From positions 1 through 59,357 of the forward strand of contig JAQBYJ010000028.1 of NCBI GenBank assembly GCA_027622555.1: 59,357 nt of DNA. Reading direction: 5' to 3'. Made by a program: the position numbers and the translations under genes. The first letter of the stretch is position 1. The number at the start of each line of letters is the position of its first letter. Source of the stretch: Verrucomicrobiota bacterium. GTDB taxonomy: Bacteria > Verrucomicrobiota > Verrucomicrobiia > Opitutales > UBA2995. The notes under the pieces were generated by a model. The model had not been told where the DNA came from, ran no database searches, and saw nothing but the letters and a program-made list of their open reading frames with translations. Of this stretch, positions 1 to 59,357 are shown piece after piece.

Positions 1-319
1 AAGTTTCCGGCAATTCGAGTGATTGTCGGTCGATATCCGGCGCAATATCAGGTGTTACCCTGTGATCAACCGCGCAATAAAAAGACGGCCTCCAAGAAAT
101 TCGATCATAAAGCAAATGACACTTGTTTACGCCCCACACGTACTCTCCCTCCAATTTTTCCAATGGCGTCTTGTTAAGACTTGGACCATTGCCCATTACG
201 AAGCATCGACTGCCCTTGAAGGCATTCTGCAGATTCTTGAACTTCTCCGTATTTCTTTCTTCGGATTGACTGCTGCCAGCGCCTTTTTTTAACCCCAGAA
301 AACGGCTCAGGATGTCCAT
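1..319 (-). CDS. MptE-like / DUF115-type protein, N-terminal fragment (runs off the window)
   Basis: An open frame starts at an ATG at 319 on the minus strand and runs without a stop to the window edge, giving 106 residues. After a polar leader of about 38 residues comes CFVMGNGPSLN, then a stretch containing GVNKCHLLY and a later YCAVDHRV. The GNGPSL signature followed by a conserved Asn and Tyr/Asp positions is typical of the DUF115/MptE-like fold, which occurs in polysaccharide and nonulosonate-glycosylation loci and in the archaeal pterin kinase MptE. The gene follows the cytidylyltransferase by 28 bp on the same strand, so the two probably share a transcript. Its function is inferred only from the motif and this context. 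The C-terminal part is outside the window. Confidence 0.7.
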   Translation of the reverse strand, partial: MDILSRFLGLKKGAGSSQSEERNTEKFKNLQNAFKGSRCFVMGNGPSLNKTPLEKLEGEYVWGVNKCHLLYDRISWRPSFYCAVDHRVTPDIAPDIDRQSLELPET

Positions 320-347
320 CAGAAAAAGTAAATGCGGTTTTCTTAAA

Positions 348-1061
348 CTAAGAAACCGGCGGGTATGCGGTTTGCACCAGCATTTCCGCCAAGGCGATTA
401 TCTCAGCAATCCTCCACTGGGTGGCATTATCGATATCCACCGACTCCAGCGTGGGAGTAGGAAACAAGACAGGCTGTTTACCAATTCTGGCCTTGGTTGA
501 GTTAAACGAGTCTTTTGTGAAAATGTAGAGGTTGGAATTTTCCTCATACCACGGTTCCAGTTCTTGAGTTGGGAGGAGGTTATCAGGGTCATGGTTTACC
601 GCCGATCCATCTTTCCGGTAAAACCTTGTCTGAAACTCGTTAACGGTAAACAAACTATCCTTGCCTTCTTCCGCGACACCTAACTGAAAAGCTTGAATGG
701 CTGATCTAATAGTTCCTGAACTTAATAGCGGATTTGTTGTATGGGTCATAACAAAAGTCTCTGCATCGACCGCTTGAAGATCGTCCTCAATTACAAGGTT
801 CATGCTGATATGTCCGCCACAAATTTCAGGTGGACGATCTCTGATCAGCACTTTATCCGAATCTGTTAAGCCGTTCTCAGCAAGGATATCTCGGGCATCC
901 GTATTGATAACAATCTTGTCTATCTCTTCTACTGTAAGAAGCGTATCAAGGATCCATCTAAATAATGGCTTACCCGCGAAATTCCTGAAATTCTTGCCTT
1001 TAACACGCTCACTGTGAGCTTTCATAGGTAAAAGGGCTACGGTCTTGTAGGTTTCGGACAT
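348..1061 (-). CDS. Cytidylyltransferase, CMP-acylneuraminate synthetase-like
   Basis: This 237-residue protein starts with ATG and opens with ALLPMKAHSERVKGKNF, the nucleotide-binding loop of CMP-sugar synthetases (known pattern LPARGGSKGIPxKN, here diverged to MKAHSERVKGKN). It continues with GKPLFRWIL and VINTDA, which match the family core. Such enzymes activate nonulosonic or other keto acids with CTP for transfer to surface glycans. The length fits the family (about 220-240 residues). The gene lies 36 bp downstream of an HpcH-type aldolase and 28 bp upstream of the DUF115-type gene on the same strand. No sialate, legionaminate or Kdo synthase is visible nearby, so the activated sugar acid is unknown. 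Confidence 0.8.
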   Translation of the reverse strand: MSETYKTVALLPMKAHSERVKGKNFRNFAGKPLFRWILDTLLTVEEIDKIVINTDARDILAENGLTDSDKVLIRDRPPEICGGHISMNLVIEDDLQAVDAETFVMTHTTNPLLSSGTIRSAIQAFQLGVAEEGKDSLFTVNEFQTRFYRKDGSAVNHDPDNLLPTQELEPWYEENSNLYIFTKDSFNSTKARIGKQPVLFPTPTLESVDIDNATQWRIAEIIALAEMLVQTAYPPVS

Positions 1062-1097
1062 AATAAAGGTCAGATTTTTTTTCTAAAGTCTAGCTGA

Positions 1098-1868
1098 TTA
1101 GAAAGAAGCGCGAATTTTTGAGAGAGCACTTTTACAGGACTCAAGGATCATGGTAATATCCAAGCTGTACGCCATAAGCTTATACCCCTCTTGATTCTGT
1201 TCAATGAACAAGTCGGCATCAGGTGGAACGACGTGAATCCCAGGGGCAATCCCTTTCGCCTTGCAAGCATTCAGGACACGCGTTCTGGCAGCAATATAGT
1301 CGGGATGATCGAACTGGGCAGTAAGCCCCATCGAAGCGGAGAGATCATACGGGCCAACAAAAACCGCATCGATTCCTTCAACTTCAAGAATATCGTCGAT
1401 GCAATCTACGGCGTCGATATGTTCAATCTGAACGGCAACAAAAATATCTTCGTTTGCAGTCACCACATTGGTCGCCAAATTCATTCCATATTGATTCGCC
1501 CTGCAAAATCCGACTCCCCGATCACCCATAGGAGGATATTTGGTAGCTCTTATAAGTAACTCAGCGTCCGAACGATTCATAACCAGAGGCGCAATAATAC
1601 CTTGGGCACCAGCATCCAAATAACGTTTAACAAACGAAAAATCGACTCCATGCAGTCTGATTACATTGGCGCAATTTGGATTCCCCGAATGCATCGCCTG
1701 AAACATTTGCTGAATTTGTGGTAGATCAACTGCGGAGTGTTCAGCATCGATGCATAAAAAGTCGAATCCCGTTGTTGCCATAAGCTCGGCAATTGCAGGA
1801 CTCCCCGAGTTGATCCAACTTCCAATTAGGGTTTCCCCAGCTTTTAAGCGTTTTCTGACTGATTGCAT
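1098..1868 (-). CDS. HpcH/HpaI aldolase family protein
   Basis: This 256-residue protein is of typical length for the HpcH/HpaI (2,4-dihydroxyhept-2-ene-1,7-dioate aldolase) family, class II pyruvate aldolases with a metal-bound enolate. Family signatures visible in order are GSWINSGSPAIAELMA near residue 16, FLCIDAEHSAVD near residue 37, VQIEHIDAVDCIDDIL near residue 146, and DAVFVGPYDLSASMG near residue 168. The Glu of VQIEHI and the Asp of VGPYDLSASMG are at the expected metal-binding positions. It begins with ATG at 1868. Placed just before the cytidylyltransferase, it might make or cleave a 2-keto sugar acid for the surface-glycan pathway, but that substrate is inferred from position only. 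Confidence 0.85.
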   Translation of the reverse strand: MQSVRKRLKAGETLIGSWINSGSPAIAELMATTGFDFLCIDAEHSAVDLPQIQQMFQAMHSGNPNCANVIRLHGVDFSFVKRYLDAGAQGIIAPLVMNRSDAELLIRATKYPPMGDRGVGFCRANQYGMNLATNVVTANEDIFVAVQIEHIDAVDCIDDILEVEGIDAVFVGPYDLSASMGLTAQFDHPDYIAARTRVLNACKAKGIAPGIHVVPPDADLFIEQNQEGYKLMAYSLDITMILESCKSALSKIRASF

Positions 1869-2260
1869 ATAGGATTATTGGTGAAGTAACTACCCATGAA
1901 GAAGCAGGGAAAGAAATCAAGAGATTAAGTCCATTGGGATGTAGAAACGGCAGAAATGCCGTAAAGACCTTGTCCATTGGAATTTGCAATTGATATTCAA
2001 AATTGGGCCTGGTAAATCCGATGACTCATTCCTGCTTCTCAGAAAAAGTGCCTGAACCAATACAACTTTTATCCATCGTCATTCCCTCCAGAGATGAGTA
2101 GGGACGTATCTAAGAGAGGCTCGAAAATCTCCTTGAAGTTCTGAGGTAAGCAGGAGTACCCATTTGGATTGTGGTCGGGAGTTCTCCAACGAAAAAGTTC
2201 TACCTTTGCTTAACTTCTTGCATTCTATTCCATATTTCAAAAAAAAGAATGCAGTAGTTT
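1869..2260. other. Intergenic region without a convincing gene
   Basis: About 390 bases lie between the sulfotransferase gene and the aldolase gene, both on the minus strand. The only open frame of note is a 61-codon TTG-started frame (2079-2264) that overlaps the sulfotransferase stop codon. It is basic, resembles no family I know and has no ribosome binding site. No clear terminator or repeat was seen. The promoter of the aldolase-cytidylyltransferase operon would be expected near 1870-1950, but I could not pick out a convincing pair of boxes. Confidence 0.4.
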
Positions 2261-3025
2261 TCAAGATGGATCTATCCAGAATTGTTTGTGCTCGATCGTA
2301 TTTTTAAGAATTCGATCTATTTGGTGCGAGCTGAACTGGTTCTTCCATTCGTAACAATAAGATTTATCTATGCTCCCGCCGTGTACGCTATATGACTTCC
2401 GGTTGTTAGTAAATCCATCGACGTAAGACCTTTTAAAATCCAAACCAAGGTAATTGAAGACAATATCGCCCCAATAGTGTGGCGCTTCACAGAAATCTTC
2501 AAACCGTACAACAAGAATTCTTTCCTTGTATTTTCTAAGGGCTAGTTCGAGTGAATTCGCGTAATCGTTGTATCGGTTACAGAATTCATCAATTCCCAAG
2601 TCCCCTGGTAGAATATCCTGATGTTTACATCTGGACCAAAAGAGCCCTCTCGGATCTCTTGAAACAATAATACTCGGGGAAGAACATCGTGCTAAGACCT
2701 GGTCCAAGTGTCGCATGTAAGCAGGACATTTGTAAAAGAGCTTAACGTCTTCCGGGTAAGCTCTCAATTGATGAAGCAGATTACAGGATTCATTAAAGCT
2801 TTTAGTTGAGCAGACTTTGATTGCTTGGGCCTGATCACTATTACACCATGTTCTTTTGAAGATATCCCAATAAATGCCTGAATTGATAAAGTTAATAGGA
2901 CTGTCCCACATCAACATTCCACACTCAAAGCCTCCATTGATTAATGGATGGTTTTTTAAGATTTCTATAAATAGAGTCGTTCCACCTCGTTCATGTCCTC
3001 CAATTATGCACTGTAGTCTGTCCAC
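2261..3025 (-). CDS. Sulfotransferase family protein (PAPS-dependent)
   Basis: This 254-residue protein starts with GTG at 3025. It opens with the phosphosulfate-binding loop IIGGHERGGTTLF (residues about 7-19) and later carries IIVSRDPRGLFWSR, the 3'-phosphate-binding strand and helix, and VVRFEDFCEAP, all in the order seen in bacterial sulfotransferases. These enzymes move sulfate from PAPS to a hydroxyl of a glycan or other acceptor. The sulfate-activation operon cysC-cysD-cysN lies within about 2.4 kb, which supports PAPS use, and the glycosyltransferases around it suggest a polysaccharide acceptor. The gene looks slightly richer in A+T than its neighbours, which would fit acquisition by transfer, although I did not compute this. 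Confidence 0.85.
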   Translation of the reverse strand: MDRLQCIIGGHERGGTTLFIEILKNHPLINGGFECGMLMWDSPINFINSGIYWDIFKRTWCNSDQAQAIKVCSTKSFNESCNLLHQLRAYPEDVKLFYKCPAYMRHLDQVLARCSSPSIIVSRDPRGLFWSRCKHQDILPGDLGIDEFCNRYNDYANSLELALRKYKERILVVRFEDFCEAPHYWGDIVFNYLGLDFKRSYVDGFTNNRKSYSVHGGSIDKSYCYEWKNQFSSHQIDRILKNTIEHKQFWIDPS

Positions 3026-3364
3026 TATCGGTAATCGTTTTCTTTGATTCTTAATTTGGATAGTACAGATTGTGATTCAAGTCCAGAAATGTTCCTGAAT
3101 TATAAGGTTCTGAATCATGAGGTTCAATTCGAACCTGCGAGAGGCCGTCATGGTTTCAATAATGATTTCCCGGACACCTCCAAGTCCTAATCGGGGAATT
3201 CTTAAAAATCTGAGCACCATCTAAATCAAGCTTTCAGCGGCTTACAAATGATATCATGCGCAATGAGTTTCCAGGGTATAATATTTTTTAAGGAAATCGG
3301 CACTCCAACTTCTGGACTTTGACAGGAAGATTCTTTCTTCTAACTAACTTTGCCAAAACGTTAT
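3026..3364. promoter_or_regulatory. Divergent intergenic region with possible -10 box for the DPM1-like gene
   Basis: About 340 bases separate the leftward sulfotransferase from the rightward glycosyltransferase, so both promoters should lie here. A perfect TATAAT at 3277-3282 points to the right, but the hexamer 17 bases upstream (3254-3259) is a poor -35 match. A 47-codon frame on the minus strand (3077-3220, ATG) encodes a basic, hydrophobic peptide of no recognised family and is not called as a gene. Confidence 0.3.
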
Positions 3365-4153
3365 ATGCCCGAATCAATCAAACTCCTTTCAATAATTATC
3401 CCAGCCAAGGATGAGGTAGGGTGCATCAAGGAGACCCTGCAAAATCTTTTTGCCGCACTGCGACCTAAGGGAATTGCTTTCGAGATTGTAGTGGTGGATG
3501 ACCATAGCTCGGACAATACCTGGAAGATTCTGACAGAAATGCAGGAAGGACATTCGGAAATTCGGGGAGTGAAGAATACCGGCGACCCTGGATTCGGGAA
3601 TGCTATTCAGTTTGGACTCTCGAAAATGTCCGGAGATGCCGTTGTGATTTTTATGGCCGACCAATCAGACGATCCGGCAGACGTCGTTCGCTACTGGCAC
3701 AAACTTAATGAAGGCCATGACTGTGTTTTCGGCAGTCGGTTTGTAGAAGGAGGAGAGATCAAGGACTATCCTACTTTCAAATTTCTACTGAATCGGTTCG
3801 CAAACAAGTTCATTCAAATGATGTTTGGTATTCGTCTGAACGATACCACCAATGCTTTCAAGGCCTACAGAAAAGAGGTCATCGATGGATGCCAACCACT
3901 GCTGTCTCCGCATTTTAATCTGACAGTTGAACTGCCTCTGAAGGCAATCATACGTGGTTACTCCTGGACCGTAATTCCGATCACCTGGCAAAATCGAAAG
4001 AGTGGATCCGCAAAGTTTAAAATCAAGGAGATGGGCAGCCGCTATATCTTCATCATCCTATACGCTTGGCTAGAAAAATTCTTTGCCCGAGGGGACTACC
4101 ACCGGTCCAAAAATCCTCAAAAAAGGGGTCATACCTTGGATCTCGACAAATAA
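3365..4153 (+). CDS. Glycosyltransferase family 2, dolichyl-phosphate mannosyltransferase-like
   Basis: This 262-residue GT-A enzyme opens with SIIIPAKDEVGCIKETL, then EIVVVDDHSSDNTW, FMADQSDDPADV (the metal-binding DxD-like segment) and GSRFVEGG, the signature order of DPM1-type enzymes that load a sugar from a nucleotide donor onto a polyprenyl phosphate. The ATG at 3365 is preferred to the TTG at 3350. The core ends with RYIFIILYAWLEKFFARGDY. The last 13 residues or so and the TAA stop are encoded inside the first copy of the repeat at the left end of the RAYT element, so the original C-terminus may have been replaced by a few residues. The enzyme looks functionally intact. It faces the transposase gene convergently. 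Confidence 0.87.
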   Translation: MPESIKLLSIIIPAKDEVGCIKETLQNLFAALRPKGIAFEIVVVDDHSSDNTWKILTEMQEGHSEIRGVKNTGDPGFGNAIQFGLSKMSGDAVVIFMADQSDDPADVVRYWHKLNEGHDCVFGSRFVEGGEIKDYPTFKFLLNRFANKFIQMMFGIRLNDTTNAFKAYRKEVIDGCQPLLSPHFNLTVELPLKAIIRGYSWTVIPITWQNRKSGSAKFKIKEMGSRYIFIILYAWLEKFFARGDYHRSKNPQKRGHTLDLDK

Positions 4154-4238
4154 ACCTCCACTTGCTTCCACTCCGATCCTCAAAAAAGGGGTCATACCTT
4201 GGATCTCGACAAATAAACCTCCACTTGCTTCCACTCCG
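4113..4238. repeat. Left-end tandem repeat, two exact 63-bp units
   Basis: Unit 1 is 4113-4175 and unit 2 is 4176-4238, identical over 63 bases. Each holds the 28-bp core (reverse orientation) followed by a 35-bp tail. Unit 2 encodes the last 15 residues and the stop of the transposase on the minus strand. Unit 1 encodes the last residues and stop of the glycosyltransferase on the plus strand. Perfect identity points to a recent duplication. Confidence 0.95.
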
Positions 4239-5184
4239 GACTTTCTCCACGGGAAAATCTACCGACAAACTGGCTGACACTCGCGGGATGCCCCATCTTT
4301 AACCGTGCGGCGAGCCAGCCATTGCTCGCTGACGTACGTCTTTTCATGAGCGTCGCCAATATCACTTTTTGTGGGTCCGACTTCAGGGTGCCAAGCTGGT
4401 TTAAAGAGATTCCAAAGTCTTTCGCAAACTGTTCCAGTCGATCTTCCCATATAGATTCGGCCAAGTCTCTCAAGTCAGCTTTGCCCACTTTATTCAACTT
4501 GGCTCTGTCCAGAAATGATTCCTTGTCTTTCAGGCTTTTCAACTGCTCTTTGCGAAACGTCTGACTACCACGGCACCAACCTTTGCTCAACTTCTCAAAC
4601 TCAAGCTCCCGTTGACGCGGTTCATTTTCTGCCAGGGCTTCCAGGTATTGATAATACTTTTTCCAGGCATAGCCGCTGTCTTTCAGTCCTCCCAGAGAAA
4701 TTAAAGCTTCGTCGGGCAGCAGATTGACTGGGCGCATTCGTCTATTCGGCAATAAATGTAAACTGCTCCAGCGATAACTCCCTATCTCTCCCTTCTTTTC
4801 AAGGCCCGCACGCCTTGCATTGAGGTGAATGTAAGAAACCACGTTATTGAGCACACCGGGTTCGATGAGAATCGACTTATAGCGACCCTGGAACGGTCTG
4901 CCTACGCGCTTGAGGAAAAGATTGTTTCTCATCACCCAGGTCCCCTGAAGCCATTTCATTCCCAAACTGAGATTTGGTTCCATCAGTTCCAGAGCCAGAT
5001 GGAAGTGATTGCTCATGATCACATACGCGCTCAGCTTCCAGCCGTACTTATCAATGGCCTCAAAAAGTGCCTTCTCAAAAGACTCAGCAGCTCCAGGCTC
5101 AGTAAAAATATTCTGACGGAAGTTACCGCGGTTGATTACGTGATAACAGGCTCCCTCATACTCTACTCGTGCTTTTCTCGCCAT
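4192..5184 (-). CDS. REP-associated tyrosine transposase (IS200/IS605-type Y1 domain)
   Basis: This 330-residue protein starts MARKARVEYEGACYHVINRG, the standard opening of RAYT proteins, so the ATG at 5184 is preferred to the TTG at 5208. The metal-binding His-hydrophobic-His motif is SNHFHLALE (H60 and H62), and the catalytic Tyr is expected in VSYIHLNARRAG (Y118). FQGRYKSILIE near residue 98 is also characteristic. The enzyme would nick and join single-stranded DNA at REP-like hairpins. Beyond about residue 200 the C-terminal part resembles the DnaA-like helical extension seen in long RAYTs. The frame is intact and the final residues YLSRSKV come from the left repeat core. It is inserted between a glycosyltransferase gene and cysN. 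Confidence 0.88.
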   Translation of the reverse strand: MARKARVEYEGACYHVINRGNFRQNIFTEPGAAESFEKALFEAIDKYGWKLSAYVIMSNHFHLALELMEPNLSLGMKWLQGTWVMRNNLFLKRVGRPFQGRYKSILIEPGVLNNVVSYIHLNARRAGLEKKGEIGSYRWSSLHLLPNRRMRPVNLLPDEALISLGGLKDSGYAWKKYYQYLEALAENEPRQRELEFEKLSKGWCRGSQTFRKEQLKSLKDKESFLDRAKLNKVGKADLRDLAESIWEDRLEQFAKDFGISLNQLGTLKSDPQKVILATLMKRRTSASNGWLAARLKMGHPASVSQFVGRFSRGESPEWKQVEVYLSRSKV

Positions 5185-5208
5185 GCAGAAAGGAGAAAAC
5201 CAAATCAA

Positions 5209-5329
5209 CGAATTTTGTCAAGATCCAAGGTGTGTCCCCTTATTCTCCCCCTCGAATTTTGTCAAGATCCAAGGTGTGTCCCCTTATTCTCCTTCCCCTT
5301 ATTCTCCCTTCTCCGCGCCCTTATTCTCC
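5209..5329. repeat. Right-end repeat array upstream of the transposase
   Basis: Two units starting with CGAATTTTGTCAAGATCC lie at 5209-5252 and 5253-5296 (period 44, differing only in the last few bases). The sub-repeat CCCCTTATTCTCC occurs at 5236, 5280 and 5295, and once more without its first C at 5318. The core is the reverse complement of the left-end core with three substitutions. Inside each core, AAGG and CCTT can pair around a 7-base loop. Confidence 0.92.
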
Positions 5330-5394
5330 GCGCTCCCAAACAAAACGACTCGGATCGCAGGTGAAGGGACGAAAGCCTCGGTTAACCCGACTGA

Positions 5395-6666
5395 CTAAAT
5401 AATCATTCCCGCAGCGACGGTGGCATTGGTATTTATGTCAACCAGTATGAAACTTCCAGTCGTTCGGTTATTTTTATAACTGTCGTAGAACAGTGGTGCT
5501 GAAACCCTCAGACTGATACGACCCACTTCGTTCAATTTGAACTCAGGATCGCCCTCCAACTTATGCAAGGTGTTAACATTCACTTTGTAGCGGGATTCGC
5601 GAACGATGGCCTTTACTTCCTTAGTGGTATGTTTCATTAAAAACCGACTTCCTGGACGCAAGGTCTCGTTATCTGAGAACCAACAAATCATGGCTTCGAT
5701 ATCCTGGCCCACGTTAGGTTTATTGTTGGGCTTAACAATCATATCCCCTCGACTGATGTCGATGTTATCATAAAGAAGCATCGAAACCGATTGAGGAGCA
5801 AAGGCTTCACTTTGTTCTCCATCCATTGAATGGATAGATTTTATCCGACTATTGAATCCAGAAGGCAAAACCGTGACTTCATCACCTGGCTTGAAAACAC
5901 CACTGGCAATACGCCCGGCATAACCCCTGAAATCGTGATGTTCGGCTGATTGAGGCCGTATGACCCATTGGACCGGAAATCGAGCATCCACGTGATTTTG
6001 AGCATCTCCGATGTAAACCGTTTCCAGCGTTTCCAATAGTGGCGATCCCCCGTACCAGGGCATATTCTTAGAACGATCGACGACATTGTCTCCAAGTAAA
6101 GCACTTATAGGAATAAACCGGACATCGGCTAAATCCAAACGGGATGCAAATTTTCTAAAATCGGACTCAACTTTGCGGTATGCCGCTTCATCCCAATCCA
6201 CGAGATCCATTTTATTTACACACACTACTATGTGCTGGATCTGTAAAAGCGTGGCAATAAAGGCATGTCGGCACGTTTGCTCGATCACTCCATTTCGCGC
6301 ATCGACAAGAAGGATGGCCAAATTTGCGGTCGAGGCACCCGTTACCATATTTCGCGTGTACTGAATATGACCAGGTGTATCAGCTATAATGAATTTGCGG
6401 CGCGGAGTAGCATAGTAGCGGTAAGCGACATCGATCGTGATGCCTTGCTCTCGCTCCGCTTTCAAACCGTCTGTTAATAGGGCAAGGTTAACATTTTCAT
6501 CGCCCTTCTTTTTAGAGGAGACTTCGACAGCATCCCACTGGTCTTCAAAGATCGATTTACTGTCGTACAACAATCGCCCGATCAGCGTACTCTTACCATC
6601 GTCGACGCTACCCGCCGTGGTAAAGCGCAGTAGGTCCATATTCGTGTCTTGTATGTCTGATTCCAT
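5395..6666 (-). CDS. cysN: Sulfate adenylyltransferase subunit 1 (GTPase)
   Basis: This 423-residue protein has the EF-Tu-like GTPase motifs GSVDDGKS (residues 19-26), DTPGH (96-100) and NKMD (151-154), followed by two beta-barrel domains. With CysD it makes adenosine 5'-phosphosulfate from ATP and sulfate, using GTP hydrolysis to drive the reaction. The length is that of stand-alone CysN, so it is not a CysNC fusion, and the kinase is a separate gene upstream. It is the last gene of cysC-cysD-cysN, starting 8 bp after cysD. The end of the RAYT array lies about 65 bp past its stop codon. Confidence 0.96.
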   Translation of the reverse strand: MESDIQDTNMDLLRFTTAGSVDDGKSTLIGRLLYDSKSIFEDQWDAVEVSSKKKGDENVNLALLTDGLKAEREQGITIDVAYRYYATPRRKFIIADTPGHIQYTRNMVTGASTANLAILLVDARNGVIEQTCRHAFIATLLQIQHIVVCVNKMDLVDWDEAAYRKVESDFRKFASRLDLADVRFIPISALLGDNVVDRSKNMPWYGGSPLLETLETVYIGDAQNHVDARFPVQWVIRPQSAEHHDFRGYAGRIASGVFKPGDEVTVLPSGFNSRIKSIHSMDGEQSEAFAPQSVSMLLYDNIDISRGDMIVKPNNKPNVGQDIEAMICWFSDNETLRPGSRFLMKHTTKEVKAIVRESRYKVNVNTLHKLEGDPEFKLNEVGRISLRVSAPLFYDSYKNNRTTGSFILVDINTNATVAAGMII

Positions 6667-6674
6667 GGGAAAAA

Positions 6675-7577
6675 TTAAAAGTATCCTTCTTTCTTTCGGT
6701 CCTCCATCGCAGTTTCCGAACGTTTATCGTCGGCTCGCGCACCCCGCTCTGTCACACGGGCTGCAGCTACCTCTACCACAATGTCCTCAACAGAATTGGC
6801 GGGAGATTCCACGGCGCCGGTATTGGTCATATCACCCACCGTTCTGAAACGCACAACTCGCTCCTCCACCGGTTCACTATCCGACGGGGTTACAAATTCG
6901 GACTTGGCCAGTAAAACGCCCTGCCGGTTAAAGACTTCCCGCTTGTGAGAAAAGTAAATAGGCGGAAGGTCAATCTGCTCCCAAAGGATATACTGCCAAA
7001 CATCCAGCTCCGTCCAGTTGCTCAAGGGAAATATCCGAAAATTCTCACCAAAGTGCTTCTTCCCGTTAAACAAGTTCCATAACTCAGGACGCTGATTTTT
7101 CGGATCCCATTGACCAAACTCGTCTCTATGTGAAAAGAAACGCTCTTTGGCCCGGGCCTTCTCTTCGTCCCGACGGGCGCCTCCCAAACACGCATCAAAG
7201 TTGAATTCTTCGATTGCATCCAAGAGCGTAACTATCTGAAGCCGATTGCGACTGGCGTTGACTCCCTTTTCTTCTGTCACCTTGCCTTGGTCAATGGAAT
7301 CCTGAACCAATCTCACGATAAGCCGTTCCCCGAGCTTTTCCAAGAGCTCATCGCGGAACTTTATAGTCTCCGGAAAGTTATGCCCCGTATCAACGTGGAG
7401 CAACGGAAACGGAAGTTTGGCCGGGTGAAACGCCTTCAAGGCCAGGTGCAGCATCACGATCGAGTCCTTGCCGCCAGAGAAGAGCAACACAGGATTCTCA
7501 AACTGAGCCGCGACTTCTCGCATGATGAAAATCGCTTCGGATTCCAGTTGTTTGATATGACTTAGTCGGTAGTCCAT
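6675..7577 (-). CDS. cysD: Sulfate adenylyltransferase subunit 2
   Basis: This 300-residue protein starts MDYRLSHIKQLESEAI, which matches the conserved CysD N-terminus, so the ATG at 7577 is chosen over the TTG at 7589. The PP-loop motif LLFSGGKDSIVML near residues 32-44 binds ATP, and the region with RRDEEKARAKERFFSHRD is also characteristic of the family. It forms the ATP sulfurylase with CysN. It is the middle gene of the operon, close to both neighbours. No assimilatory sulfite pathway genes (cysH, cysI, cysJ) are in the window, so sulfation rather than cysteine synthesis is a likely purpose here. Confidence 0.96.
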   Translation of the reverse strand: MDYRLSHIKQLESEAIFIMREVAAQFENPVLLFSGGKDSIVMLHLALKAFHPAKLPFPLLHVDTGHNFPETIKFRDELLEKLGERLIVRLVQDSIDQGKVTEEKGVNASRNRLQIVTLLDAIEEFNFDACLGGARRDEEKARAKERFFSHRDEFGQWDPKNQRPELWNLFNGKKHFGENFRIFPLSNWTELDVWQYILWEQIDLPPIYFSHKREVFNRQGVLLAKSEFVTPSDSEPVEERVVRFRTVGDMTNTGAVESPANSVEDIVVEVAAARVTERGARADDKRSETAMEDRKKEGYF

Positions 7578-7596
7578 GGTTATAACCAATGTGGCA

Positions 7597-8211
7597 TTAT
7601 TCGGAAAATTGGATTAGCGGGAGGATGTTTTGCAGCAGCGCAGCTGAACAGTCTTCAACACCGGACAGCTCTGTGTTAACAGTGATAACTTTGTCCGATA
7701 CAGGAGCTTCAAATGCCGAGTCTTTTCCCGTAAATTGCTTTAACTCACCGGATTTCGCTTTCGCATAAAGCCCTTTTACATCCCGCTCCGCACACGTTTC
7801 ATACGACGCTTCCACAAAAATTTCGGTGAAGTCCTTCTCTCCGATAACGGCCTTCGCTCGTTCCCGCAGTTCGATTTTGGGCGTTATGAAAGAAACCAGC
7901 GTAATGACACCGGACTGCGCAAACAACTTTGCCACCTCAGAAATCCGGCGAATATTTTCTGAACGATCCTCATCCGAGAATCCGAGATTGCTGTTCAGAC
8001 CTGTGCGCACATTGTCACCATCCAAAACCTGCACAAAAAAACCCTCGGCAAACAATTGCTTTTCAAGAGCATAGGCCAATGTACTCTTACCGGAGCCAGA
8101 CAGGCCGTAAAACCAGAACACATGGCCACGTTGGTTCAAATGAGTCTCTTTAAGGTTCCGGGGGAGTAACCCTGAAAAATCCGGATGTATTTCTTTAGTC
8201 TCTTCAGTCAT
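7597..8211 (-). CDS. cysC: Adenylylsulfate kinase
   Basis: The chosen form has 204 residues. The frame also allows an ATG at 8259, adding 16 residues not usual for the family. The Walker A loop is YGLSGSGKSTLA, and the APS-binding segment DGDNVRTGLNSNLGFS is followed by DRSENIRRISEVAKL, both diagnostic. It phosphorylates APS to PAPS, the sulfate donor for sulfotransferases. It is the first gene of cysC-cysD-cysN and is divergent from the glycosyltransferase at 8342, with which it shares an intergenic region of about 80-130 bp. It is a stand-alone kinase, which together with the nearby sulfotransferase supports PAPS production for sulfation. Confidence 0.94.
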   Translation of the reverse strand: MTEETKEIHPDFSGLLPRNLKETHLNQRGHVFWFYGLSGSGKSTLAYALEKQLFAEGFFVQVLDGDNVRTGLNSNLGFSDEDRSENIRRISEVAKLFAQSGVITLVSFITPKIELRERAKAVIGEKDFTEIFVEASYETCAERDVKGLYAKAKSGELKQFTGKDSAFEAPVSDKVITVNTELSGVEDCSAALLQNILPLIQFSE

Positions 8212-8341
8212 TAATTTAAAATGAGAAAATTGGTAGCGCCTACAAATTAATCCAGACATAAATTCACATCTTTAAATTGATGACCAGACCGTAATCACCA
8301 AATTTGCCTTATGTCTCCTAGATCCTACCCAGCTTGCTAGT

Positions 8342-10204
8342 ATGAATATTCTCTTTGTGCACTATGGTACCTTCGCCGCAAACAGCATGAATCATATTGG
8401 CCCATTTGCTGCGGAACTTAAAAAGCTGGGACACGAAGTCGCCATAACTTTACCCGAACTGGATCCCACTTTCTTCTTTTTCCCTCACCAGGAAGTTCCC
8501 GTATTTTCGTACGAGGACATGCTCGGAAATCCAAAGCGGTTTAATGGGACTGGTCCGGATATCGTCCATGTCTGGACGCCTAGAGAGATTGTTCGGCAAT
8601 TTTTCGAAAAACTTAATCAGACCATTGAGACACGGTGCATCATCCATCTGGAAGATAACGAAGAAGCCATTCGAAGCGATTCTCCGTTAAATAAAGAAGA
8701 AGTCCTAAGTAGAACAGATCCCCTGCATGGACCGTGGTTCATAGGACTAGCCGACGCATTTACGGTAATAACCGAAAGTCTTTCCAGAACATTACCTGAG
8801 GCGAAACCGATTCACATTCTGGAACCTGGTTTCGATTTACGTGCTGCAAAGAAAAACCAGGAACCAAAATTCCATAAAAATACATTCGGGATACCAGAAG
8901 CATTCAAAATAATCACCTACCCTGGAGGCGCATCTGGCCACAACAAGGAGGATCTCTGCGATCTCTACACTGCTATTCATCTTCTCAATGAACACGGGAC
9001 TCCCACGATTCTCATGAAAACCGGTTTCCCTGATGGGGAGACACGAAAGTCCATCCCGGCAGGTGCCAACCAATGGATTAGAGATGTTGGATACTTACCG
9101 CGAGATCAAGTATGGCGTCTGATCGAATTGGCAGATGTCGTAGTGCAACCCGGCCGCATTAATGAGTACAATGCATATCGTCTTCCATCCAAGCTTCCAG
9201 ATTTTCTCTGCCTCGGTCGACCTCTGGTGACGACCCGAACGAACCTGGGAGAAAGGTTAATCCACGGGAAACAGGCTTTGCTGCTCGAAGAATCCAACCC
9301 GAAAGAAATTGCAGCCCGCTGCCAGGAATTGTTTTCAAACGCCGAATTGGCCAAGACGATTGCCAAAGCAGGTCAGATAGCCGGGCAGGAATGGTTCGAT
9401 TTATCAAAAAACACGTCTCAGCTGGCAAAATTCTATGAGGAGATAATTGCACTACCCCAAAACACGCTTTCACGGTCCTCCGGGAATCAGGTTGAGAATG
9501 CGGTTAAAGCACTGGAAATAGAATTATCTACGATTAAGAAACCGAGTAAAGAAGCTGAACAAATCGGAGACTACTTAATAAACGTTCGTTCAGCACAGAA
9601 CAATGTGGAGGGAACCAAGAGGCGGGTGCCTCAGACTCTGTTGGAAATGCAGGTCTACTATCCACAGGAACCTGAAAAGCTGGAACTGGGATCACTTCGT
9701 TTTTGGTATAGTGGACAGAAGAGACATATCTGGCTTATTCCGTTTTCTCCCCCGCAACCCATGGAATGGCTTCGACTTGACCCTGGGCAATACCCCGGCA
9801 CCTACTTTATAAAATCCTGGTCATTGCTGGACGCTAATCAGGCTCCCGTTTTTGAATGGAATCCTCATGAAGCATCTCAGGTTACCTGCCAGGCAAATGG
9901 CGTGAGCCTAGGAGCCAAAACGGAAGATGGACAAGAATTCTGGAGCTTGACCCATGATCCTCAGTTGCTGTTTGCTCCACTACCAGAAATAGAAACCGGG
10001 CAAATCCAATGGTTAAAGGTTGAGATATTGGCGACTGAAATTGAATCTCCTCTCTCGAATCAACTCACCCTGAAAAGAAGACCTAAAACGCTGGAAGATA
10101 AAGCCGTGAGTAGCCTTAACGAGAAGATAGATTACCTATTGGAAACATTGGCACAACGAAGGTCTCCATTACTTCGTTTCATTCACCGTCTCAAAAAAAG
10201 ATAA
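8342..10204 (+). CDS. Glycosyltransferase (GT4/GT-B type) with C-terminal beta-rich domain
   Basis: This 620-residue protein begins MNILFVHYGTFAANSMNHIG, a typical GT-B first strand. The donor-binding half carries KIITYPGGASGHNKED near residue 190 and YRLPSKLPDFLCLGRPLVTT near residue 280, then LLEESNPKEIAARC, as in GT4-like enzymes. Residues from about 420 to 575 form an extra domain with WYSGQKRHIWLIPF and RLDPGQYPGTY. I know it only as an accessory domain found in some polysaccharide proteins, probably a beta-sandwich. The protein is likely cytoplasmic and involved in surface-glycan assembly. It heads the plus-strand glycan gene run. The ATG at 8342 has no Shine-Dalgarno sequence. Confidence 0.82.
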   Translation: MNILFVHYGTFAANSMNHIGPFAAELKKLGHEVAITLPELDPTFFFFPHQEVPVFSYEDMLGNPKRFNGTGPDIVHVWTPREIVRQFFEKLNQTIETRCIIHLEDNEEAIRSDSPLNKEEVLSRTDPLHGPWFIGLADAFTVITESLSRTLPEAKPIHILEPGFDLRAAKKNQEPKFHKNTFGIPEAFKIITYPGGASGHNKEDLCDLYTAIHLLNEHGTPTILMKTGFPDGETRKSIPAGANQWIRDVGYLPRDQVWRLIELADVVVQPGRINEYNAYRLPSKLPDFLCLGRPLVTTRTNLGERLIHGKQALLLEESNPKEIAARCQELFSNAELAKTIAKAGQIAGQEWFDLSKNTSQLAKFYEEIIALPQNTLSRSSGNQVENAVKALEIELSTIKKPSKEAEQIGDYLINVRSAQNNVEGTKRRVPQTLLEMQVYYPQEPEKLELGSLRFWYSGQKRHIWLIPFSPPQPMEWLRLDPGQYPGTYFIKSWSLLDANQAPVFEWNPHEASQVTCQANGVSLGAKTEDGQEFWSLTHDPQLLFAPLPEIETGQIQWLKVEILATEIESPLSNQLTLKRRPKTLEDKAVSSLNEKIDYLLETLAQRRSPLLRFIHRLKKR

Positions 10205-10255
10205 AGAGTTGATCAATTTGTTCAATCTGCTCTCAATGCAGAGTTTCTGATTTTG

Positions 10256-12460
10256 ATGCCGCTCCTTAAAAGGTTATCCCGAGTATTTAGCGAGTTCGTG
10301 CCGATTATTAACTATCGGCACGACATTATCGAGACTCCGACTGGAGTGCGCTGCGTTATCGATGGACCCCGATGGTTGCGACCGAAGCAGCGCGAGTTCC
10401 TATTAAGGGGTTGGTGCTATCATAAAACCAAAACAATCGAAGCAGTCAGGCTCATCAGCAAATATGGTACCCAAATTGCGCGGTTTGGCATTGAGCGGCA
10501 CGACCTGCTGGAAGCGTTTAATACCAAAAATGAGCGTGTTCTTTACTCAGGTTTTGAAGTACCAATGAAAGTCGGTCGTGGCTCCACTAATTTTAAACTG
10601 GAAACGAAATTCAAAGGAGGCGACTGGGAACCTCTTATCTCCGAATACCTTGTGCGCCCGCGACTTAAGGCATTCGATCCGGAAAACTCTGTCAGGGGAA
10701 AACATCCCTATACCCAGTGGGTAAAGAAATATGACACGCTGAGTCTCGAAGATCGCAACGCCATTTGTGCCCACATCAAAACCTTTGCCCGCAAACCAGA
10801 GATCTCTATAGTAGTTCCGACCTACAACACCTCAGTAAAGCTTCTGGACACCATGGTGAATAGTGTCCGAAGGCAGCTTTACGAACACTGGGAACTCTGT
10901 ATTGCCGACGATAACTCGACGGACAAACGTACTCTTAAACGGCTGAAATACTGGACAGAGAAAGACTCACGAATCAATGTAAGCTTCCGAAATGAAAATG
11001 GCCACATTTCAGCCTGTTCAAATACGGCCATCGAAATGGCGAAAGGTGAATTCACTGCCCTACTCGATCATGATGACGAATTGCCAATACATGCTTTATA
11101 TTACGTAGCTCTTGAAATAATCAACCATCCCGAGGCCCATATTATTTATTCGGATGAGGATAAAATAACACCCGACGGATACCGACTTGATCCTTATTTT
11201 AAACCGGATTTTGGCATAGACCTTTTATGTTCCCACAACTTTGTATCTCATCTTGGAGTCTACCGAACAGAACTGCTGCGAAAGGTAGGAGGTTTCAGAG
11301 AAGATTTTGTAGGATCACAGGATTGGGACCTGGTCCTAAGATGCCTCGACCATATTTCAGCGGATAACATCCGGCATATTCCACGAGTTCTGTACCATTG
11401 GCGGCTTTCAAATGATTCAACGAGTGCCAGCGTTGGTAATAAAGATTACGCTGTAACTTCCGGACATCGGGCTCTTCAAGAATATTTGGATAAGCACGAG
11501 CCGAACGGGAAGGTAGAAAAAGGACCAACGACTGGCTCTTTCAGGATACGCTATATTACTCCCAACGACCCGTTAGTCTCTATTATTATACTCTCAAAAA
11601 ATAATGCAAAGCTACTTCAAAAGTGTGTAGATTCCATTATAGAGAAAACGCGTTACTCCAATTACGAACTTATTATCGTAGATAACGGCAGCGACGAAGA
11701 AGATGCGCTAAGCTTCCTTGGATCACTAAATAAAAAAGACCGGGTCAGCGTATTAAATAACCCGGTACCTTTCAATTTTTCGAAACTGAATAATTGGGCC
11801 AGTGAAAAAGCCGAGGGCGAGGTCCTTTTATTTTTAAACAATGACATGGAGGTCGTGGAGGAAGATTGGCTGGCAGAACTAGTTAGCCATGCTATCCGAA
11901 ACAATGTGGGTCCCGTTGGAACAAAGCTGCTCTATCCAGACGATTACATTCAACATGCAGGGATGATTATGGGTGTTGCCGGGATTGCGGGACACGCCTT
12001 CAAGTTTTTACATCGACAAAACCCCGGGCATATTGGAAGGGCTGGAATTATCCAAAATTACTCAGCCGTAACTGCAGCTTGCATGGCGATTCGAAAATCC
12101 GTTTTCCGGGAGCTGGGTGGATTCGATGGCGAAAATTTTGGCACAGCTTACAACGATGCCGACTTATGTTTAAGGGCGTGGCAAAAAGGTTACCGTACCG
12201 TATACACCCCCTATGCGATGCTCTACCATCACGAATCTGCTTCTCGTGGACTGGAAAACAATACAGAAAAAAAAGAACGTTGGCAAAAAGAGGCAGACGC
12301 CTTTAAAAAACAGTGGGCAGAAACAATCGGAAATGACCCCTTCTATAACCCAGCTTTTTCACTTAACACTGAGGATTTCGGATTAGCGAAACCACCGCGC
12401 TACAAGCGGCCATGGGATCAGTTTTTGGAAAAATCAAATAAAGCTCAGAGGGATGATTAA
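10256..12460 (+). CDS. Double GT2 glycosyltransferase with N-terminal GW module
   Basis: This protein has about 734 residues (ATG at 10256, with an in-frame TTG just before it). Residues about 30-140 form one copy of the GW module (LRGWCYHKTK, later FGIERHDL and SGFEVPM). The first GT2 domain starts near residue 182 with PEISIVVPTYN and CIADDNSTD, and the second near residue 440 with VSIIILSKNN and LIIVDNGSDEED. Both keep the nucleotide-binding Asp and DxD-like DHDDE or NNDME segments, so both may be catalytic. Such tandem GT2 proteins assemble O-antigen or capsule repeats (rhamnosyl- or hexosyltransferase type). The stop codon overlaps the start of the next gene by 8 bp, so the two are translationally linked. 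Confidence 0.9.
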   Translation: MPLLKRLSRVFSEFVPIINYRHDIIETPTGVRCVIDGPRWLRPKQREFLLRGWCYHKTKTIEAVRLISKYGTQIARFGIERHDLLEAFNTKNERVLYSGFEVPMKVGRGSTNFKLETKFKGGDWEPLISEYLVRPRLKAFDPENSVRGKHPYTQWVKKYDTLSLEDRNAICAHIKTFARKPEISIVVPTYNTSVKLLDTMVNSVRRQLYEHWELCIADDNSTDKRTLKRLKYWTEKDSRINVSFRNENGHISACSNTAIEMAKGEFTALLDHDDELPIHALYYVALEIINHPEAHIIYSDEDKITPDGYRLDPYFKPDFGIDLLCSHNFVSHLGVYRTELLRKVGGFREDFVGSQDWDLVLRCLDHISADNIRHIPRVLYHWRLSNDSTSASVGNKDYAVTSGHRALQEYLDKHEPNGKVEKGPTTGSFRIRYITPNDPLVSIIILSKNNAKLLQKCVDSIIEKTRYSNYELIIVDNGSDEEDALSFLGSLNKKDRVSVLNNPVPFNFSKLNNWASEKAEGEVLLFLNNDMEVVEEDWLAELVSHAIRNNVGPVGTKLLYPDDYIQHAGMIMGVAGIAGHAFKFLHRQNPGHIGRAGIIQNYSAVTAACMAIRKSVFRELGGFDGENFGTAYNDADLCLRAWQKGYRTVYTPYAMLYHHESASRGLENNTEKKERWQKEADAFKKQWAETIGNDPFYNPAFSLNTEDFGLAKPPRYKRPWDQFLEKSNKAQRDD

Positions 12461-15400
12461 GGCTCTGGCTAATCTTTACTACCGCCTTCCCTGGACGCCA
12501 AGGATAGAGGCCGAAATCATCGAGGTTAACCATTGGCTTCAACTAAAGCGTGTTAATTTGGTGATCGCATTTGTTCTTCCAAAGGGCGGTTCACCAGCGG
12601 TTTACATCAATCGCACCAACTTGGCGTATAATCAAATACCGGACCGTGTCTCCCCTTTTACTCCAACAGACAAAGAGGAAACAATAGTCATTGAAACCAC
12701 CTTTGAGCCGGAAGAAGACACTTCAATATCCCTGATGGTAAAGCCATCGCAAGAAGACTACTTCTTGCTCGCATTGAGTAAGCTTACTCGAGAGTTGAAG
12801 CCCACCTCCATCCATTTGCCAATCCTTTATAAACTGGATGGACGATTTCCACACGAAGCTCTGAAAACAGAGATTGTTTACGGTTGGTGTTTTGCTCTTG
12901 ATCCTCTGAAGGTTAGTAGAATTCAGGCTCGGTTGGATGAAGTTCAACTCAGTGTCGAATTTCCACTCGAAAGGGAAGACATAGCTGACAATTTCGTTGA
13001 TCAGCCAGACTCGAAAATGTGCGGATTTGAGTGTGAGCTGCCGCCGAACAAATCGGATGGCACTCTTACGATAGAATGCCAACTTGACTCCGATACCTGG
13101 ATCGAAGTGTGCCAAAAGAATCTTGCATCCATAGAGAAAAAGAAACTCAAAACCATCGACAATGATCCCTCCCCTGCTGTTCAGCCAAAGACGCAGAGTC
13201 TCTACAACGTTGAGACCATTTTTGTAGAACAACAAAAAAAGCTTAAGACCAAATTGTCTGGTTGGATATTTTTAAAAGACGGACCTCCCATCTCCGAGGT
13301 AAGGATGCTTTTCAGAAACCAGGAACTTAACCTGCGCTACGGGTTACAGCGGGAAGATGTTCATCAGGAATTCCCGGGACACTCAAACGCGTTGAATTCG
13401 GGTTTCGAACTAAAACTGGACGATCTGCCGGGAAATCCCAACCTGGTTTTCCAATTTAAAACCGCGGATAGCGATTGGATTGAATTCGATCAGCGCAAAC
13501 CAGCTCAAATTCCGTTCACCTACTACACCGATAAAAAAATTGCTGAAAGTAAAAGTGGAGTCCGGTCAAATGTAGAGAGCGCTCAAATCGGCCGACGCTA
13601 TGGACACCAATTCATGTTTGTTGGTTGGTGCTTCAGAACCGACGGAGAAGCAATCGAGGAAATTCGAATTCGTACGGGCAAACAAACCTTTCCAGGGAAA
13701 ACCGGCTTAAAACGAAAAGACGTATTTGCGGAAAACGGGGATAACCACCCGAACAGCTTGAGATCAGGATTTGAGATTCCTTTAGATAACATCCCTCGGT
13801 CAGCGAAGTTAAGATTCGAATACAAAAACTCAAAAGGTAAATGGACCCTGTTTGCACTGGAGGACTTTTCTCGATTTCCGGTTTCACATTTTGCATCTCA
13901 GTCCGAGGAAAAGCGCGACTACAATAAGTGGCTCGAAAAACATAAGGATCAACTATCCATTCCCGAAGAAAAGGCTGCTCTCCTGCTCGACTCATTAAAG
14001 CAACAACCACTAATTTCTGTTATCATGCCGGTGTACAACACTCCGGGAAATTACCTTAAAAAGGCCATCCAGTCTGTTATAGATCAATACTACCCACGGT
14101 GGGAATTGTGCATCGCGGATGACGCCTCCCCCGATGAAGGCGTCTGGAAGATGCTTGAAGCTTTTTCCACCCAAGATGAGCGAATAAAAATAGTTAGACG
14201 CAAAGAAAACGGCCACATTTGCCATGCTTCGAATTCTGCTCTGGAATTGGCGACCGGTCAATGGTGCGCATTCCTTGATCATGACGATGCTTATCCCAAG
14301 GATGCATTACTTCGAGCTGTCCAGTATATCAACAAGCAACCAGACGCTGGATTGTTCTTTTCCGATGAGGACAAACTTGACGAAAAAGATAAACGTTTTG
14401 ACCCCTACTTTAAACCCGAGTGGAACCCTGAACTCCTGGAGGGCCAGAACTACCTCTGTCATTTAACCATCACAAGAACTGATCTTGTTAAACGTGTTGG
14501 TGGTTTTCAACCTGGCCTTGAGGGTAGTCAGGACTGGGATTTATTTTTAAAGATCACAGAGACTCTTAAAACCGATCAAGTGGTCCACATCCCCTATCTA
14601 CTCTACCATTGGCGAGCCATCGAGGGATCCACGGCGCTTGCCCTGGAAGAAAAAGGCTATATCCGGGAGTCCTCATTAAAAACCCTTCAGGGGCACTGTG
14701 AACGATCCAGACCCAATGTTGAAATTATCCCCATCGCACATGGACATTGGCGCCTGAAATACCAAGTACCACAACCGGTTCCTTTGGTTTCTATTATAAT
14801 ACCAACCAAGGATCAGGCCGGGGTACTTCGAAGCTGTATCGGGAGCCTTCGAAATAGAACCACTTACACTAATTACGAAATAGTGGTCGTAGACAACCAG
14901 TCTGTAGAAGATGAAACCAAGCAATTGTTCGAGGATATCAAAGCTAAAGGAATTCGGATTCTTGAATACTCCAAACCGTTCAACTTTTCGGCGATCAATA
15001 ATTTTGCCGCTTCCCAGGTCGCAGGTGAATACCTCGCTTTCCTAAATAATGACGTGACGGTGATCAATGGAGAATGGCTGGAAGAAATGGTAAGCCATGC
15101 ATCCAAGAAAACGGTGGGTGCCGTAGGAGCAAAACTCTACTTTCCGGAAGACTGCATTCAACACGCAGGTGTAATTCTCGGGATCAATGGCATCGCCGGC
15201 CACTGTTTTAAATACGCAGTTCGAGGCGAACCTGGACAGCGAAATCGTTTAAATCTGGTCCAACAATTTTCAGCCGTTACCGCAGCCTGTTTGGTTGTGA
15301 AGAAATCCATCTTCGATGAGGTCGAAGGGTTTGAGGAAGATAATCTCGGAGTTGCTTTTAACGACATCGATCTTTGTCTGCGAATTAGAGAAGCCGGTTA

Positions 15401-15623
15401 TGTAAATATTTGGACGCCTCACGCTCAGCTTTACCACCACGAGTCTGTCTCTCGAGGGGATGACAACGATCAATCACGAAAAACACGAGTGGATAGTGAG
15501 ATTGATTATATGCGCAAGCGATGGGGAGACCAGTTACGTTTCGATCCTACCTACAACCCAAATCTAACTTTGGAATTTGAAGATTTTTCATTAGCCTGGC
15601 CTCCACGATTACCTAAAGAATAA
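12453..15623 (+). CDS. Giant double GT2 glycosyltransferase with three GW modules
   Basis: This 1056-residue protein starts with ATG inside the end of the previous gene. Three diverged copies of an approximately 85-95 residue module start near residues 142 (YGWCFALDP), 268 (SGWIFLKDG) and 389 (VGWCFRTDG). Each is followed by an R-x-D-(V/I) step (REDIAD, REDVHQ, RKDVFA) and a GFE strand. The GT2 domains start near residues 519 (LISVIMPVYNT, CIADDASPD, FLDHDDAYP) and 778 (VSIIIPTKDQ, VVVDNQS, FLNNDVTVI). It looks like an enlarged paralogue of the upstream gene. It probably adds two sugars to the same glycan, and the GW modules may bind the growing chain, which is inference. Confidence 0.9.
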   Translation: MIKALANLYYRLPWTPRIEAEIIEVNHWLQLKRVNLVIAFVLPKGGSPAVYINRTNLAYNQIPDRVSPFTPTDKEETIVIETTFEPEEDTSISLMVKPSQEDYFLLALSKLTRELKPTSIHLPILYKLDGRFPHEALKTEIVYGWCFALDPLKVSRIQARLDEVQLSVEFPLEREDIADNFVDQPDSKMCGFECELPPNKSDGTLTIECQLDSDTWIEVCQKNLASIEKKKLKTIDNDPSPAVQPKTQSLYNVETIFVEQQKKLKTKLSGWIFLKDGPPISEVRMLFRNQELNLRYGLQREDVHQEFPGHSNALNSGFELKLDDLPGNPNLVFQFKTADSDWIEFDQRKPAQIPFTYYTDKKIAESKSGVRSNVESAQIGRRYGHQFMFVGWCFRTDGEAIEEIRIRTGKQTFPGKTGLKRKDVFAENGDNHPNSLRSGFEIPLDNIPRSAKLRFEYKNSKGKWTLFALEDFSRFPVSHFASQSEEKRDYNKWLEKHKDQLSIPEEKAALLLDSLKQQPLISVIMPVYNTPGNYLKKAIQSVIDQYYPRWELCIADDASPDEGVWKMLEAFSTQDERIKIVRRKENGHICHASNSALELATGQWCAFLDHDDAYPKDALLRAVQYINKQPDAGLFFSDEDKLDEKDKRFDPYFKPEWNPELLEGQNYLCHLTITRTDLVKRVGGFQPGLEGSQDWDLFLKITETLKTDQVVHIPYLLYHWRAIEGSTALALEEKGYIRESSLKTLQGHCERSRPNVEIIPIAHGHWRLKYQVPQPVPLVSIIIPTKDQAGVLRSCIGSLRNRTTYTNYEIVVVDNQSVEDETKQLFEDIKAKGIRILEYSKPFNFSAINNFAASQVAGEYLAFLNNDVTVINGEWLEEMVSHASKKTVGAVGAKLYFPEDCIQHAGVILGINGIAGHCFKYAVRGEPGQRNRLNLVQQFSAVTAACLVVKKSIFDEVEGFEEDNLGVAFNDIDLCLRIREAGYVNIWTPHAQLYHHESVSRGDDNDQSRKTRVDSEIDYMRKRWGDQLRFDPTYNPNLTLEFEDFSLAWPPRLPKE

Positions 15624-15625
15624 CA

Positions 15626-17497
15626 ATGAAATTCAATTTTCTCAAAAAACCGCTAACCATAGAAATAGCGCTTACTCTCCTAACCTTTCTATTCCTGATT
15701 CCAAAACCTTACCTTACTATTCCTGCCCTGGATGCTTCCTGGCAGGTAACACTGGAGGAAGCTTTCTTTAAAAACTGGGAATTTGGGACTACCGTAAATT
15801 TCACAGGAGGGCCACTCAGTTTTCTGTATTCGCCAACTTCTTTAGGCTATTATGTCTTTTGGCAAATAGCCGCAGAGTCTCTGATACTTTCTCTAGCCAT
15901 TTTTTTGATTTTCAGGGCTCTCAGGTCTCAGTCACTGTTGATAAAAGCGCTGGCATTTATTTGTATAATTCCAAGCGCTACGATGGGAAAGGATGGTATT
16001 TTCATGGCCTCAATTCTGGCCGCATCCCTGATCCTTCTAGATACAAAACACTTGAGATGGATTGCGAAAGGCATACCCACTTACCTGGCAATTTTAGGTT
16101 TAATGAAGTTTAGTTTCGCCACGCTCGGAATAGCCTGCATCGCGGTATTGGCCGTCGCTGCATACATTCAAAAAGATCATTCCAGGGCATATAAACTGGC
16201 AGGGACTTATTTAGTATCCTTTATTGGGATCTGGATTATCATTGGTCAGAACCCTCTCACTATTCCGGCATTTTTCATTAATTCATTGCAAATCTCCAAA
16301 GGCTATTTGTGGAACATGAATTTGCATGAGAATTCTAAAATATTTTATTTCCTCGTCTTTTATCTACTTCTGATATGCATCCCGATTTTGATCTATAGCC
16401 TTTGGAAGGGTAGAAAAGCAACAAACTGGATAACACTAATAATCGCTGCTGCGTCTATTTATTTATCCTGGAAAGCAGGCATTACACGAGCAGGTCCTCA
16501 CTTGGCTTTCTTCCTTCAATCGGCCCCTGTAATTGTTCTATTACTATTCCCTATCGCAACGTCTAAAGCCCTCGGAAAACTTTGGCTGGCCTTGGCGGTG
16601 TCAGGCTACTTTGCAAGTTTAACCTGGATTTATCCGGGGGGCATAAAGCCGATTGCTACCAACACCTGGAACCTATTTAAAGGTAACCTGCATTTTTTGG
16701 TAAATCCAGATTCGTTAAACCAAACCTACACTAGGATTATTCCCATGGTTTTGGCTGAAAACGAACTTCCGGGAGTTAAAGAACTGGTGGGGAAAAGCAG
16801 TATCGATTTATTACATTTCCAACATTCCGTTTTGATTTTGAACGGATTAAATTTCCAACCCAGACCCACCATCCAAAACTACCATGCATTCAACCGCTAT
16901 CTTTCAAAACTAAACCAGGCACATATCCGGAATAACCCTCCAGATTTTATTTTAGTCAGGTATGGATTGGTAGATCAAAGGTACCCGTACAGCGATGACG
17001 CTTTGTATAACCTGGAAGTATTTGAGAACTACAAACCGTCAATGGAGGAAAAAAACTACATGCTTTTGAAACGAACGGATGTGCCAAGAAAACTTGAGAT
17101 GGGGTCCGCACTGATTGAAAAAACCATACAGTCTGGTGAGTATGTGGACATTGCCGAATTTTCTCAAAAGCTCTTGTGGCTCAAAGTTCATTACAACCCA
17201 TCATTTCTTCACAAGCTTTCCTCGTTTTTTTATAAGCCGGAAGTTCTTGTCATAGGTCTAAACCTCGAAGATGGCACCAGTAGGAATTTTCGTTTGGTAG
17301 GTGGAAATCTTAATGAAGGATTCCTCCTTAATCCGTTAATGGAAGGAGATAAAGCCTTGTCGGATTTCCTAAATACGCACACTCCGATCACTAAAGTAAA
17401 AAGCTTTACCGTGGCTAGTATAGAAGGGAATTCATTTTTCCCAACAAAGTCATTCGCCTTGGAACTTAACGAATTAAAAAAAGAGGCGACCCCATAA
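15626..17497 (+). CDS. Polytopic membrane protein of glycan cluster, function unknown
   Basis: This 623-residue protein starts 2 bp after the preceding stop. The first 350 residues or so hold about ten hydrophobic segments. The rest is soluble with a few hydrophobic strands. After the first membrane segment it has PALDASWQVTLEEAFF, then FGTTVNFTGGPLSFLYSP. This D-SW ... FG ... GPL-F-Y pattern recurs in uncharacterised membrane proteins of bacterial polysaccharide clusters and resembles GT-C enzymes, which have an acidic first loop facing the periplasm. A polyprenol-sugar-dependent transferase would fit the DPM1-like gene at 3365, but no catalytic residue can be assigned. Its 3' end overlaps the terminator of the Calx-beta gene. 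Confidence 0.7.
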   Translation: MKFNFLKKPLTIEIALTLLTFLFLIPKPYLTIPALDASWQVTLEEAFFKNWEFGTTVNFTGGPLSFLYSPTSLGYYVFWQIAAESLILSLAIFLIFRALRSQSLLIKALAFICIIPSATMGKDGIFMASILAASLILLDTKHLRWIAKGIPTYLAILGLMKFSFATLGIACIAVLAVAAYIQKDHSRAYKLAGTYLVSFIGIWIIIGQNPLTIPAFFINSLQISKGYLWNMNLHENSKIFYFLVFYLLLICIPILIYSLWKGRKATNWITLIIAAASIYLSWKAGITRAGPHLAFFLQSAPVIVLLLFPIATSKALGKLWLALAVSGYFASLTWIYPGGIKPIATNTWNLFKGNLHFLVNPDSLNQTYTRIIPMVLAENELPGVKELVGKSSIDLLHFQHSVLILNGLNFQPRPTIQNYHAFNRYLSKLNQAHIRNNPPDFILVRYGLVDQRYPYSDDALYNLEVFENYKPSMEEKNYMLLKRTDVPRKLEMGSALIEKTIQSGEYVDIAEFSQKLLWLKVHYNPSFLHKLSSFFYKPEVLVIGLNLEDGTSRNFRLVGGNLNEGFLLNPLMEGDKALSDFLNTHTPITKVKSFTVASIEGNSFFPTKSFALELNELKKEATP

Positions 17498-17510
17498 CGG
17501 GCCGCCTCGA
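17475..17510 (-). terminator. Rho-independent terminator of the Calx-beta gene
   Basis: GAGGCG (17483-17488) pairs with CGCCTC (17503-17508), extended by three further G-C pairs around loop CATAAC (17493-17498) with one mismatch. On the minus strand the stem is followed by seven T. It lies 27-55 bp beyond the stop of the gene ending at 17537, inside the 3' end of the plus-strand membrane-protein gene. Confidence 0.8.
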
Positions 17511-17536
17511 GTAAAGTTAATTTGGATTATATAAGG

Positions 17537-20458
17537 TTACTCTGTAACTTCGTATATTTCTATTAGCCCGATGCCAGTGCTTCCGCTAGCTCCTGAAAGA
17601 ATTGCGGTATAACCTCCAGGGTCCAGAGTTATGAGTAAAGCTGATTCCTTAGCATTAGCCGGAGGAAGCAAAGAAGAAACCATTCCTGCGTTGTCAGCGG
17701 ACTGCCAATCATTATTTTCGGTCATCTTTGTAGCACCCGAAAAGAGTTCGAGCATTAGATCTCCTAAGACATTATTCACACCCGCTGCTGCCATACTTGG
17801 TCCAATTCCCCGAATAAGAACCTGCTTAGGTTTACTACCCAGGATGACGAACCCTCCGATTACTCTCTTATCATCCGTTCCTACAAGAGAACGGGTTGAA
17901 ATATTGACCAGGTCGCCGGAAAGTCCTGCAGATTGATCGACATAAATTTCAATCGACCCTATTCCAGGCGGTCCATTGGTCGAAACGATAGCAGAATAGC
18001 TACCCGCAGGCAGAGTAAGAAGTAGCGCACTCTCACGTGCATTAAGATTTCCCAATCCAGTATCAATTATGGGTTGAATCTGCGTAAAATTGTCTAACCA
18101 ATCATCATTTTCATCAACCAAGGATTGATCCGCATTGTTGATTATCTGAAGCGAAGGATCTTGAAGAAAACCTGGAACGGTAACTAAAGACGGACCCACC
18201 GCGCGAATAAGCACTCTCAGTGGTCCATTAAAAATAATGAATCCACCAATAAGAACCTCATCATTGAATCCGACGTAACCGCGGGTAGATAAATTTAATA
18301 ATTCGCCCGAATTGGTATCATCATCGTAAATCAGAGCTTGAGCTTCGACAACATCACCTACCAACGCATTTTCACTGGGGTCAGATAACAAAAGTGAAAC
18401 ACGTTCGTTTAGCTCAGAGCTAAAATCATTTAAGAGAACTAAATTGGCAGTTTTAGGTTCCACATCTCCATCAGCCCAATTAAGAACGACACTGAGTTGA
18501 GTATAATCGACACCTGCGATAGCATCTGCATTCTCGGATCGTACTTGAACCGAAGCCTGACCGACACCATCGCCAAAGCGTTCAACAAGAATTTCAACAA
18601 GTCCACTTCCCTCTGTACCTGAATACAAAGTACGATTAAATTCGAACCAGGTTCCAGGCTCGGCCTCATCATCAGAGATGGTAATCGTTTGGATGCTATT
18701 TTCTCCCGCCACTGAACCATCTCCAATGTCGCTTAATTGAATTGAGAAACTTTCATTTCCTTCAAAAAGCAGATCATCAAGTATAGTTAGCACGATAAAT
18801 TTATCAGCACCATCTCCATCAGCCCAATTCAGCTCGCCAACTTGATTTACAAAATCGATCGAGGCCATGGCAACCCCTTCGATTGTTTGGTAGCTAACCG
18901 ACACAGCACCCGTCGCTCCACCAATTCTTTGGACAGCAACATTAAGGGTCCCCGCACTTTCAGGGATAGACTGAATTGAAGAGGCAAAAACTACAGTCCC
19001 TTGACTCGCCACGTCATCGTCCTCAATGACCACATTGATTGCTGAAGATTCATTCAAGATTTCGGGAATTGATGCAGCTAAGCTTATGACAAACGACTCA
19101 TCACTTTCAAAGACCCCGTCATCTATGATAGGAAAAGAAATAAATTTATTCTGCACGTCGCCATCACTCCACTGAAGCACACCGTCGACTCCGGTAAAGT
19201 CACTTCCTCGAACAGCGGTGGAGTCCGTGAATGAATAGCTAACCTCCAGTTCCCCAGATGAACCTCCGATTCTAGAAACTGAAACGAATGCAACACCGAC
19301 TGATTCCTCAACAGTCAATATTCCCGTAGTAAAACCTACGGTCCCAGCACTACTGATTTCATCGTTATCTTGAATTGTGATGATCGCGGTTGACTGTCCT
19401 AAATCAGCGTCGCCTACCAAATTTGAGAGAATCAGATTAAACGTTTCGTCAGATTCATCCATTTGATCTTCCAGAATAGTTATCGTTACAGATCGTGGAG
19501 TCGTCGACCCGGCACCCCAGTTTAGGAATCCACTCGATCCAATATAGTCAGTTCCATTTGCAGCCGATCCATCAGAGGTTGCATATTGTACTGATACGCT
19601 GCCCAGACTTCCACCCGTTCTTTGGGCGACAAGCTCCACTTCCAAACCTCCTTCCGATTTCTGAATTGAGCTCACATTCCATCCAATAGTACCTGGCGAG
19701 GATTCATCATCTTCAATAATCACACGGACCTGACCTTGCGACCCGAGTTCGGCTGAGTTTGGATCACTCAACTGAACGGTAAATTCTTCATCTGATTCTG
19801 ACTGCGTATCGTTGGTGATATTTATGAAAACGCTTTTCTGCACCTCGCCGGCCAAAAAGTTGAGAGTCCCACTTTTTGATTGAAAATCAAAAACGGGTGA
19901 CGCGGTCCCTCCTGTGGTATTGTAATCAACGGATGCGGAAAAACCCGTACCACCAGATCGGGTAGCAATCAATTCAACAGAGCTTGCATCCTCTCCAACA
20001 CGAACAACCCCCTCCGACCATTCAATGGTAGCAACATCATCATCTTGGATGGTAATGGTGAGGTCTTTGTTACTTCCAATAATCGTCCCAGTGTTTGGAT
20101 TGAATAACTGCAGAAGAAACGTCTCCGGACCTTCTTTTTGAAAGTCCTGATTGATGCGAATTGAAACCGTTAATTCTTCTTTTCCGCCAGTAAATAATGC
20201 CTGACGATTATTGATCGATTGGTAATCAAACCCGGAGGTGGCAGTTCCTGCAACTGTTTGGTAAAAAATGCTAGCCAATCCAGTTAAACTTCCGCTTCGT
20301 AAAAGAGTGACATCAACTGTTCCACTTGATTCATCCACTGTGATAGCGGGATCCTTCCATTCAATCTCTGCGGACTGAGCGAATGAAAAAACACTTGAGG
20401 CAAAAAGGACGACTACGACTCCAAAGAGCCGATCCTTGAATTTGGTGAACGATTTCAA
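17537..20458 (-). CDS. Secreted Calx-beta repeat protein with two C-terminal Verrucomicrobia-type modules
   Basis: This 973-residue protein has a signal peptide (FGVVVVLFASSVFSFAQS, cleavage near residue 29). Six Calx-beta-like repeats of about 115 residues follow. Each starts with a strand such as IEW, TVGF or TVVF, a VEES or VDESSG step and an R-(S/T/I)-GG step, and each ends with acidic SDEEF/SDESF and DDD turns that in known Calx-beta domains bind calcium. Residues about 725-973 hold two copies of a 125-residue module (LSTRGYVGFNDEVLIGGF and ISTRSLVGTDDKRVIGGF, then VLIR-(A/G)-(V/I)-GPS). This module is familiar from Verrucomicrobiota secreted proteins and is a possible surface-attachment domain. 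The protein lies between glycosyltransferase genes, so it may bind the surface glycan. Its role is unproven. Confidence 0.88.
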   Translation of the reverse strand: MKSFTKFKDRLFGVVVVLFASSVFSFAQSAEIEWKDPAITVDESSGTVDVTLLRSGSLTGLASIFYQTVAGTATSGFDYQSINNRQALFTGGKEELTVSIRINQDFQKEGPETFLLQLFNPNTGTIIGSNKDLTITIQDDDVATIEWSEGVVRVGEDASSVELIATRSGGTGFSASVDYNTTGGTASPVFDFQSKSGTLNFLAGEVQKSVFINITNDTQSESDEEFTVQLSDPNSAELGSQGQVRVIIEDDESSPGTIGWNVSSIQKSEGGLEVELVAQRTGGSLGSVSVQYATSDGSAANGTDYIGSSGFLNWGAGSTTPRSVTITILEDQMDESDETFNLILSNLVGDADLGQSTAIITIQDNDEISSAGTVGFTTGILTVEESVGVAFVSVSRIGGSSGELEVSYSFTDSTAVRGSDFTGVDGVLQWSDGDVQNKFISFPIIDDGVFESDESFVISLAASIPEILNESSAINVVIEDDDVASQGTVVFASSIQSIPESAGTLNVAVQRIGGATGAVSVSYQTIEGVAMASIDFVNQVGELNWADGDGADKFIVLTILDDLLFEGNESFSIQLSDIGDGSVAGENSIQTITISDDEAEPGTWFEFNRTLYSGTEGSGLVEILVERFGDGVGQASVQVRSENADAIAGVDYTQLSVVLNWADGDVEPKTANLVLLNDFSSELNERVSLLLSDPSENALVGDVVEAQALIYDDDTNSGELLNLSTRGYVGFNDEVLIGGFIIFNGPLRVLIRAVGPSLVTVPGFLQDPSLQIINNADQSLVDENDDWLDNFTQIQPIIDTGLGNLNARESALLLTLPAGSYSAIVSTNGPPGIGSIEIYVDQSAGLSGDLVNISTRSLVGTDDKRVIGGFVILGSKPKQVLIRGIGPSMAAAGVNNVLGDLMLELFSGATKMTENNDWQSADNAGMVSSLLPPANAKESALLITLDPGGYTAILSGASGSTGIGLIEIYEVTE

Positions 20459-20591
20459 CGGTTTTAATATTCAAGCGTAAGGTGATTGAGAGCCTGTAAT
20501 TATCAACGGCAATGGATTTTTTGACACTTTCATTACTTCGCCTAAGCACCTGGAAAACAAAAGGATTGCACCTCAGGATTTGAGCTAAAAC

Positions 20592-21512
20592 ATGACTCCG
20601 ATGCCGTTGCTCGACCAACCCAAAGTATCCTTTATCGTTCCACTGTATAATCGATTGGACTGCACCCAGGCCTTACTTGAGAGCTTCATCGCAACGATTC
20701 ATTCAGTCAGCTTTGAACTTATCTTCGTAAATGATTGTAGCGATGACGGAAGTAGAGAGTTCCTGGATGCCCGCCGAAGTGAAAGGATAGTTGTATTGCA
20801 CAATGAGAAACGCATGGGTTATGCGAAATCCGTTAACCGTGGAGCAGTAAATGCAACTGGCGAATTTCTCGGTTTGTTAAACAATGATTTGGTCCTGACT
20901 GATGGATGGTTGGAACCCATGCTCGAATGCTTCAATAAAAAACTAAAAGTTGGAACGGTTGGAAATATTCAGCGAAATATTAACACCAGAAGAATCGATC
21001 ATGCAGGTATCATTTTCGACCTCGTAGGACTTCCCGACCACTACGGGAAAAACTACCCATTTATTCCAACATTCGACTATCGGGATTTCCCGGCTGTAAC
21101 CGGGGCTTGTATGTTGATTCGCAGATCACTGTTTGAAGAGATGCAGGGTTTCGATGAATCCTACCTCAATGGTTGCGAGGATGTGGATCTTTGCTTACGG
21201 ATTGGGCAAAAGGGTTACCGGAATATCGTCGCCGGGCAAAGTACCGTTTGGCACCATGTCAGTGCATCTCCAGGGAGACGAGACAATGACCAATCGAATA
21301 ATAAGAAACTCTTAAAAAGATGGGGCGAAGACTTGAAAAGCCACGGTCAACGAAATTGGCCATTTCAATACTTGATGCGCTATTGGAATAAACCCTGGCT
21401 TTTCAATGGTACTAAGCTCATCGATGCGTTGCTTCGCATCGTAAAACTTAGATCAGGTGATTCGCCATGGGCTATTGAAAAACGTCGGCGAATTCTGGCA
21501 CACGAATCATGA
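20592..21512 (+). CDS. Glycosyltransferase family 2 (rhamnosyltransferase-like)
   Basis: This 306-residue protein starts with ATG and has VSFIVPLYNRLDCTQALL, LIFVNDCSDDGS, LLNNDLVLTDGWLEPM and GCEDVDLCLRIGQKGYRN in the standard GT2 order. The ED-x-DLC-R segment is the family's catalytic-base region, and AVTGACMLIRRSLFEEM is typical of rhamnosyltransferase-like GT2s. It resembles the second GT2 domain of the two large proteins upstream, so it may be a single-domain relative. It is divergent from the Calx-beta gene and convergent with the cupin gene. Together with the other four transferases it probably builds the surface glycan. The donor and acceptor cannot be named. Confidence 0.9.
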   Translation: MTPMPLLDQPKVSFIVPLYNRLDCTQALLESFIATIHSVSFELIFVNDCSDDGSREFLDARRSERIVVLHNEKRMGYAKSVNRGAVNATGEFLGLLNNDLVLTDGWLEPMLECFNKKLKVGTVGNIQRNINTRRIDHAGIIFDLVGLPDHYGKNYPFIPTFDYRDFPAVTGACMLIRRSLFEEMQGFDESYLNGCEDVDLCLRIGQKGYRNIVAGQSTVWHHVSASPGRRDNDQSNNKKLLKRWGEDLKSHGQRNWPFQYLMRYWNKPWLFNGTKLIDALLRIVKLRSGDSPWAIEKRRRILAHES

Positions 21513-21546
21513 CACAAATGGACGACCATTTTTCCTATCGAAATCG

Positions 21547-22047
21547 TTAGGCCCAATACTCGTTTAACCCACCAGAGCGGCCCAGAACTGGATCTTGGGG
21601 AGGCAACGGAAGTGCATCGATATTTTCGAGTACCGTAGGACGCTCGTCAGCTTTGCCATAGCGCATATCACACAAAAATCCGCGAGGATATCCACCGACA
21701 ACCGCAAAGTCAGAACTGGATCCTTTGTTAAAATGACCAACACCGGCAGGAATCAATAATACGTCACCAGCACGAACTGGAAGCAGAATGCCTTTTTCAC
21801 CTCCCATCAGAACTTCGGCCTCGCCATGGTAACAAGCTAGAACTTCATGGGAAGTACTGTGGTAATGGTGAAAGGCATAGATTCCATTTCTCCAGAATCC
21901 GGACCATCCATGATTCTCAAAAACACGCTCAATAATTTGGGCAGGATTCGAAACACCAACATCCATCGCTTTTGAATAGACTAAAAGCGGAAGAGCATTA
22001 TTCGGAATCGAGCCATCGTCCGAAAAATAATATGCATATATTTTCAC
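21547..22047 (-). CDS. Cupin-domain protein, YjlB-like
   Basis: This 166-residue protein matches the YjlB-like cupin family from end to end: DDGSIPNNALPLLVY near residue 10, then GWSGFWRNGIYAFHHYHS, HEVLACYHGEAEV, GDVLLIPAGVGH and a C-terminal LPLPPQDPV. The HHYHSTSHE cluster with the later GH provides likely metal ligands. The conserved N-terminus fixes the start at the GTG at 22047, which lies immediately after the U-tract of the HU terminator. A transcript from the HU promoter would therefore have to read through, or an internal promoter must exist. The reaction of YjlB proteins is unknown. It is convergent with the GT2 gene at 20592. Confidence 0.85.
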   Translation of the reverse strand: MKIYAYYFSDDGSIPNNALPLLVYSKAMDVGVSNPAQIIERVFENHGWSGFWRNGIYAFHHYHSTSHEVLACYHGEAEVLMGGEKGILLPVRAGDVLLIPAGVGHFNKGSSSDFAVVGGYPRGFLCDMRYGKADERPTVLENIDALPLPPQDPVLGRSGGLNEYWA

Positions 22048-22076
22048 AAAAAAAAGGCCGGAAAATCCGGCCTTTT
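22048..22076 (-). terminator. Rho-independent terminator between HU and cupin genes
   Basis: A perfect 11-bp stem (22052-22062 with 22066-22076, containing GGCCGG/CCGGCC) has a 3-base loop and continues into eight T on the minus strand, ending at 22048. It follows the HU stop codon by 21 bp. The start codon of the next gene (22045-22047) follows the T-tract with no gap. Confidence 0.92.
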
Positions 22077-22097
22077 AAAATTTACTGGTAGTTGGTT

Positions 22098-22370
22098 CTA
22101 TTGAACCGCATCTTTAAGAGCTTTCCCTGGAGAAAACTTAACCGCATTACGCGCAGGAATCTGGATTTCAGCTCCGGTTTTTGGATTGCGGCCTACACGC
22201 GCATTACGGCGGGAAACGGTAAAATTGCCGAATCCGACAAGAGATACTGCATTTCCAGAAGCAAGAGCACTGGTGATTACACTAAGAGCAGAGTCAAACG
22301 ATTTGCTAGCGTCGGCTTTTGATAGCCCGGTTTGGTCTGAGATAGCGTCAACAAGATTTGCTTTATTCAT
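22098..22370 (-). CDS. hup: HU family DNA-binding protein
   Basis: This 90-residue protein is of typical HU length. It begins MNKANLVDAISDQTGLSKAD, and has SLVGFGNFTVSRRNARVGRNP and TGAEIQIPARNAVKFSPGKALKDAV, covering the helical dimer body, the DNA-grasping beta arm with its Arg and Pro residues, and the C-terminal helix. It is a nucleoid protein that bends DNA. It has one of the few clear ribosome binding sites in the window (AAAGG, 8 bases before ATG), a good -10 box and a strong terminator, which fits high expression. I cannot say whether it is the only HU of the genome. Confidence 0.97.
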   Translation of the reverse strand: MNKANLVDAISDQTGLSKADASKSFDSALSVITSALASGNAVSLVGFGNFTVSRRNARVGRNPKTGAEIQIPARNAVKFSPGKALKDAVQ

Positions 22371-22387
22371 TTTGGGTGCCTTTCGAT

Positions 22388-22416
22388 ATTATAGGTTTGG
22401 ATTTTATGTTGGGTAA
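22388..22416 (-). promoter_or_regulatory. Promoter of the HU gene
   Basis: On the minus strand, TTACCC (22411-22416) and a perfect TATAAT (22388-22393) are separated by 17 bases. The start codon is 17 bases past the -10 box, so the leader is only about 10 bases and carries AAAGG as ribosome binding site. Confidence 0.6.
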
Positions 22417-23011
22417 GTAATTCCTTAAACAAGGCGAATTTTAATCCGATGACAAGCGTGTTTTCGGGGTTTTCGGCCTGTTCAGGCCAAAAAAGTGGCG
22501 AAAGTTAGCGGAAAATCAGGAATTTGATCTCCAACAATGCACTTTTCATCAAAACCTCTCAAAATCCATTGGTGACACCCTGACGGTAAATCAGCTTACA
22601 TTGTCCATAAAATCAGGAGAAATACTTGGTTTACGTGGAGCAAATGGTGCTGAAAAATCAACCACTTTGCAAACCTGCCATCGAATCTCACTGTAATTAA
22701 AAATCTAATAGTGTTCGCCGGGATCAAGCCGCCGAGTCGCTTGCCTCGGCAGTAATCTACTCTGTTGAAACGCCACCAAAAACGATCCAATATGTGGTAT
22801 GTTGTTTCCCGAGAGCCTATATATTCGAAGGCATGTGTGAATTCATCCTAACGGGCATCATGGATTGGTAAACTATTTTTTACTCTGCTCTTCTCAACCT
22901 GGTATATTTGGTATTCGCTGCTGAAATATTCATATGGATGTTTACCAAGGCAAGAAAGCTTGGTTTACTAACCAAGATTGCGACTCAATAAATAGAACTC
23001 AAAATAGTACC
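22417..23011. other. Intergenic region upstream of rhodanese gene, no gene seen
   Basis: About 600 bases lie between the HU promoter and the rhodanese gene. A short inverted repeat, GGCCTG TT CAGGCC, lies at 22475-22488. It is followed by A rather than T on the plus strand and so is not a plus-strand terminator. Reading frames here (22596-22790 minus, and 22934-23011 as an N-terminal extension of the rhodanese gene) have no family resemblance. Nothing resembling a tRNA or known riboswitch was recognised. Confidence 0.5.
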
Positions 23012-23347
23012 ATGAAATCTCGAATAACCATTTCTATCCTAATATTCGTTGGATTAGCTTTTTCTTCCTGTACCAAAAAAACAGATGAAGTCTGGATCGA
23101 TGTCCGCACCCTGGAAGAGTTTGATTCGGGTCATTTGGAGGAAGCATTCCATATACCGCATGAGCAAATTGCCGACTGTATTAGCGAAGTTACTGCCAAC
23201 AAAGACGCAATCATTCACCTTTACTGCCGAAGTGGTGGTCGCGCAGGAAGAGCAAAAACTGCGCTGGAAGAATTAGGGTTCATCAATGTATTAAACGACG
23301 GTGGCTATGAGGAGATCCTTAAAAGTCGCCAAGGAACCGAACTTTGA
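23012..23347 (+). CDS. Rhodanese-domain lipoprotein
   Basis: The frame is open from 22934, but the ATG at 23012 gives a 111-residue protein beginning MKSRITISILIFVGLAFSSC, a lipoprotein-type signal with Cys at residue 20 (the -3 residue is Phe rather than the usual Leu). The rest is a single rhodanese domain with VWIDVRTLEEFDSGHLEEA and the active-site loop LYCRSGGRAGRA, where the Cys would carry the persulfide. Small exported rhodaneses of the PspE type transfer sulfane sulfur to thiophilic acceptors, with unclear physiology. The length fits PspE (about 100 residues). A small cupin gene follows on the same strand after about 75 bp. Confidence 0.85.
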   Translation: MKSRITISILIFVGLAFSSCTKKTDEVWIDVRTLEEFDSGHLEEAFHIPHEQIADCISEVTANKDAIIHLYCRSGGRAGRAKTALEELGFINVLNDGGYEEILKSRQGTEL

Positions 23348-23422
23348 TTTAGCCAAAATGATTTTTGCCCACGATCAACCAATTCGGGGATTCAATCACC
23401 AGGGACATTTATAGTTTTAATC

Positions 23423-23785
23423 ATGAACATTACAAAAAATAAGAATTTTGAAATAGAACACTTTGACCAAATAGACGGAGTGCCCTGCCCTTGCGGAACG
23501 TCGAAACGTGCGTTTTTCTCACCCGATAACCCAACAGCTACCGTGCATCGCGTAGATATCTCGACAGACGCACAAACGCACTATCATAAGATAATCACTG
23601 AGTTTTACATAATCCTGGAAACAGAAGACGGGGCTTATATGGAATTGGATGGGCAGAAATTTCCAGTAAAGCCAATGAGCACCATCATGATAAAACCAGG
23701 CTGTAGACACCGTGCAGTAGGTAAAATGCAAATCATCAATTTCGCAGTCCCTTCCTTTGACCCAGAGGACGAATGGTTCGATTGA
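23423..23785 (+). CDS. Small cupin-domain protein
   Basis: This 120-residue protein is a single cupin barrel. The first motif is HYHKIITEFYIILE, with His residues and a Glu in the G(X)5HXH(X)3-4E pattern, and the second is PMSTIMIKPGCRHRAVG. The metal ligands therefore look complete. An N-terminal CPCGTSKRAF is unusual, with two closely spaced Cys. The substrate cannot be told from the sequence. Rhodanese, cupin and rpmB lie in a row on the plus strand with gaps of 75-100 bp. The ATG has no ribosome binding site. Confidence 0.8.
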   Translation: MNITKNKNFEIEHFDQIDGVPCPCGTSKRAFFSPDNPTATVHRVDISTDAQTHYHKIITEFYIILETEDGAYMELDGQKFPVKPMSTIMIKPGCRHRAVGKMQIINFAVPSFDPEDEWFD

Positions 23786-23885
23786 TCGTCTAAATAATTT
23801 TAAGGGATTTGAGTCCAAATAACGCTTGCAATTGGGACTCTCAGACCTACTTTCCTCCCCTTTACTTCGAAACTCGATACGAGCA

Positions 23886-24116
23886 ATGTCTAGAATTTGT
23901 GCAATAACAGGTAAACGACCCGTCACCGGTGGATCTATTTCACGGAAGGGTCAAAGCAAGAAAAGCGGCGGAATTGGTACTCACGTTACCAAGTCAAACA
24001 AACGTGTGTTCCGCCCAAACCTACAACGCAAACGCGTTCGCTTGCCTAACGGCACTATAAAGCGCCTTTGGATTTCTGCAAAAGCACTGAAATCCGGAAA
24101 AGTTGAAGTCGTTTAA
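23886..24116 (+). CDS. rpmB: 50S ribosomal protein bL28
   Basis: The ATG at 23886 gives 76 residues starting MSRICAITGKRPVTGGSISR, the conserved bL28 N-terminus, so the longer frame from 23826 is rejected. The middle has KRVFRPNLQRKRVRLPNG and the end ISAKALKSGKVEV, both standard. The protein is part of the large ribosomal subunit near the E site. A strong terminator follows 26 bp after the stop. rpmG (bL33) is not adjacent, unlike the arrangement in many bacteria. Confidence 0.97.
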   Translation: MSRICAITGKRPVTGGSISRKGQSKKSGGIGTHVTKSNKRVFRPNLQRKRVRLPNGTIKRLWISAKALKSGKVEVV

Positions 24117-24141
24117 AAAACAACTCAACCAAGCAATTTCT

Positions 24142-24168
24142 AAGCCCGGCTACCCAGCCGGGCTTTTT
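24142..24168 (+). terminator. Rho-independent terminator of rpmB
   Basis: AGCCCGGCT (24143-24151) pairs with AGCCGGGCT (24156-24164) around loop ACCC and runs into five T (24164-24168). It sits between rpmB and the convergent transporter gene, whose stop codon begins within the T-run. Confidence 0.92.
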
Positions 24169-25141
24169 ATTGCCCAGGTTTTTGGATTCGGCTGATGAGC
24201 AAGGCACCCAGAATCAATTGAACCGGATGAAAGATAATCAACGGGAGCAAAATAATCCCAAACGACGGGTCACTTCCAAAAAGAGAAATCCCCAAAGGCA
24301 CACCGGTAGCCAGTGTCTTTTGGGTAGCACAAAACAAGATTGCGATCCTGTCGCCTTCATTAAACTTCAGTAATTTGACCAGAAAAATGCACAGGCCGGT
24401 CATTAAAACAAAAAGCACAATACAAAGTACAGTGGTGATAATCACCAATTCATCGGCTTGATCATCCCAGATCCCATCAACAACCGAGTCCGAGAATGCA
24501 GCAAATACGATGAAAACGATGACAACCTGACTAAAATGGCCAATCGCCGGGCGGACCTTATTCAACGCGGCCTTGAAAAATACATGGGCAACTTGTCCCA
24601 AAAACAGAGGGAGCAAAATTAACTTCGAAAGATTCAATAAAACGGCTCCGAGGTCTCCCATCTGATTCAGTTCGGTATGAATGAGTACCGCCATCCACAA
24701 CGGGGAAAGAAACACTCCGATCACGTTCGCCACCGTTGTGTTAAACAGAGCGACCGAAGTACTCCCGCGGGCTTGGGATGTAAACACGATGGCTGAGGAT
24801 ATTGTGGTGGGAAGAACAGCCATAAAGAGAAAACCAACCCTTAAGGGCTCGCTCATAAACGGTGACCAAAACAAGCCACCAACAATGAACACCAAAGGGA
24901 AAATCAGAAAAATAAATACCTGGGTGAACAAATGCGCTCGCCAGTGTAACATTGACTTGGTGAGTAATTCAGTGGGAAGCACCCATCCTTGAAGAAAAAA
25001 GATAAGGACGATCCCGATTTTAGTGGTAACTTCTGATTTAAGAACACCGCCAGCTTCACCCCAATGAGGGAAAAAGAATGCCAGGATTACGGCAATAACA
25101 AGACCTAAAAGAAGCCATTGTTTACTGAGAAAACTCCGCAT
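24167..25141 (-). CDS. Bile acid:sodium symporter-like transporter (SBF/BASS superfamily)
   Basis: This 324-residue protein has about ten hydrophobic helices and ends shortly after the last one. QGWVLPTELLTKSM near residue 50, AVLPTTISSAIVFTSQARGS near residue 110 and FCATQKTLATGVPLG near residue 265 match the SBF-like family (PF13593 type). The two discontinuous helices with TTISSA and TQKTLATG are the expected Na+/substrate sites. It probably exchanges an organic anion with sodium at the inner membrane, with unknown substrate. It lies 5 bp downstream of murJ and is probably co-transcribed with it. Confidence 0.88.
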   Translation of the reverse strand: MRSFLSKQWLLLGLVIAVILAFFFPHWGEAGGVLKSEVTTKIGIVLIFFLQGWVLPTELLTKSMLHWRAHLFTQVFIFLIFPLVFIVGGLFWSPFMSEPLRVGFLFMAVLPTTISSAIVFTSQARGSTSVALFNTTVANVIGVFLSPLWMAVLIHTELNQMGDLGAVLLNLSKLILLPLFLGQVAHVFFKAALNKVRPAIGHFSQVVIVFIVFAAFSDSVVDGIWDDQADELVIITTVLCIVLFVLMTGLCIFLVKLLKFNEGDRIAILFCATQKTLATGVPLGISLFGSDPSFGIILLPLIIFHPVQLILGALLISRIQKPGQ

Positions 25142-25146
25142 CTTAT

Positions 25147-26706
25147 TTAGGTATTTTTCCTTCCAAACATTCGGGCAGACAATCGAGGAATCTCATCTAT
25201 TTCACTAAACTTCAATACCCATAGAACTCCAAAATAAATGAGGACGGCCAAAGGAATCACAACCAACACCAACACCGCCGCTTCACCTTTGTCCGTAAAC
25301 GGCAGATAAATAATCCCTAGTGTTAATAGCTTGATTGCCCCAACCATAACGGCCGATCCACCAAGAATCTTGAGTATATCCGATAATAGATCTCTAACCA
25401 AATTACTTTTAAGTTTCTGGGATAGCATCCCGGTAAGAAGAATCGTTTGACCAAAAATCGCCAATACATTGGCAAGAGCCAACCCGACAATACCAAGCGG
25501 CCACATAAGGGCCAGGCTTAGGACTATATTGAGAACAAAGCTGAAAAGCGCCACTTTCATGGGAGTTGTAGTATCTTTATAGGCGTAAAATCCACGAATC
25601 ATCAGAGCTACCATCGAGTAAAGTGGTAGTCCTATGGCGAACACCTGCAAAAGTGGCAGTGTGATGGCAGTATCCGAAGCATTGAACGCACCCCATTCAA
25701 ATAAGAATCGAAGAATAGGCTCCCCCAATACAAAGAAACCTACCGTCGCTGGAATCGTAATCGCGAACATCAGTCGCATCGATTGCTTAAATACCAGGGC
25801 AAATTCGCTGGTATTTTTACGCGAAGCGCATTTCGAAAATGCAGGAAAATACACCGTCGCTATTGCGATCGTAAAAATACCCAGGGGAAATTCCACCAGG
25901 CGATTAGCCAAGTAATAAATGGACACAGCGGATTCGTCCAAAAAATGCGCTAGCGACCTGGAGATAAGGATATTTATTTGAATAACCGAGGCTCCCAAAA
26001 TCCCGGGTAGCAACAGGCGGATAAAATCCCTCACCTCGGGACTTGGCTTAAAATCCAACTCAAACCGCCAACCTTCCCGCCTCAATGCGATCCACGGAAT
26101 CATTAACTGAAGAAACCCACCGAAAAGCATACCGGCGCAGAGCCAATACATGCGGTAAAGAGGAACTTCACTTGCAAAATATCCGATTCCTCCGAGAAAC
26201 AAAATTATCGACAGATTCAACCAGACTGCTGTGAGTGCCGGAATCGCAAATCGATGGAGCACATTTAACGCTGCAGCCAAAGCAGCAGCCAGACAGACAA
26301 AGGCCATGTATGGGAAAAGAAGAACGCCAAGAAGCATAGCGAGGTCCCATCGCTCCGGCAGCCCCGGTAATTTCCCAACAACAATCATGGCAAGACTACC
26401 CACCGCCACCAGAGCAAAGAGCAAAGTCATCACCCGACTTAGGATTTTGTTAAATAACCAAAACAAACGATGATCTCCATACTGCTCACGCTGATCAGTC
26501 AGAAGGGGCAAAAGCGCGGCTGTCAGCGCACCTTCACCTAACAGCCGACGAAACAAATTGGGGAAAGTGAAGGCTAAAATAAATGCGGAGTTGAGAACTG
26601 AACTGCCGAAGATGGAAAAAACCAGGATATCCCGAAACAACCCCAACACGCGTGATCCGACGGTGGATGAGGATACAACAATGACATTCAAAAAGCGGGA
26701 TGACAT
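25147..26706 (-). CDS. murJ: Lipid II flippase MurJ
   Basis: The ATG at 26706 gives 519 residues beginning MSSRFLNVIVVSSSTVGSRV, close to the usual MurJ start. The longer frame reaches 26742. The protein has about 14 hydrophobic segments with FGSSVLNSAFILAFTFPNLFRRLLGEGALTAALLP, the family hallmark split here over residues about 31-65, and SYYLANRLVEFPLGI-like text near residue 270 (here VSIYYLANRLVEFPLGIF). It moves lipid II across the inner membrane in peptidoglycan synthesis. The Arg residues of the central cavity motif NLFRRLL are present. The first gene of a two-gene operon with the transporter downstream. Confidence 0.95.
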   Translation of the reverse strand: MSSRFLNVIVVSSSTVGSRVLGLFRDILVFSIFGSSVLNSAFILAFTFPNLFRRLLGEGALTAALLPLLTDQREQYGDHRLFWLFNKILSRVMTLLFALVAVGSLAMIVVGKLPGLPERWDLAMLLGVLLFPYMAFVCLAAALAAALNVLHRFAIPALTAVWLNLSIILFLGGIGYFASEVPLYRMYWLCAGMLFGGFLQLMIPWIALRREGWRFELDFKPSPEVRDFIRLLLPGILGASVIQINILISRSLAHFLDESAVSIYYLANRLVEFPLGIFTIAIATVYFPAFSKCASRKNTSEFALVFKQSMRLMFAITIPATVGFFVLGEPILRFLFEWGAFNASDTAITLPLLQVFAIGLPLYSMVALMIRGFYAYKDTTTPMKVALFSFVLNIVLSLALMWPLGIVGLALANVLAIFGQTILLTGMLSQKLKSNLVRDLLSDILKILGGSAVMVGAIKLLTLGIIYLPFTDKGEAAVLVLVVIPLAVLIYFGVLWVLKFSEIDEIPRLSARMFGRKNT

Positions 26707-26839
26707 ATCTTTTCTCAGGACCATGAAACAAAGCTCCAACAAGTAGAACTTAAAAATGGTTCTATCTCTGATTAGTTTTCATTTTTATTGAGCTTGGCTA
26801 TCAAATGCCTAGCTCTAAGCATTCTCCCGATTTTACGGC

Positions 26840-27871
26840 ATGAGGTTCATCAACAAACTTACCCAACAATTACAGCGTCATCCCAAGCGCATCGTGTTTC
26901 CAGACAGCATGGACCATAGGGTCCTTCAGGCGGCTCGACAATTTGCAACCAAACGATTGGGCGCACCTATCTTGATCGGCGAAAGACAGAAAATTAAGGA
27001 GACTGCCCTACAACTAGGCATCAATATGGATAATATTCGCCTCATAAATCCCGAACGCAGCGAGGAACTGGAAAAGTTTGCCGAACAGTATTTCCAAAGT
27101 CGCAAAGGAAAGGGGATAACGGAGGAAGAGGCTTTGGAAACGGTGAAAATGCCAAACTATTTCGCATCCTTGATGCTGGCCAATTCTCAAGCGGATGGAT
27201 TGGTATTTGGAGCAGGCACTCCGGCATCCAACGCACTCATTTCATTGTTTCGAACCATTCCTTTACGGGAAAATGTGAAAACTGCGTCGAGCGTTCTTAT
27301 CCTTGATCTGGAGGATAAGCAGGAATTCGGAATCGACGGGGGATTGTTTCTTTCCGATTGCGCGGTTTTACCAGACCCCAATGCAGAGCAATTGGCCGAT
27401 ATGGTCATTTCGTCTGCAAGCCTGGCTTACCATCTGACGGGAGAAATTCCCCGAGTCGCATTGTTAAGTTACAGCACTCATAGTGGGAACTCATCCGATC
27501 CGACCGTAACAAAAATGAAAGTCGCCACAGACCTCGCCAGAGAAAAAGCCAAAAGCCTGGATTTTCCGATCAGGATCGACGGCGAAATCCAAGCAGATGT
27601 TGCGCTGGATAGATACGCAGCCAAACAGAAGGGTGTTGGGGGTGAGATTGCAGGTCAGGCAAATGTGCTCATCTTCCCCAATCTTCATAGTAGTAACATT
27701 GCAGCTAAGATGGTTACGATTTTAGCTGGAGGCTACGGCTATGGACAAATCATGACCGGTCTGAGCAAGCCGGCTGCTCAAGTGTCTCGCGGAGCCAGTG
27801 CGCATGATATTTTTGCAACTTCTGTAATTGTTGGAGCTCAAGCGACTAATCGTGAGTTTTTACTGACTTAA
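26840..27871 (+). CDS. pta: Phosphate acetyltransferase, catalytic domain form
   Basis: This 343-residue protein has only the PTA/PTB domain. Visible signatures are KRIVFPDSMDHRVLQAA at the start, DGLVFGAGTPASN near residue 118, LSYSTHSGNSSDPTV near residue 210, and LIFPNLHSSNIAAKM near residue 275 with GPLS-type GLSKPAAQVSRGAS near residue 310. It interconverts acetyl-CoA and acetyl phosphate. The regulatory half found at the N-terminus of long enteric Pta is encoded as a separate gene 10 bp downstream. No acetate kinase gene is in the window. A phosphate butyryltransferase is less likely given the close match to Pta. Confidence 0.93.
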   Translation: MRFINKLTQQLQRHPKRIVFPDSMDHRVLQAARQFATKRLGAPILIGERQKIKETALQLGINMDNIRLINPERSEELEKFAEQYFQSRKGKGITEEEALETVKMPNYFASLMLANSQADGLVFGAGTPASNALISLFRTIPLRENVKTASSVLILDLEDKQEFGIDGGLFLSDCAVLPDPNAEQLADMVISSASLAYHLTGEIPRVALLSYSTHSGNSSDPTVTKMKVATDLAREKAKSLDFPIRIDGEIQADVALDRYAAKQKGVGGEIAGQANVLIFPNLHSSNIAAKMVTILAGGYGYGQIMTGLSKPAAQVSRGASAHDIFATSVIVGAQATNREFLLT

Positions 27872-27881
27872 TTTTCGTCTA

Positions 27882-29060
27882 ATGGAAAAACCTGATCCAA
27901 TAAATTCGGCCTTAAGCAAAGCGAGCTCAAAAGGAGAGAATCGCCTGATAAAACCGACAAACAAAGAGACAAAGCGGATCTTTGTAGCCGCCACCCGGAT
28001 GAACGACGGTAAGACGACTACTTGTCTTGGTCTCTTTGCTTCGCTTCTCAAAGAGTTTTCCAGGGTAGGCTTTATTAAGCCGATCGGACAACGCTTTCTA
28101 CAGGTTCAAGGTCACGATATTGATGAAGATTCATTCCTGTTAGATTCGATTTATCACGTGTCCACTCCCATTTCCGCGATGTCTCCCATTGCAGTAGACG
28201 GAAATTTCACCCGTCGATACCTGGACAACCCTGATACCATCCTGGAAAAAACTATACACGAAATCTGCCATGCTTTTGACCGAGCTGCCTGGGAGAAGGA
28301 TTGTATTCTGATTGAAGGGACCGGACATGCGGGAGTCGGCTCTGTTTTTGATTTATCCAATGCAAAAGTAGCGAAACTACTCGATGCCAAAGTTATCATC
28401 GTTGCCCAAGGTGGCATTGGACGTCCTGTCGACGAAATCGCTCTCAACAAAGCGCTGTTCGACAAGGAAGGATTGGAAGTTGTTGGAGCGATTCTGAACA
28501 AGGTCGAAGAATCAAAAATTGCCATGGTTAAAGACTATGCCGGCAAAGGCCTGGAACGTCTGGGCGTTCCTTTACTGGGAGTCCTGCCCAAGAAAAAAGT
28601 ATTAAGCGCCCCTAATCTCTCCCAAGTAGCGAAAGAAATTAAAGGCAATTGGATCAACGGCCAGCTACATGGTTCAAAGCAGAGGATCACCCGAGTAGTT
28701 ATTGGCGCGATGACCGCCAAACACATCATTGATTACCTTTCCCCGGGAACGCTAATCATCGCGCCTGGCGACCGTGATGACATATTGTTATGGGCCATTG
28801 CCAGCGCCAATATTTCAGGAGAACGACTGATCTCAGGTATTATTTTGACCGGGGATCTGTCTCCCCATCCCAAGATTCTGGACATGCTGGCATCCACAGA
28901 CATACCTGTTATTTCAGTTGAACGAGATAGCTATGAAGTAGCATCCATCATCAACAATATGACTGTGAAGACCGAACCACAAGATCTGGATAAAATTCCC
29001 ATCATCAAGGAAATGGTCTTGGATAACGTAGATATTTCTCAGATCATAAAGGCGTTTTAA
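27882..29060 (+). CDS. BioD-like P-loop and DRTGG-domain protein (Pta regulatory half)
   Basis: This 392-residue protein has an N-terminal dethiobiotin-synthetase-like P-loop domain (FVAATRMNDGKTTTCLGLF, residues about 33-51, then VGFIKPIGQR) and a C-terminal DRTGG domain (residues about 265-385, with VVIGAMTAKHIIDYL, IIAPGDRDDILLWA and GIILTGDLSPHP). This is the same domain order as the first 380 residues or so of long Pta proteins, where it senses metabolites and stabilises the hexamer. Here it is a free protein directly after pta, 10 bp apart, so it probably binds Pta in trans. The leading 30 residues are polar and variable. Confidence 0.88.
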   Translation: MEKPDPINSALSKASSKGENRLIKPTNKETKRIFVAATRMNDGKTTTCLGLFASLLKEFSRVGFIKPIGQRFLQVQGHDIDEDSFLLDSIYHVSTPISAMSPIAVDGNFTRRYLDNPDTILEKTIHEICHAFDRAAWEKDCILIEGTGHAGVGSVFDLSNAKVAKLLDAKVIIVAQGGIGRPVDEIALNKALFDKEGLEVVGAILNKVEESKIAMVKDYAGKGLERLGVPLLGVLPKKKVLSAPNLSQVAKEIKGNWINGQLHGSKQRITRVVIGAMTAKHIIDYLSPGTLIIAPGDRDDILLWAIASANISGERLISGIILTGDLSPHPKILDMLASTDIPVISVERDSYEVASIINNMTVKTEPQDLDKIPIIKEMVLDNVDISQIIKAF

Positions 29061-29067
29061 AGACAAC

Positions 29068-30240
29068 CTAAGGACAAATTAATTTAAGAATTCGGTCCGT
29101 CTCAAATGATAGTTGCTGGGCATCGAGCATGTCTTGATTCCATTGATGCACAGCGGTTTGGTATCCGCTGAGGTCATCTTCCATAATAGCGATTAAAACA
29201 TTATTGAGGGAGTGACAGGCGTTAAAATAATATGGGTGTATTGAAATCGCCATTAACTCCAATTCCATTTGCTTATCCTTAAATAAAGAGCTGACGAAGG
29301 AAAAGCTTCGATATAAAAACCAGGTGTCCAAACTGAGTATTTTTAATTGATTGTTTTGTGTGACTTCCATCGTGACTAAATCTTCTAATGCTTTGAGGGA
29401 ATGCGATTCGGTCCAGCACACAGCAGACTCAATTGACAGGGTTTCATCAACAAAGGTTTTCCAGAGAAGTTCTAACTCCGCACCATTCAGGCCCGGGAAA
29501 CGAGGTGTGAAAAACAGTTGAAGTTGAGTCCAATCATAACCGTTCGACCAAAACTGAAGCAATCGAGTTTGAAATACCTCCTGCTCAAGTCCTCCTGATT
29601 TCAGGAAGCGAAAAATAAGAAAGTCCCACCCAATATCCATAGTCCGGTCATAGGTTTGGATCTTCTGAGCCATAGTTGGGATCGCCTGATCTATTAGTCT
29701 ACGTTTGATCAGCGTTAGTAGCTGAGGACTACCGTCTGAAGAACCCTCGATAAGAATTGTATTTACCAACCATAAAGGTGGAGGAGTTTCATTGCCTTTC
29801 CAAAGAGCGTATCGTGTAAGTAGAACGCGGGCTAACCACTCAGCTTTTTCATTTTGTGGCGATCCGTTGATAAGTCGAAGGCTTACATTTCCCTTGGAGC
29901 TCTTGCTTACCTGAGGTACGCCACTTTCGGCTAATTGCACCAAAATGCGTTCAGGGAATTTTTCAGGCCAATCAAATACCAAGGCACAACCGGCAATTAC
30001 GGTTCGACATATTCCGTCTACCTCCTGTAGCTCCGAAATATCGAAGCCAACCATGTCACAATACCTATTCGAAATCCTCTCGGACTTTTGGTTCTCAGCC
30101 CCTTTCAAGGAACTGGTAAATAACGAAAAACTGCAGAGTAACAAACCCGCAATCTTCAGCCCATGAGGTAGCTGCCTTACTTTTTGGCCGTAAGGATTAA
30201 TTGTGACTCGTGCACATTTGCTGTTTCGATGGAAGACCAC
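29068..30240 (-). CDS. Exported protein of unknown function
   Basis: The frame has 390 codons from a GTG at 30240 and overlaps the end of the upstream gene by 64 bp. A signal-peptide-like stretch, KIAGLLLCSFSLFTSSLKGAE, begins at residue 29. Translation may therefore start near 30159 at a non-ATG codon (CTG), which would give a shorter overlap. The mature part is about 340 residues, rich in Leu, Trp and Glu, and looks alpha-helical, with no motif I recognise. It and the preceding membrane-anchored gene form a pair that also includes the FmdB and DUF4013 genes upstream on the same strand. No function is proposed. Confidence 0.65.
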   Translation of the reverse strand: MVFHRNSKCARVTINPYGQKVRQLPHGLKIAGLLLCSFSLFTSSLKGAENQKSERISNRYCDMVGFDISELQEVDGICRTVIAGCALVFDWPEKFPERILVQLAESGVPQVSKSSKGNVSLRLINGSPQNEKAEWLARVLLTRYALWKGNETPPPLWLVNTILIEGSSDGSPQLLTLIKRRLIDQAIPTMAQKIQTYDRTMDIGWDFLIFRFLKSGGLEQEVFQTRLLQFWSNGYDWTQLQLFFTPRFPGLNGAELELLWKTFVDETLSIESAVCWTESHSLKALEDLVTMEVTQNNQLKILSLDTWFLYRSFSFVSSLFKDKQMELELMAISIHPYYFNACHSLNNVLIAIMEDDLSGYQTAVHQWNQDMLDAQQLSFETDRILKLICP

Positions 30241-30818
30241 AAAGATTGAAATTCTTCATCCATTTTGTACCCGGCAGCTATTCGGTTCCAAACCAAATTT
30301 TTAACAAGATTGGGTAGTCGCAAAGAACCAACATAAAGCTTATTGGGTATTACTTCATAAGAGTCTTCAGACTCAGCAACGGTACCCTCCATCGAAATGG
30401 TCACGATTCTTGTCCAACTTCCGAATCCGCCATCTGCCTGGGTCGAGGCCAGGAGCTTGTCTTCATCGAGTCGGAAAATCGGTTTCTGCGGCTCCAAATA
30501 AAGAGTTGGTTTTTCATCAGGATATTCCGTCGAAAACGAGGAAGCCCAACGATTTAAGTCTGTTTCGAGGAAAACAACCTCTTCCTTACCTTGTTGAAAG
30601 TCGATGGCTTTTAGCTTCCAGGAATCGCCGCCACCTGTTCGTCCTTTCAGAACATAATGATAGCCTGGCTTCACTTCATCGGGCATTTCAACTACTTCCT
30701 TAACAGGAAGGGTAATTAAATAGGTAGCTCCCACAAAACAACCCAAGGCCAACCCAAATAAGGCACCCAGGATAAGTTTTAATGTTGGGGATAGTTCGGA
30801 GGACTTTTCAAATGACAT
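30177..30818 (-). CDS. Membrane-anchored protein of unknown function
   Basis: This 213-residue protein starts with ATG at 30818. Residues about 13-37 form one transmembrane helix (LILGALFGLALGCFVGATYLI), and the remainder, about 175 residues, would be periplasmic and beta-rich, with GYHYVLKGRTGGGDSW and SWTRIVTISMEGTV. I do not recognise the family. It starts 2 bp after the fmdB-like stop codon and overlaps the start of the next exported protein, so these three genes are almost certainly one operon. Confidence 0.75.
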   Translation of the reverse strand: MSFEKSSELSPTLKLILGALFGLALGCFVGATYLITLPVKEVVEMPDEVKPGYHYVLKGRTGGGDSWKLKAIDFQQGKEEVVFLETDLNRWASSFSTEYPDEKPTLYLEPQKPIFRLDEDKLLASTQADGGFGSWTRIVTISMEGTVAESEDSYEVIPNKLYVGSLRLPNLVKNLVWNRIAAGYKMDEEFQSLWSSIETANVHESQLILTAKK

Positions 30819-30820
30819 AG

Positions 30821-31117
30821 CTATTTTTCAGATGTTGAGGTCGAACTACCTCCACCTGAATCGCTACTCCCATCTTTTTTAGGACTTTCCCCCGCATCTT
30901 TTTTAGGCTCAGAAGCTGAAGAATCTTTTTTAGGCGTTTTATAGTCGGTTTCATAGAAACCAGTTCCTTTGAAGATAATTCCGGCACCTGTTCCAATTTT
31001 GCGTTTGAGAGAAGGTTCTTCACAAGTTGGGCATTGCGTGAGTGGACTGTCGTTCATTGACTGGAAGAACTCAAAATCCCCTCTACACGAAGTGCACACG
31101 TAATCGTAATTTGGCAT
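30821..31117 (-). CDS. FmdB-family zinc ribbon protein
   Basis: This 98-residue protein starts MPNYDYVCTSCRGDFEFF. Cys pairs at residues 8 and 11 and residues 29 and 32 form the zinc ribbon, and GTGAGIIFKGTGFYETDY is the conserved FmdB signature. The C-terminal 40 residues are low complexity, rich in Lys, Ser and Gly with repeated PKKD, as is common in the family. FmdB proteins are named for a regulator of formamidase, but their role is generally unknown. The gene precedes the two exported-protein genes in one operon. Confidence 0.9.
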   Translation of the reverse strand: MPNYDYVCTSCRGDFEFFQSMNDSPLTQCPTCEEPSLKRKIGTGAGIIFKGTGFYETDYKTPKKDSSASEPKKDAGESPKKDGSSDSGGGSSTSTSEK

Positions 31118-31163
31118 AATTCTTATTAGATTTTTTACCTGAATTTCTAAAGATCACAGGAAC

Positions 31164-31751
31164 TTACATGTTCCCATACTCAATAGCGCGGTAAAGTGAT
31201 GTGAAATAAACCAGGATTACAAGACTTATGATAAAGAGTACGAGCACCGATAATGAGCCAAGAATCCAGAGGATTCCGCAGTAGCCAAGTAATGGCAAAA
31301 GCCCATAGCTTACTGTCCGCATATAAACTTTCAGAAGCAATGGCAGATCCATCGCATCCTTAAAAGACTCAAAATTTTGGTAGCGATACAGACTGGATGA
31401 AAAAAGCTGAATACCAATCGGCACGCTGATCATAAACGCAATTTGTCCAAGCTCATGTGAAACCACACCAACCATTATCGAGACGAAAAACCCGATGAAC
31501 ATTGGTATACCAAGCCAGACAATAGCCAAAACCAGAAACTTAAGACCGTCGATAAACAGGTCTTTCCAGCGGTCCCAATCCGAATATATGAATGGAGCTC
31601 CAGACTTGACCAAAGCCGTGGTCCGGTAAAGGTATCCCAATGCAAAGATATTCACAACCGGGATCAGCATTACCAAGCTGCCAATTAATAGTTTGGGCCA
31701 ACACCCAGAGGTTTTAAACACCTTACGCCATACTTGTTCGACTGAAACCAT
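31164..31751 (-). CDS. DUF4013-type integral membrane protein
   Basis: This 195-residue protein has about five or six hydrophobic segments. The order GCWPKLLIGSLVMLIPVVN, then FALGYLYRTTALVKSG and LPLLGYCGILWILGSL, is typical of DUF4013 proteins, as is the WDRWKDLFIDGLKF segment between membrane helices. The function of the family is unknown. The gene is divergent from the polyprenyl synthase gene (36 bp between starts), so they share a compact promoter region, and it precedes the FmdB gene on the same strand by 46 bp. Confidence 0.75.
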   Translation of the reverse strand: MVSVEQVWRKVFKTSGCWPKLLIGSLVMLIPVVNIFALGYLYRTTALVKSGAPFIYSDWDRWKDLFIDGLKFLVLAIVWLGIPMFIGFFVSIMVGVVSHELGQIAFMISVPIGIQLFSSSLYRYQNFESFKDAMDLPLLLKVYMRTVSYGLLPLLGYCGILWILGSLSVLVLFIISLVILVYFTSLYRAIEYGNM

Positions 31752-31787
31752 AATACTTCTTTTCTAATTTTCGGGATTTTTATCGAT

Positions 31788-32666
31788 ATGGATTTTAAAG
31801 CAACGCTTAACAATTATCAAATACGCGTTGAACAAGGTATTAACATTTGGACGCCTTCCAAGGAAACAAAGCCAGCCCACTTGCACTCAGCCATGCGATA
31901 CAGCCTGGAGGCTGGAGGTAAACGACTAAGGCCCGTATTGGTCATAGCAACAGCCGAATTATTCGAAACCTCAGAGGATCCCCTACCAGCTGCCATCGCC
32001 CTGGAATGCATCCACACCTATTCGCTAATTCACGATGACCTTCCGAGTATTGATGATAGCGATCTTCGTAGAGGAAAGCCTACTTGTCATAAAGCCTTCG
32101 ATGAACCAACTGCTTTGCTTGCGGGAGATGCCTTACTCACACTGGCATTTGAAATAATTGCCAGGTCATACAACGACTCCGCTATTTTAGCCAAGGATCT
32201 CATTCTAGACCTTAGCACCGCCGCGGGAAGCCAACGACTTATCGGTGGTCAAATGGAGGACATTTTAGGTGAAAAATCTGACTATACCGCGGATCAACTC
32301 GACTATATCCATTTGAATAAAACTGCTGCTCTTATAACCGTAGCAATGACTATGGGTGCCAGGCTGGGAAACGGATCTGAAAAGGAGCTTGGCACTATTA
32401 AAAACATAGGTCGCCACGTCGGCCTGGCTTTTCAAATTACAGACGATATTCTGGACGCAACTTCGGATAATGAAACCCTGGGGAAACCAACACGGGCTGA
32501 CGAGGAGCATGAAAAAACAACCTACGTAAAACTCTATGGTCTGGAAGGAGCGCGCAATCAAGCAAAGGCGCATACAGCGTCCGCTTCGAATCTATGCGCT
32601 GAATTGAACCGCGAGACAGAATTTCTCGAGGCTTTAATTCAATACCTGGAACATCGAATAAGCTAA
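31788..32666 (+). CDS. ispA: Polyprenyl (farnesyl/geranylgeranyl) diphosphate synthase
   Basis: This 292-residue protein has GGKRLRPVLV (residues 43-52), the first Asp-rich motif HDDLPSIDDSDLRRGKPTCH (residues 82-101, DDx4D form) and the second Asp-rich motif ITDDILDATSD near residue 218. The length and the DDx4D motif fit the bacterial FPP/GGPP synthases of the IspA type, which condense IPP with allylic diphosphates. Chain length cannot be decided with certainty. dxs lies about 9 kb away, not adjacent as in enteric bacteria. It is convergent with the DUF839 gene. Confidence 0.93.
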   Translation: MDFKATLNNYQIRVEQGINIWTPSKETKPAHLHSAMRYSLEAGGKRLRPVLVIATAELFETSEDPLPAAIALECIHTYSLIHDDLPSIDDSDLRRGKPTCHKAFDEPTALLAGDALLTLAFEIIARSYNDSAILAKDLILDLSTAAGSQRLIGGQMEDILGEKSDYTADQLDYIHLNKTAALITVAMTMGARLGNGSEKELGTIKNIGRHVGLAFQITDDILDATSDNETLGKPTRADEEHEKTTYVKLYGLEGARNQAKAHTASASNLCAELNRETEFLEALIQYLEHRIS

Positions 32667-32680
32667 ATAATTCGATTATT

Positions 32681-34078
32681 TTACAACCAGCCAAACGGAC
32701 CTGTTATAGCCAGAGTGAGTCCGGCTTTCTGGATGTTGACAAAGACGATTTTTCCGTCAGGGGAATGACAAGCCCCGGCAAACTCAGTTGGGGCAAAGGC
32801 ATTCCTTGCCAATTTGAACCACTCACCCTTGGGAGTTACTCCTACCAGAAAGTTATCCCCGTTTCCGTCTTCGCAAAGCAATAAACCACCATCGGGTGTA
32901 ACATCGAGATTGTCGCACATTTCAACGATTTCGCCGTTGTTAGGTTCCAGATAGAGCTCCAACTTACCGGGCATTTCTTTTTCCTTATCGGTACCTTCAT
33001 AAGGACTGGGAGTATAAGCAAATACCTGGCCCTTCAACACCTTCCCTCCATTGGTGCAAACCCAGAAAACTCTTTTATCTGAATAGTACATACCCTCGCC
33101 ACGGGCAAAACGTGCAGCTCCAGCTTCGAACCCACGGTAACGCAAATCATCGAGCGGGGCTTCAGGATTATCCAGGTCAATCCAATCAACTCCATAGGAT
33201 TGACCCAATTGAAATTCCTTCGTCGAAAGGTCCTTCCAATTGCGGGTATCACAACCTGGCCAACTCCTGACCGCCAGTGCTTGGAGCCTCCCACCTTTTT
33301 GCAGTTTACCAGGCTCGTTGGGGATAAAACGATAAATCAATCCATCACCTCGATCTTCGGTTTGGTAAACAACGCCCGATTTGGGATCAACCGCGATGGC
33401 TTCGTGATTAAAACGTCCCATGTCCTTCAACGCAATTGGCTCAGCAAGCTTTGGTCGCATGGTAGCGGGGACTTCAAAATTATAGCCGTGATCTTTTTCA
33501 ATTCCATCTCCGGCAAGACGAACCGTTTCCTCGCAGGTGACCCAGGAATTCCAGGGTGTTAGTCCTCCGGCACAATTTCTATGCGTGCCAGCCAGGCTGA
33601 GAAACTGTTTTTCAACTCTACGTCGCTTAGGGTCGTAGACCAAAGTGGTTGTTCCACCCAAGCCTGGTTGCTCTCCGTAGCCATAGTCGTAGAACTTCTT
33701 TTTATCTACCTTGTTAAGTAATTCATTCTTAACCCCAAAAGGACTGGCGATCCCTTGATCAGGATTCGATTCGTGGTTGCACACGAGAATGATTCGACCT
33801 CTATCTCCAGCAAAGGCAGCCATGCCATCGTGATTTCCCGGAGTGACAAGCCCATCGCTCATAGTGCGACCAACTCTGGACAGAACCTGGTAATCAAATC
33901 CTTCAGGTAAATCGAGCACATTGGCCGGATCTTTAATTAAAGGTCCGTAAGCTTTTGAAATAGGTAGAGCCTCGGATGCATTCAAAACACTGGTAGCCTT
34001 TTGCATGGTCAAAAAACCGGCAGAAACGATCCCGGCAGATTTTAAGAATGACCGGCGACTTCTTAGGGGAATTTTCAT
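32681..34078 (-). CDS. DUF839 / PhoX-like protein, Tat-exported
   Basis: Starting at the ATG at 34078 gives 465 residues with a textbook twin-arginine signal (SRRSFLK, residues 7-13, then a hydrophobic helix ending near residue 36). The longer frame from 34141 adds a leader that would bury this signal. The body has MAAFAGDRGRIILVCNHE, GGTTTLVYDPKRRRV, SWVTCEETVRLAG and LCEDGNGDNFLVG, which match the DUF839 family that includes the calcium- and iron-dependent alkaline phosphatase PhoX. Export by Tat suggests cytoplasmic cofactor loading. A phosphatase activity is plausible but not shown by the sequence. It is convergent with ispA. Confidence 0.88.
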   Translation of the reverse strand: MKIPLRSRRSFLKSAGIVSAGFLTMQKATSVLNASEALPISKAYGPLIKDPANVLDLPEGFDYQVLSRVGRTMSDGLVTPGNHDGMAAFAGDRGRIILVCNHESNPDQGIASPFGVKNELLNKVDKKKFYDYGYGEQPGLGGTTTLVYDPKRRRVEKQFLSLAGTHRNCAGGLTPWNSWVTCEETVRLAGDGIEKDHGYNFEVPATMRPKLAEPIALKDMGRFNHEAIAVDPKSGVVYQTEDRGDGLIYRFIPNEPGKLQKGGRLQALAVRSWPGCDTRNWKDLSTKEFQLGQSYGVDWIDLDNPEAPLDDLRYRGFEAGAARFARGEGMYYSDKRVFWVCTNGGKVLKGQVFAYTPSPYEGTDKEKEMPGKLELYLEPNNGEIVEMCDNLDVTPDGGLLLCEDGNGDNFLVGVTPKGEWFKLARNAFAPTEFAGACHSPDGKIVFVNIQKAGLTLAITGPFGWL

Positions 34079-34171
34079 AGTAAAAAGATTGTTGCGACTT
34101 GTTTGAAAGCCTGCGGGTTTAATTTTGACAGGTAAAGCCATTTACTGCGCTGAAACCTGATTGTTTCATTT

Positions 34172-34711
34172 ATGGATTGGTGGTCATCGTTTATATCCCA
34201 GGCTGGCGATTGGTGGGGGGCTTCCCTACCTTTGCTGGCACTTATTGTGCTAGTTGGTTTTTTTATGACCGGGCTCATCGGTTGTATTCTGCCAGTGGTT
34301 CCCGGACCGGCAATTGTGTGGATCGGCATGGTCATTCATAAAATCTGGGTGCCGGAAGCGTCGGCGCATTGGATGTTAATCCTGATTGCCGGTGTATTTG
34401 TTGGGATTACCTTTTTGATGGACTATGTCCTAACTATTCTCGGTGCGAAAAAATTTGGTGCATCAAGGAAGGGAGCTGTTGGAGCACTAGTAGGTGGATT
34501 TGTGGGATTTATTATCCCCCCATTCCTTATCTGGCTTATTATTGGTCCATTTGTTGGCGCTTTGATTGGAGAATTATTGGACGGTCAAAACCTTCAGCAA
34601 GCGAGTCGTGTTGGCTGGGGCAGCTTTCTTGGGACGATTGCGGCATATGTTTCTAAACTTACCATTTGTTTTTTGATTATTGCTGCTTTTATGGTGAACA
34701 CTGTTTTTTAA
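34172..34711 (+). CDS. DUF456 domain-containing membrane protein
   Basis: This 179-residue protein has four or five membrane helices. GLIGCILPVVPGPAIVWIGM near residue 35, FLMDYVLTILGAKKFGASRKG near residue 87 and a Gly-rich GALVGGFVGFIIPP, then GPFVGALIGELL, are DUF456 signatures. The protein is an inner-membrane protein of unknown function. The ATG lies 30 bp beyond the frame of the divergent DUF839 gene. A small gene of unknown function follows 24 bp downstream. Confidence 0.87.
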   Translation: MDWWSSFISQAGDWWGASLPLLALIVLVGFFMTGLIGCILPVVPGPAIVWIGMVIHKIWVPEASAHWMLILIAGVFVGITFLMDYVLTILGAKKFGASRKGAVGALVGGFVGFIIPPFLIWLIIGPFVGALIGELLDGQNLQQASRVGWGSFLGTIAAYVSKLTICFLIIAAFMVNTVF

Positions 34712-34735
34712 TCATTTTCATAAAACTATAAAAAC

Positions 34736-35173
34736 ATGGCTAAAGTAGACACCGAGCTTCTCAAACTGATCCTAACACGCAACGAACTCGATATTCGAGT
34801 GGTTGCCCGTATTATGGACGACATCGAAACTGAAATAAGAAATCAGGTAGATGAGGATAAACCGCCCATGGTCAAAAAGCAGTGGTGCATCATGATCTCT
34901 GATCCGGTGGGATCGTTGCAGGGCAAGGACCACACCGGATGGATTGTTCAGATTCCCGAGGACGATTCGCCAGCCACCACTCAGGAGCGGATCATAAACG
35001 CAGCATATGATTACAATGCTTCCCCGAAAGGCCGAAGGATTCCGGTACAGACAATTGGTGAAGCCTGCGAGGTAGTACCTGCGAGATTCTTCAAGGAGCA
35101 AAACGCTTGGGTAAAAACCAAGGTTCCAGTCTTGATGCTGACGACGGACAATAAGATTCCAAAAGACGCTTAA
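34736..35173 (+). CDS. Conserved-looking hypothetical protein
   Basis: This 145-residue soluble protein begins MAKVDTELLKLILTRNELDI and ends TTDNKIPKDA. It has no signal or membrane segment. Acidic and Pro-containing stretches around DHTGWIVQIPEDDSPATTQE and a long helix at residues 5-40 are visible, with no motif that I can assign. Good coding character and the ATG close to the DUF456 gene support a real gene. It overlaps the convergent DUF445 gene by 4 bp at the 3' end. The function is unknown. Confidence 0.75.
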   Translation: MAKVDTELLKLILTRNELDIRVVARIMDDIETEIRNQVDEDKPPMVKKQWCIMISDPVGSLQGKDHTGWIVQIPEDDSPATTQERIINAAYDYNASPKGRRIPVQTIGEACEVVPARFFKEQNAWVKTKVPVLMLTTDNKIPKDA

Positions 35174-35817
35174 ATAGCCACGTGACCAGTCATCCAGAGC
35201 AACAATAGCTGGATCAAACCTATCACAAATCCTAACACACCACCGAGGAGCTCGATACTGCGAAACTCCTTCGCGGCTATCTTATGTACCAATCGTTCGA
35301 GGTCATCCAAATTGAGTGCCTTGATACGATCTTCCACCAATTTCTTGACGTGGACTCTCTGCTCCAAATCACTGGCGACTTGATCAATGAAAGGTGCGGC
35401 GTGAGTATCGATCTCCGACTTGGCCATCTCTGTAAATTGTGCTACGAGCGAGTCATTAAGAAACCCGCCGATAAAAGGCATAGATCTCAGTTTCTCGACC
35501 AAAGCTTTACCTACCAGTTCATCAATAAACTTGTGAAAATGCGGCGTAAAATCCATCTCACGCAAAGAGGCGGACAGCAGATGCTTTTGCAGAATCTCCT
35601 GCTCGATTATCTCGCCGGTTTGTTCAGCGATTTCTTTTTGCCGCTTGGGAATCAGGCCTTGCCATTTGTAACCCAGTATATTCACCCGATTCTTGGGGTG
35701 AAATAACATCCACACAGCCACCTTGTTGGTAAACCAACCAATGAGAGCGGTAATAAACGGAAGTGAAAAAACGACCAGGTTATCCATAAGAGAAGCTGTC
35801 TTAAATGTATAATTCAA
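35170..35817 (-). CDS. DUF445 family membrane protein
   Basis: This 215-residue protein has an N-terminal helix with FITALIGWFTNKVAVWMLFHP near residue 20 and a C-terminal hydrophobic helix (GGVLGFVIGLIQLLLLWM), with a helical middle part. The first segment, with its GWFTN-KVA-LFHP pattern and RKQKEIA-like QKEIAEQTGE, is characteristic of DUF445. The function is unknown. It is shorter than many family members (about 400 residues), so it represents the compact form. Its last codons overlap the convergent hypothetical gene by 4 bp. Confidence 0.85.
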   Translation of the reverse strand: MNYTFKTASLMDNLVVFSLPFITALIGWFTNKVAVWMLFHPKNRVNILGYKWQGLIPKRQKEIAEQTGEIIEQEILQKHLLSASLREMDFTPHFHKFIDELVGKALVEKLRSMPFIGGFLNDSLVAQFTEMAKSEIDTHAAPFIDQVASDLEQRVHVKKLVEDRIKALNLDDLERLVHKIAAKEFRSIELLGGVLGFVIGLIQLLLLWMTGHVAI

Positions 35818-35898
35818 CCAGGGCGCGAGCAGAAAAAACTTGAGAGAAAATAGCTTGTTTTGACAGCCATCAAAAAGTCTGAACGCTAACCACCTGTT

Positions 35899-36558
35899 AT
35901 GAATCTTGAGCTAACCCCCAATGAATGCCGCGTCCTCGGTTGTATGATTGAGAAATCCATCACAACTCCAGAGAACTATCCCCTTTCTCTCAACAGCCTG
36001 GTCAACGCTTGTAACCAGAAATCAAACCGATCTCCAATCCTTGATCTCGACGAATCAGAAGTTCTCGATGCATTGGACGAATTGCGAGTCCAGCACCTCT
36101 GCTTCAGGGTCGATACAACCGGGTCCCGTGTGCCAAAGTTCAAATATACGGTCCCTGAAAAATGGGAGTTTTCCGCCCGACACCTCTCCATTATCTGCGA
36201 GTTGCTCATTCGTGGACCTCAAACGCCCGGTGAATTGCGAACAAGGGGTGAACGGATGCATGCCTTCCTGGATTTAAACGAAGTAGAATCCACTCTCGAA
36301 CACCTTCAAGAACACGAAGAAGGTCCATTTATCCTGAAGCTGCCCGTGCTTCCCGGAAAAAAAGAGGCACGCTATGCCCAGTTGTTGGGAGGTGAAATTG
36401 AGATTTCTGAAATTCAAGAGGCTGCTCCAGTCGTCATCCAATCAGGACCTTCGCGAAACGAACGAGTCGACCAACTGGAACAACAAGTCACCGAGTTAAA
36501 ATCAGAAGTTGAAGGATTAAAAGCTGCTTTTGCCCGGTTCAAAGAGCAATTTGAGTAA
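35899..36558 (+). CDS. YceH / DUF480 family protein
   Basis: This 219-residue protein starts MNLELTPNECRVLGCMIEKS, the conserved opening of YceH-type proteins, followed by TTPENYPLSLNSLVNACNQKSNR, whose second half marks two winged-helix-like domains. RGPQTPGELRTRGERMHAF near residue 115 is the second hallmark. The last 35 residues are a coiled coil (LEQQVTELKSEVEGLKAAF). The biochemical function is unknown. It is convergent with the mechanosensitive channel gene, with 18 bp between them. Confidence 0.92.
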   Translation: MNLELTPNECRVLGCMIEKSITTPENYPLSLNSLVNACNQKSNRSPILDLDESEVLDALDELRVQHLCFRVDTTGSRVPKFKYTVPEKWEFSARHLSIICELLIRGPQTPGELRTRGERMHAFLDLNEVESTLEHLQEHEEGPFILKLPVLPGKKEARYAQLLGGEIEISEIQEAAPVVIQSGPSRNERVDQLEQQVTELKSEVEGLKAAFARFKEQFE

Positions 36559-36580
36559 TACCTTGGGGCCTGGTATTTAT
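36557..36580. terminator. Possible weak bidirectional terminator
   Basis: AATACC (36557-36562) and GGTATT (36572-36577) form a 6-bp stem between two convergent genes, overlapping both stop regions, with TTATTT after the stem on the plus strand. It is short and A+T rich, so termination would be modest. Confidence 0.3.
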
Positions 36581-37821
36581 TTCCCGATCAGCTCCAAGTC
36601 CTTACCGCTTGGCTTTTGAAAAACCTTCAATTGAAATTGCGGAATCACGGCAAGCAGGTGATCAAATATATCGGCCTGAATATCTTCATAGACGGCCCAT
36701 CGGGTATCTTTGGTAAACACATAGATTTCAATGGGTAGACCTTCAGAGTTTGGTTGAAGCTGTCTAACCAACAAAGTCATATTCTGGTGGACCTGTTCGT
36801 GGTTTCTAAGGTAGGCGAGACAATAGGCTCGAAAGGTGCCAATGTTAGTCAGGTGACGACCATTAATCAGTTCGTTCATATCCGCCTGTCTCGAACTGTT
36901 GTGTTCGTGCACTTCAGCGACCCTTTTATCAAGGTACGGTTTCAAAAGCTCAAACCGCTTGAATTTTTCCATGAGTTCGTCATCGGCAAACCGGACGCTA
37001 TTCATATCTATATTCAATGAACGCTTGACTCGACGACCACCCGCTTCCGACATGCCACGCCAGTTCTTAAATGAATCGGATATCAGATTATATGTCGGAA
37101 TAGTGGTGATAGTCTTATCCCAGTTCTGGATTTTTACGGTGGTTAAGGTTACATCGATAACATCTCCGTCGGCACCGCTTTTTGGCATTTCAATCCAGTC
37201 GCCTACTTGAACCATGTTGTTTACCGAGATTTGAATACCAGCTACAAATCCAAGTATCGCATCTTTAAACACCAATAAAAGTACGGCGGTAACCGCACCT
37301 AAGCCTGAGAAAAAATAGATCGGAGATTTCCCAAACGCGATTGAAAGAATGATGATGATACCAATCAGGTAGATCACCAACTTGACCGCCTGAAGAAATC
37401 CTTTAAGAGGAACACGCTTGGCCTTATCGGAACGATTATAAAGGTCGAGGACCGCATTCAGAAAGGAATCGATCACCCAAATAAATATGAGGATCAGGTA
37501 AATATTGACCCCCATCCTGAGCGCCTGGACAAATTTTTCATTGTCCGCGAAAAAGAACGGTGCCAACCAATTGATCGCAATGGCAGGAACGAAGTGTGAA
37601 AGCCTGATGAGGACGTTATGGTCAATAAGCACATCATCCCAGGAGATCTTACTCCGGCGAATAATAGCGATCACTGTCCTTACTATTATTTGCTTTGCGA
37701 TCAGGTTCAGAACAAAGGCCACGAGGACAATAACAAGAATTCCCGCGACAATCATAACCACATCAATTTGACCTTGTGGAATTCCTGTTTTCAGCAACCA
37801 ATTTTCAAAGCTCTCTATCAT
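36577..37821 (-). CDS. Mechanosensitive ion channel (MscS family, YbdG-like)
   Basis: This 414-residue protein has about five N-terminal membrane helices, then the MscS pore helix and beta domain: FFSGLGAVTAVLLLVFKDAI near residue 170, FVAGIQISVNNMVQVGDWIEMP and TTVKIQNWDKTITTIPTYNLI. The text IPTYNLISDSFKNWRGMSEAGGRR is typical of the YbdG/MSCMiniconductance group. It opens under membrane tension to release solutes. It follows hemW on the minus strand after about 100 bp, probably with its own promoter. It is convergent with the YceH gene. Confidence 0.92.
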   Translation of the reverse strand: MIESFENWLLKTGIPQGQIDVVMIVAGILVIVLVAFVLNLIAKQIIVRTVIAIIRRSKISWDDVLIDHNVLIRLSHFVPAIAINWLAPFFFADNEKFVQALRMGVNIYLILIFIWVIDSFLNAVLDLYNRSDKAKRVPLKGFLQAVKLVIYLIGIIIILSIAFGKSPIYFFSGLGAVTAVLLLVFKDAILGFVAGIQISVNNMVQVGDWIEMPKSGADGDVIDVTLTTVKIQNWDKTITTIPTYNLISDSFKNWRGMSEAGGRRVKRSLNIDMNSVRFADDELMEKFKRFELLKPYLDKRVAEVHEHNSSRQADMNELINGRHLTNIGTFRAYCLAYLRNHEQVHQNMTLLVRQLQPNSEGLPIEIYVFTKDTRWAVYEDIQADIFDHLLAVIPQFQLKVFQKPSGKDLELIGK

Positions 37822-37924
37822 AATAAATAAAATTTAAACGAGGAAGTCAGGAGACAATTCTTGTTGCAAGGGAATTGAGGAAATCAAAACTGCACATAGA
37901 AAAGAGCTCCCATTCCGAAAAAAC

Positions 37925-39067
37925 TTACCCAGCCAGCTCAAGAATCTCGACCGCAATCCTATCTGCAAGTAACTTTCCCTGAAGAGTGAGTTGAATGCTG
38001 TCTTCGTCATTTCCGTCGGCGAGCCCGTCGGATTTTAAATCGAAAAAGAAAGGTTTGAACGTGTCGAGTGACGCACCGGGGAAACGAGCTTCGATCTCCT
38101 TAAGTGAGATGCCCTGCCCTGTTCTAAGTCCAAATATTAAGGAGTCCTCGATTAAATTCGAATCTGTGAGAATTTGAACTTCGCCACGATCTTCAGCAGC
38201 GATAGCTGTTTGGTTTAACCAGAGATTCAAATCGGCAGGATTGCTGTAACGAAGATTGTTATACTGGGATGCAGCAGAAGGGCCGACTCCGATCCATTCC
38301 TTCATTTTCCAGGTATTGAGATTATGAAGACAAGCATATCCAGGCTTACTGAAATTGCTGATTTCGTAATGATCGTAACCCGCATCGCTAAGAAGTTCCC
38401 AAGTGAGTTCGTAGAGGTCAGCGTCTTTCTCAAGGTCCTGTTTTATTTTGCCCTGAGAAAGTTTCACCCAAAGCGCAGTGTCTTCTTCAAACGTAAGACA
38501 GTAGGTGGAAAGATGCTCAGGATCGAGTCGACAAGCTTCAGACAAATCTTGTTTTAAATCCTCAGCCGATTGACCAGGAAGGGCGATCATCAAGTCCAGA
38601 TTTACGTTAGCGAATCCCGCTTCGCGAATCCAGTCATAGGCTTGATAAATTTGATTCGGTCGATGCAAACGACCTAGTCCTTCCAGAAAGCGATCCTGAA
38701 AACTCTGAACTCCCATCGATATACGATTCACCCCGAGATCTCGAAGCACTTTGAGTTTATCCGGCTTGACTGTGCTTGGAGCCATTTCAACGGTCCATTC
38801 GAGCGGAGGTTGCCCCGCGGTCTTCAGGACCAATTCTCCCAGGCGTCGAAGATCGGAAGCCGGAAGCAAGCTCGGGGTTCCCCCACCCCAGAAAATGGTG
38901 TCTATGGGACGGTCGATATTTACCCAGGCTAGTTCTTTTTCCATTCCATCGAGATAACGGTCCAGCTCCTTTCGCTGAGGTTTTTCTTGATAGAAAGCAC
39001 AGAAATCGCAGGTACTTGCACAAAAGGGCACATGACAATATAGACCTAACCCTGTTTCGCGTGTCAT
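37925..39067 (-). CDS. hemW: Heme chaperone HemW (radical SAM, coproporphyrinogen oxidase-like)
   Basis: The ATG at 39067 overlaps the stop of the upstream gene (TGATG) and gives 380 residues. The radical-SAM cluster is C16-x3-C20-x2-C23 (FCASTCDFCAFY), followed by FWGGGTPSLL and GVNRISMGVQSFQD. A HemN_C-type domain occupies the end. The spacing and short length fit HemW, which binds heme and an Fe-S cluster and delivers heme, rather than the true HemN oxidase. The window's aerobic HemF supports this, as HemN would be redundant under oxygen. The gene is translationally coupled to the upstream exported nuclease-like gene. Confidence 0.9.
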   Translation of the reverse strand: MTRETGLGLYCHVPFCASTCDFCAFYQEKPQRKELDRYLDGMEKELAWVNIDRPIDTIFWGGGTPSLLPASDLRRLGELVLKTAGQPPLEWTVEMAPSTVKPDKLKVLRDLGVNRISMGVQSFQDRFLEGLGRLHRPNQIYQAYDWIREAGFANVNLDLMIALPGQSAEDLKQDLSEACRLDPEHLSTYCLTFEEDTALWVKLSQGKIKQDLEKDADLYELTWELLSDAGYDHYEISNFSKPGYACLHNLNTWKMKEWIGVGPSAASQYNNLRYSNPADLNLWLNQTAIAAEDRGEVQILTDSNLIEDSLIFGLRTGQGISLKEIEARFPGASLDTFKPFFFDLKSDGLADGNDEDSIQLTLQGKLLADRIAVEILELAG

Positions 39068-39963
39068 CAATTTGCCCCTTCCCAATGGAGATCGATCCAC
39101 ACGAGGCGATGGTCACTCGCATCCAAATACCCTGGTCCATCATAGACATGAGCGTGGTTTCCGATGACTGCGGCAGGGAAATCAGGGCTTTTTAATATGT
39201 AGTCAATTCGCGTATAAGTATCTTCAGCTTCATAATAATGAGTCCAACGATCTCCTCGAGAATCAACCGCATCTACCATGGCAGCCACCTCATTTTTCCC
39301 GCGATATTGAAGGAGGCGAATCGGCGGGGTTGATTTAGTGTCGTTGAGATCACCCACTATAAGAAACGGAAGTTCATCCCGCTTTTGGAGCTCTAGTATC
39401 CGACCGCGACATGCCAATGCTTCCGATCGTCTCCGATCGTTCGAATGAGGGTCTTCGTCGTAGTCCGACCATTTACTTTTTAGATGCAGGCCGAAGAGCT
39501 TCCATTTAATTCCGTTCGTTTGAAAAACCACTTCCATCATGCCACGTTTAACCGGAATATCACTTTTGAAATAGGAAAAATTCATGTCGGCGTGAGAGAC
39601 AAGATCAATTGGCTTTATCCGACTCAACAATGCCACATGCCTCTCTTCATCGGAACCTTTCGCTACATACTGGTAAGGGTATTCAATCCCCGCTTCCTTG
39701 AGATCGGCTTGGAGTTCCTTTAAATATGGCTCAGTACCCATTTCCTGAATAACCAAAACATCTGGATGAACAGAGAGGATGACGGAACGTAATGCTGCTT
39801 TCTCTTTTTCCGTCTTTGGGAATCCAGGACGATAACGGCTGTCGACCCAGCGATCCACTTCAAGGTAATTGCGAACGTTGTAGGTAGCCACCCGAATTAC
39901 TTCCGCCTTTAAGCTATAAGGGCCAAGGCATAACAAAATAAAAGACAGCGCCGTACGAGCCAT
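39067..39963 (-). CDS. Exported endonuclease/exonuclease/phosphatase family protein
   Basis: This 298-residue protein has a signal peptide (MARTALSFILLCLGPYSLKA, cleavage near residue 20) and a full EEP-fold motif series: VATYNVRNY, VIQEMGTE, GLHLKSKW, IVGDLNDTKST and DASDHRLVWID. The Glu of QEMG, the Asp/Asn of GDLND and the final Asp-His pair are the expected catalytic and metal residues. The substrate may be nucleic acid or phosphate esters outside the cytoplasm, which is not decidable here. The gene lies between an M48 protease and hemW in a tight minus-strand operon, 6 bp after the first and overlapping the second. Confidence 0.88.
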   Translation of the reverse strand: MARTALSFILLCLGPYSLKAEVIRVATYNVRNYLEVDRWVDSRYRPGFPKTEKEKAALRSVILSVHPDVLVIQEMGTEPYLKELQADLKEAGIEYPYQYVAKGSDEERHVALLSRIKPIDLVSHADMNFSYFKSDIPVKRGMMEVVFQTNGIKWKLFGLHLKSKWSDYDEDPHSNDRRRSEALACRGRILELQKRDELPFLIVGDLNDTKSTPPIRLLQYRGKNEVAAMVDAVDSRGDRWTHYYEAEDTYTRIDYILKSPDFPAAVIGNHAHVYDGPGYLDASDHRLVWIDLHWEGAN

Positions 39964-39969
39964 CAGGAA

Positions 39970-41217
39970 TCAAGTTTCACCCTTCATGGCCGACTCCCTC
40001 TCAAGAAGAGTTGGGTGAGAATAATAAAACGCACTGTAGATGGGATGCGGAGTAAGGTTACTCAGGTTCTTCTCGTTCAGCTTACGCAAAGCTCCAATTA
40101 GTGAATGATACTCACCCATAGCATCCCGGGCAAAAGCATCGGCCTCGTATTCGTGTTTTCGAGATAATATACTGAACACCGGGGTTAACCAGGAAGTGAT
40201 CAATCCACTCATGATCGAAAACAAAAGAAAGGCAGGAGCGATACTCGCAACTCCTTCGAATCCGAAACCGGCGTAGAACCAGGAACTCTTGGCCAGGAAG
40301 GCGATCGCCCAAAACGCAAGCAACATTCCCGCCGCAGACATGGCTACCATCTTAGGCACATGACCACGTTTGTAATGACCTATTTCGTGAGCAAGCACGG
40401 CTTTGAGCTCATTCGTTTCGAGCTGCTCCATCAAGGTATCGAACAATACAATGCGGCGAAATTTTCCGAATCCTGTGAAAAATGCGTTGGAGTGTCCTGA
40501 ACGTTTACTGCCATCCATCACTTCAATCGTTTTGGCGGCGAACCCGGAACTATCTGAAAGGTCCATGAGCTGATCCTTAAGTTCGCCAGGTTCCAAGGGC
40601 TCAAGCTTGTTAAACAGAGGCATGATCAACTTGGGATAAAGCACCATCATGGCCAATTGGAAAACAAAGATAACCACAAATCCCCAGATCCACCAATGGG
40701 AACCAAGCCAATCAACTAATTTCAACAACAAGCATATTAAAGGATAACCGATTACAAAACCGATGAGCGTACCTTTCACTTTGTCCGAGATCCATAAGCC
40801 GAGTGTGCTTTTGTTGAATCCATATTTTTCTTCCAATTTAAAGGTGCTGTACCAGTCAAATGGCATATCAGGTATACTTAATACCAAGGTTACTACTACC
40901 AGGTAGCCAGCTTGAGCCCAAAGCGAAGCACCCCAGAAACCTTCGAGCACGTGCCACATCCAGGGCAAAAATCCGCCGAGAATGACCAGAGCCAGAATGA
41001 TGCTTCCATATAAAGAAGTAATAATGCTAAAACGCGTTTTCTCCAAAGAATATGCCACACTTTTGGCGTAAGTTTCCTCCTCCATAACTCCTGCATAGGC
41101 ATCGGGTATTTTCCCGGCGTTGGCGCGAATATTGCGCGCGTTAAGCAGGTCTAAAACAAGTGATTTTACACTGTTGAGGATTAGCAGAAGGAGAAAGGTT
41201 GTCAGTAGCCAATGCAT
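39970..41217 (-). CDS. M48 family membrane metalloprotease (STE24/CAAX type)
   Basis: The ATG at 41217 gives 415 residues that start MHWLLTTFLLLLILNSV, a membrane helix. The longer frame from 41262 adds 15 unlikely residues. About seven hydrophobic helices are seen, with the zinc motif HEIGHYKRGH near residue 275 and the third zinc ligand in HEYEADAFARD. The N-terminal text DWYSTFKLEEKYGFNKST is a hallmark of the Ste24 family. Such enzymes cleave misfolded or lipidated membrane proteins. The gene is the first of an operon with the EEP and hemW genes and diverges from xseB. Confidence 0.93.
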   Translation of the reverse strand: MHWLLTTFLLLLILNSVKSLVLDLLNARNIRANAGKIPDAYAGVMEEETYAKSVAYSLEKTRFSIITSLYGSIILALVILGGFLPWMWHVLEGFWGASLWAQAGYLVVVTLVLSIPDMPFDWYSTFKLEEKYGFNKSTLGLWISDKVKGTLIGFVIGYPLICLLLKLVDWLGSHWWIWGFVVIFVFQLAMMVLYPKLIMPLFNKLEPLEPGELKDQLMDLSDSSGFAAKTIEVMDGSKRSGHSNAFFTGFGKFRRIVLFDTLMEQLETNELKAVLAHEIGHYKRGHVPKMVAMSAAGMLLAFWAIAFLAKSSWFYAGFGFEGVASIAPAFLLFSIMSGLITSWLTPVFSILSRKHEYEADAFARDAMGEYHSLIGALRKLNEKNLSNLTPHPIYSAFYYSHPTLLERESAMKGET

Positions 41218-41324
41218 TGAATGAAAAGTGAGCGTTTTAGGCGACCCCTGGACGTAGCGCAAGTTTTCAAATTCTCTAAAAAGAATTGAAGGATAACATT
41301 GAAAAGAAGAAAGGAACTCTCACT

Positions 41325-41570
41325 GTGGAAAAAGTGAGTAAAACAAAAAAGGATCAGTCCTTTGAGGAAGCATTGAAAGACCTCGAGGCCATAATTGAAG
41401 AATTGGAAACGGGAGATGTACCCCTCTCCGAACTGGTAGACCAATATGAAAAAGGCACACATCTCTTAAAAACCTGCCATGAGCGCTTGAATGAAGCCGA
41501 ATTGAAAATCGAAAAGCTGAGGGAAAAATCCGACCAACCGGTCTTCGAAAACTTTGACCCCGACGAATAA
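41325..41570 (+). CDS. xseB: Exodeoxyribonuclease VII small subunit
   Basis: A GTG at 41325 gives 81 residues and has an acceptable ribosome binding site (AGGA, 9 bases upstream). A second GTG lies at 41334, and the frame reaches back to a TTG at 41286. SFEEALKDLEAIIEELETGDVPL and YEKGTHLLKTCHERLNEAE are conserved across XseB, a helical hairpin that binds XseA. XseA is not in the window. It is followed by dxs 46 bp downstream on the same strand, as in the enteric xseB-ispA-dxs cluster but without ispA. Confidence 0.93.
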   Translation: MEKVSKTKKDQSFEEALKDLEAIIEELETGDVPLSELVDQYEKGTHLLKTCHERLNEAELKIEKLREKSDQPVFENFDPDE

Positions 41571-41616
41571 GAAGCTTTCATACGAGCTTTTAGATTCCCC
41601 TCAACCAAACCAACGA

Positions 41617-43563
41617 ATGTCCCAATCCGAAGAAAAACCATTACTGCCGACCCTAAAAGGCCCTGCTGATGTTAAAGCACTGGCGAAGAATCAACTGGAG
41701 CAATTGGCCCAGGAAATTCGTGACCTAATTATCGAAGTGACTGCAGCGAATGGGGGGCACATCGGACCAAATCTGGGGGTCGTCGAGCTAACCATCATGT
41801 TACACCGTGTTTTCAACAGCCCGGAGGACCCGTTTGTATTTGATGTAGCTCATCAAGGCTACGTACATAAGTTACTTACCGGTCGACAAGGTGCAGCATT
41901 TGAAAAACTCCGCCAAACTGGAGGACTGAGTGGATTTTTAAATCGCGCTGAGAGTGAATACGACAGTTACGGGGCTGGCCATGCGGGCACTGCTCTTTCA
42001 GCTGCATTGGGTATGGCAACTGCTCGGGACCTCAATGGCACCGATGAAAATGTGGTCGCGGTAATAGGTGATGCGACACTGACTTGTGGAATCGCCCTGG
42101 AAGCGTTGAACAACATCGTTCAATCCACCAAAAAGATGGTGGTGATCCTAAACGACAATGAATGGTCTATCGCTAAAAACGTTGGAGCCATTTCGAAGTA
42201 TCTGGGGGAGCTGATCACCAACCCGACCTACAACCGTTTGCACCACGACCTGGAAGGATTCTTGAAAAAGATTCCGGGCGGAGATTCTCTGATCCAACTA
42301 GGAGGAAAGATGAAAAAAGAAGCCAAGGACTTCTTTGTACCTTCATCTCTGTTTGAGAAACTGGGGCTGCGTTACCTGGGTCCGATCGATGGTCACGACT
42401 TTGATCTTTTAAAGAAATACCTGGAATTTGCCCGAACCTCTCCCGAGTCAGTGCTGCTGCACGTAATAACTCAAAAAGGTCGAGGATATGATATAGCCAT
42501 AAATCAACCCGAGCGCTTTCACGGGGCAAGTCCGTTTGATCCTGAAACCGGCAAATCTCTTCCTTCAAAGCCCAATTCTCCGCCTAACTATCAAAATGTC
42601 TTTGGTGAACATTTGAGCAAACTGGCCAGGAAAGATAAGGACATTATCGGCATCACAGCTGCGATGCCTTCCGGAACAGGGCTAAACATTTTTCAGAAAG
42701 AGCTACCGGGACAATTTTTTGATGTCGGAATTGCCGAAGAACATGCGGTGTTGTTTGCCGCCGGATTGGCAACAAAAGGGAAAAAACCCGTCGTTGCTAT
42801 TTACTCCACATTCCTACAACGAGCCTACGATCCTATTATCCACGATGTCTGCCTACAAAATCTTCCCGTTGTTTTTTGTATGGATCGTGCGGGACTTTCT
42901 CCGAATGATGGGCCGACACACCACGGCCTGTTTGATTTATCCTACCTTCGCTGTGTTCCCAACGCGGTAATCATGCAGCCAAAAGATGAAGACGAACAAG
43001 TGGATATGCTTTATTCTGCAATCAAATACGAACGACCCACCTTTATTCGGTGGCCTAGAGGAGCAGCCATAGGGACCCCAATTAAGAGTCAACCGGCCAT
43101 GGTTGAAATGGGGAAAGCTGAGATAATTCGAGAAGGCGCAGATATTCAATTATGGGCACTCGGTCCTTGGGTAGAAGACTGCAAACGATTGGCCCCCGTT
43201 ATAGCAGAAACTTTCAATGTTAGTGTCGGAGTTGTGAATGCGCGCTTTGCAAAACCACTTGATCAGTCGCTACTCGAGATACAAAGCAAGCGAGCACAGA
43301 TGATTGTGACCTTTGAAGACAACGTGATTCAAGGCGGATTCGGAAGCGGCGTCCTCGAAGCAATCAACGAATTAAATATTAAGACGTCCGTTCTTAGAAT
43401 CGGTTGGCCTGATAATTTTGTCGAACACGGTTCATCAGTGAATCAGCTCAGATTGGAAAACGGACTGGATGATGCATCGATATTAGGCAAAATTGAAGAC
43501 CGTATCAGGAAGCTTTTAGGGATTACCCGCACAAATACTATAAGCTCAGCTGGTAGAGACTAA
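41617..43563 (+). CDS. dxs: 1-deoxy-D-xylulose-5-phosphate synthase
   Basis: The ATG at 41617 gives 648 residues, the normal length. The TTG at 41554 lies inside xseB and is rejected. Thiamine diphosphate and catalytic segments are present: GGHIGPNLGVVELT, FDVAHQGYVHKLLTGR, DVGIAEEHAVLFAAGLA, STFLQRAYDPIIHD and DRAGLSPNDGPTHHG. Two usual DXS motifs differ: GH-SSTS is GHAGTALS, and GDGALTGGM is GDATLTCGI. The Glu of AEEHAV remains. The enzyme makes DXP from pyruvate and glyceraldehyde 3-phosphate, the first step of the MEP pathway. It may belong to a diverged DXS clade. Confidence 0.92.
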   Translation: MSQSEEKPLLPTLKGPADVKALAKNQLEQLAQEIRDLIIEVTAANGGHIGPNLGVVELTIMLHRVFNSPEDPFVFDVAHQGYVHKLLTGRQGAAFEKLRQTGGLSGFLNRAESEYDSYGAGHAGTALSAALGMATARDLNGTDENVVAVIGDATLTCGIALEALNNIVQSTKKMVVILNDNEWSIAKNVGAISKYLGELITNPTYNRLHHDLEGFLKKIPGGDSLIQLGGKMKKEAKDFFVPSSLFEKLGLRYLGPIDGHDFDLLKKYLEFARTSPESVLLHVITQKGRGYDIAINQPERFHGASPFDPETGKSLPSKPNSPPNYQNVFGEHLSKLARKDKDIIGITAAMPSGTGLNIFQKELPGQFFDVGIAEEHAVLFAAGLATKGKKPVVAIYSTFLQRAYDPIIHDVCLQNLPVVFCMDRAGLSPNDGPTHHGLFDLSYLRCVPNAVIMQPKDEDEQVDMLYSAIKYERPTFIRWPRGAAIGTPIKSQPAMVEMGKAEIIREGADIQLWALGPWVEDCKRLAPVIAETFNVSVGVVNARFAKPLDQSLLEIQSKRAQMIVTFEDNVIQGGFGSGVLEAINELNIKTSVLRIGWPDNFVEHGSSVNQLRLENGLDDASILGKIEDRIRKLLGITRTNTISSAGRD

Positions 43564-43593
43564 TTCACATTCTCTAAAATTTAGGAATAAATT

Positions 43594-43625
43594 TTTGTTG
43601 AGTAATAGATTGTAAACTCAACAAA
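43594..43625. promoter_or_regulatory. Inverted repeat, candidate operator of the HTH gene
   Basis: TTTGTTGAGT (43594-43603) and ACTCAACAAA (43616-43625) are perfect 10-bp complements with a 12-base spacer (centre-to-centre about 22 bp, two helical turns). No T-run follows on either strand, so it is not a typical terminator. It lies about 110 bp upstream of the HTH gene start and just upstream of its candidate promoter. Confidence 0.6.
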
Positions 43626-43682
43626 CCGATATAAATTTAGCGGTGAATCTTGCGTTAATGGATTTTCCGATAGGAATCTGTT

Positions 43683-43710
43683 TTGACTCAGGAAAGTTAC
43701 TGAACATACT
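43683..43710 (+). promoter_or_regulatory. Candidate promoter of the HTH gene
   Basis: TTGACT (43683-43688) and CATACT (43705-43710) lie 16 bases apart, 22 bases before the ATG at 43733. The -35 box has one and the -10 box two differences from consensus. Confidence 0.45.
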
Positions 43711-43732
43711 AGAACATCTTACCAATCCGTAA

Positions 43733-44194
43733 ATGAGTTTATTCTCCACTCGTCTGCGTATCATTCTGGAAAAGAATGGTATAAATCAGGTTGAGTTGGC
43801 AAAGCGCACCAACTTAACGCCGTCACAAGTACACAATTATCTTCATCAAAACTTCAGGTCTATTACCAAGGAGCATCTTGCTGCTATAATAATAGAATGT
43901 TCAGAAGATAACAGTGAACGAGCTGAATTGGCTAAGTCTTATCTGCTGGATGTCACCCCCGACTCAGTTAAGAACTACCTGGAAATCACTCCTTTGGAAA
44001 AACCTCAGGAGGATCAAAATTGGTTCTTTGAAGTCGATCGGCTTCCTGCGGCATTTAAGAAGGAATTTGAAAAACTGTACAAGATGTGCGCGGAATCCGC
44101 TGAGGCTCGAGACTTCACGAAAGACTTCACGTCGAGCCTGGCTGTGATACTTAAAAAGCCACAATACTTACCTAATAGAAAAGTTAAGGGTTAG
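43733..44194 (+). CDS. XRE-like helix-turn-helix regulator
   Basis: This 153-residue protein has an N-terminal helix-turn-helix (NGINQVELAKRTNLTPSQVHNYLHQ, residues about 15-39) of the Cro/CI type. The rest, about 110 residues, is charged and helical, with no metal or ligand motif. It would bind DNA as a dimer. A strong inverted repeat and a plausible promoter lie upstream, suggesting autoregulation. It stands alone between dxs and hemF, with no phage genes near. I cannot say what it controls. Confidence 0.8.
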   Translation: MSLFSTRLRIILEKNGINQVELAKRTNLTPSQVHNYLHQNFRSITKEHLAAIIIECSEDNSERAELAKSYLLDVTPDSVKNYLEITPLEKPQEDQNWFFEVDRLPAAFKKEFEKLYKMCAESAEARDFTKDFTSSLAVILKKPQYLPNRKVKG

Positions 44195-44212
44195 CTTTAA
44201 TTTTCCCTTTTT

Positions 44213-44240
44213 AATGACGGGCCTCTGGGTCCGTCATTTC
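44213..44240 (+). terminator. Hairpin after the HTH gene, likely terminator
   Basis: AATGACGG (44213-44220) pairs with CCGTCATT (44231-44238), continued inward by one G-T and two G-C pairs, closing a 4-base loop. Only a short T-rich stretch follows, so termination may be partial. Confidence 0.5.
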
Positions 44241-44245
44241 CTTGT

Positions 44246-44259
44246 ACAATAAGTATTGT
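44246..44259. promoter_or_regulatory. Short palindrome upstream of hemF
   Basis: ACAATA and TATTGT are perfect complements around a 2-base centre, within the region that should contain the hemF promoter, about 95 bp before the start codon. It could be an operator, but such short palindromes also arise by chance. Confidence 0.3.
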
Positions 44260-44353
44260 TCCGGACATGATGGAATAATGAAGATTCTGAGCGAAGAGTT
44301 GCGTTTTATAGACCATTGATTTTCCTCCTAGCTCATTGATCCTCTTCAACTAG

Positions 44354-45286
<933 letters not shown>

Positions 45287-45289
<3 letters not shown>

Positions 45290-45312
45290 TTTTGTTTGGC
45301 AAAACAAAATCA
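45287..45312 (+). other. A/T-rich hairpin at the hemF-hemE junction
   Basis: TGATTTTGTTT (45287-45297) pairs exactly with AAACAAAATCA (45302-45312) around loop GGCA, 11 base pairs. It begins at the hemF stop codon. It is A/T rich and has no T-tract, so it is not a classical terminator. A role in mRNA stability or translational coupling of hemE is possible. Confidence 0.6.
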
Positions 45313-45353
45313 CCCACCTTTTCTAAACGGCTATCTTGGAAACGATCCACCCT

Positions 45354-46379
45354 ATGAATTACAGAGAACGATTTTTAGCCGCCGCACACTGCCAACCCGT
45401 TGACAGAACACCTGTCTGGCTCATGCGGCAAGCAGGCCGATCTTTGCCAGAATATCGTGAGCTGAAAGAGCGTTATTCATTTTTAGAACTTGCGCAAACT
45501 CCTGAGTTGGCTGTCGAGGTAACACTCCAACCAATCCGAAGATTTGATTACGATGCAGCCATCTTATTCAGCGACATCCTGGTAATCCCCGAAGCGATGG
45601 GTCAGCCCTACTCTTTCCGTGAACAGGGTGGAATTCAAATGGACTTTGCGGTTCGTTCACGTGCCGACATCGATCGACTTACCATAAACTCGGTAACGGA
45701 ACGTCTTGATTATGTAAGGGCAGCGTTAGAAATACTTCGGAAAGAACTATCCGATCAACGAGCTCTTTTGGGATTTGCAGGATCCCCCTGGACCCTAGCG
45801 ACCTACATGGTGGAGGGCGGCTCATCCAAGGATTATAAAGTTGTTTTGGATATGTATCAGAATAACCGTGACGATTTTGAAGTCCTGATGACAAAGATCA
45901 CGGACGCGCTGATTGAATATTATAAAATGCAGATCAATGCAGGCGTAGACGCGGTACAAATTTTCGACTCTTGGGGAGGGATTCTACAAGGGGATGACTA
46001 CATGGAAGGTTCGTTAAAGTGGATCATTAGAATTATCGAAGCCATCCGGGAAGAAATTCCAGTTATTCTGTTCGCCAAAGGTTGCGCCGAGCACATGTCA
46101 CAACTTTGCCAAACTGGAGCTCAAATCATAGGCCTGGATTGGACAGTAGATATTGGAGAAATATCTAAAGAGATTCCCAACCATATAGCTATTCAAGGAA
46201 ACTTGGATCCCATGATTTTAAACGGCACCTGGGATGTTACTCGCAGAGAAACTCAAAAAATACTGGATTCAATGCGAGGAAGACCCGGACACATTTTTAA
46301 TCTGGGACACGGTATCGACAAAGATGCCAAGTTAGAAAACGTCGAAGCGCTTCTCGATACAGTAAGATCTGGACCCTGA
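45354..46379 (+). CDS. hemE: Uroporphyrinogen decarboxylase
   Basis: The ATG at 45354 gives 341 residues. The longer TTG frame from 45336 is rejected. PVWLMRQAGRSLPEYRELKE near residue 18, LFSDILVIPEAMG near residue 70, GFAGSPWTLATYMVEGG near residue 135 and FNLGHGI near residue 320 are diagnostic, and the Arg and Asp residues of the substrate pocket in these stretches are present. The enzyme removes four carboxyls from uroporphyrinogen III, giving coproporphyrinogen III, the substrate of HemF. It forms a likely operon with hemF. The stop is 5 bp from the convergent crystallin-like gene. Confidence 0.97.
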   Translation: MNYRERFLAAAHCQPVDRTPVWLMRQAGRSLPEYRELKERYSFLELAQTPELAVEVTLQPIRRFDYDAAILFSDILVIPEAMGQPYSFREQGGIQMDFAVRSRADIDRLTINSVTERLDYVRAALEILRKELSDQRALLGFAGSPWTLATYMVEGGSSKDYKVVLDMYQNNRDDFEVLMTKITDALIEYYKMQINAGVDAVQIFDSWGGILQGDDYMEGSLKWIIRIIEAIREEIPVILFAKGCAEHMSQLCQTGAQIIGLDWTVDIGEISKEIPNHIAIQGNLDPMILNGTWDVTRRETQKILDSMRGRPGHIFNLGHGIDKDAKLENVEALLDTVRSGP

Positions 46380-46384
46380 ATTAA

Positions 46385-48181
46385 TCAGCGGGGTGAATTT
46401 ACAATCACTGAACTGATTGTGCCAACAAAAGGGCCTAGCTCACCCGCAAGGCTCAAATTCTCAACACTGTTATTAAGTGCTATGGCTTGTCCCGAAAAAT
46501 CCCGGTCAGTGTAAAGAAATACTTCCGCACCCCCTTCAATCCGGATTGAAGCGACGCTGTTGTCCCAACTTCCAACGAGACCTTTTTTAATGGCAGCTAA
46601 GTCAGCTTCCGAAAATCCTCCAGTAAGTACAATTTGATTTCCCCTAAATCCAGGTTGGTCAAATAAGTGAACCCGGGCATTAACTTGTCCTGAATTCGAT
46701 GGTTGAGGAATTGAAGCTCTCGCTGAATCAATCGGAGCTGGGGGCACTGAATCTTGATACGAAACGGTGGGATCACCAACGGAATAATCAACCTCAGGAT
46801 TTGGGTCACCATAGACGGCATACTCGCCACCTCTGGCTGGTAAATAATTGTGCTCGTCCACGATTCCTTGAAGAACTTCTATCGAAGAAATACGGTCGTT
46901 AAAGCGTCGCATTGAGCTAATACGGCTAAAGTCTATCAGGTCTCCATGAACGAAAATTCTTTCGCCGCCAAATGCCGCATCCGTATGAAGAACAACGGTC
47001 AAGCTTCCGTAGATTTTCAAGGAGGAGATACGGTCATTAAAGGTTTTTGAGTAGTCCAGCTGAATGTCTTTTAAATTGTAGACACTTTCACCGGCATAGA
47101 TCTCGAGGGCTTCGCCACGAAAACTACTATCTTCAAAGAATATGGCATAGCCAACCGCCTCCGCTCGACGTTCCTCACTGAGGACCCTGCTACCATGAGA
47201 AACTGCTGCTGCACCTAAAATAATACTGGTATGAAATGAAGAGTAGGAAGGGTAGCGAGTGGAGTATCTGTCATAATAAATATTATTGTAGTGATCAGAA
47301 CCATAACGTCTCAATGGGCTATTATACCGACTGTAGCTGGTGCGTCTATAGTAGTCGTTGTGACCGTCCCTTCCATAAGAATCATGACCTCTACCATAAT
47401 TTTTGTCGTCATCGTCATGGTCGTGTCGACCACCATCCCCATGCCCTCCTCGATCATTACCGGTTCTGGAATCTGTATCCCGACCCGTTCTAGAATCACT
47501 GCCTGTCTTATTATTTTCGTGACCACCGTTCGAATTGCCACCTCGATTATAACTACCTGTAGAATTTCCCGTACTTCCACTTCCTCTGTTCAAGCTCCCA
47601 GAGGCAATGCTTGGATAGCGTGAATCGCGATCAAAGCCACCATTGGAACTCCCACGATTCCTGGAACTACTTCCGCTACTGCTATCGGAGCCGCTGCTGC
47701 CAGGATTCAAAACGGTGGACGATCCTCTTCGATCTGAGGTGATCGAGGAATTCCTGCTCCCTTCCATCGTGGCTGAACGACCATATCGGTCATCACCGCT
47801 CGTTGTTGTGGTTGTCGGTCTGTTTCGATCGCTGCCACCACCCGTGCTGGGAGTAGTCCGGCTGGTGCGACTGTCGGAGTTGGAAGTACCCGCTGTTGTA
47901 GTAATTCGACTTCTGCTTGTAGAAGGAGTTTTGTTTTGGCTGCTCCTCGGTCTTACGCTACTCTGACTTTGTGAACTGCTGGATGAACTTTGATTCTGTT
48001 CCCTTAGGCGCTGTTGTTGGACTGCGGTTCGATTCGAGACTCCAGTATGTTGATTGCTCTGTGTGCTCCGATTTTGGAAACGTGGATTCGCTTTTTCGTC
48101 TTGGGCTCTAAGAGAATTGGCTAGATATGTCATCGAGACAACCGCTAATAAAACGAGGGTATGCTGTGGTCGTATGCTCAT
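46385..48181 (-). CDS. Secreted low-complexity protein with beta/gamma-crystallin motifs
   Basis: The ATG at 48181 gives 598 residues with a signal peptide (MSIRPQHTLVLLAVVSMTYL, cleavage near residue 26). Residues about 40-300 are low complexity, dominated by Ser, Gly, Arg, Asn, Thr and Asp. The C-terminal half carries four Greek-key-like motifs in two pairs, for example FFEDSSFRGEALEIY ... NDRISSLKI and LFDQPGFRGNQIVL ... DNSVASIRI. The (N/D)-(D/R)-x-(I/V)-S-S steps are the calcium-binding signature of beta/gamma-crystallins. A cell-surface or matrix role is plausible. Many spurious frames are open in the opposite strand because of the composition. Confidence 0.82.
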   Translation of the reverse strand: MSIRPQHTLVLLAVVSMTYLANSLRAQDEKANPRFQNRSTQSNQHTGVSNRTAVQQQRLREQNQSSSSSSQSQSSVRPRSSQNKTPSTSRSRITTTAGTSNSDSRTSRTTPSTGGGSDRNRPTTTTTSGDDRYGRSATMEGSRNSSITSDRRGSSTVLNPGSSGSDSSSGSSSRNRGSSNGGFDRDSRYPSIASGSLNRGSGSTGNSTGSYNRGGNSNGGHENNKTGSDSRTGRDTDSRTGNDRGGHGDGGRHDHDDDDKNYGRGHDSYGRDGHNDYYRRTSYSRYNSPLRRYGSDHYNNIYYDRYSTRYPSYSSFHTSIILGAAAVSHGSRVLSEERRAEAVGYAIFFEDSSFRGEALEIYAGESVYNLKDIQLDYSKTFNDRISSLKIYGSLTVVLHTDAAFGGERIFVHGDLIDFSRISSMRRFNDRISSIEVLQGIVDEHNYLPARGGEYAVYGDPNPEVDYSVGDPTVSYQDSVPPAPIDSARASIPQPSNSGQVNARVHLFDQPGFRGNQIVLTGGFSEADLAAIKKGLVGSWDNSVASIRIEGGAEVFLYTDRDFSGQAIALNNSVENLSLAGELGPFVGTISSVIVNSPR

Positions 48182-48254
48182 GTCGATCAAGGTGAAGATT
48201 AACTGAGGGATTAAACCCCCTGTTAACCAGGTTGTTGCAAATTGAGCCTGAAAA

Positions 48255-49535
48255 CTAACTACCTTCGTGGTAATAGTCAACAATGCCTTCTACCACGCCT
48301 TCAACATATTCAGCATACAAGCTTTGGACATTCCGTCCGTCTACTTCTCTGAGCCCATTATAGTCACCCAATTGGATGCGCTGATAAACCACTCTCGAAT
48401 TGGCGCAATAAGCCTCCAAAAACACCACCGGGCCGACAAACAGCCTGTTCGCCAACAAATTCCTTGCCCACAAATACGGGTTATTTCCCTGATTAGAAGC
48501 ATTTTTCCCTCCATACCTGAATGCCGGTAAGCCATTCACCTTTGCCAACGAATTTGCGACCGCACTGCTTAAAGGGATTTCAATTTCGTGGTTTCTGGAA
48601 AGCAGTTTTCTGAAGAGATGAAAGCGCACATCATCTAAGCCTAATTCGCCAGGCGTGTATGTTCCGTGAACGATGACATGCATGTGGTTTTCCTCTGCCA
48701 AAACCTGCTGTGTCTCTTCCAACCAAGGAGCCACATTAAAATGTACGGCAATCGTAAGATCCGGTTTCACCTCCTCATTAATGAGTTTAGCCCGGGCCTG
48801 AATTTCGCTCACTCGATAAAACAACATTTCTGCGCGAAGTTGAATTCGTTTTTTAAACCAATCGGAATCCCACGGCGTAACCGTTAGAAAACGCCCGTCA
48901 CCATCCAAATAAAGCCGCTTCTCAATTATACTGGCTTCTTCAATAAAGTCTTTGGCCCGTCTCTCTGTCAGTGGCTGAGCATCCTTTCTTATAAGACGAA
49001 CTGTTGCCCCAAGAGCTTCTAAAGCGATACTCAGTTTGCGCGATACGATTAAAGTTAGGTCCCCTTCTTTGATGGGAGGGTCGTCACCGATTTTGAAATG
49101 TCTCTCTTCCAATTCAGAAAAATCACCTCCGATATGCCCAGGATCAATGGCAATAATCAATCCATCGAGTGATTTACCATTTTGTTCAGCCACTTTGACG
49201 ACAGAGGTGGCTTGCTGTTCTTCAACCTGTACCGATGGCGCAAAACGAAAATGGTAATATTGATCGCCTTCATCCTCGTTCATCTTGATACGTGCATAGC
49301 CCGTTTGTACGGACACAAATTTATCATTATAGCCGTAGGGCAAGTATAAGGTCTCAAGTGCTGCGACAAATTCTTCACGGCTCATTGTTTCCTGGTAAAC
49401 ATCCAGGGAATTCCAATCAGGATCTTCTCCAAGCATACCGAGCTTATAACCCTGCAAAGCACCGGGCCAGATCAGACATTGGCTCGACAATAAAAGGACT
49501 CCGAAAAAAGTTCTCCCCAATTTACTCCCGTTCAT
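48255..49535 (-). CDS. N-acetylmuramoyl-L-alanine amidase (Amidase_3)
   Basis: The ATG at 49535 gives 426 residues with a signal peptide (FFGVLLLSSQCLIWPGALQG). The frame also opens upstream. The Amidase_3 zinc site is visible: IIAIDPGHIGGD near residue 130, a Glu in IKEGDLTLIVS, and the third ligand in LTIAVHFNVAP near residue 260. The catalytic Glu is expected in VFLEAYCANSR. It cleaves the amide between MurNAc and the peptide in peptidoglycan during cell separation. Residues 25-125 form an N-terminal domain without a recognised fold. It is divergent from the LOG gene. Confidence 0.9.
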   Translation of the reverse strand: MNGSKLGRTFFGVLLLSSQCLIWPGALQGYKLGMLGEDPDWNSLDVYQETMSREEFVAALETLYLPYGYNDKFVSVQTGYARIKMNEDEGDQYYHFRFAPSVQVEEQQATSVVKVAEQNGKSLDGLIIAIDPGHIGGDFSELEERHFKIGDDPPIKEGDLTLIVSRKLSIALEALGATVRLIRKDAQPLTERRAKDFIEEASIIEKRLYLDGDGRFLTVTPWDSDWFKKRIQLRAEMLFYRVSEIQARAKLINEEVKPDLTIAVHFNVAPWLEETQQVLAEENHMHVIVHGTYTPGELGLDDVRFHLFRKLLSRNHEIEIPLSSAVANSLAKVNGLPAFRYGGKNASNQGNNPYLWARNLLANRLFVGPVVFLEAYCANSRVVYQRIQLGDYNGLREVDGRNVQSLYAEYVEGVVEGIVDYYHEGS

Positions 49536-49630
49536 CACACCTGAAAGCTGTCGATTTGATAGATCCCACTGCAATGCTTTTCTCTCTTTCCGATATTGCC
49601 AATGATGCTGACCTTTCCATAAACCCAAGC

Positions 49631-50194
49631 ATGATCAAACGGGTATGTGTATACTGTGCATCCTCAAAGGATTCCAATGAAACGTTTTTGGAAAACGCTT
49701 ATTCTCTAGGCAGATTTCTGGCAGAACAAGGGATGACGACGGTTTATGGCTCTGGAGGTACAGGCTTAATGGGAAGATTGGCGGATGGCGCATTAGATCA
49801 TGGGGGGCACGTTATCGGTATTATTCCTGAGTTTATGATCGATCGAGAATGGGCGCATAAAGGAGTATCGGAACAGATTAAGGTTCAAACAATGCACGAA
49901 CGAAAGGAGCAAATGGAAAAACAATCCGACGCATTTGTAATCTTACCTGGAGGCTGTGGAACTTTCGAAGAAGCGATGGAGATCATTACTTGGAAACGAC
50001 TTGAGCTTCACAACAAACCTATTTGCGTGGCCAATTTGTGGAGTTTCTATGATCCCTTTATTCAATTATTTGAAAATAGTATTCGCGACCGATTCTTGCG
50101 CCCTGAGCATTTAAAACTTTTCGATATTCGCGAATCCATAGAACAAGTACAGGATTGGTTGATCTCCGATGACCGCTCCTCTATGATACCCTAA
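49631..50194 (+). CDS. LOG family protein (nucleotide 5'-monophosphate phosphoribohydrolase-like)
   Basis: The ATG at 49631 gives 187 residues, starting MIKRVCVYCASS, the conserved LOG opening (GSSxGxxxxY-type, here CASSKDSNETF). A longer frame from 49292 lies antisense to the amidase gene and is rejected. YGSGGTGLMGRLADGAL near residue 40 and the catalytic VILPGGCGTFEEAMEI near residue 100 are the diagnostic PGGxGTxxE. LOG enzymes release bases from nucleoside 5'-monophosphates such as cytokinin or AMP. The intended substrate here is unknown. It is divergent from the amidase gene. Confidence 0.94.
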   Translation: MIKRVCVYCASSKDSNETFLENAYSLGRFLAEQGMTTVYGSGGTGLMGRLADGALDHGGHVIGIIPEFMIDREWAHKGVSEQIKVQTMHERKEQMEKQSDAFVILPGGCGTFEEAMEIITWKRLELHNKPICVANLWSFYDPFIQLFENSIRDRFLRPEHLKLFDIRESIEQVQDWLISDDRSSMIP

Positions 50195-50252
50195 AAACAT
50201 GAACAAGAAAAAGGTTGTTTAACGCTTAACGGCACTTACTGTTCAAAATATT

Positions 50253-50579
50253 ATGTGGTTAATGACTCAACACGGTTTGTACTCAGTTATTGAAGATAAG
50301 GAGCCAGGATATTTGCTGATTCGCACAAGAAGGCAACATGATCTCGAAAATCTTGCCAACTTAGTAACGTTTAAAACAGAGATAAAGCAATCTGACGCTG
50401 CTGACTATCGTTATTCAATACGGTTGAAACGAGGCTCAGCTCGGCGCCTACTTGCCGCAACATTTGATCATATCAACTATCCGAATTTCCGCGATGCGAT
50501 TTCAAAGACACCCGATCAAAGAGAAAAGTTTTTTTCTTACCGACAGATTTGGTCAACCTTATCGCCGAAAAAGTTTTAG
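50253..50579 (+). CDS. Conserved hypothetical protein
   Basis: This 108-residue protein begins MWLMTQHGLYSVIEDKEPGY and contains DYRYSIRLKRG near residue 50 and DHINYPNFRDAI near residue 72. The pattern M-W-(L/I)-x-T-x-x-G-(F/L)-(Y/F)-S followed by YRY and INYPNFK recurs in small bacterial proteins of unknown function, so I regard it as a real family. It is soluble with no signal. It stands 58 bp after the LOG gene and ahead of a 430-bp gap. No function is proposed. Confidence 0.78.
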   Translation: MWLMTQHGLYSVIEDKEPGYLLIRTRRQHDLENLANLVTFKTEIKQSDAADYRYSIRLKRGSARRLLAATFDHINYPNFRDAISKTPDQREKFFSYRQIWSTLSPKKF

Positions 50580-51009
50580 GATTCCCCCTTCAATTCTATG
50601 GACAGTCAATGGGAAGGCTCAAAGACGACGTTCAATGGTAGTGGGGTATCGATAATAGGAAGACAACTGAACATCCTTACGAGTAGACTGAAAGGGATTA
50701 CGGGCTGACTGAATAGAGTATCCAGTCATTTCCTTTTTAAGGGAGAGTATCCTGGTCGCCAAACCGTTGAGTCTACTGCCGAGTTTAATCTTCATCTATA
50801 AAAAGGTTTAGTGGGTTGCTTCGAATAAAATACATCAAGTGTGAGCATCCCAGGGGGCAGGAGGTTTCCAGAGAATGTCTCCGTTTTTAACAATTTCATA
50901 ATACAATGGGGTGCCAACTCAGCACCTTTCAAAATTGAAGACTGTGTAAGATACTACAAACGAAAGGAAATCATTGTAATCTCACAGGAAATTGGGATTT
51001 AACTCTTTC
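50580..51009. other. Intergenic region, no convincing gene
   Basis: About 430 bases separate the small hypothetical gene from the TPR-AAA gene. A 58-codon frame on the minus strand (50619-50795) is basic, lacks a ribosome binding site and resembles no family. A Gly-rich purine stretch (GGGGGCAGGAGG) lies near 50855. No terminator, tRNA or known riboswitch was recognised. A leader RNA cannot be ruled out because the distance to the next start is unusual. Confidence 0.4.
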
Positions 51010-52500
51010 ATGTCAGGAGATTTCAGAAAACGAAATGACTTTTTCAAACGAGGCCGGATAGCCTTCGAATCTGGCCAATTTGAGAAAGCGATTCATGCCT
51101 TCAACAAAGTCATCGAATGGGACCCGCACGATGCCAATGCATTTACATTTCGTGGATTAGCTCACAGGGAAATAAGAAATTTTGAAGCAGCGCTAAAAGA
51201 CCTGGCTCAAGTGGTGACCATCGACCCATCACACCGGGTTGGTTTCCTTAACCTTGGATGTATTCAACGGGACGCAGGAAAAATTGATGAGGCTATTGAC
51301 TCTTTTAACAAAGCCGAAGCTGGCGATCCTGAAAATCCATTGGTGTTTCAAAACCGGGCAGTCACCTACATCGCCAACAAAAGCTGGGAATTGGCCCGCT
51401 CTGATTGTGAAACTGCTTTGACCCTCGCACCTGAAGGTGCCGCCGCTTATGCGATCCTGGCGCATGTCTACCTTGGAACAAACGAGAATCATCTGGCGAA
51501 TGAGGCGATAAATCGATCCCTCGAACTAGACCCCGAAGAAGCAGAAGCATACCGGGTTCGTGGCATCATTCGTTGTTCTGAAAATGATTTGGAAAATGGC
51601 ATTGCTGACTTCATACGTGCGCGAGAACTCAATCCAAATGTTCAGCTGGATTATTTGGACAACCCTGAAGTGCTTTTGGACAGGCTCCTGGAAAGCCTCA
51701 ATCAACTCATTGGGCTGGATAAAGTAAAAGAGGAAGTCCGATCGTTAATGAACCTGGTGAAAATCCGACTGCTTCGGAAAAATTCACAATTACCGGCAGT
51801 TCCGATGTCCCTTCATTTGGTTTTCATTGGAAACCCTGGCACGGGAAAAACCACAATAGCGCGACTCATTTCTCTCATTTATCATGTCTTGGGTGTCCTC
51901 AGTAAAGGCCACCTGGTCGAGGTCGACCGAGCAGGATTAGTCGCTGGCTATGTGGGCCAAACAGCCCTGAAAGTTCATGAGGTTCTTAACAAAGCCAAAG
52001 GTGGCGTTCTCTTTATTGATGAAGCCTACTCACTCACATCTCGTGGAGACGAAAAGGACTTTGGACTGGAAGCCATTGATACATTGATCAAAGGCATGGA
52101 AGATAATCGCAATGACTTGGTGATCATTGTCGCCGGTTACCCGGAGAAGATGAAACAATTTCTCCAGGCAAATCCGGGCATCAAATCACGTTTTAGCAAA
52201 GTCATCCGCTACGAAGACTATTCCTTTACTGAATTATTGTCTATTTTCGAAAAGATGTGTGCCGATCACCAATACGAATTGAATGTAGCTGCCAAATCCA
52301 AAGCAGCCGAAGCTTTCCAGAGTTTGGCTCCTGAAGATATCGGCCTATTTGGAAATGGTCGCGGGGTAAGGAATTTTTTCGAACTGACCATTACCCGACA
52401 AGCCAATCGTCTAGGTGAACTGGGAGAGCTAAACAGAAGTCAGTTAATCGAGTTACTTCCTGAGGATCTACCTGCAGGTGATTTTTGGGTTAACGATTAA
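51010..52500 (+). CDS. TPR-containing AAA+ ATPase, CbbX/SpoVK-like
   Basis: The ATG at 51010 gives 496 residues (a TTG at 50992 is rejected). Residues about 10-215 are tetratricopeptide repeats, about six of them, with AFTFRGLAHREIRNFEAAL and VGFLNLGCIQRDAGKIDEAI as examples. The AAA+ module follows: Walker A GNPGTGKTTIARL near residue 273, Walker B VLFIDEAYSL near residue 335, and an Arg-finger region near GIKSRFSK. The C-terminal domain is that of CbbX/SpoVK AAA proteins, known as Rubisco activases and sporulation factors. No Calvin-cycle genes are in the window. A remodelling ATPase recruited by its TPR part is inferred. Confidence 0.9.
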   Translation: MSGDFRKRNDFFKRGRIAFESGQFEKAIHAFNKVIEWDPHDANAFTFRGLAHREIRNFEAALKDLAQVVTIDPSHRVGFLNLGCIQRDAGKIDEAIDSFNKAEAGDPENPLVFQNRAVTYIANKSWELARSDCETALTLAPEGAAAYAILAHVYLGTNENHLANEAINRSLELDPEEAEAYRVRGIIRCSENDLENGIADFIRARELNPNVQLDYLDNPEVLLDRLLESLNQLIGLDKVKEEVRSLMNLVKIRLLRKNSQLPAVPMSLHLVFIGNPGTGKTTIARLISLIYHVLGVLSKGHLVEVDRAGLVAGYVGQTALKVHEVLNKAKGGVLFIDEAYSLTSRGDEKDFGLEAIDTLIKGMEDNRNDLVIIVAGYPEKMKQFLQANPGIKSRFSKVIRYEDYSFTELLSIFEKMCADHQYELNVAAKSKAAEAFQSLAPEDIGLFGNGRGVRNFFELTITRQANRLGELGELNRSQLIELLPEDLPAGDFWVND

Positions 52501-52594
52501 TAAAAACAGCTCTTTAATCGTCGATTGAAAAGATAACTCAGCAACTCCCAGAGTTTGACAGGCAGCAATCCGCACTTATTGATGATAATGTTTT

Positions 52595-53011
52595 ATGGCC
52601 AAAAAAGAAAATAATCCGCCAATTCTAAGAGGCTTTTCCACAGGAGGTACTGCAAGAGGCAAAGCCCTTTCCAGTCCGACTACGTCCTTGTGGCTAGCAA
52701 TCATTTTTGTCGCAATGTTTTTCGCCCTATTGAGTGTTCAAAGAAACATTAAGAATGCCAACGAAGCTCTTAAACCATCGGAGACCATACATTCAGGATG
52801 GATTGTACCTGCACCCGAAGAAAGAGTGGTTCGCCTTCCACCGCCCAATCCAGACTACATGTTCAATCGTCAAGAAGAGTCGCCCATCGTCCTGGAGGAA
52901 TCGATCGAATTAAAGGAAAACAAACAGGCAATAAAGATTAGACCCATCGACGTTCAGATTGACGTAAAGATGCCCGACTCGCTTCGATCAAAACCTAAAT
53001 CAGTCGATTAA
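52595..53011 (+). CDS. Single-pass membrane protein of unknown function
   Basis: This 138-residue protein has one transmembrane helix (SLWLAIIFVAMFFALLSV, residues about 29-47) after a basic leader, then about 90 polar residues rich in Glu, Lys and Pro, ending RSKPKSVD. No motif is recognised. It lies 94 bp after the TPR-AAA gene on the same strand and could be co-transcribed. A scaffold or anchor for that ATPase is one possibility, without direct evidence. A hairpin with a nearby T-run follows the stop codon. Confidence 0.65.
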   Translation: MAKKENNPPILRGFSTGGTARGKALSSPTTSLWLAIIFVAMFFALLSVQRNIKNANEALKPSETIHSGWIVPAPEERVVRLPPPNPDYMFNRQEESPIVLEESIELKENKQAIKIRPIDVQIDVKMPDSLRSKPKSVD

Positions 53012-53065
53012 TCGCCCGAGAGCTTTTCAACTATTCCTTCGGGTGATTGCACCGACTCTTTTTTT
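53010..53065 (+). terminator. Weak terminator-like structure
   Basis: AATCGCCCGA (53010-53019) pairs with TCGGGTGATT (53039-53048), including one G-T pair, around a 19-base loop. Seven T follow at 53059-53065, 10 bases after the stem. The long loop and spacing make it a weak candidate. Confidence 0.35.
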
Positions 53066-53206
53066 CCCATTGTTTAGATTGATACGAGTCCACACGGTGT
53101 TCATCTCTCCTCGAACCGCCAAAGGAGTGTTTTCTAGCGGATTCTAATTCCATGATAATAAAATCTGGTTGGCATCCAAGCTTACATCGGCACCTGCACC
53201 CAATCA

Positions 53207-53776
53207 TTAAAGTAACGAATATTTTTCCAGAAGAATCTTTAGCTCCTCAAGCGGCAACCCCATGATATTGGAGAAAGAGCCTTCCCAGCCTTCAATAATC
53301 AACTCTTTGCCTTCCTGAATTCCGTAGGCACCTGCTTTATCAAGAGGGTTAACCTGTTCGAAGTATTTCGTGATAAGATCATCATCCAAAGATTTAAAAC
53401 TGACCCGACTCTTCACAGTAAATAATTCAGCGATATTCGTTTTTTTGTGGAGCAGGCATACTGCCGTATAAACGGTGTGGGTACGGCCACTCATCCTTTT
53501 GAGCATCGAACGTGCACCCACAAGATCAACTGGCTTATTTAATATTTCATTTCCCAGCGCTACGGTGGTGTCAGAACCCAACACCCAATAGTCAGAATGC
53601 AAGTTGGCCACATGATCTGCTTTTAATCTTGCATTAGTCTCCACCAACTCGCGCGGATCTGACAAATCGTTATTCTCTTCTACGTCGGATGTAATCACTT
53701 GAAAGGTTACTCCCAGGCTTGCGAGTAGCTCTTTTCTTCGAGGTGAACCAGAGGCTAAAATAAGCATGAGGCTCAT
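53207..53776 (-). CDS. maf: Maf-like nucleoside triphosphate pyrophosphatase
   Basis: The ATG at 53776 gives 189 residues. ATG at 53767 is a further option, as the conserved core begins with LILASGSPRRKELLASLG. The longer frame reaches 53926, overlapping the nadE leader region. Later GSDTTVALGNEIL and SGRTHTVYTAV match the dTTP/UTP- or m7GTP-hydrolysing Maf family, including the catalytic Asp/Lys region. The likely role is removing non-canonical nucleotides. Its start is divergent from nadE. Confidence 0.93.
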   Translation of the reverse strand: MSLMLILASGSPRRKELLASLGVTFQVITSDVEENNDLSDPRELVETNARLKADHVANLHSDYWVLGSDTTVALGNEILNKPVDLVGARSMLKRMSGRTHTVYTAVCLLHKKTNIAELFTVKSRVSFKSLDDDLITKYFEQVNPLDKAGAYGIQEGKELIIEGWEGSFSNIMGLPLEELKILLEKYSLL

Positions 53777-53945
53777 AAGAAAGAGTTTTACGTGAAGGTA
53801 AACCCGATATTCGAAGCAATAAGCCGCCAGGCAAAAGCTGTGCCGCGCCATAGCTTCAACGACGGCTGGCGAAGCGTTTCGGGTGCAAGCGACACCAACA
53901 AAACTATTTCCTTTCCTCCAGTTCAACTATCCTTCTAATGCCACC

Positions 53946-55586
53946 ATGCGGATTGGAATCGCTCAGATTAACACCACAGTCGGTGACATTCAGGGGAATA
54001 CAAACCTGATTGTTAAAGCTTACCAACAGCTCTGCAACGAGGGGGCTGAGTTGGTGGTATTTCCTGAATTGGTTATAACCGGTTATCCGCCAAGAGACCT
54101 GCTTTTTAAGCAACGATTTGTCCCTGACAATGAAAAGGCTCTTTTAAAGATCGCTGGCATCACCGAAAATATCCCCATTTTGCTGGGATTTGTGGAAACC
54201 AATAGTTCAAAAACCGGACGGAGGTTTTTCAATGCGGCTGCTTGGTGCCGAGGCGGCCAGGTTTATAAAATATTCCGTAAGTCGCTCCTTCCGTCTTACG
54301 ACGTCTTCGATGAAGACCGCTATTTTCAGCCTGCCGATTGCCCCGAATGCATTCAGTTCAAGGGTCTAAAAATTGGTGTGACCATTTGTGAAGATATTTG
54401 GACTAACCCGAATGTCGAAACAAGACACCGATACAATACGGATCCGATCAAAACGTTGGCTGAAGAAAAGGTCGACCTGATTATAAATTTATCCGCCAGT
54501 CCCTGGCATAATCAGAAGAACGAAATCCGATCCATCCTGATTACGGACGCAGCAAGTCAATGTAACTGCCCGGTTGTTTATTGCAACATGGTCGGCGGCA
54601 ACGATGAGCTGATTTTCGATGGTCGCAGCCTGGTTGCCAATGAGTTGGGCGACATCATTTGCGCCATGGAAGCATTCAAGGAGGATACTACTATCGTTGA
54701 TTTGGAGAATCCGCATTACCAGATTGCACCCTCTTACATCCAGTCAGAGATGAAGGATATCCGGGATGCACTCGTTCTTGGCCTTCGTGACTACGTTCAC
54801 AAGTCAGGGTTCAAGAAAGCACTGATCGGACTCAGTGGCGGAATCGATTCGGCGGTAACCGCTGTAATTGCCCAAGAAGCCTTAGGCGCTGAAAATGTGA
54901 TTGGTATCAGTCTACCTTCAACTATCTCCAGCCAACATAGTAAAGATGATGCGGAGGAGCTGGCCAAAAACCTGGGAATTCAATTCCACTACCTTCCCAT
55001 TGGAGATGTGGTTGAGTCCTCTGAAAAAACCCTTCAAACTTTGTTCGAAGGACAAGAACGGGATGTGACAGAAGAAAACATCCAGGCCCGCGCCAGAGGA
55101 TTACTGCTCATGGCCCTTTCCAACAAATATGGAGCGCTACTGTTAACTACGGGAAATAAAAGTGAGCTGGCTGTCGGATATTGCACCTTATATGGCGATA
55201 TGTGTGGGGGCTTGGCCGTCATTTCGGATTTACCTAAAACCAAGGTATTCGAACTTGCTCGCCACATAAACAGAAAAGTCGAAATTATCCCTGATTCAAC
55301 CATTACAAAACCACCGTCAGCTGAGCTTCGCCCAGACCAAAAGGATGAAGACAGTCTTCCACCTTACGACATTCTGGACGCCATATTGAAAGCCTATGTC
55401 GAAGAAGGCAGATCCCGATCCGACATCGCCGCCATGGGATTTGACCGCGCCGTGGTCGACGATATGGTACGCAAGGTCGACCTCAACGAATACAAGCGCA
55501 AACAAGCTGCCCCGGGACTCAAGATCACTCCCCTCGCCTTCGGCGTCGGCAGACGAATCCCGATCGTCCAGAAGTATATTGATTGA
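53946..55586 (+). CDS. nadE: Glutamine-dependent NAD+ synthetase
   Basis: The ATG at 53946 gives 546 residues starting [15 protein letters not shown], the conserved start of the glutaminase domain. The upstream frame from 53883 is not supported. The nitrilase-type triad is E41 (FPELVITG), K112 (FRKSLLPS) and C148 (VTICEDIW). The synthetase domain has the PP-loop LSGGIDSAV near residue 297 and [13 protein letters not shown] near residue 455. It amidates deamido-NAD with nitrogen from Gln, using an ammonia channel between domains. It is divergent from maf and precedes hemL by 65 bp. Confidence 0.96.
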
Positions 55587-55651
55587 TCTGGCGAAGCCCG
55601 AAAATCGATAACCAAACAAATATCATCCAATAAATTTAGACCGAATCACCC

Positions 55652-56929
55652 ATGACTAATTCAGAAGACCTTTTTGAACGCGCTCAGAAAATCATTCCTG
55701 GTGGAGTTAACTCGCCTGTCCGGGCGTTTCGTTCAGTAGGTGGAACACCTTTTTTCACAAAGCGGGCAGAAGGTGCAATGCTCTACACCGCAGACGATCA
55801 GGCGCTCGTAGATTTTGTCTGCACCTGGGGACCTTCGATCCACGGCCACAATGATCCCACGATAAAGGCAGCTATTTCGAAGGCCCTCGATTCAGGGACC
55901 AGTTTCGGAACGCCCAATCCTTACGAAGTTGAGATGGCTGAGCTCCTGGTCTCTATGGTTCCTTCCGTTGAAAAAGTGCGGATGGTCAACAGCGGCACCG
56001 AAGCAACTATGTCCACCATTCGCCTTGCACGTGGTCACACGGGTCGAAATAAGATCATCAAGTTTGCGGGGTGCTATCACGGGCATGTTGATTCCCTTTT
56101 GGTCCAGGCCGGGTCCGGTGCGCTCACCTTGGGTAATCCAGACAGTGCAGGAATCCCCCCGAGCTTTGCGGCTGAAACCATTGTTCTTCCCTATAATGAT
56201 TCGAATGCATTAACAGCTGCGTTCGAGCGTTACGGTGACGAACTGGCAGCAGTAATTGTTGAACCCTTTCCTGCAAACGTTGGACTGATTTTCCCGCTCG
56301 AAGGTTATCTGCATCACATGCGGAATTTATGCACCCAGTATGGCACCATCCTCATTTTCGATGAAGTCATGACCGGGTTCCGAGTTGCTCCTGGCGGTGT
56401 TCAGGAAAAAACCGGTATCTCTCCTGACCTGACCGCACTCGGAAAAATTATCGGAGGTGGTTTACCGGTAGGTGCTTTTGGTGGCAAAGCCGAAATTATG
56501 GACTCCATAGCTCCACTCGGCCCGGTTTACCAGGCAGGAACATTGAGTGGAAACCCTCTGGCGATGGCCGCCGGTATTGCCGCGCTTGAAAAACTCCGAT
56601 CTGAAAATCCTTACCCTCGCCTCGAGTCATTTGGTGAACAGATCCGCGATGCGCTTTTGGGAGCGGCCGATGAAAAAGGACTACCCCTGCAGGTTCCTCA
56701 AACCGGCAGCATGTTTTGCCTCTATTTTTCAGAATCACCTGTGACCAATTACGATGAAGCCATCGCTACTGAAACCGCGCATTTTAAGTCCATTTTCCAT
56801 CAAGCCCTAGAAAATGGTGTCTATTTACCGCCTTCCCCATTCGAGACCTGCTTTATTTCTTCGGCTCATGAGGGAAATGCGATTAATATGGCTTGCGATG
56901 TGCTCAGTGAGGCTATTAAAAATCTCTAA
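55652..56929 (+). CDS. hemL: Glutamate-1-semialdehyde 2,1-aminomutase
   Basis: This 425-residue protein begins [20 protein letters not shown], then [45 protein letters not shown] and [15 protein letters not shown]. The PLP-binding Lys is in [16 protein letters not shown] near residue 265. It converts glutamate 1-semialdehyde to 5-aminolevulinate, the C5 pathway of tetrapyrrole synthesis. hemA is not in the window. It is the fourth heme-related gene here. The next gene (GTG start) is 8 bp downstream, so they are probably co-transcribed. Confidence 0.97.
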
Positions 56930-56937
56930 ACTGCAAA

Positions 56938-57834
56938 GTGGATTCCAACACTGAACAACTCCTTCTTTTTGATTTACCAAACCCTCTGACGAAAACAGTG
57001 GGGCGAGACTTTTTCCTCAATTTACCAGAAATCCCCGGAGTTTATCACTTTCGCGGTGAAGAGGATAAGGTTCTCTACATAGGTAAATCCAAGAACCTCA
57101 AAAAACGTCTGAATTCTTACCGTAGAATCAAAGCGGAAAAAGCAGATAAGCGCCTCGTGCGACTCGTCAACGCCACGCGAGCCATCACTTTCAAAACCTG
57201 CAGTTCAGAAAAAGCGGCCCTCAAACTAGAGAACAAATTGATTCGCGAGCACAACCCATGCTACAACCGCGCGCAGGTTTATCCCTACAAAAACCCGTTT
57301 GTCATTTGCCGCTACGAAGGAGACCGCTTTTCAATTCGTCGCCATTCCGGCGAAGAGTTTCCTCAGATTAAAGGGGATGAACTGCTGTTCGGTTCCTTCC
57401 CGGCTGGTTTGACTCCACGAGCACTTCGGGCTTGGCAGCGACTTCTGCTTATTAAGCAGTCCAAATCTAAAAACGGTTTTTCTCTGCCGGAAAACCTCAT
57501 GGAAAACCAGTATTACAAGCAGCTCACACTTTCCTTCGGACGTGGTCGCTTCAACCACTGGCTTCAGAAACAATTTCTTTCCTACCTCCGAGGAAAACAC
57601 CGCTGGGCACTTTGGGCACTATCGGCTCCCTTGCTTCTGAATATGTTTCGTATGGAGAAATCCTTGCGGCACCTTTGCTGGCAAGACTGGAAATTCGCCT
57701 TTCGATTCTTTTCCGCCGGTCCACGGCGCAATCGCAAGCTGAATGAGAGCCGCGGCTTTCGCGCTGACGAACCCATCACTCAGGCCGACGTATCCGATTG
57801 GCAACTGGATCGTCGATTATCTTCGATTGCTTAA
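56938..57834 (+). CDS. GIY-YIG nuclease-domain protein (UvrC N-terminal/Cho-like)
   Basis: This 298-residue protein starts with GTG at 56938 and has the GIY-YIG domain in residues about 25-110: IPGVYHFRGEEDKVLYIGKS, KNLKKRLNSYRR and EKAALKLENKLIREHNPCYN, with the Tyr, Arg and Glu residues of the active site. It matches the N-terminal part of UvrC or the small nuclease Cho, but lacks the UvrBC-interacting and second nuclease domains of UvrC. The basic C-terminal 180 residues are of unknown fold. It incises damaged DNA in Cho. It is encoded 740 bp from lexA on the other side of the Aba4-like gene. Its end shares a hairpin with the convergent gene. Confidence 0.85.
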   Translation: MDSNTEQLLLFDLPNPLTKTVGRDFFLNLPEIPGVYHFRGEEDKVLYIGKSKNLKKRLNSYRRIKAEKADKRLVRLVNATRAITFKTCSSEKAALKLENKLIREHNPCYNRAQVYPYKNPFVICRYEGDRFSIRRHSGEEFPQIKGDELLFGSFPAGLTPRALRAWQRLLLIKQSKSKNGFSLPENLMENQYYKQLTLSFGRGRFNHWLQKQFLSYLRGKHRWALWALSAPLLLNMFRMEKSLRHLCWQDWKFAFRFFSAGPRRNRKLNESRGFRADEPITQADVSDWQLDRRLSSIA

Positions 57835-57868
57835 AGCGGCTATTTACTGCTGCCGCTTCTTGTTTGGT
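57834..57868. terminator. Convergent terminator of the GIY-YIG and Aba4-like genes
   Basis: AAGCGGC (57834-57840) and GCCGCTT (57852-57858) form a 7-bp stem around an 11-base loop, overlapping the stop codons of both convergent genes. T-rich sequence follows on the plus strand. Confidence 0.4.
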
Positions 57869-58320
57869 AAACGCTCCTTAAGGTTCACCCAATAGCGCGC
57901 TGCGAAGATCATCAGCCCAATCGGCCCGAGAAACCAGATCAAGAGCAGCGACAATTTACCTGCCCAGTCCTCCCCTTCCTTGGTTCGGTTCAACATCATC
58001 CCGCAAAATAAATCGAAAATTATTCGATGCGCCCAGAGTGCCATGAACAAAAACGGATGACTCCAGAAAAGGCGTATACTTTTCATCGTCGCATCGGGAA
58101 CCTCAGGTGTAGCCGTTACCGTAAACAGCAGATAAATACAATACAGGTACAACCCACCTAGTAATGGAGGAATCAACCAAGGATGACACAGTTGCTTCAT
58201 CCAATTGTATTGACCAAAGAAAATCATCATCACCCAGAATGGAGCGGTTGATCCGGTGATTATCCAGAACAACAAATCCAATCGGGCTTCCCCAAAAAAC
58301 TCTACTATCCAAACAGGCAT
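57844..58320 (-). CDS. Aba4-like (DUF4281) membrane protein
   Basis: The ATG at 58320 gives 158 residues with about four membrane helices. LLGGLYLYCIYLLFTV near residue 50 and the C-terminal half MALWAHRIIFDLFCGMML, then WFLGPIGLMIFAARYWV, match the Aba4-like family. The W-x-H-x3-DLF-G pattern is the core. Plant Aba4 takes part in neoxanthin/abscisic acid formation, whereas the bacterial members are uncharacterised. It is divergent from lexA across a pyrimidine-rich spacer and convergent with the GIY-YIG gene. Function in this organism is unknown. Confidence 0.82.
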   Translation of the reverse strand: MPVWIVEFFGEARLDLLFWIITGSTAPFWVMMIFFGQYNWMKQLCHPWLIPPLLGGLYLYCIYLLFTVTATPEVPDATMKSIRLFWSHPFLFMALWAHRIIFDLFCGMMLNRTKEGEDWAGKLSLLLIWFLGPIGLMIFAARYWVNLKERLPNKKRQQ

Positions 58321-58377
58321 CAAACAGTATTGAGAAGCTAGATTGAATAAGTGAGAAGCAAATAATACCTTTCCTCT

Positions 58378-58514
58378 TCAATCACTCTCTCTCTCTTACT
58401 CTTACTCTTACTCCTCCTCTTACTCTTACTCCTAACCCTCCCCTTCAATCACCCTCTTCCCCCACTCCCTCCATCTCCTCCTCTCCCCATCTCTCCGAAA
58501 AAATCTCCCCCTGC
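58378..58514 (+). repeat. Polypyrimidine tract upstream of lexA
   Basis: About 135 bases are almost pure C and T on the plus strand, with repeats of CTCTTA and CTTACT at the left and C-rich stretches at the right. Only short purine interruptions occur. It separates the divergent Aba4-like and lexA genes. Such tracts can form triplex or slip-strand structures. The sequence is unlike the surrounding coding DNA. Confidence 0.9.
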
Positions 58515-58535
58515 AAAAAAGTTCATTTCTAACGC

Positions 58536-58573
58536 TTGACACTGAACATATTTCCACTGTTTATTTTATCACT
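58536..58573 (+). promoter_or_regulatory. Candidate lexA promoter and possible leaderless start
   Basis: A perfect TTGACA lies at 58536-58541. 17 bases later GTTTAT (58559-58564), and just after it TTATTT, could serve as -10. Transcription would then start only about 3 bases before the ATG at 58574, giving an essentially leaderless mRNA, consistent with the absence of a ribosome binding site. TGAACA and TGTTTA around it form an imperfect inverted pair (58543-58563) that could be an autoregulatory LexA site. Confidence 0.4.
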
Positions 58574-59206
58574 ATGGATGACCTAACTTTACGCCAACAG
58601 GAAATCCTGGGATTCCTCCAAATCTTCTCCCAGGAAAAGGGCTTTTGGCCCAGCATTCGCGAGATTCGCGATCATTTCGGATTCAACAGTACCAATGCCG
58701 TAGTCGGCCACCTCCGTGCCCTCGAACATAAAGGATACATCACCCGTATTCCCGGGCAGGCCCGTACCTATCGCATCACTTACGAAACCTCTGAACAAGC
58801 ACCGAAAGATTCCCTCGAAGTCATCGACATGCCCGTCTATGGCAATATTGCCGCTGGTTACCCGGACGGTATAGAACAAGGCGACGCCATCGATCGCATT
58901 CAGGTCGATATCAACACCGCTGGTATTCGCCGCTCCCGTCGTTCATTCGCCCTTAAAGTTCGTGGAGAAAGTATGATCGATGCCGGCATCTACGATGGCG
59001 ACATGGTCATCATCGAACCTGCCCTACCCAACGATGGCGATATCGTAGCCGCCCTTATCGACGGAGCCACTACCCTCAAACGCTTTATCAAGCCAAACAA
59101 CGCACCTCCGTACTTAAAAGCGGAGAACGTAAACTACCCGAACCTGCACCCCGTGTCCGAACTCGTAATACAAGGCATTGCCCGTTCTATCGTCCGCAAG
59201 CTGTAG
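58574..59206 (+). CDS. lexA: LexA repressor
   Basis: This 210-residue protein has the LexA N-terminal winged helix (TLRQQEILGFLQIFSQEKG, then STNAVVGHLRALEHKGYI) and the self-cleaving C-terminal peptidase. The cleavage site is A94-G95 in GNIAAGYP, the nucleophile S133 is in VRGESMIDAGIYDGD and the base K169 is in ATTLKRF. RecA-stimulated self-cleavage would derepress DNA-damage genes. The start is ATG, with no ribosome binding site. A promoter and possible operator lie immediately upstream. The rest of the window after it (59207-59357) contains no gene that I can support. Confidence 0.97.
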   Translation: MDDLTLRQQEILGFLQIFSQEKGFWPSIREIRDHFGFNSTNAVVGHLRALEHKGYITRIPGQARTYRITYETSEQAPKDSLEVIDMPVYGNIAAGYPDGIEQGDAIDRIQVDINTAGIRRSRRSFALKVRGESMIDAGIYDGDMVIIEPALPNDGDIVAALIDGATTLKRFIKPNNAPPYLKAENVNYPNLHPVSELVIQGIARSIVRKL

Positions 59207-59357
59207 AAGCCGGTCGAAAAAGTAGCACGGCCATCTTCACCCAGCCTGTTTTTTTGGTAAAGCTCACAATCCTGAGAGTGCACAACGCATACCACGGTAT
59301 TTTTATTTGGCACGGTGATTGACGAGCATTTGGAATGGGATACCTAGATCATGCTGG

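Follow-up and report, generated by a model that had tools for sequence, protein, structure and literature searches.

A TIRtron-type Y1 transposase element of Verrucomicrobiota with direct 7-nt repeats and fixed-boundary arrays at its ends

The window analysed here is 59,357 nt of a contig from a Verrucomicrobiota bacterium of the Opitutales. On direct reading it contains a gene for a Y1 (HUH) transposase on the minus strand (4192-5184), placed between inverted 31-nt ends with 87% complementarity between left and right. Reading the neighbouring sequences, we take the flanking genes to be a glycosyltransferase-type gene (3350-4153, plus strand) and cysN (5395-6666, minus strand). The glycosyltransferase-type reading frame enters the element at 4113-4153, and the element supplies its last ~13 residues and its stop codon. 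Its counterpart in genome G004 has a different C-terminal end.

An earlier note on this DNA described one core on both sides of a single transposase gene, in opposite orientation, with two copies on each side and periods of 63 and 44 bp. Our reading agrees: there are two full end copies per side, with a period of 63 bp on the left and 44 bp on the right. The 28-bp core of that note is a real repeat, although it is only part of a longer end that includes a 12-13 nt linker outside CCCC. On the left, two 63-nt units (4113-4175 and 4176-4238) are exact tandem copies, and each holds 28 nt of element interior besides core and linker. The inner one overlaps the 3' end of the transposase gene, whose stop codon is the TGA of TGACCCC (4192-4194). 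The right side carries exact 40-nt copies (5209-5248 and 5253-5292, period 44). The extra sub-repeats that had been reported beyond them are also there, as truncated CCCCTTATTCTCC (5295-5307) and CCCTTATTCTCC (5318-5329). The features are as follows (heptads are the 7-nt repeats discussed below).

4113-4175, minus strand: outermost left unit, an exact tandem copy of 4176-4238
4113-4124, minus strand: its 12-nt linker, with the outer boundary exactly 12 nt from TGACCCC
4125-4131, minus strand: its TGACCCC, followed by spacer and heptads
4134-4140 (TCCAAGG) and 4141-4147 (GTCGAGA), minus strand: its heptads, followed by 28 nt of element interior
4176-4238, minus strand: inner left unit, identical to the outermost left unit
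4192-5184, minus strand: transposase gene, identified by Pfam Y1_Tnp, an alignment of 32 relatives, an AlphaFold2 model and fold matches
5209-5252, plus strand: inner right unit, with heptads GTCAAGA (5217-5223) and TCCAAGG (5224-5230) and spacer TG
5233-5239 and 5240-5252, plus strand: TGTCCCC and 13-nt linker, the outer part of the inner right unit
5253-5294, plus strand: second right unit, with heptads (5261-5274), TGTCCCC (5277-5283) and an 11-nt linker
5295-5332, plus strand: truncated right units, CCCCTTATTCTCC (5295-5307) and CCCTTATTCTCCGCG (5318-5332)

The whole element spans 4113 to about 5332, because the 12-13 nt linker outside CCCC belongs to it. No close empty site was found for the right side, where the end would fall at about 5330-5333 by the 12-13 nt rule.

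The transposase has 330 amino acids counted from a conserved ATG and 338 from an upstream TTG at 5208. It matches Pfam Y1_Tnp (PF01797) above the gathering score (E 2.6e-8) and reaches 41 bits with NCBIfam REP_Tyr_transpos, under the cut-off of 80. The window copy is intact, with the HUH motif NHFH and the catalytic tyrosine in YIHLN. In an alignment of 32 relatives, from which one frameshifted relative was left out, the HUH histidines are invariant and the tyrosine nearly so; the window copy has YIHLNA where most relatives have YIHLNP. We modelled the protein with AlphaFold2 (pLDDT 84.7). Residues 9-209 of the model match the E. coli TnpA-REP structure 4ER8 with Z 16.4 (157 aligned, rmsd 2.8), and IS608 and ISDra2 come well under this with Z 9-11. 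The closest solved fold is thus a REP-associated transposase, as expected for the RAYT-type protein proposed earlier. For the C-terminal domain, sequence searches of Pfam, PHROGs and the PDB gave no useful match. In the model, residues 241-338 align with residues 292-399 of DnaA 2HCB (Z 8.0, rmsd 3.6, 93 aligned), a moderate match for a helical domain. As modelled, this helix-turn-helix domain therefore appears to resemble DnaA domain IV.

The kind of element is already known. By its motifs, ends and predicted fold it is a TIRtron with its transposase (TIRYT) of TnpA-Y1 subclass 2.1, since it combines a RAYT-like fold and a DnaA-like C-terminus with the GGGGWSAS motif. The motif is exact in the right end (GGGGACAC, the reverse complement of GTGTCCCC in the inner right unit) and matches at 7/8 positions in the left end (GGGGTCAT). 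In the part of the description by Di Nocera et al. 2013 available to us (PMC3733652), TIRtrons likewise have a RAYT-like Y1 gene, GGGGWSAS and long inverted repeats unrelated to GTAG REPs and standing in their place, with the repeat also in solitary and clustered copies elsewhere. That part describes no direct-repeat architecture, outer variable linker or fixed-boundary end arrays. Quentin et al. 2018 (PMC6006769) placed most TIRYTs in TnpA-Y1 subclass 2.1 (RAYT group 1 of Bertels). The window protein shares with this subclass the motifs NH[YF]H and Y[IV]HLN(P), here NHFH and YIHLNA, a long C-terminal domain similar to the DnaA C-terminal helix-turn-helix (by the model, related to Bac_DnaA_C), and the lack of a canonical REP. 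No associated REP-like structure was found in that study, whereas we propose here a recognition block and ends. The canonical REPtron mark, GTAG/GTRG at the foot of a stable hairpin, is absent from the window ends.

Next, we looked at how widely the ends occur. With up to 3 mismatches allowed, a 22-nt core has 25 occurrences in the 6.0-Mb genome and the reversed pattern, as control, has 1; this is far beyond chance. The genome-wide search suggested earlier thus finds the core well outside the window: it recurs in its own genome and in same-genus genomes, and related forms of it appear in other families and orders. A further 24 places in the genome match the transposase; about ten of these are full-length or nearly so, and the others are fragments. 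This Opitutales-type host also carries many miniature derivatives, and in some of these the first 36 transposase residues are fused to the 3' end. The named relatives found were all Verrucomicrobia, chiefly MAGs of Opitutaceae/Opitutae. Nearly all Verrucomicrobiota loci come from drafts or MAGs, with many copies at contig ends. In G000, many copies on contigs C3, C94, C104, C133, C157, C160, C201 and C207 lie within ~110 bases of contig ends or are cut. The elements probably broke the assembly there, and therefore the copy numbers are lower bounds.

A plasmid search found five short relatives in other phyla (L212-L216: Legionella, Sporomusa, two Skermanella and Acetoanaerobium). These distant relatives also carry ends of the TGACCC or GTCCC type, and most of them have short linkers in repeated copies. 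Our script detected arrays in the Legionella and both Skermanella relatives and found none in the Sporomusa one; the Acetoanaerobium relative has truncated copies with a less clear anchor. Some loci are more complex. L003 (1634-2680) carries another gene of RAYT type (MRNARLKVLGQSAVYHCVTRV...), different from the first, next to a TIR that has an CCCCTTTGGCTGT array of its own. L171 (G000:C184, 855-1030) has linker repeat sets ATACTCCCTCTG, then TTCGGCTGTCC, then the end of another TIR family, a succession suggestive of elements inserting at the ends of earlier ones. At L054 (G002), beside cysN, two inverted TIRs lie within about 60 bp with no gene, as a REPIN-like doublet; G005 (L053), of the same genus as G002, has the corresponding empty site.

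We located the true element boundary by comparing flanks with uninterrupted homologous sequence among all loci. At 17 ends without arrays, homology restarts at +7 to +15 past TGACNNC, with a median of +13. At ends with arrays it restarts directly behind the last unit. Examples are an element of G125 within another insertion sequence (L152 vs L173, 90% identity), L028 vs L113 (93%) and L161 vs L137 (91%). For the left end of the window element, homology to the same locus without the element in G004 restarts at +15. Since homology restarts at about +13, the 12-nt stretch is the outermost part of the element itself. It is not host flank carried into the array: the uninterrupted sites show this, and related copies have similar linkers although they lie at separate loci. 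Nor is it a target-site duplication, as the two linkers of one element differ.

The linker has T at position 2 (0.86), some G at 5 and C-rich positions 10-13 (0.41-0.55). It is otherwise freely variable, and from +14 the composition is near background. Read by eye, the linkers of two ~93% identical G125 elements differ at about 20-35% of positions, comparable to the adjoining non-coding sequence. In G125 copy A, one linker is 20 nt long and one duplication lies near +8, which counts against a fixed distance.

About a quarter of the 229 extracted ends carry tandem duplications, truncated to varying degrees (58 independent cases); among 4000 control windows, 29 (0.7%) show a tandem copy across the random point. 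The outer boundary of these arrays is fixed and the inner one varies. The boundary interval includes +11 to +13 in 52 of the 58 duplications, and the mis-anchored L030 would be the 53rd. One exceptional case (G317, L166) has the boundary at +4. Inner starts range from -113 to 0; in many families they concentrate at TGAC, with no preceding base in common. Successive linkers in the right array of the window diverge in their final 2-10 nt (CCCT, TT, CTTCTCCGCG, GCG).

The spacing is specific to lineage. In loci fetched after this view of the boundary was formed, the boundary lies at 9-16 (mostly 10-14) in Opitutales and at 4-6 in other Verrucomicrobiota classes, where L236 and L241 each have one long ambiguous interval more. 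Outside Verrucomicrobiota it lies at 8 in Legionella, 9 in Skermanella mucosa and 5-8 in S. rosea. The distance therefore follows the transposase lineage.

We infer from these boundaries that they mark the cleavage site of the transposase. One strand would be cut 12-13 nt outside TGACNNC, following a C; the protein, not the linker sequence, would set this distance, and the cut site would be the true end of the element. Upon rejoining or repair, the cut end may sometimes be joined to an inner point of the same element end, mostly between -9 and 0 relative to the TGACNNC end and sometimes 15-110 nt inside. The tandem copies produced in this way would share the cut site as their outer limit. A nick at a set distance after C would explain where the element ends, why positions 10-13 are C-rich and why the outer array boundary is fixed and depends on lineage, and rejoining to inner points, or repair around the nick, would account for the variable inner starts. 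Boundaries after C would also fit TnpA-REP, which cuts single-stranded DNA at C|T near REP (PMC8266576). A simple one-cut model leaves the preference for TGAC starts unexplained, as it does the differing last linker bases in the right array of the window.

Two main rivals would explain the arrays without faulty rejoining at a nick. Replication slippage without the transposase would make them ordinary tandem expansions, with the outer boundary being merely where the element sequence stops. Short units, nested truncations and microhomology of 2-5 nt at some junctions agree with this, and tandem REPIN clusters including flanks are known (PMC3116915). However, about half of the junctions have no microhomology, and nothing in slippage would make it halt at the element boundary, when adjacent host sequence could just as well be copied. 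Where the linker resembles nothing else the boundary loses none of its sharpness, and it shifts with the transposase lineage. We find slippage alone rather unlikely, though it is the rival to be taken most seriously.

In the second, serial one-ended transposition, solo ends acting as mini-elements of ~19-64 bp would excise or copy and reinsert beside the parent end. Comparable mobilisation has been proposed for REP and REPIN. Units often run from a TGAC start to a stop at +12/13 like a discrete mini-element, and solo ends and the REPIN-like doublet occur at new loci. Yet a unit whose start falls within or beyond TGACNNC has no heptads and would escape recognition, and the starts scatter over more than 100 nt. 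We consider this explanation improbable.

Just inside TGACNNC lies a block made of two direct 7-nt repeats and a 2-nt spacer, in forms such as GTCAAGA-GTCAAGA-CC-TGACGTC, TTCCGGA-TTCCGGA-CG-TGACCCC, GTCCAGA-GTCCAGA-TA and TATGAAA-TATGAAC-AT; the window version is GTCAAGA-TCCAAGG-TG-TGTCCCC. Among curated ends, picked by the analyst from transposase-linked ends, identity reaches 0.56 at lag 7 and 0.16-0.32 at the remaining lags. Within a family the first and second heptad match at 4.64 of 7 positions, vs 2.42 between families, a value reached by 0 of 20000 permutations. The uncurated set gives z 6.0, at lag 7 only. In later-fetched loci the repeat is at 7 nt in new Opitutales types (z 2.4) and at 8 nt in other classes (z 4.3), where the ends are mutually related. 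Judged from sequence, a heptad pair that changes together between families is what would be expected of a site read twice by one DNA-binding module, and the DnaA-like C-terminal domain is the candidate for this module.

The earlier note had asked what the transposase recognises if not a palindrome. This was the right question, and the conserved feature is the pair of direct 7-nt repeats with TGACNNC. The weak internal stem AAGG/CCTT it pointed to is rejected as the recognition feature, as it is not conserved among relatives. Single-stranded folding, also suggested there, gave 0.0 and -0.6 kcal/mol for the window ends, which hardly fold and contain no stable hairpin, and -4.8 kcal/mol at best for other families. 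A hairpin GTC-a-ATATC-CAA-GATAT-GAC is present in some copies of the same family and degraded in the window's own. Canonical REP-type recognition, in which the end is such an imperfect hairpin and the direct repeats are incidental, is very improbable: several families have weak stems (ATATC/GATAT, TCCGG/CCGGA, CGCG/CGCG) and the mean longest stem is 3.5 vs 3.16 in shuffled sequences (3 of 200 shuffles as high), but the window's own ends have neither fold nor GTAG/GTRG, and repetition at lag 7 keeps a consistent register and far exceeds stem formation in strength.

Taken together, the best explanation is a transposase with an HUH/Tyr nuclease domain and a DnaA-domain-IV-like domain that would recognise its end through the heptads and TGACNNC, cut 12-13 nt outside and build arrays by faulty rejoining. 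We give this reading as a whole, including that the element is an active or recently active TIRtron, slightly better than an even chance.

Such a transposase would differ from its better-known relatives. REPtrons/TnpA-REP and REPINs of E. coli and Pseudomonas fluorescens (PMC3116915, PMC8266576) share with it the HUH-Tyr core, non-autonomous relatives, tandem clusters carrying flanks and cleavage after C, which is inferred here. The P. fluorescens REPIN clusters, with units including flanking sequence, are the nearest described arrays (PMC3116915). In contrast, the window element has no GTAG guide or stable hairpin, and it has symmetric inverted ends and a fixed outer array boundary. The IS200/IS605 elements IS608 and ISDra2 have the same Y1 nuclease fold and cleavage sites distant from the recognised structure (PMC5934647). 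IS608 uses guide sequences to select cleavage sites that are external to its hairpins, with guide-cleavage base pairing and asymmetric ends, whereas the window ends have no stable hairpin. It is possible, though we hold it only tentatively, that TIRYTs are a mechanistic departure among Y1 enzymes, with DnaA-domain-IV-like binding of direct repeats, a protein-ruler cut free of hairpin and guide, and arrays built by miscutting. If so, the direct repeats would be 7 bp in Opitutales and 8 bp in other classes, the ruler would measure about 5-6, 8-9 or 12-13 nt by lineage through freely variable DNA, and the arrays would be a record of transposase activity across phyla.

As far as the literature searched shows, with most subscription papers outside it, the direct-repeat architecture, the outer linker and the fixed-boundary arrays are new. 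The analysis also shows that the inverted repeats reported to date stop short of the element's ends. Group 1 RAYTs/TIRYTs are a large Y1 class for which the published census found no REP-like target structure (PMC6006769). Our results offer a concrete candidate for the block that they recognise, predict where the enzyme of each lineage would cleave and point to natural footprints of activity, all of which can be tested directly by the existing cleavage and strand-transfer assay.
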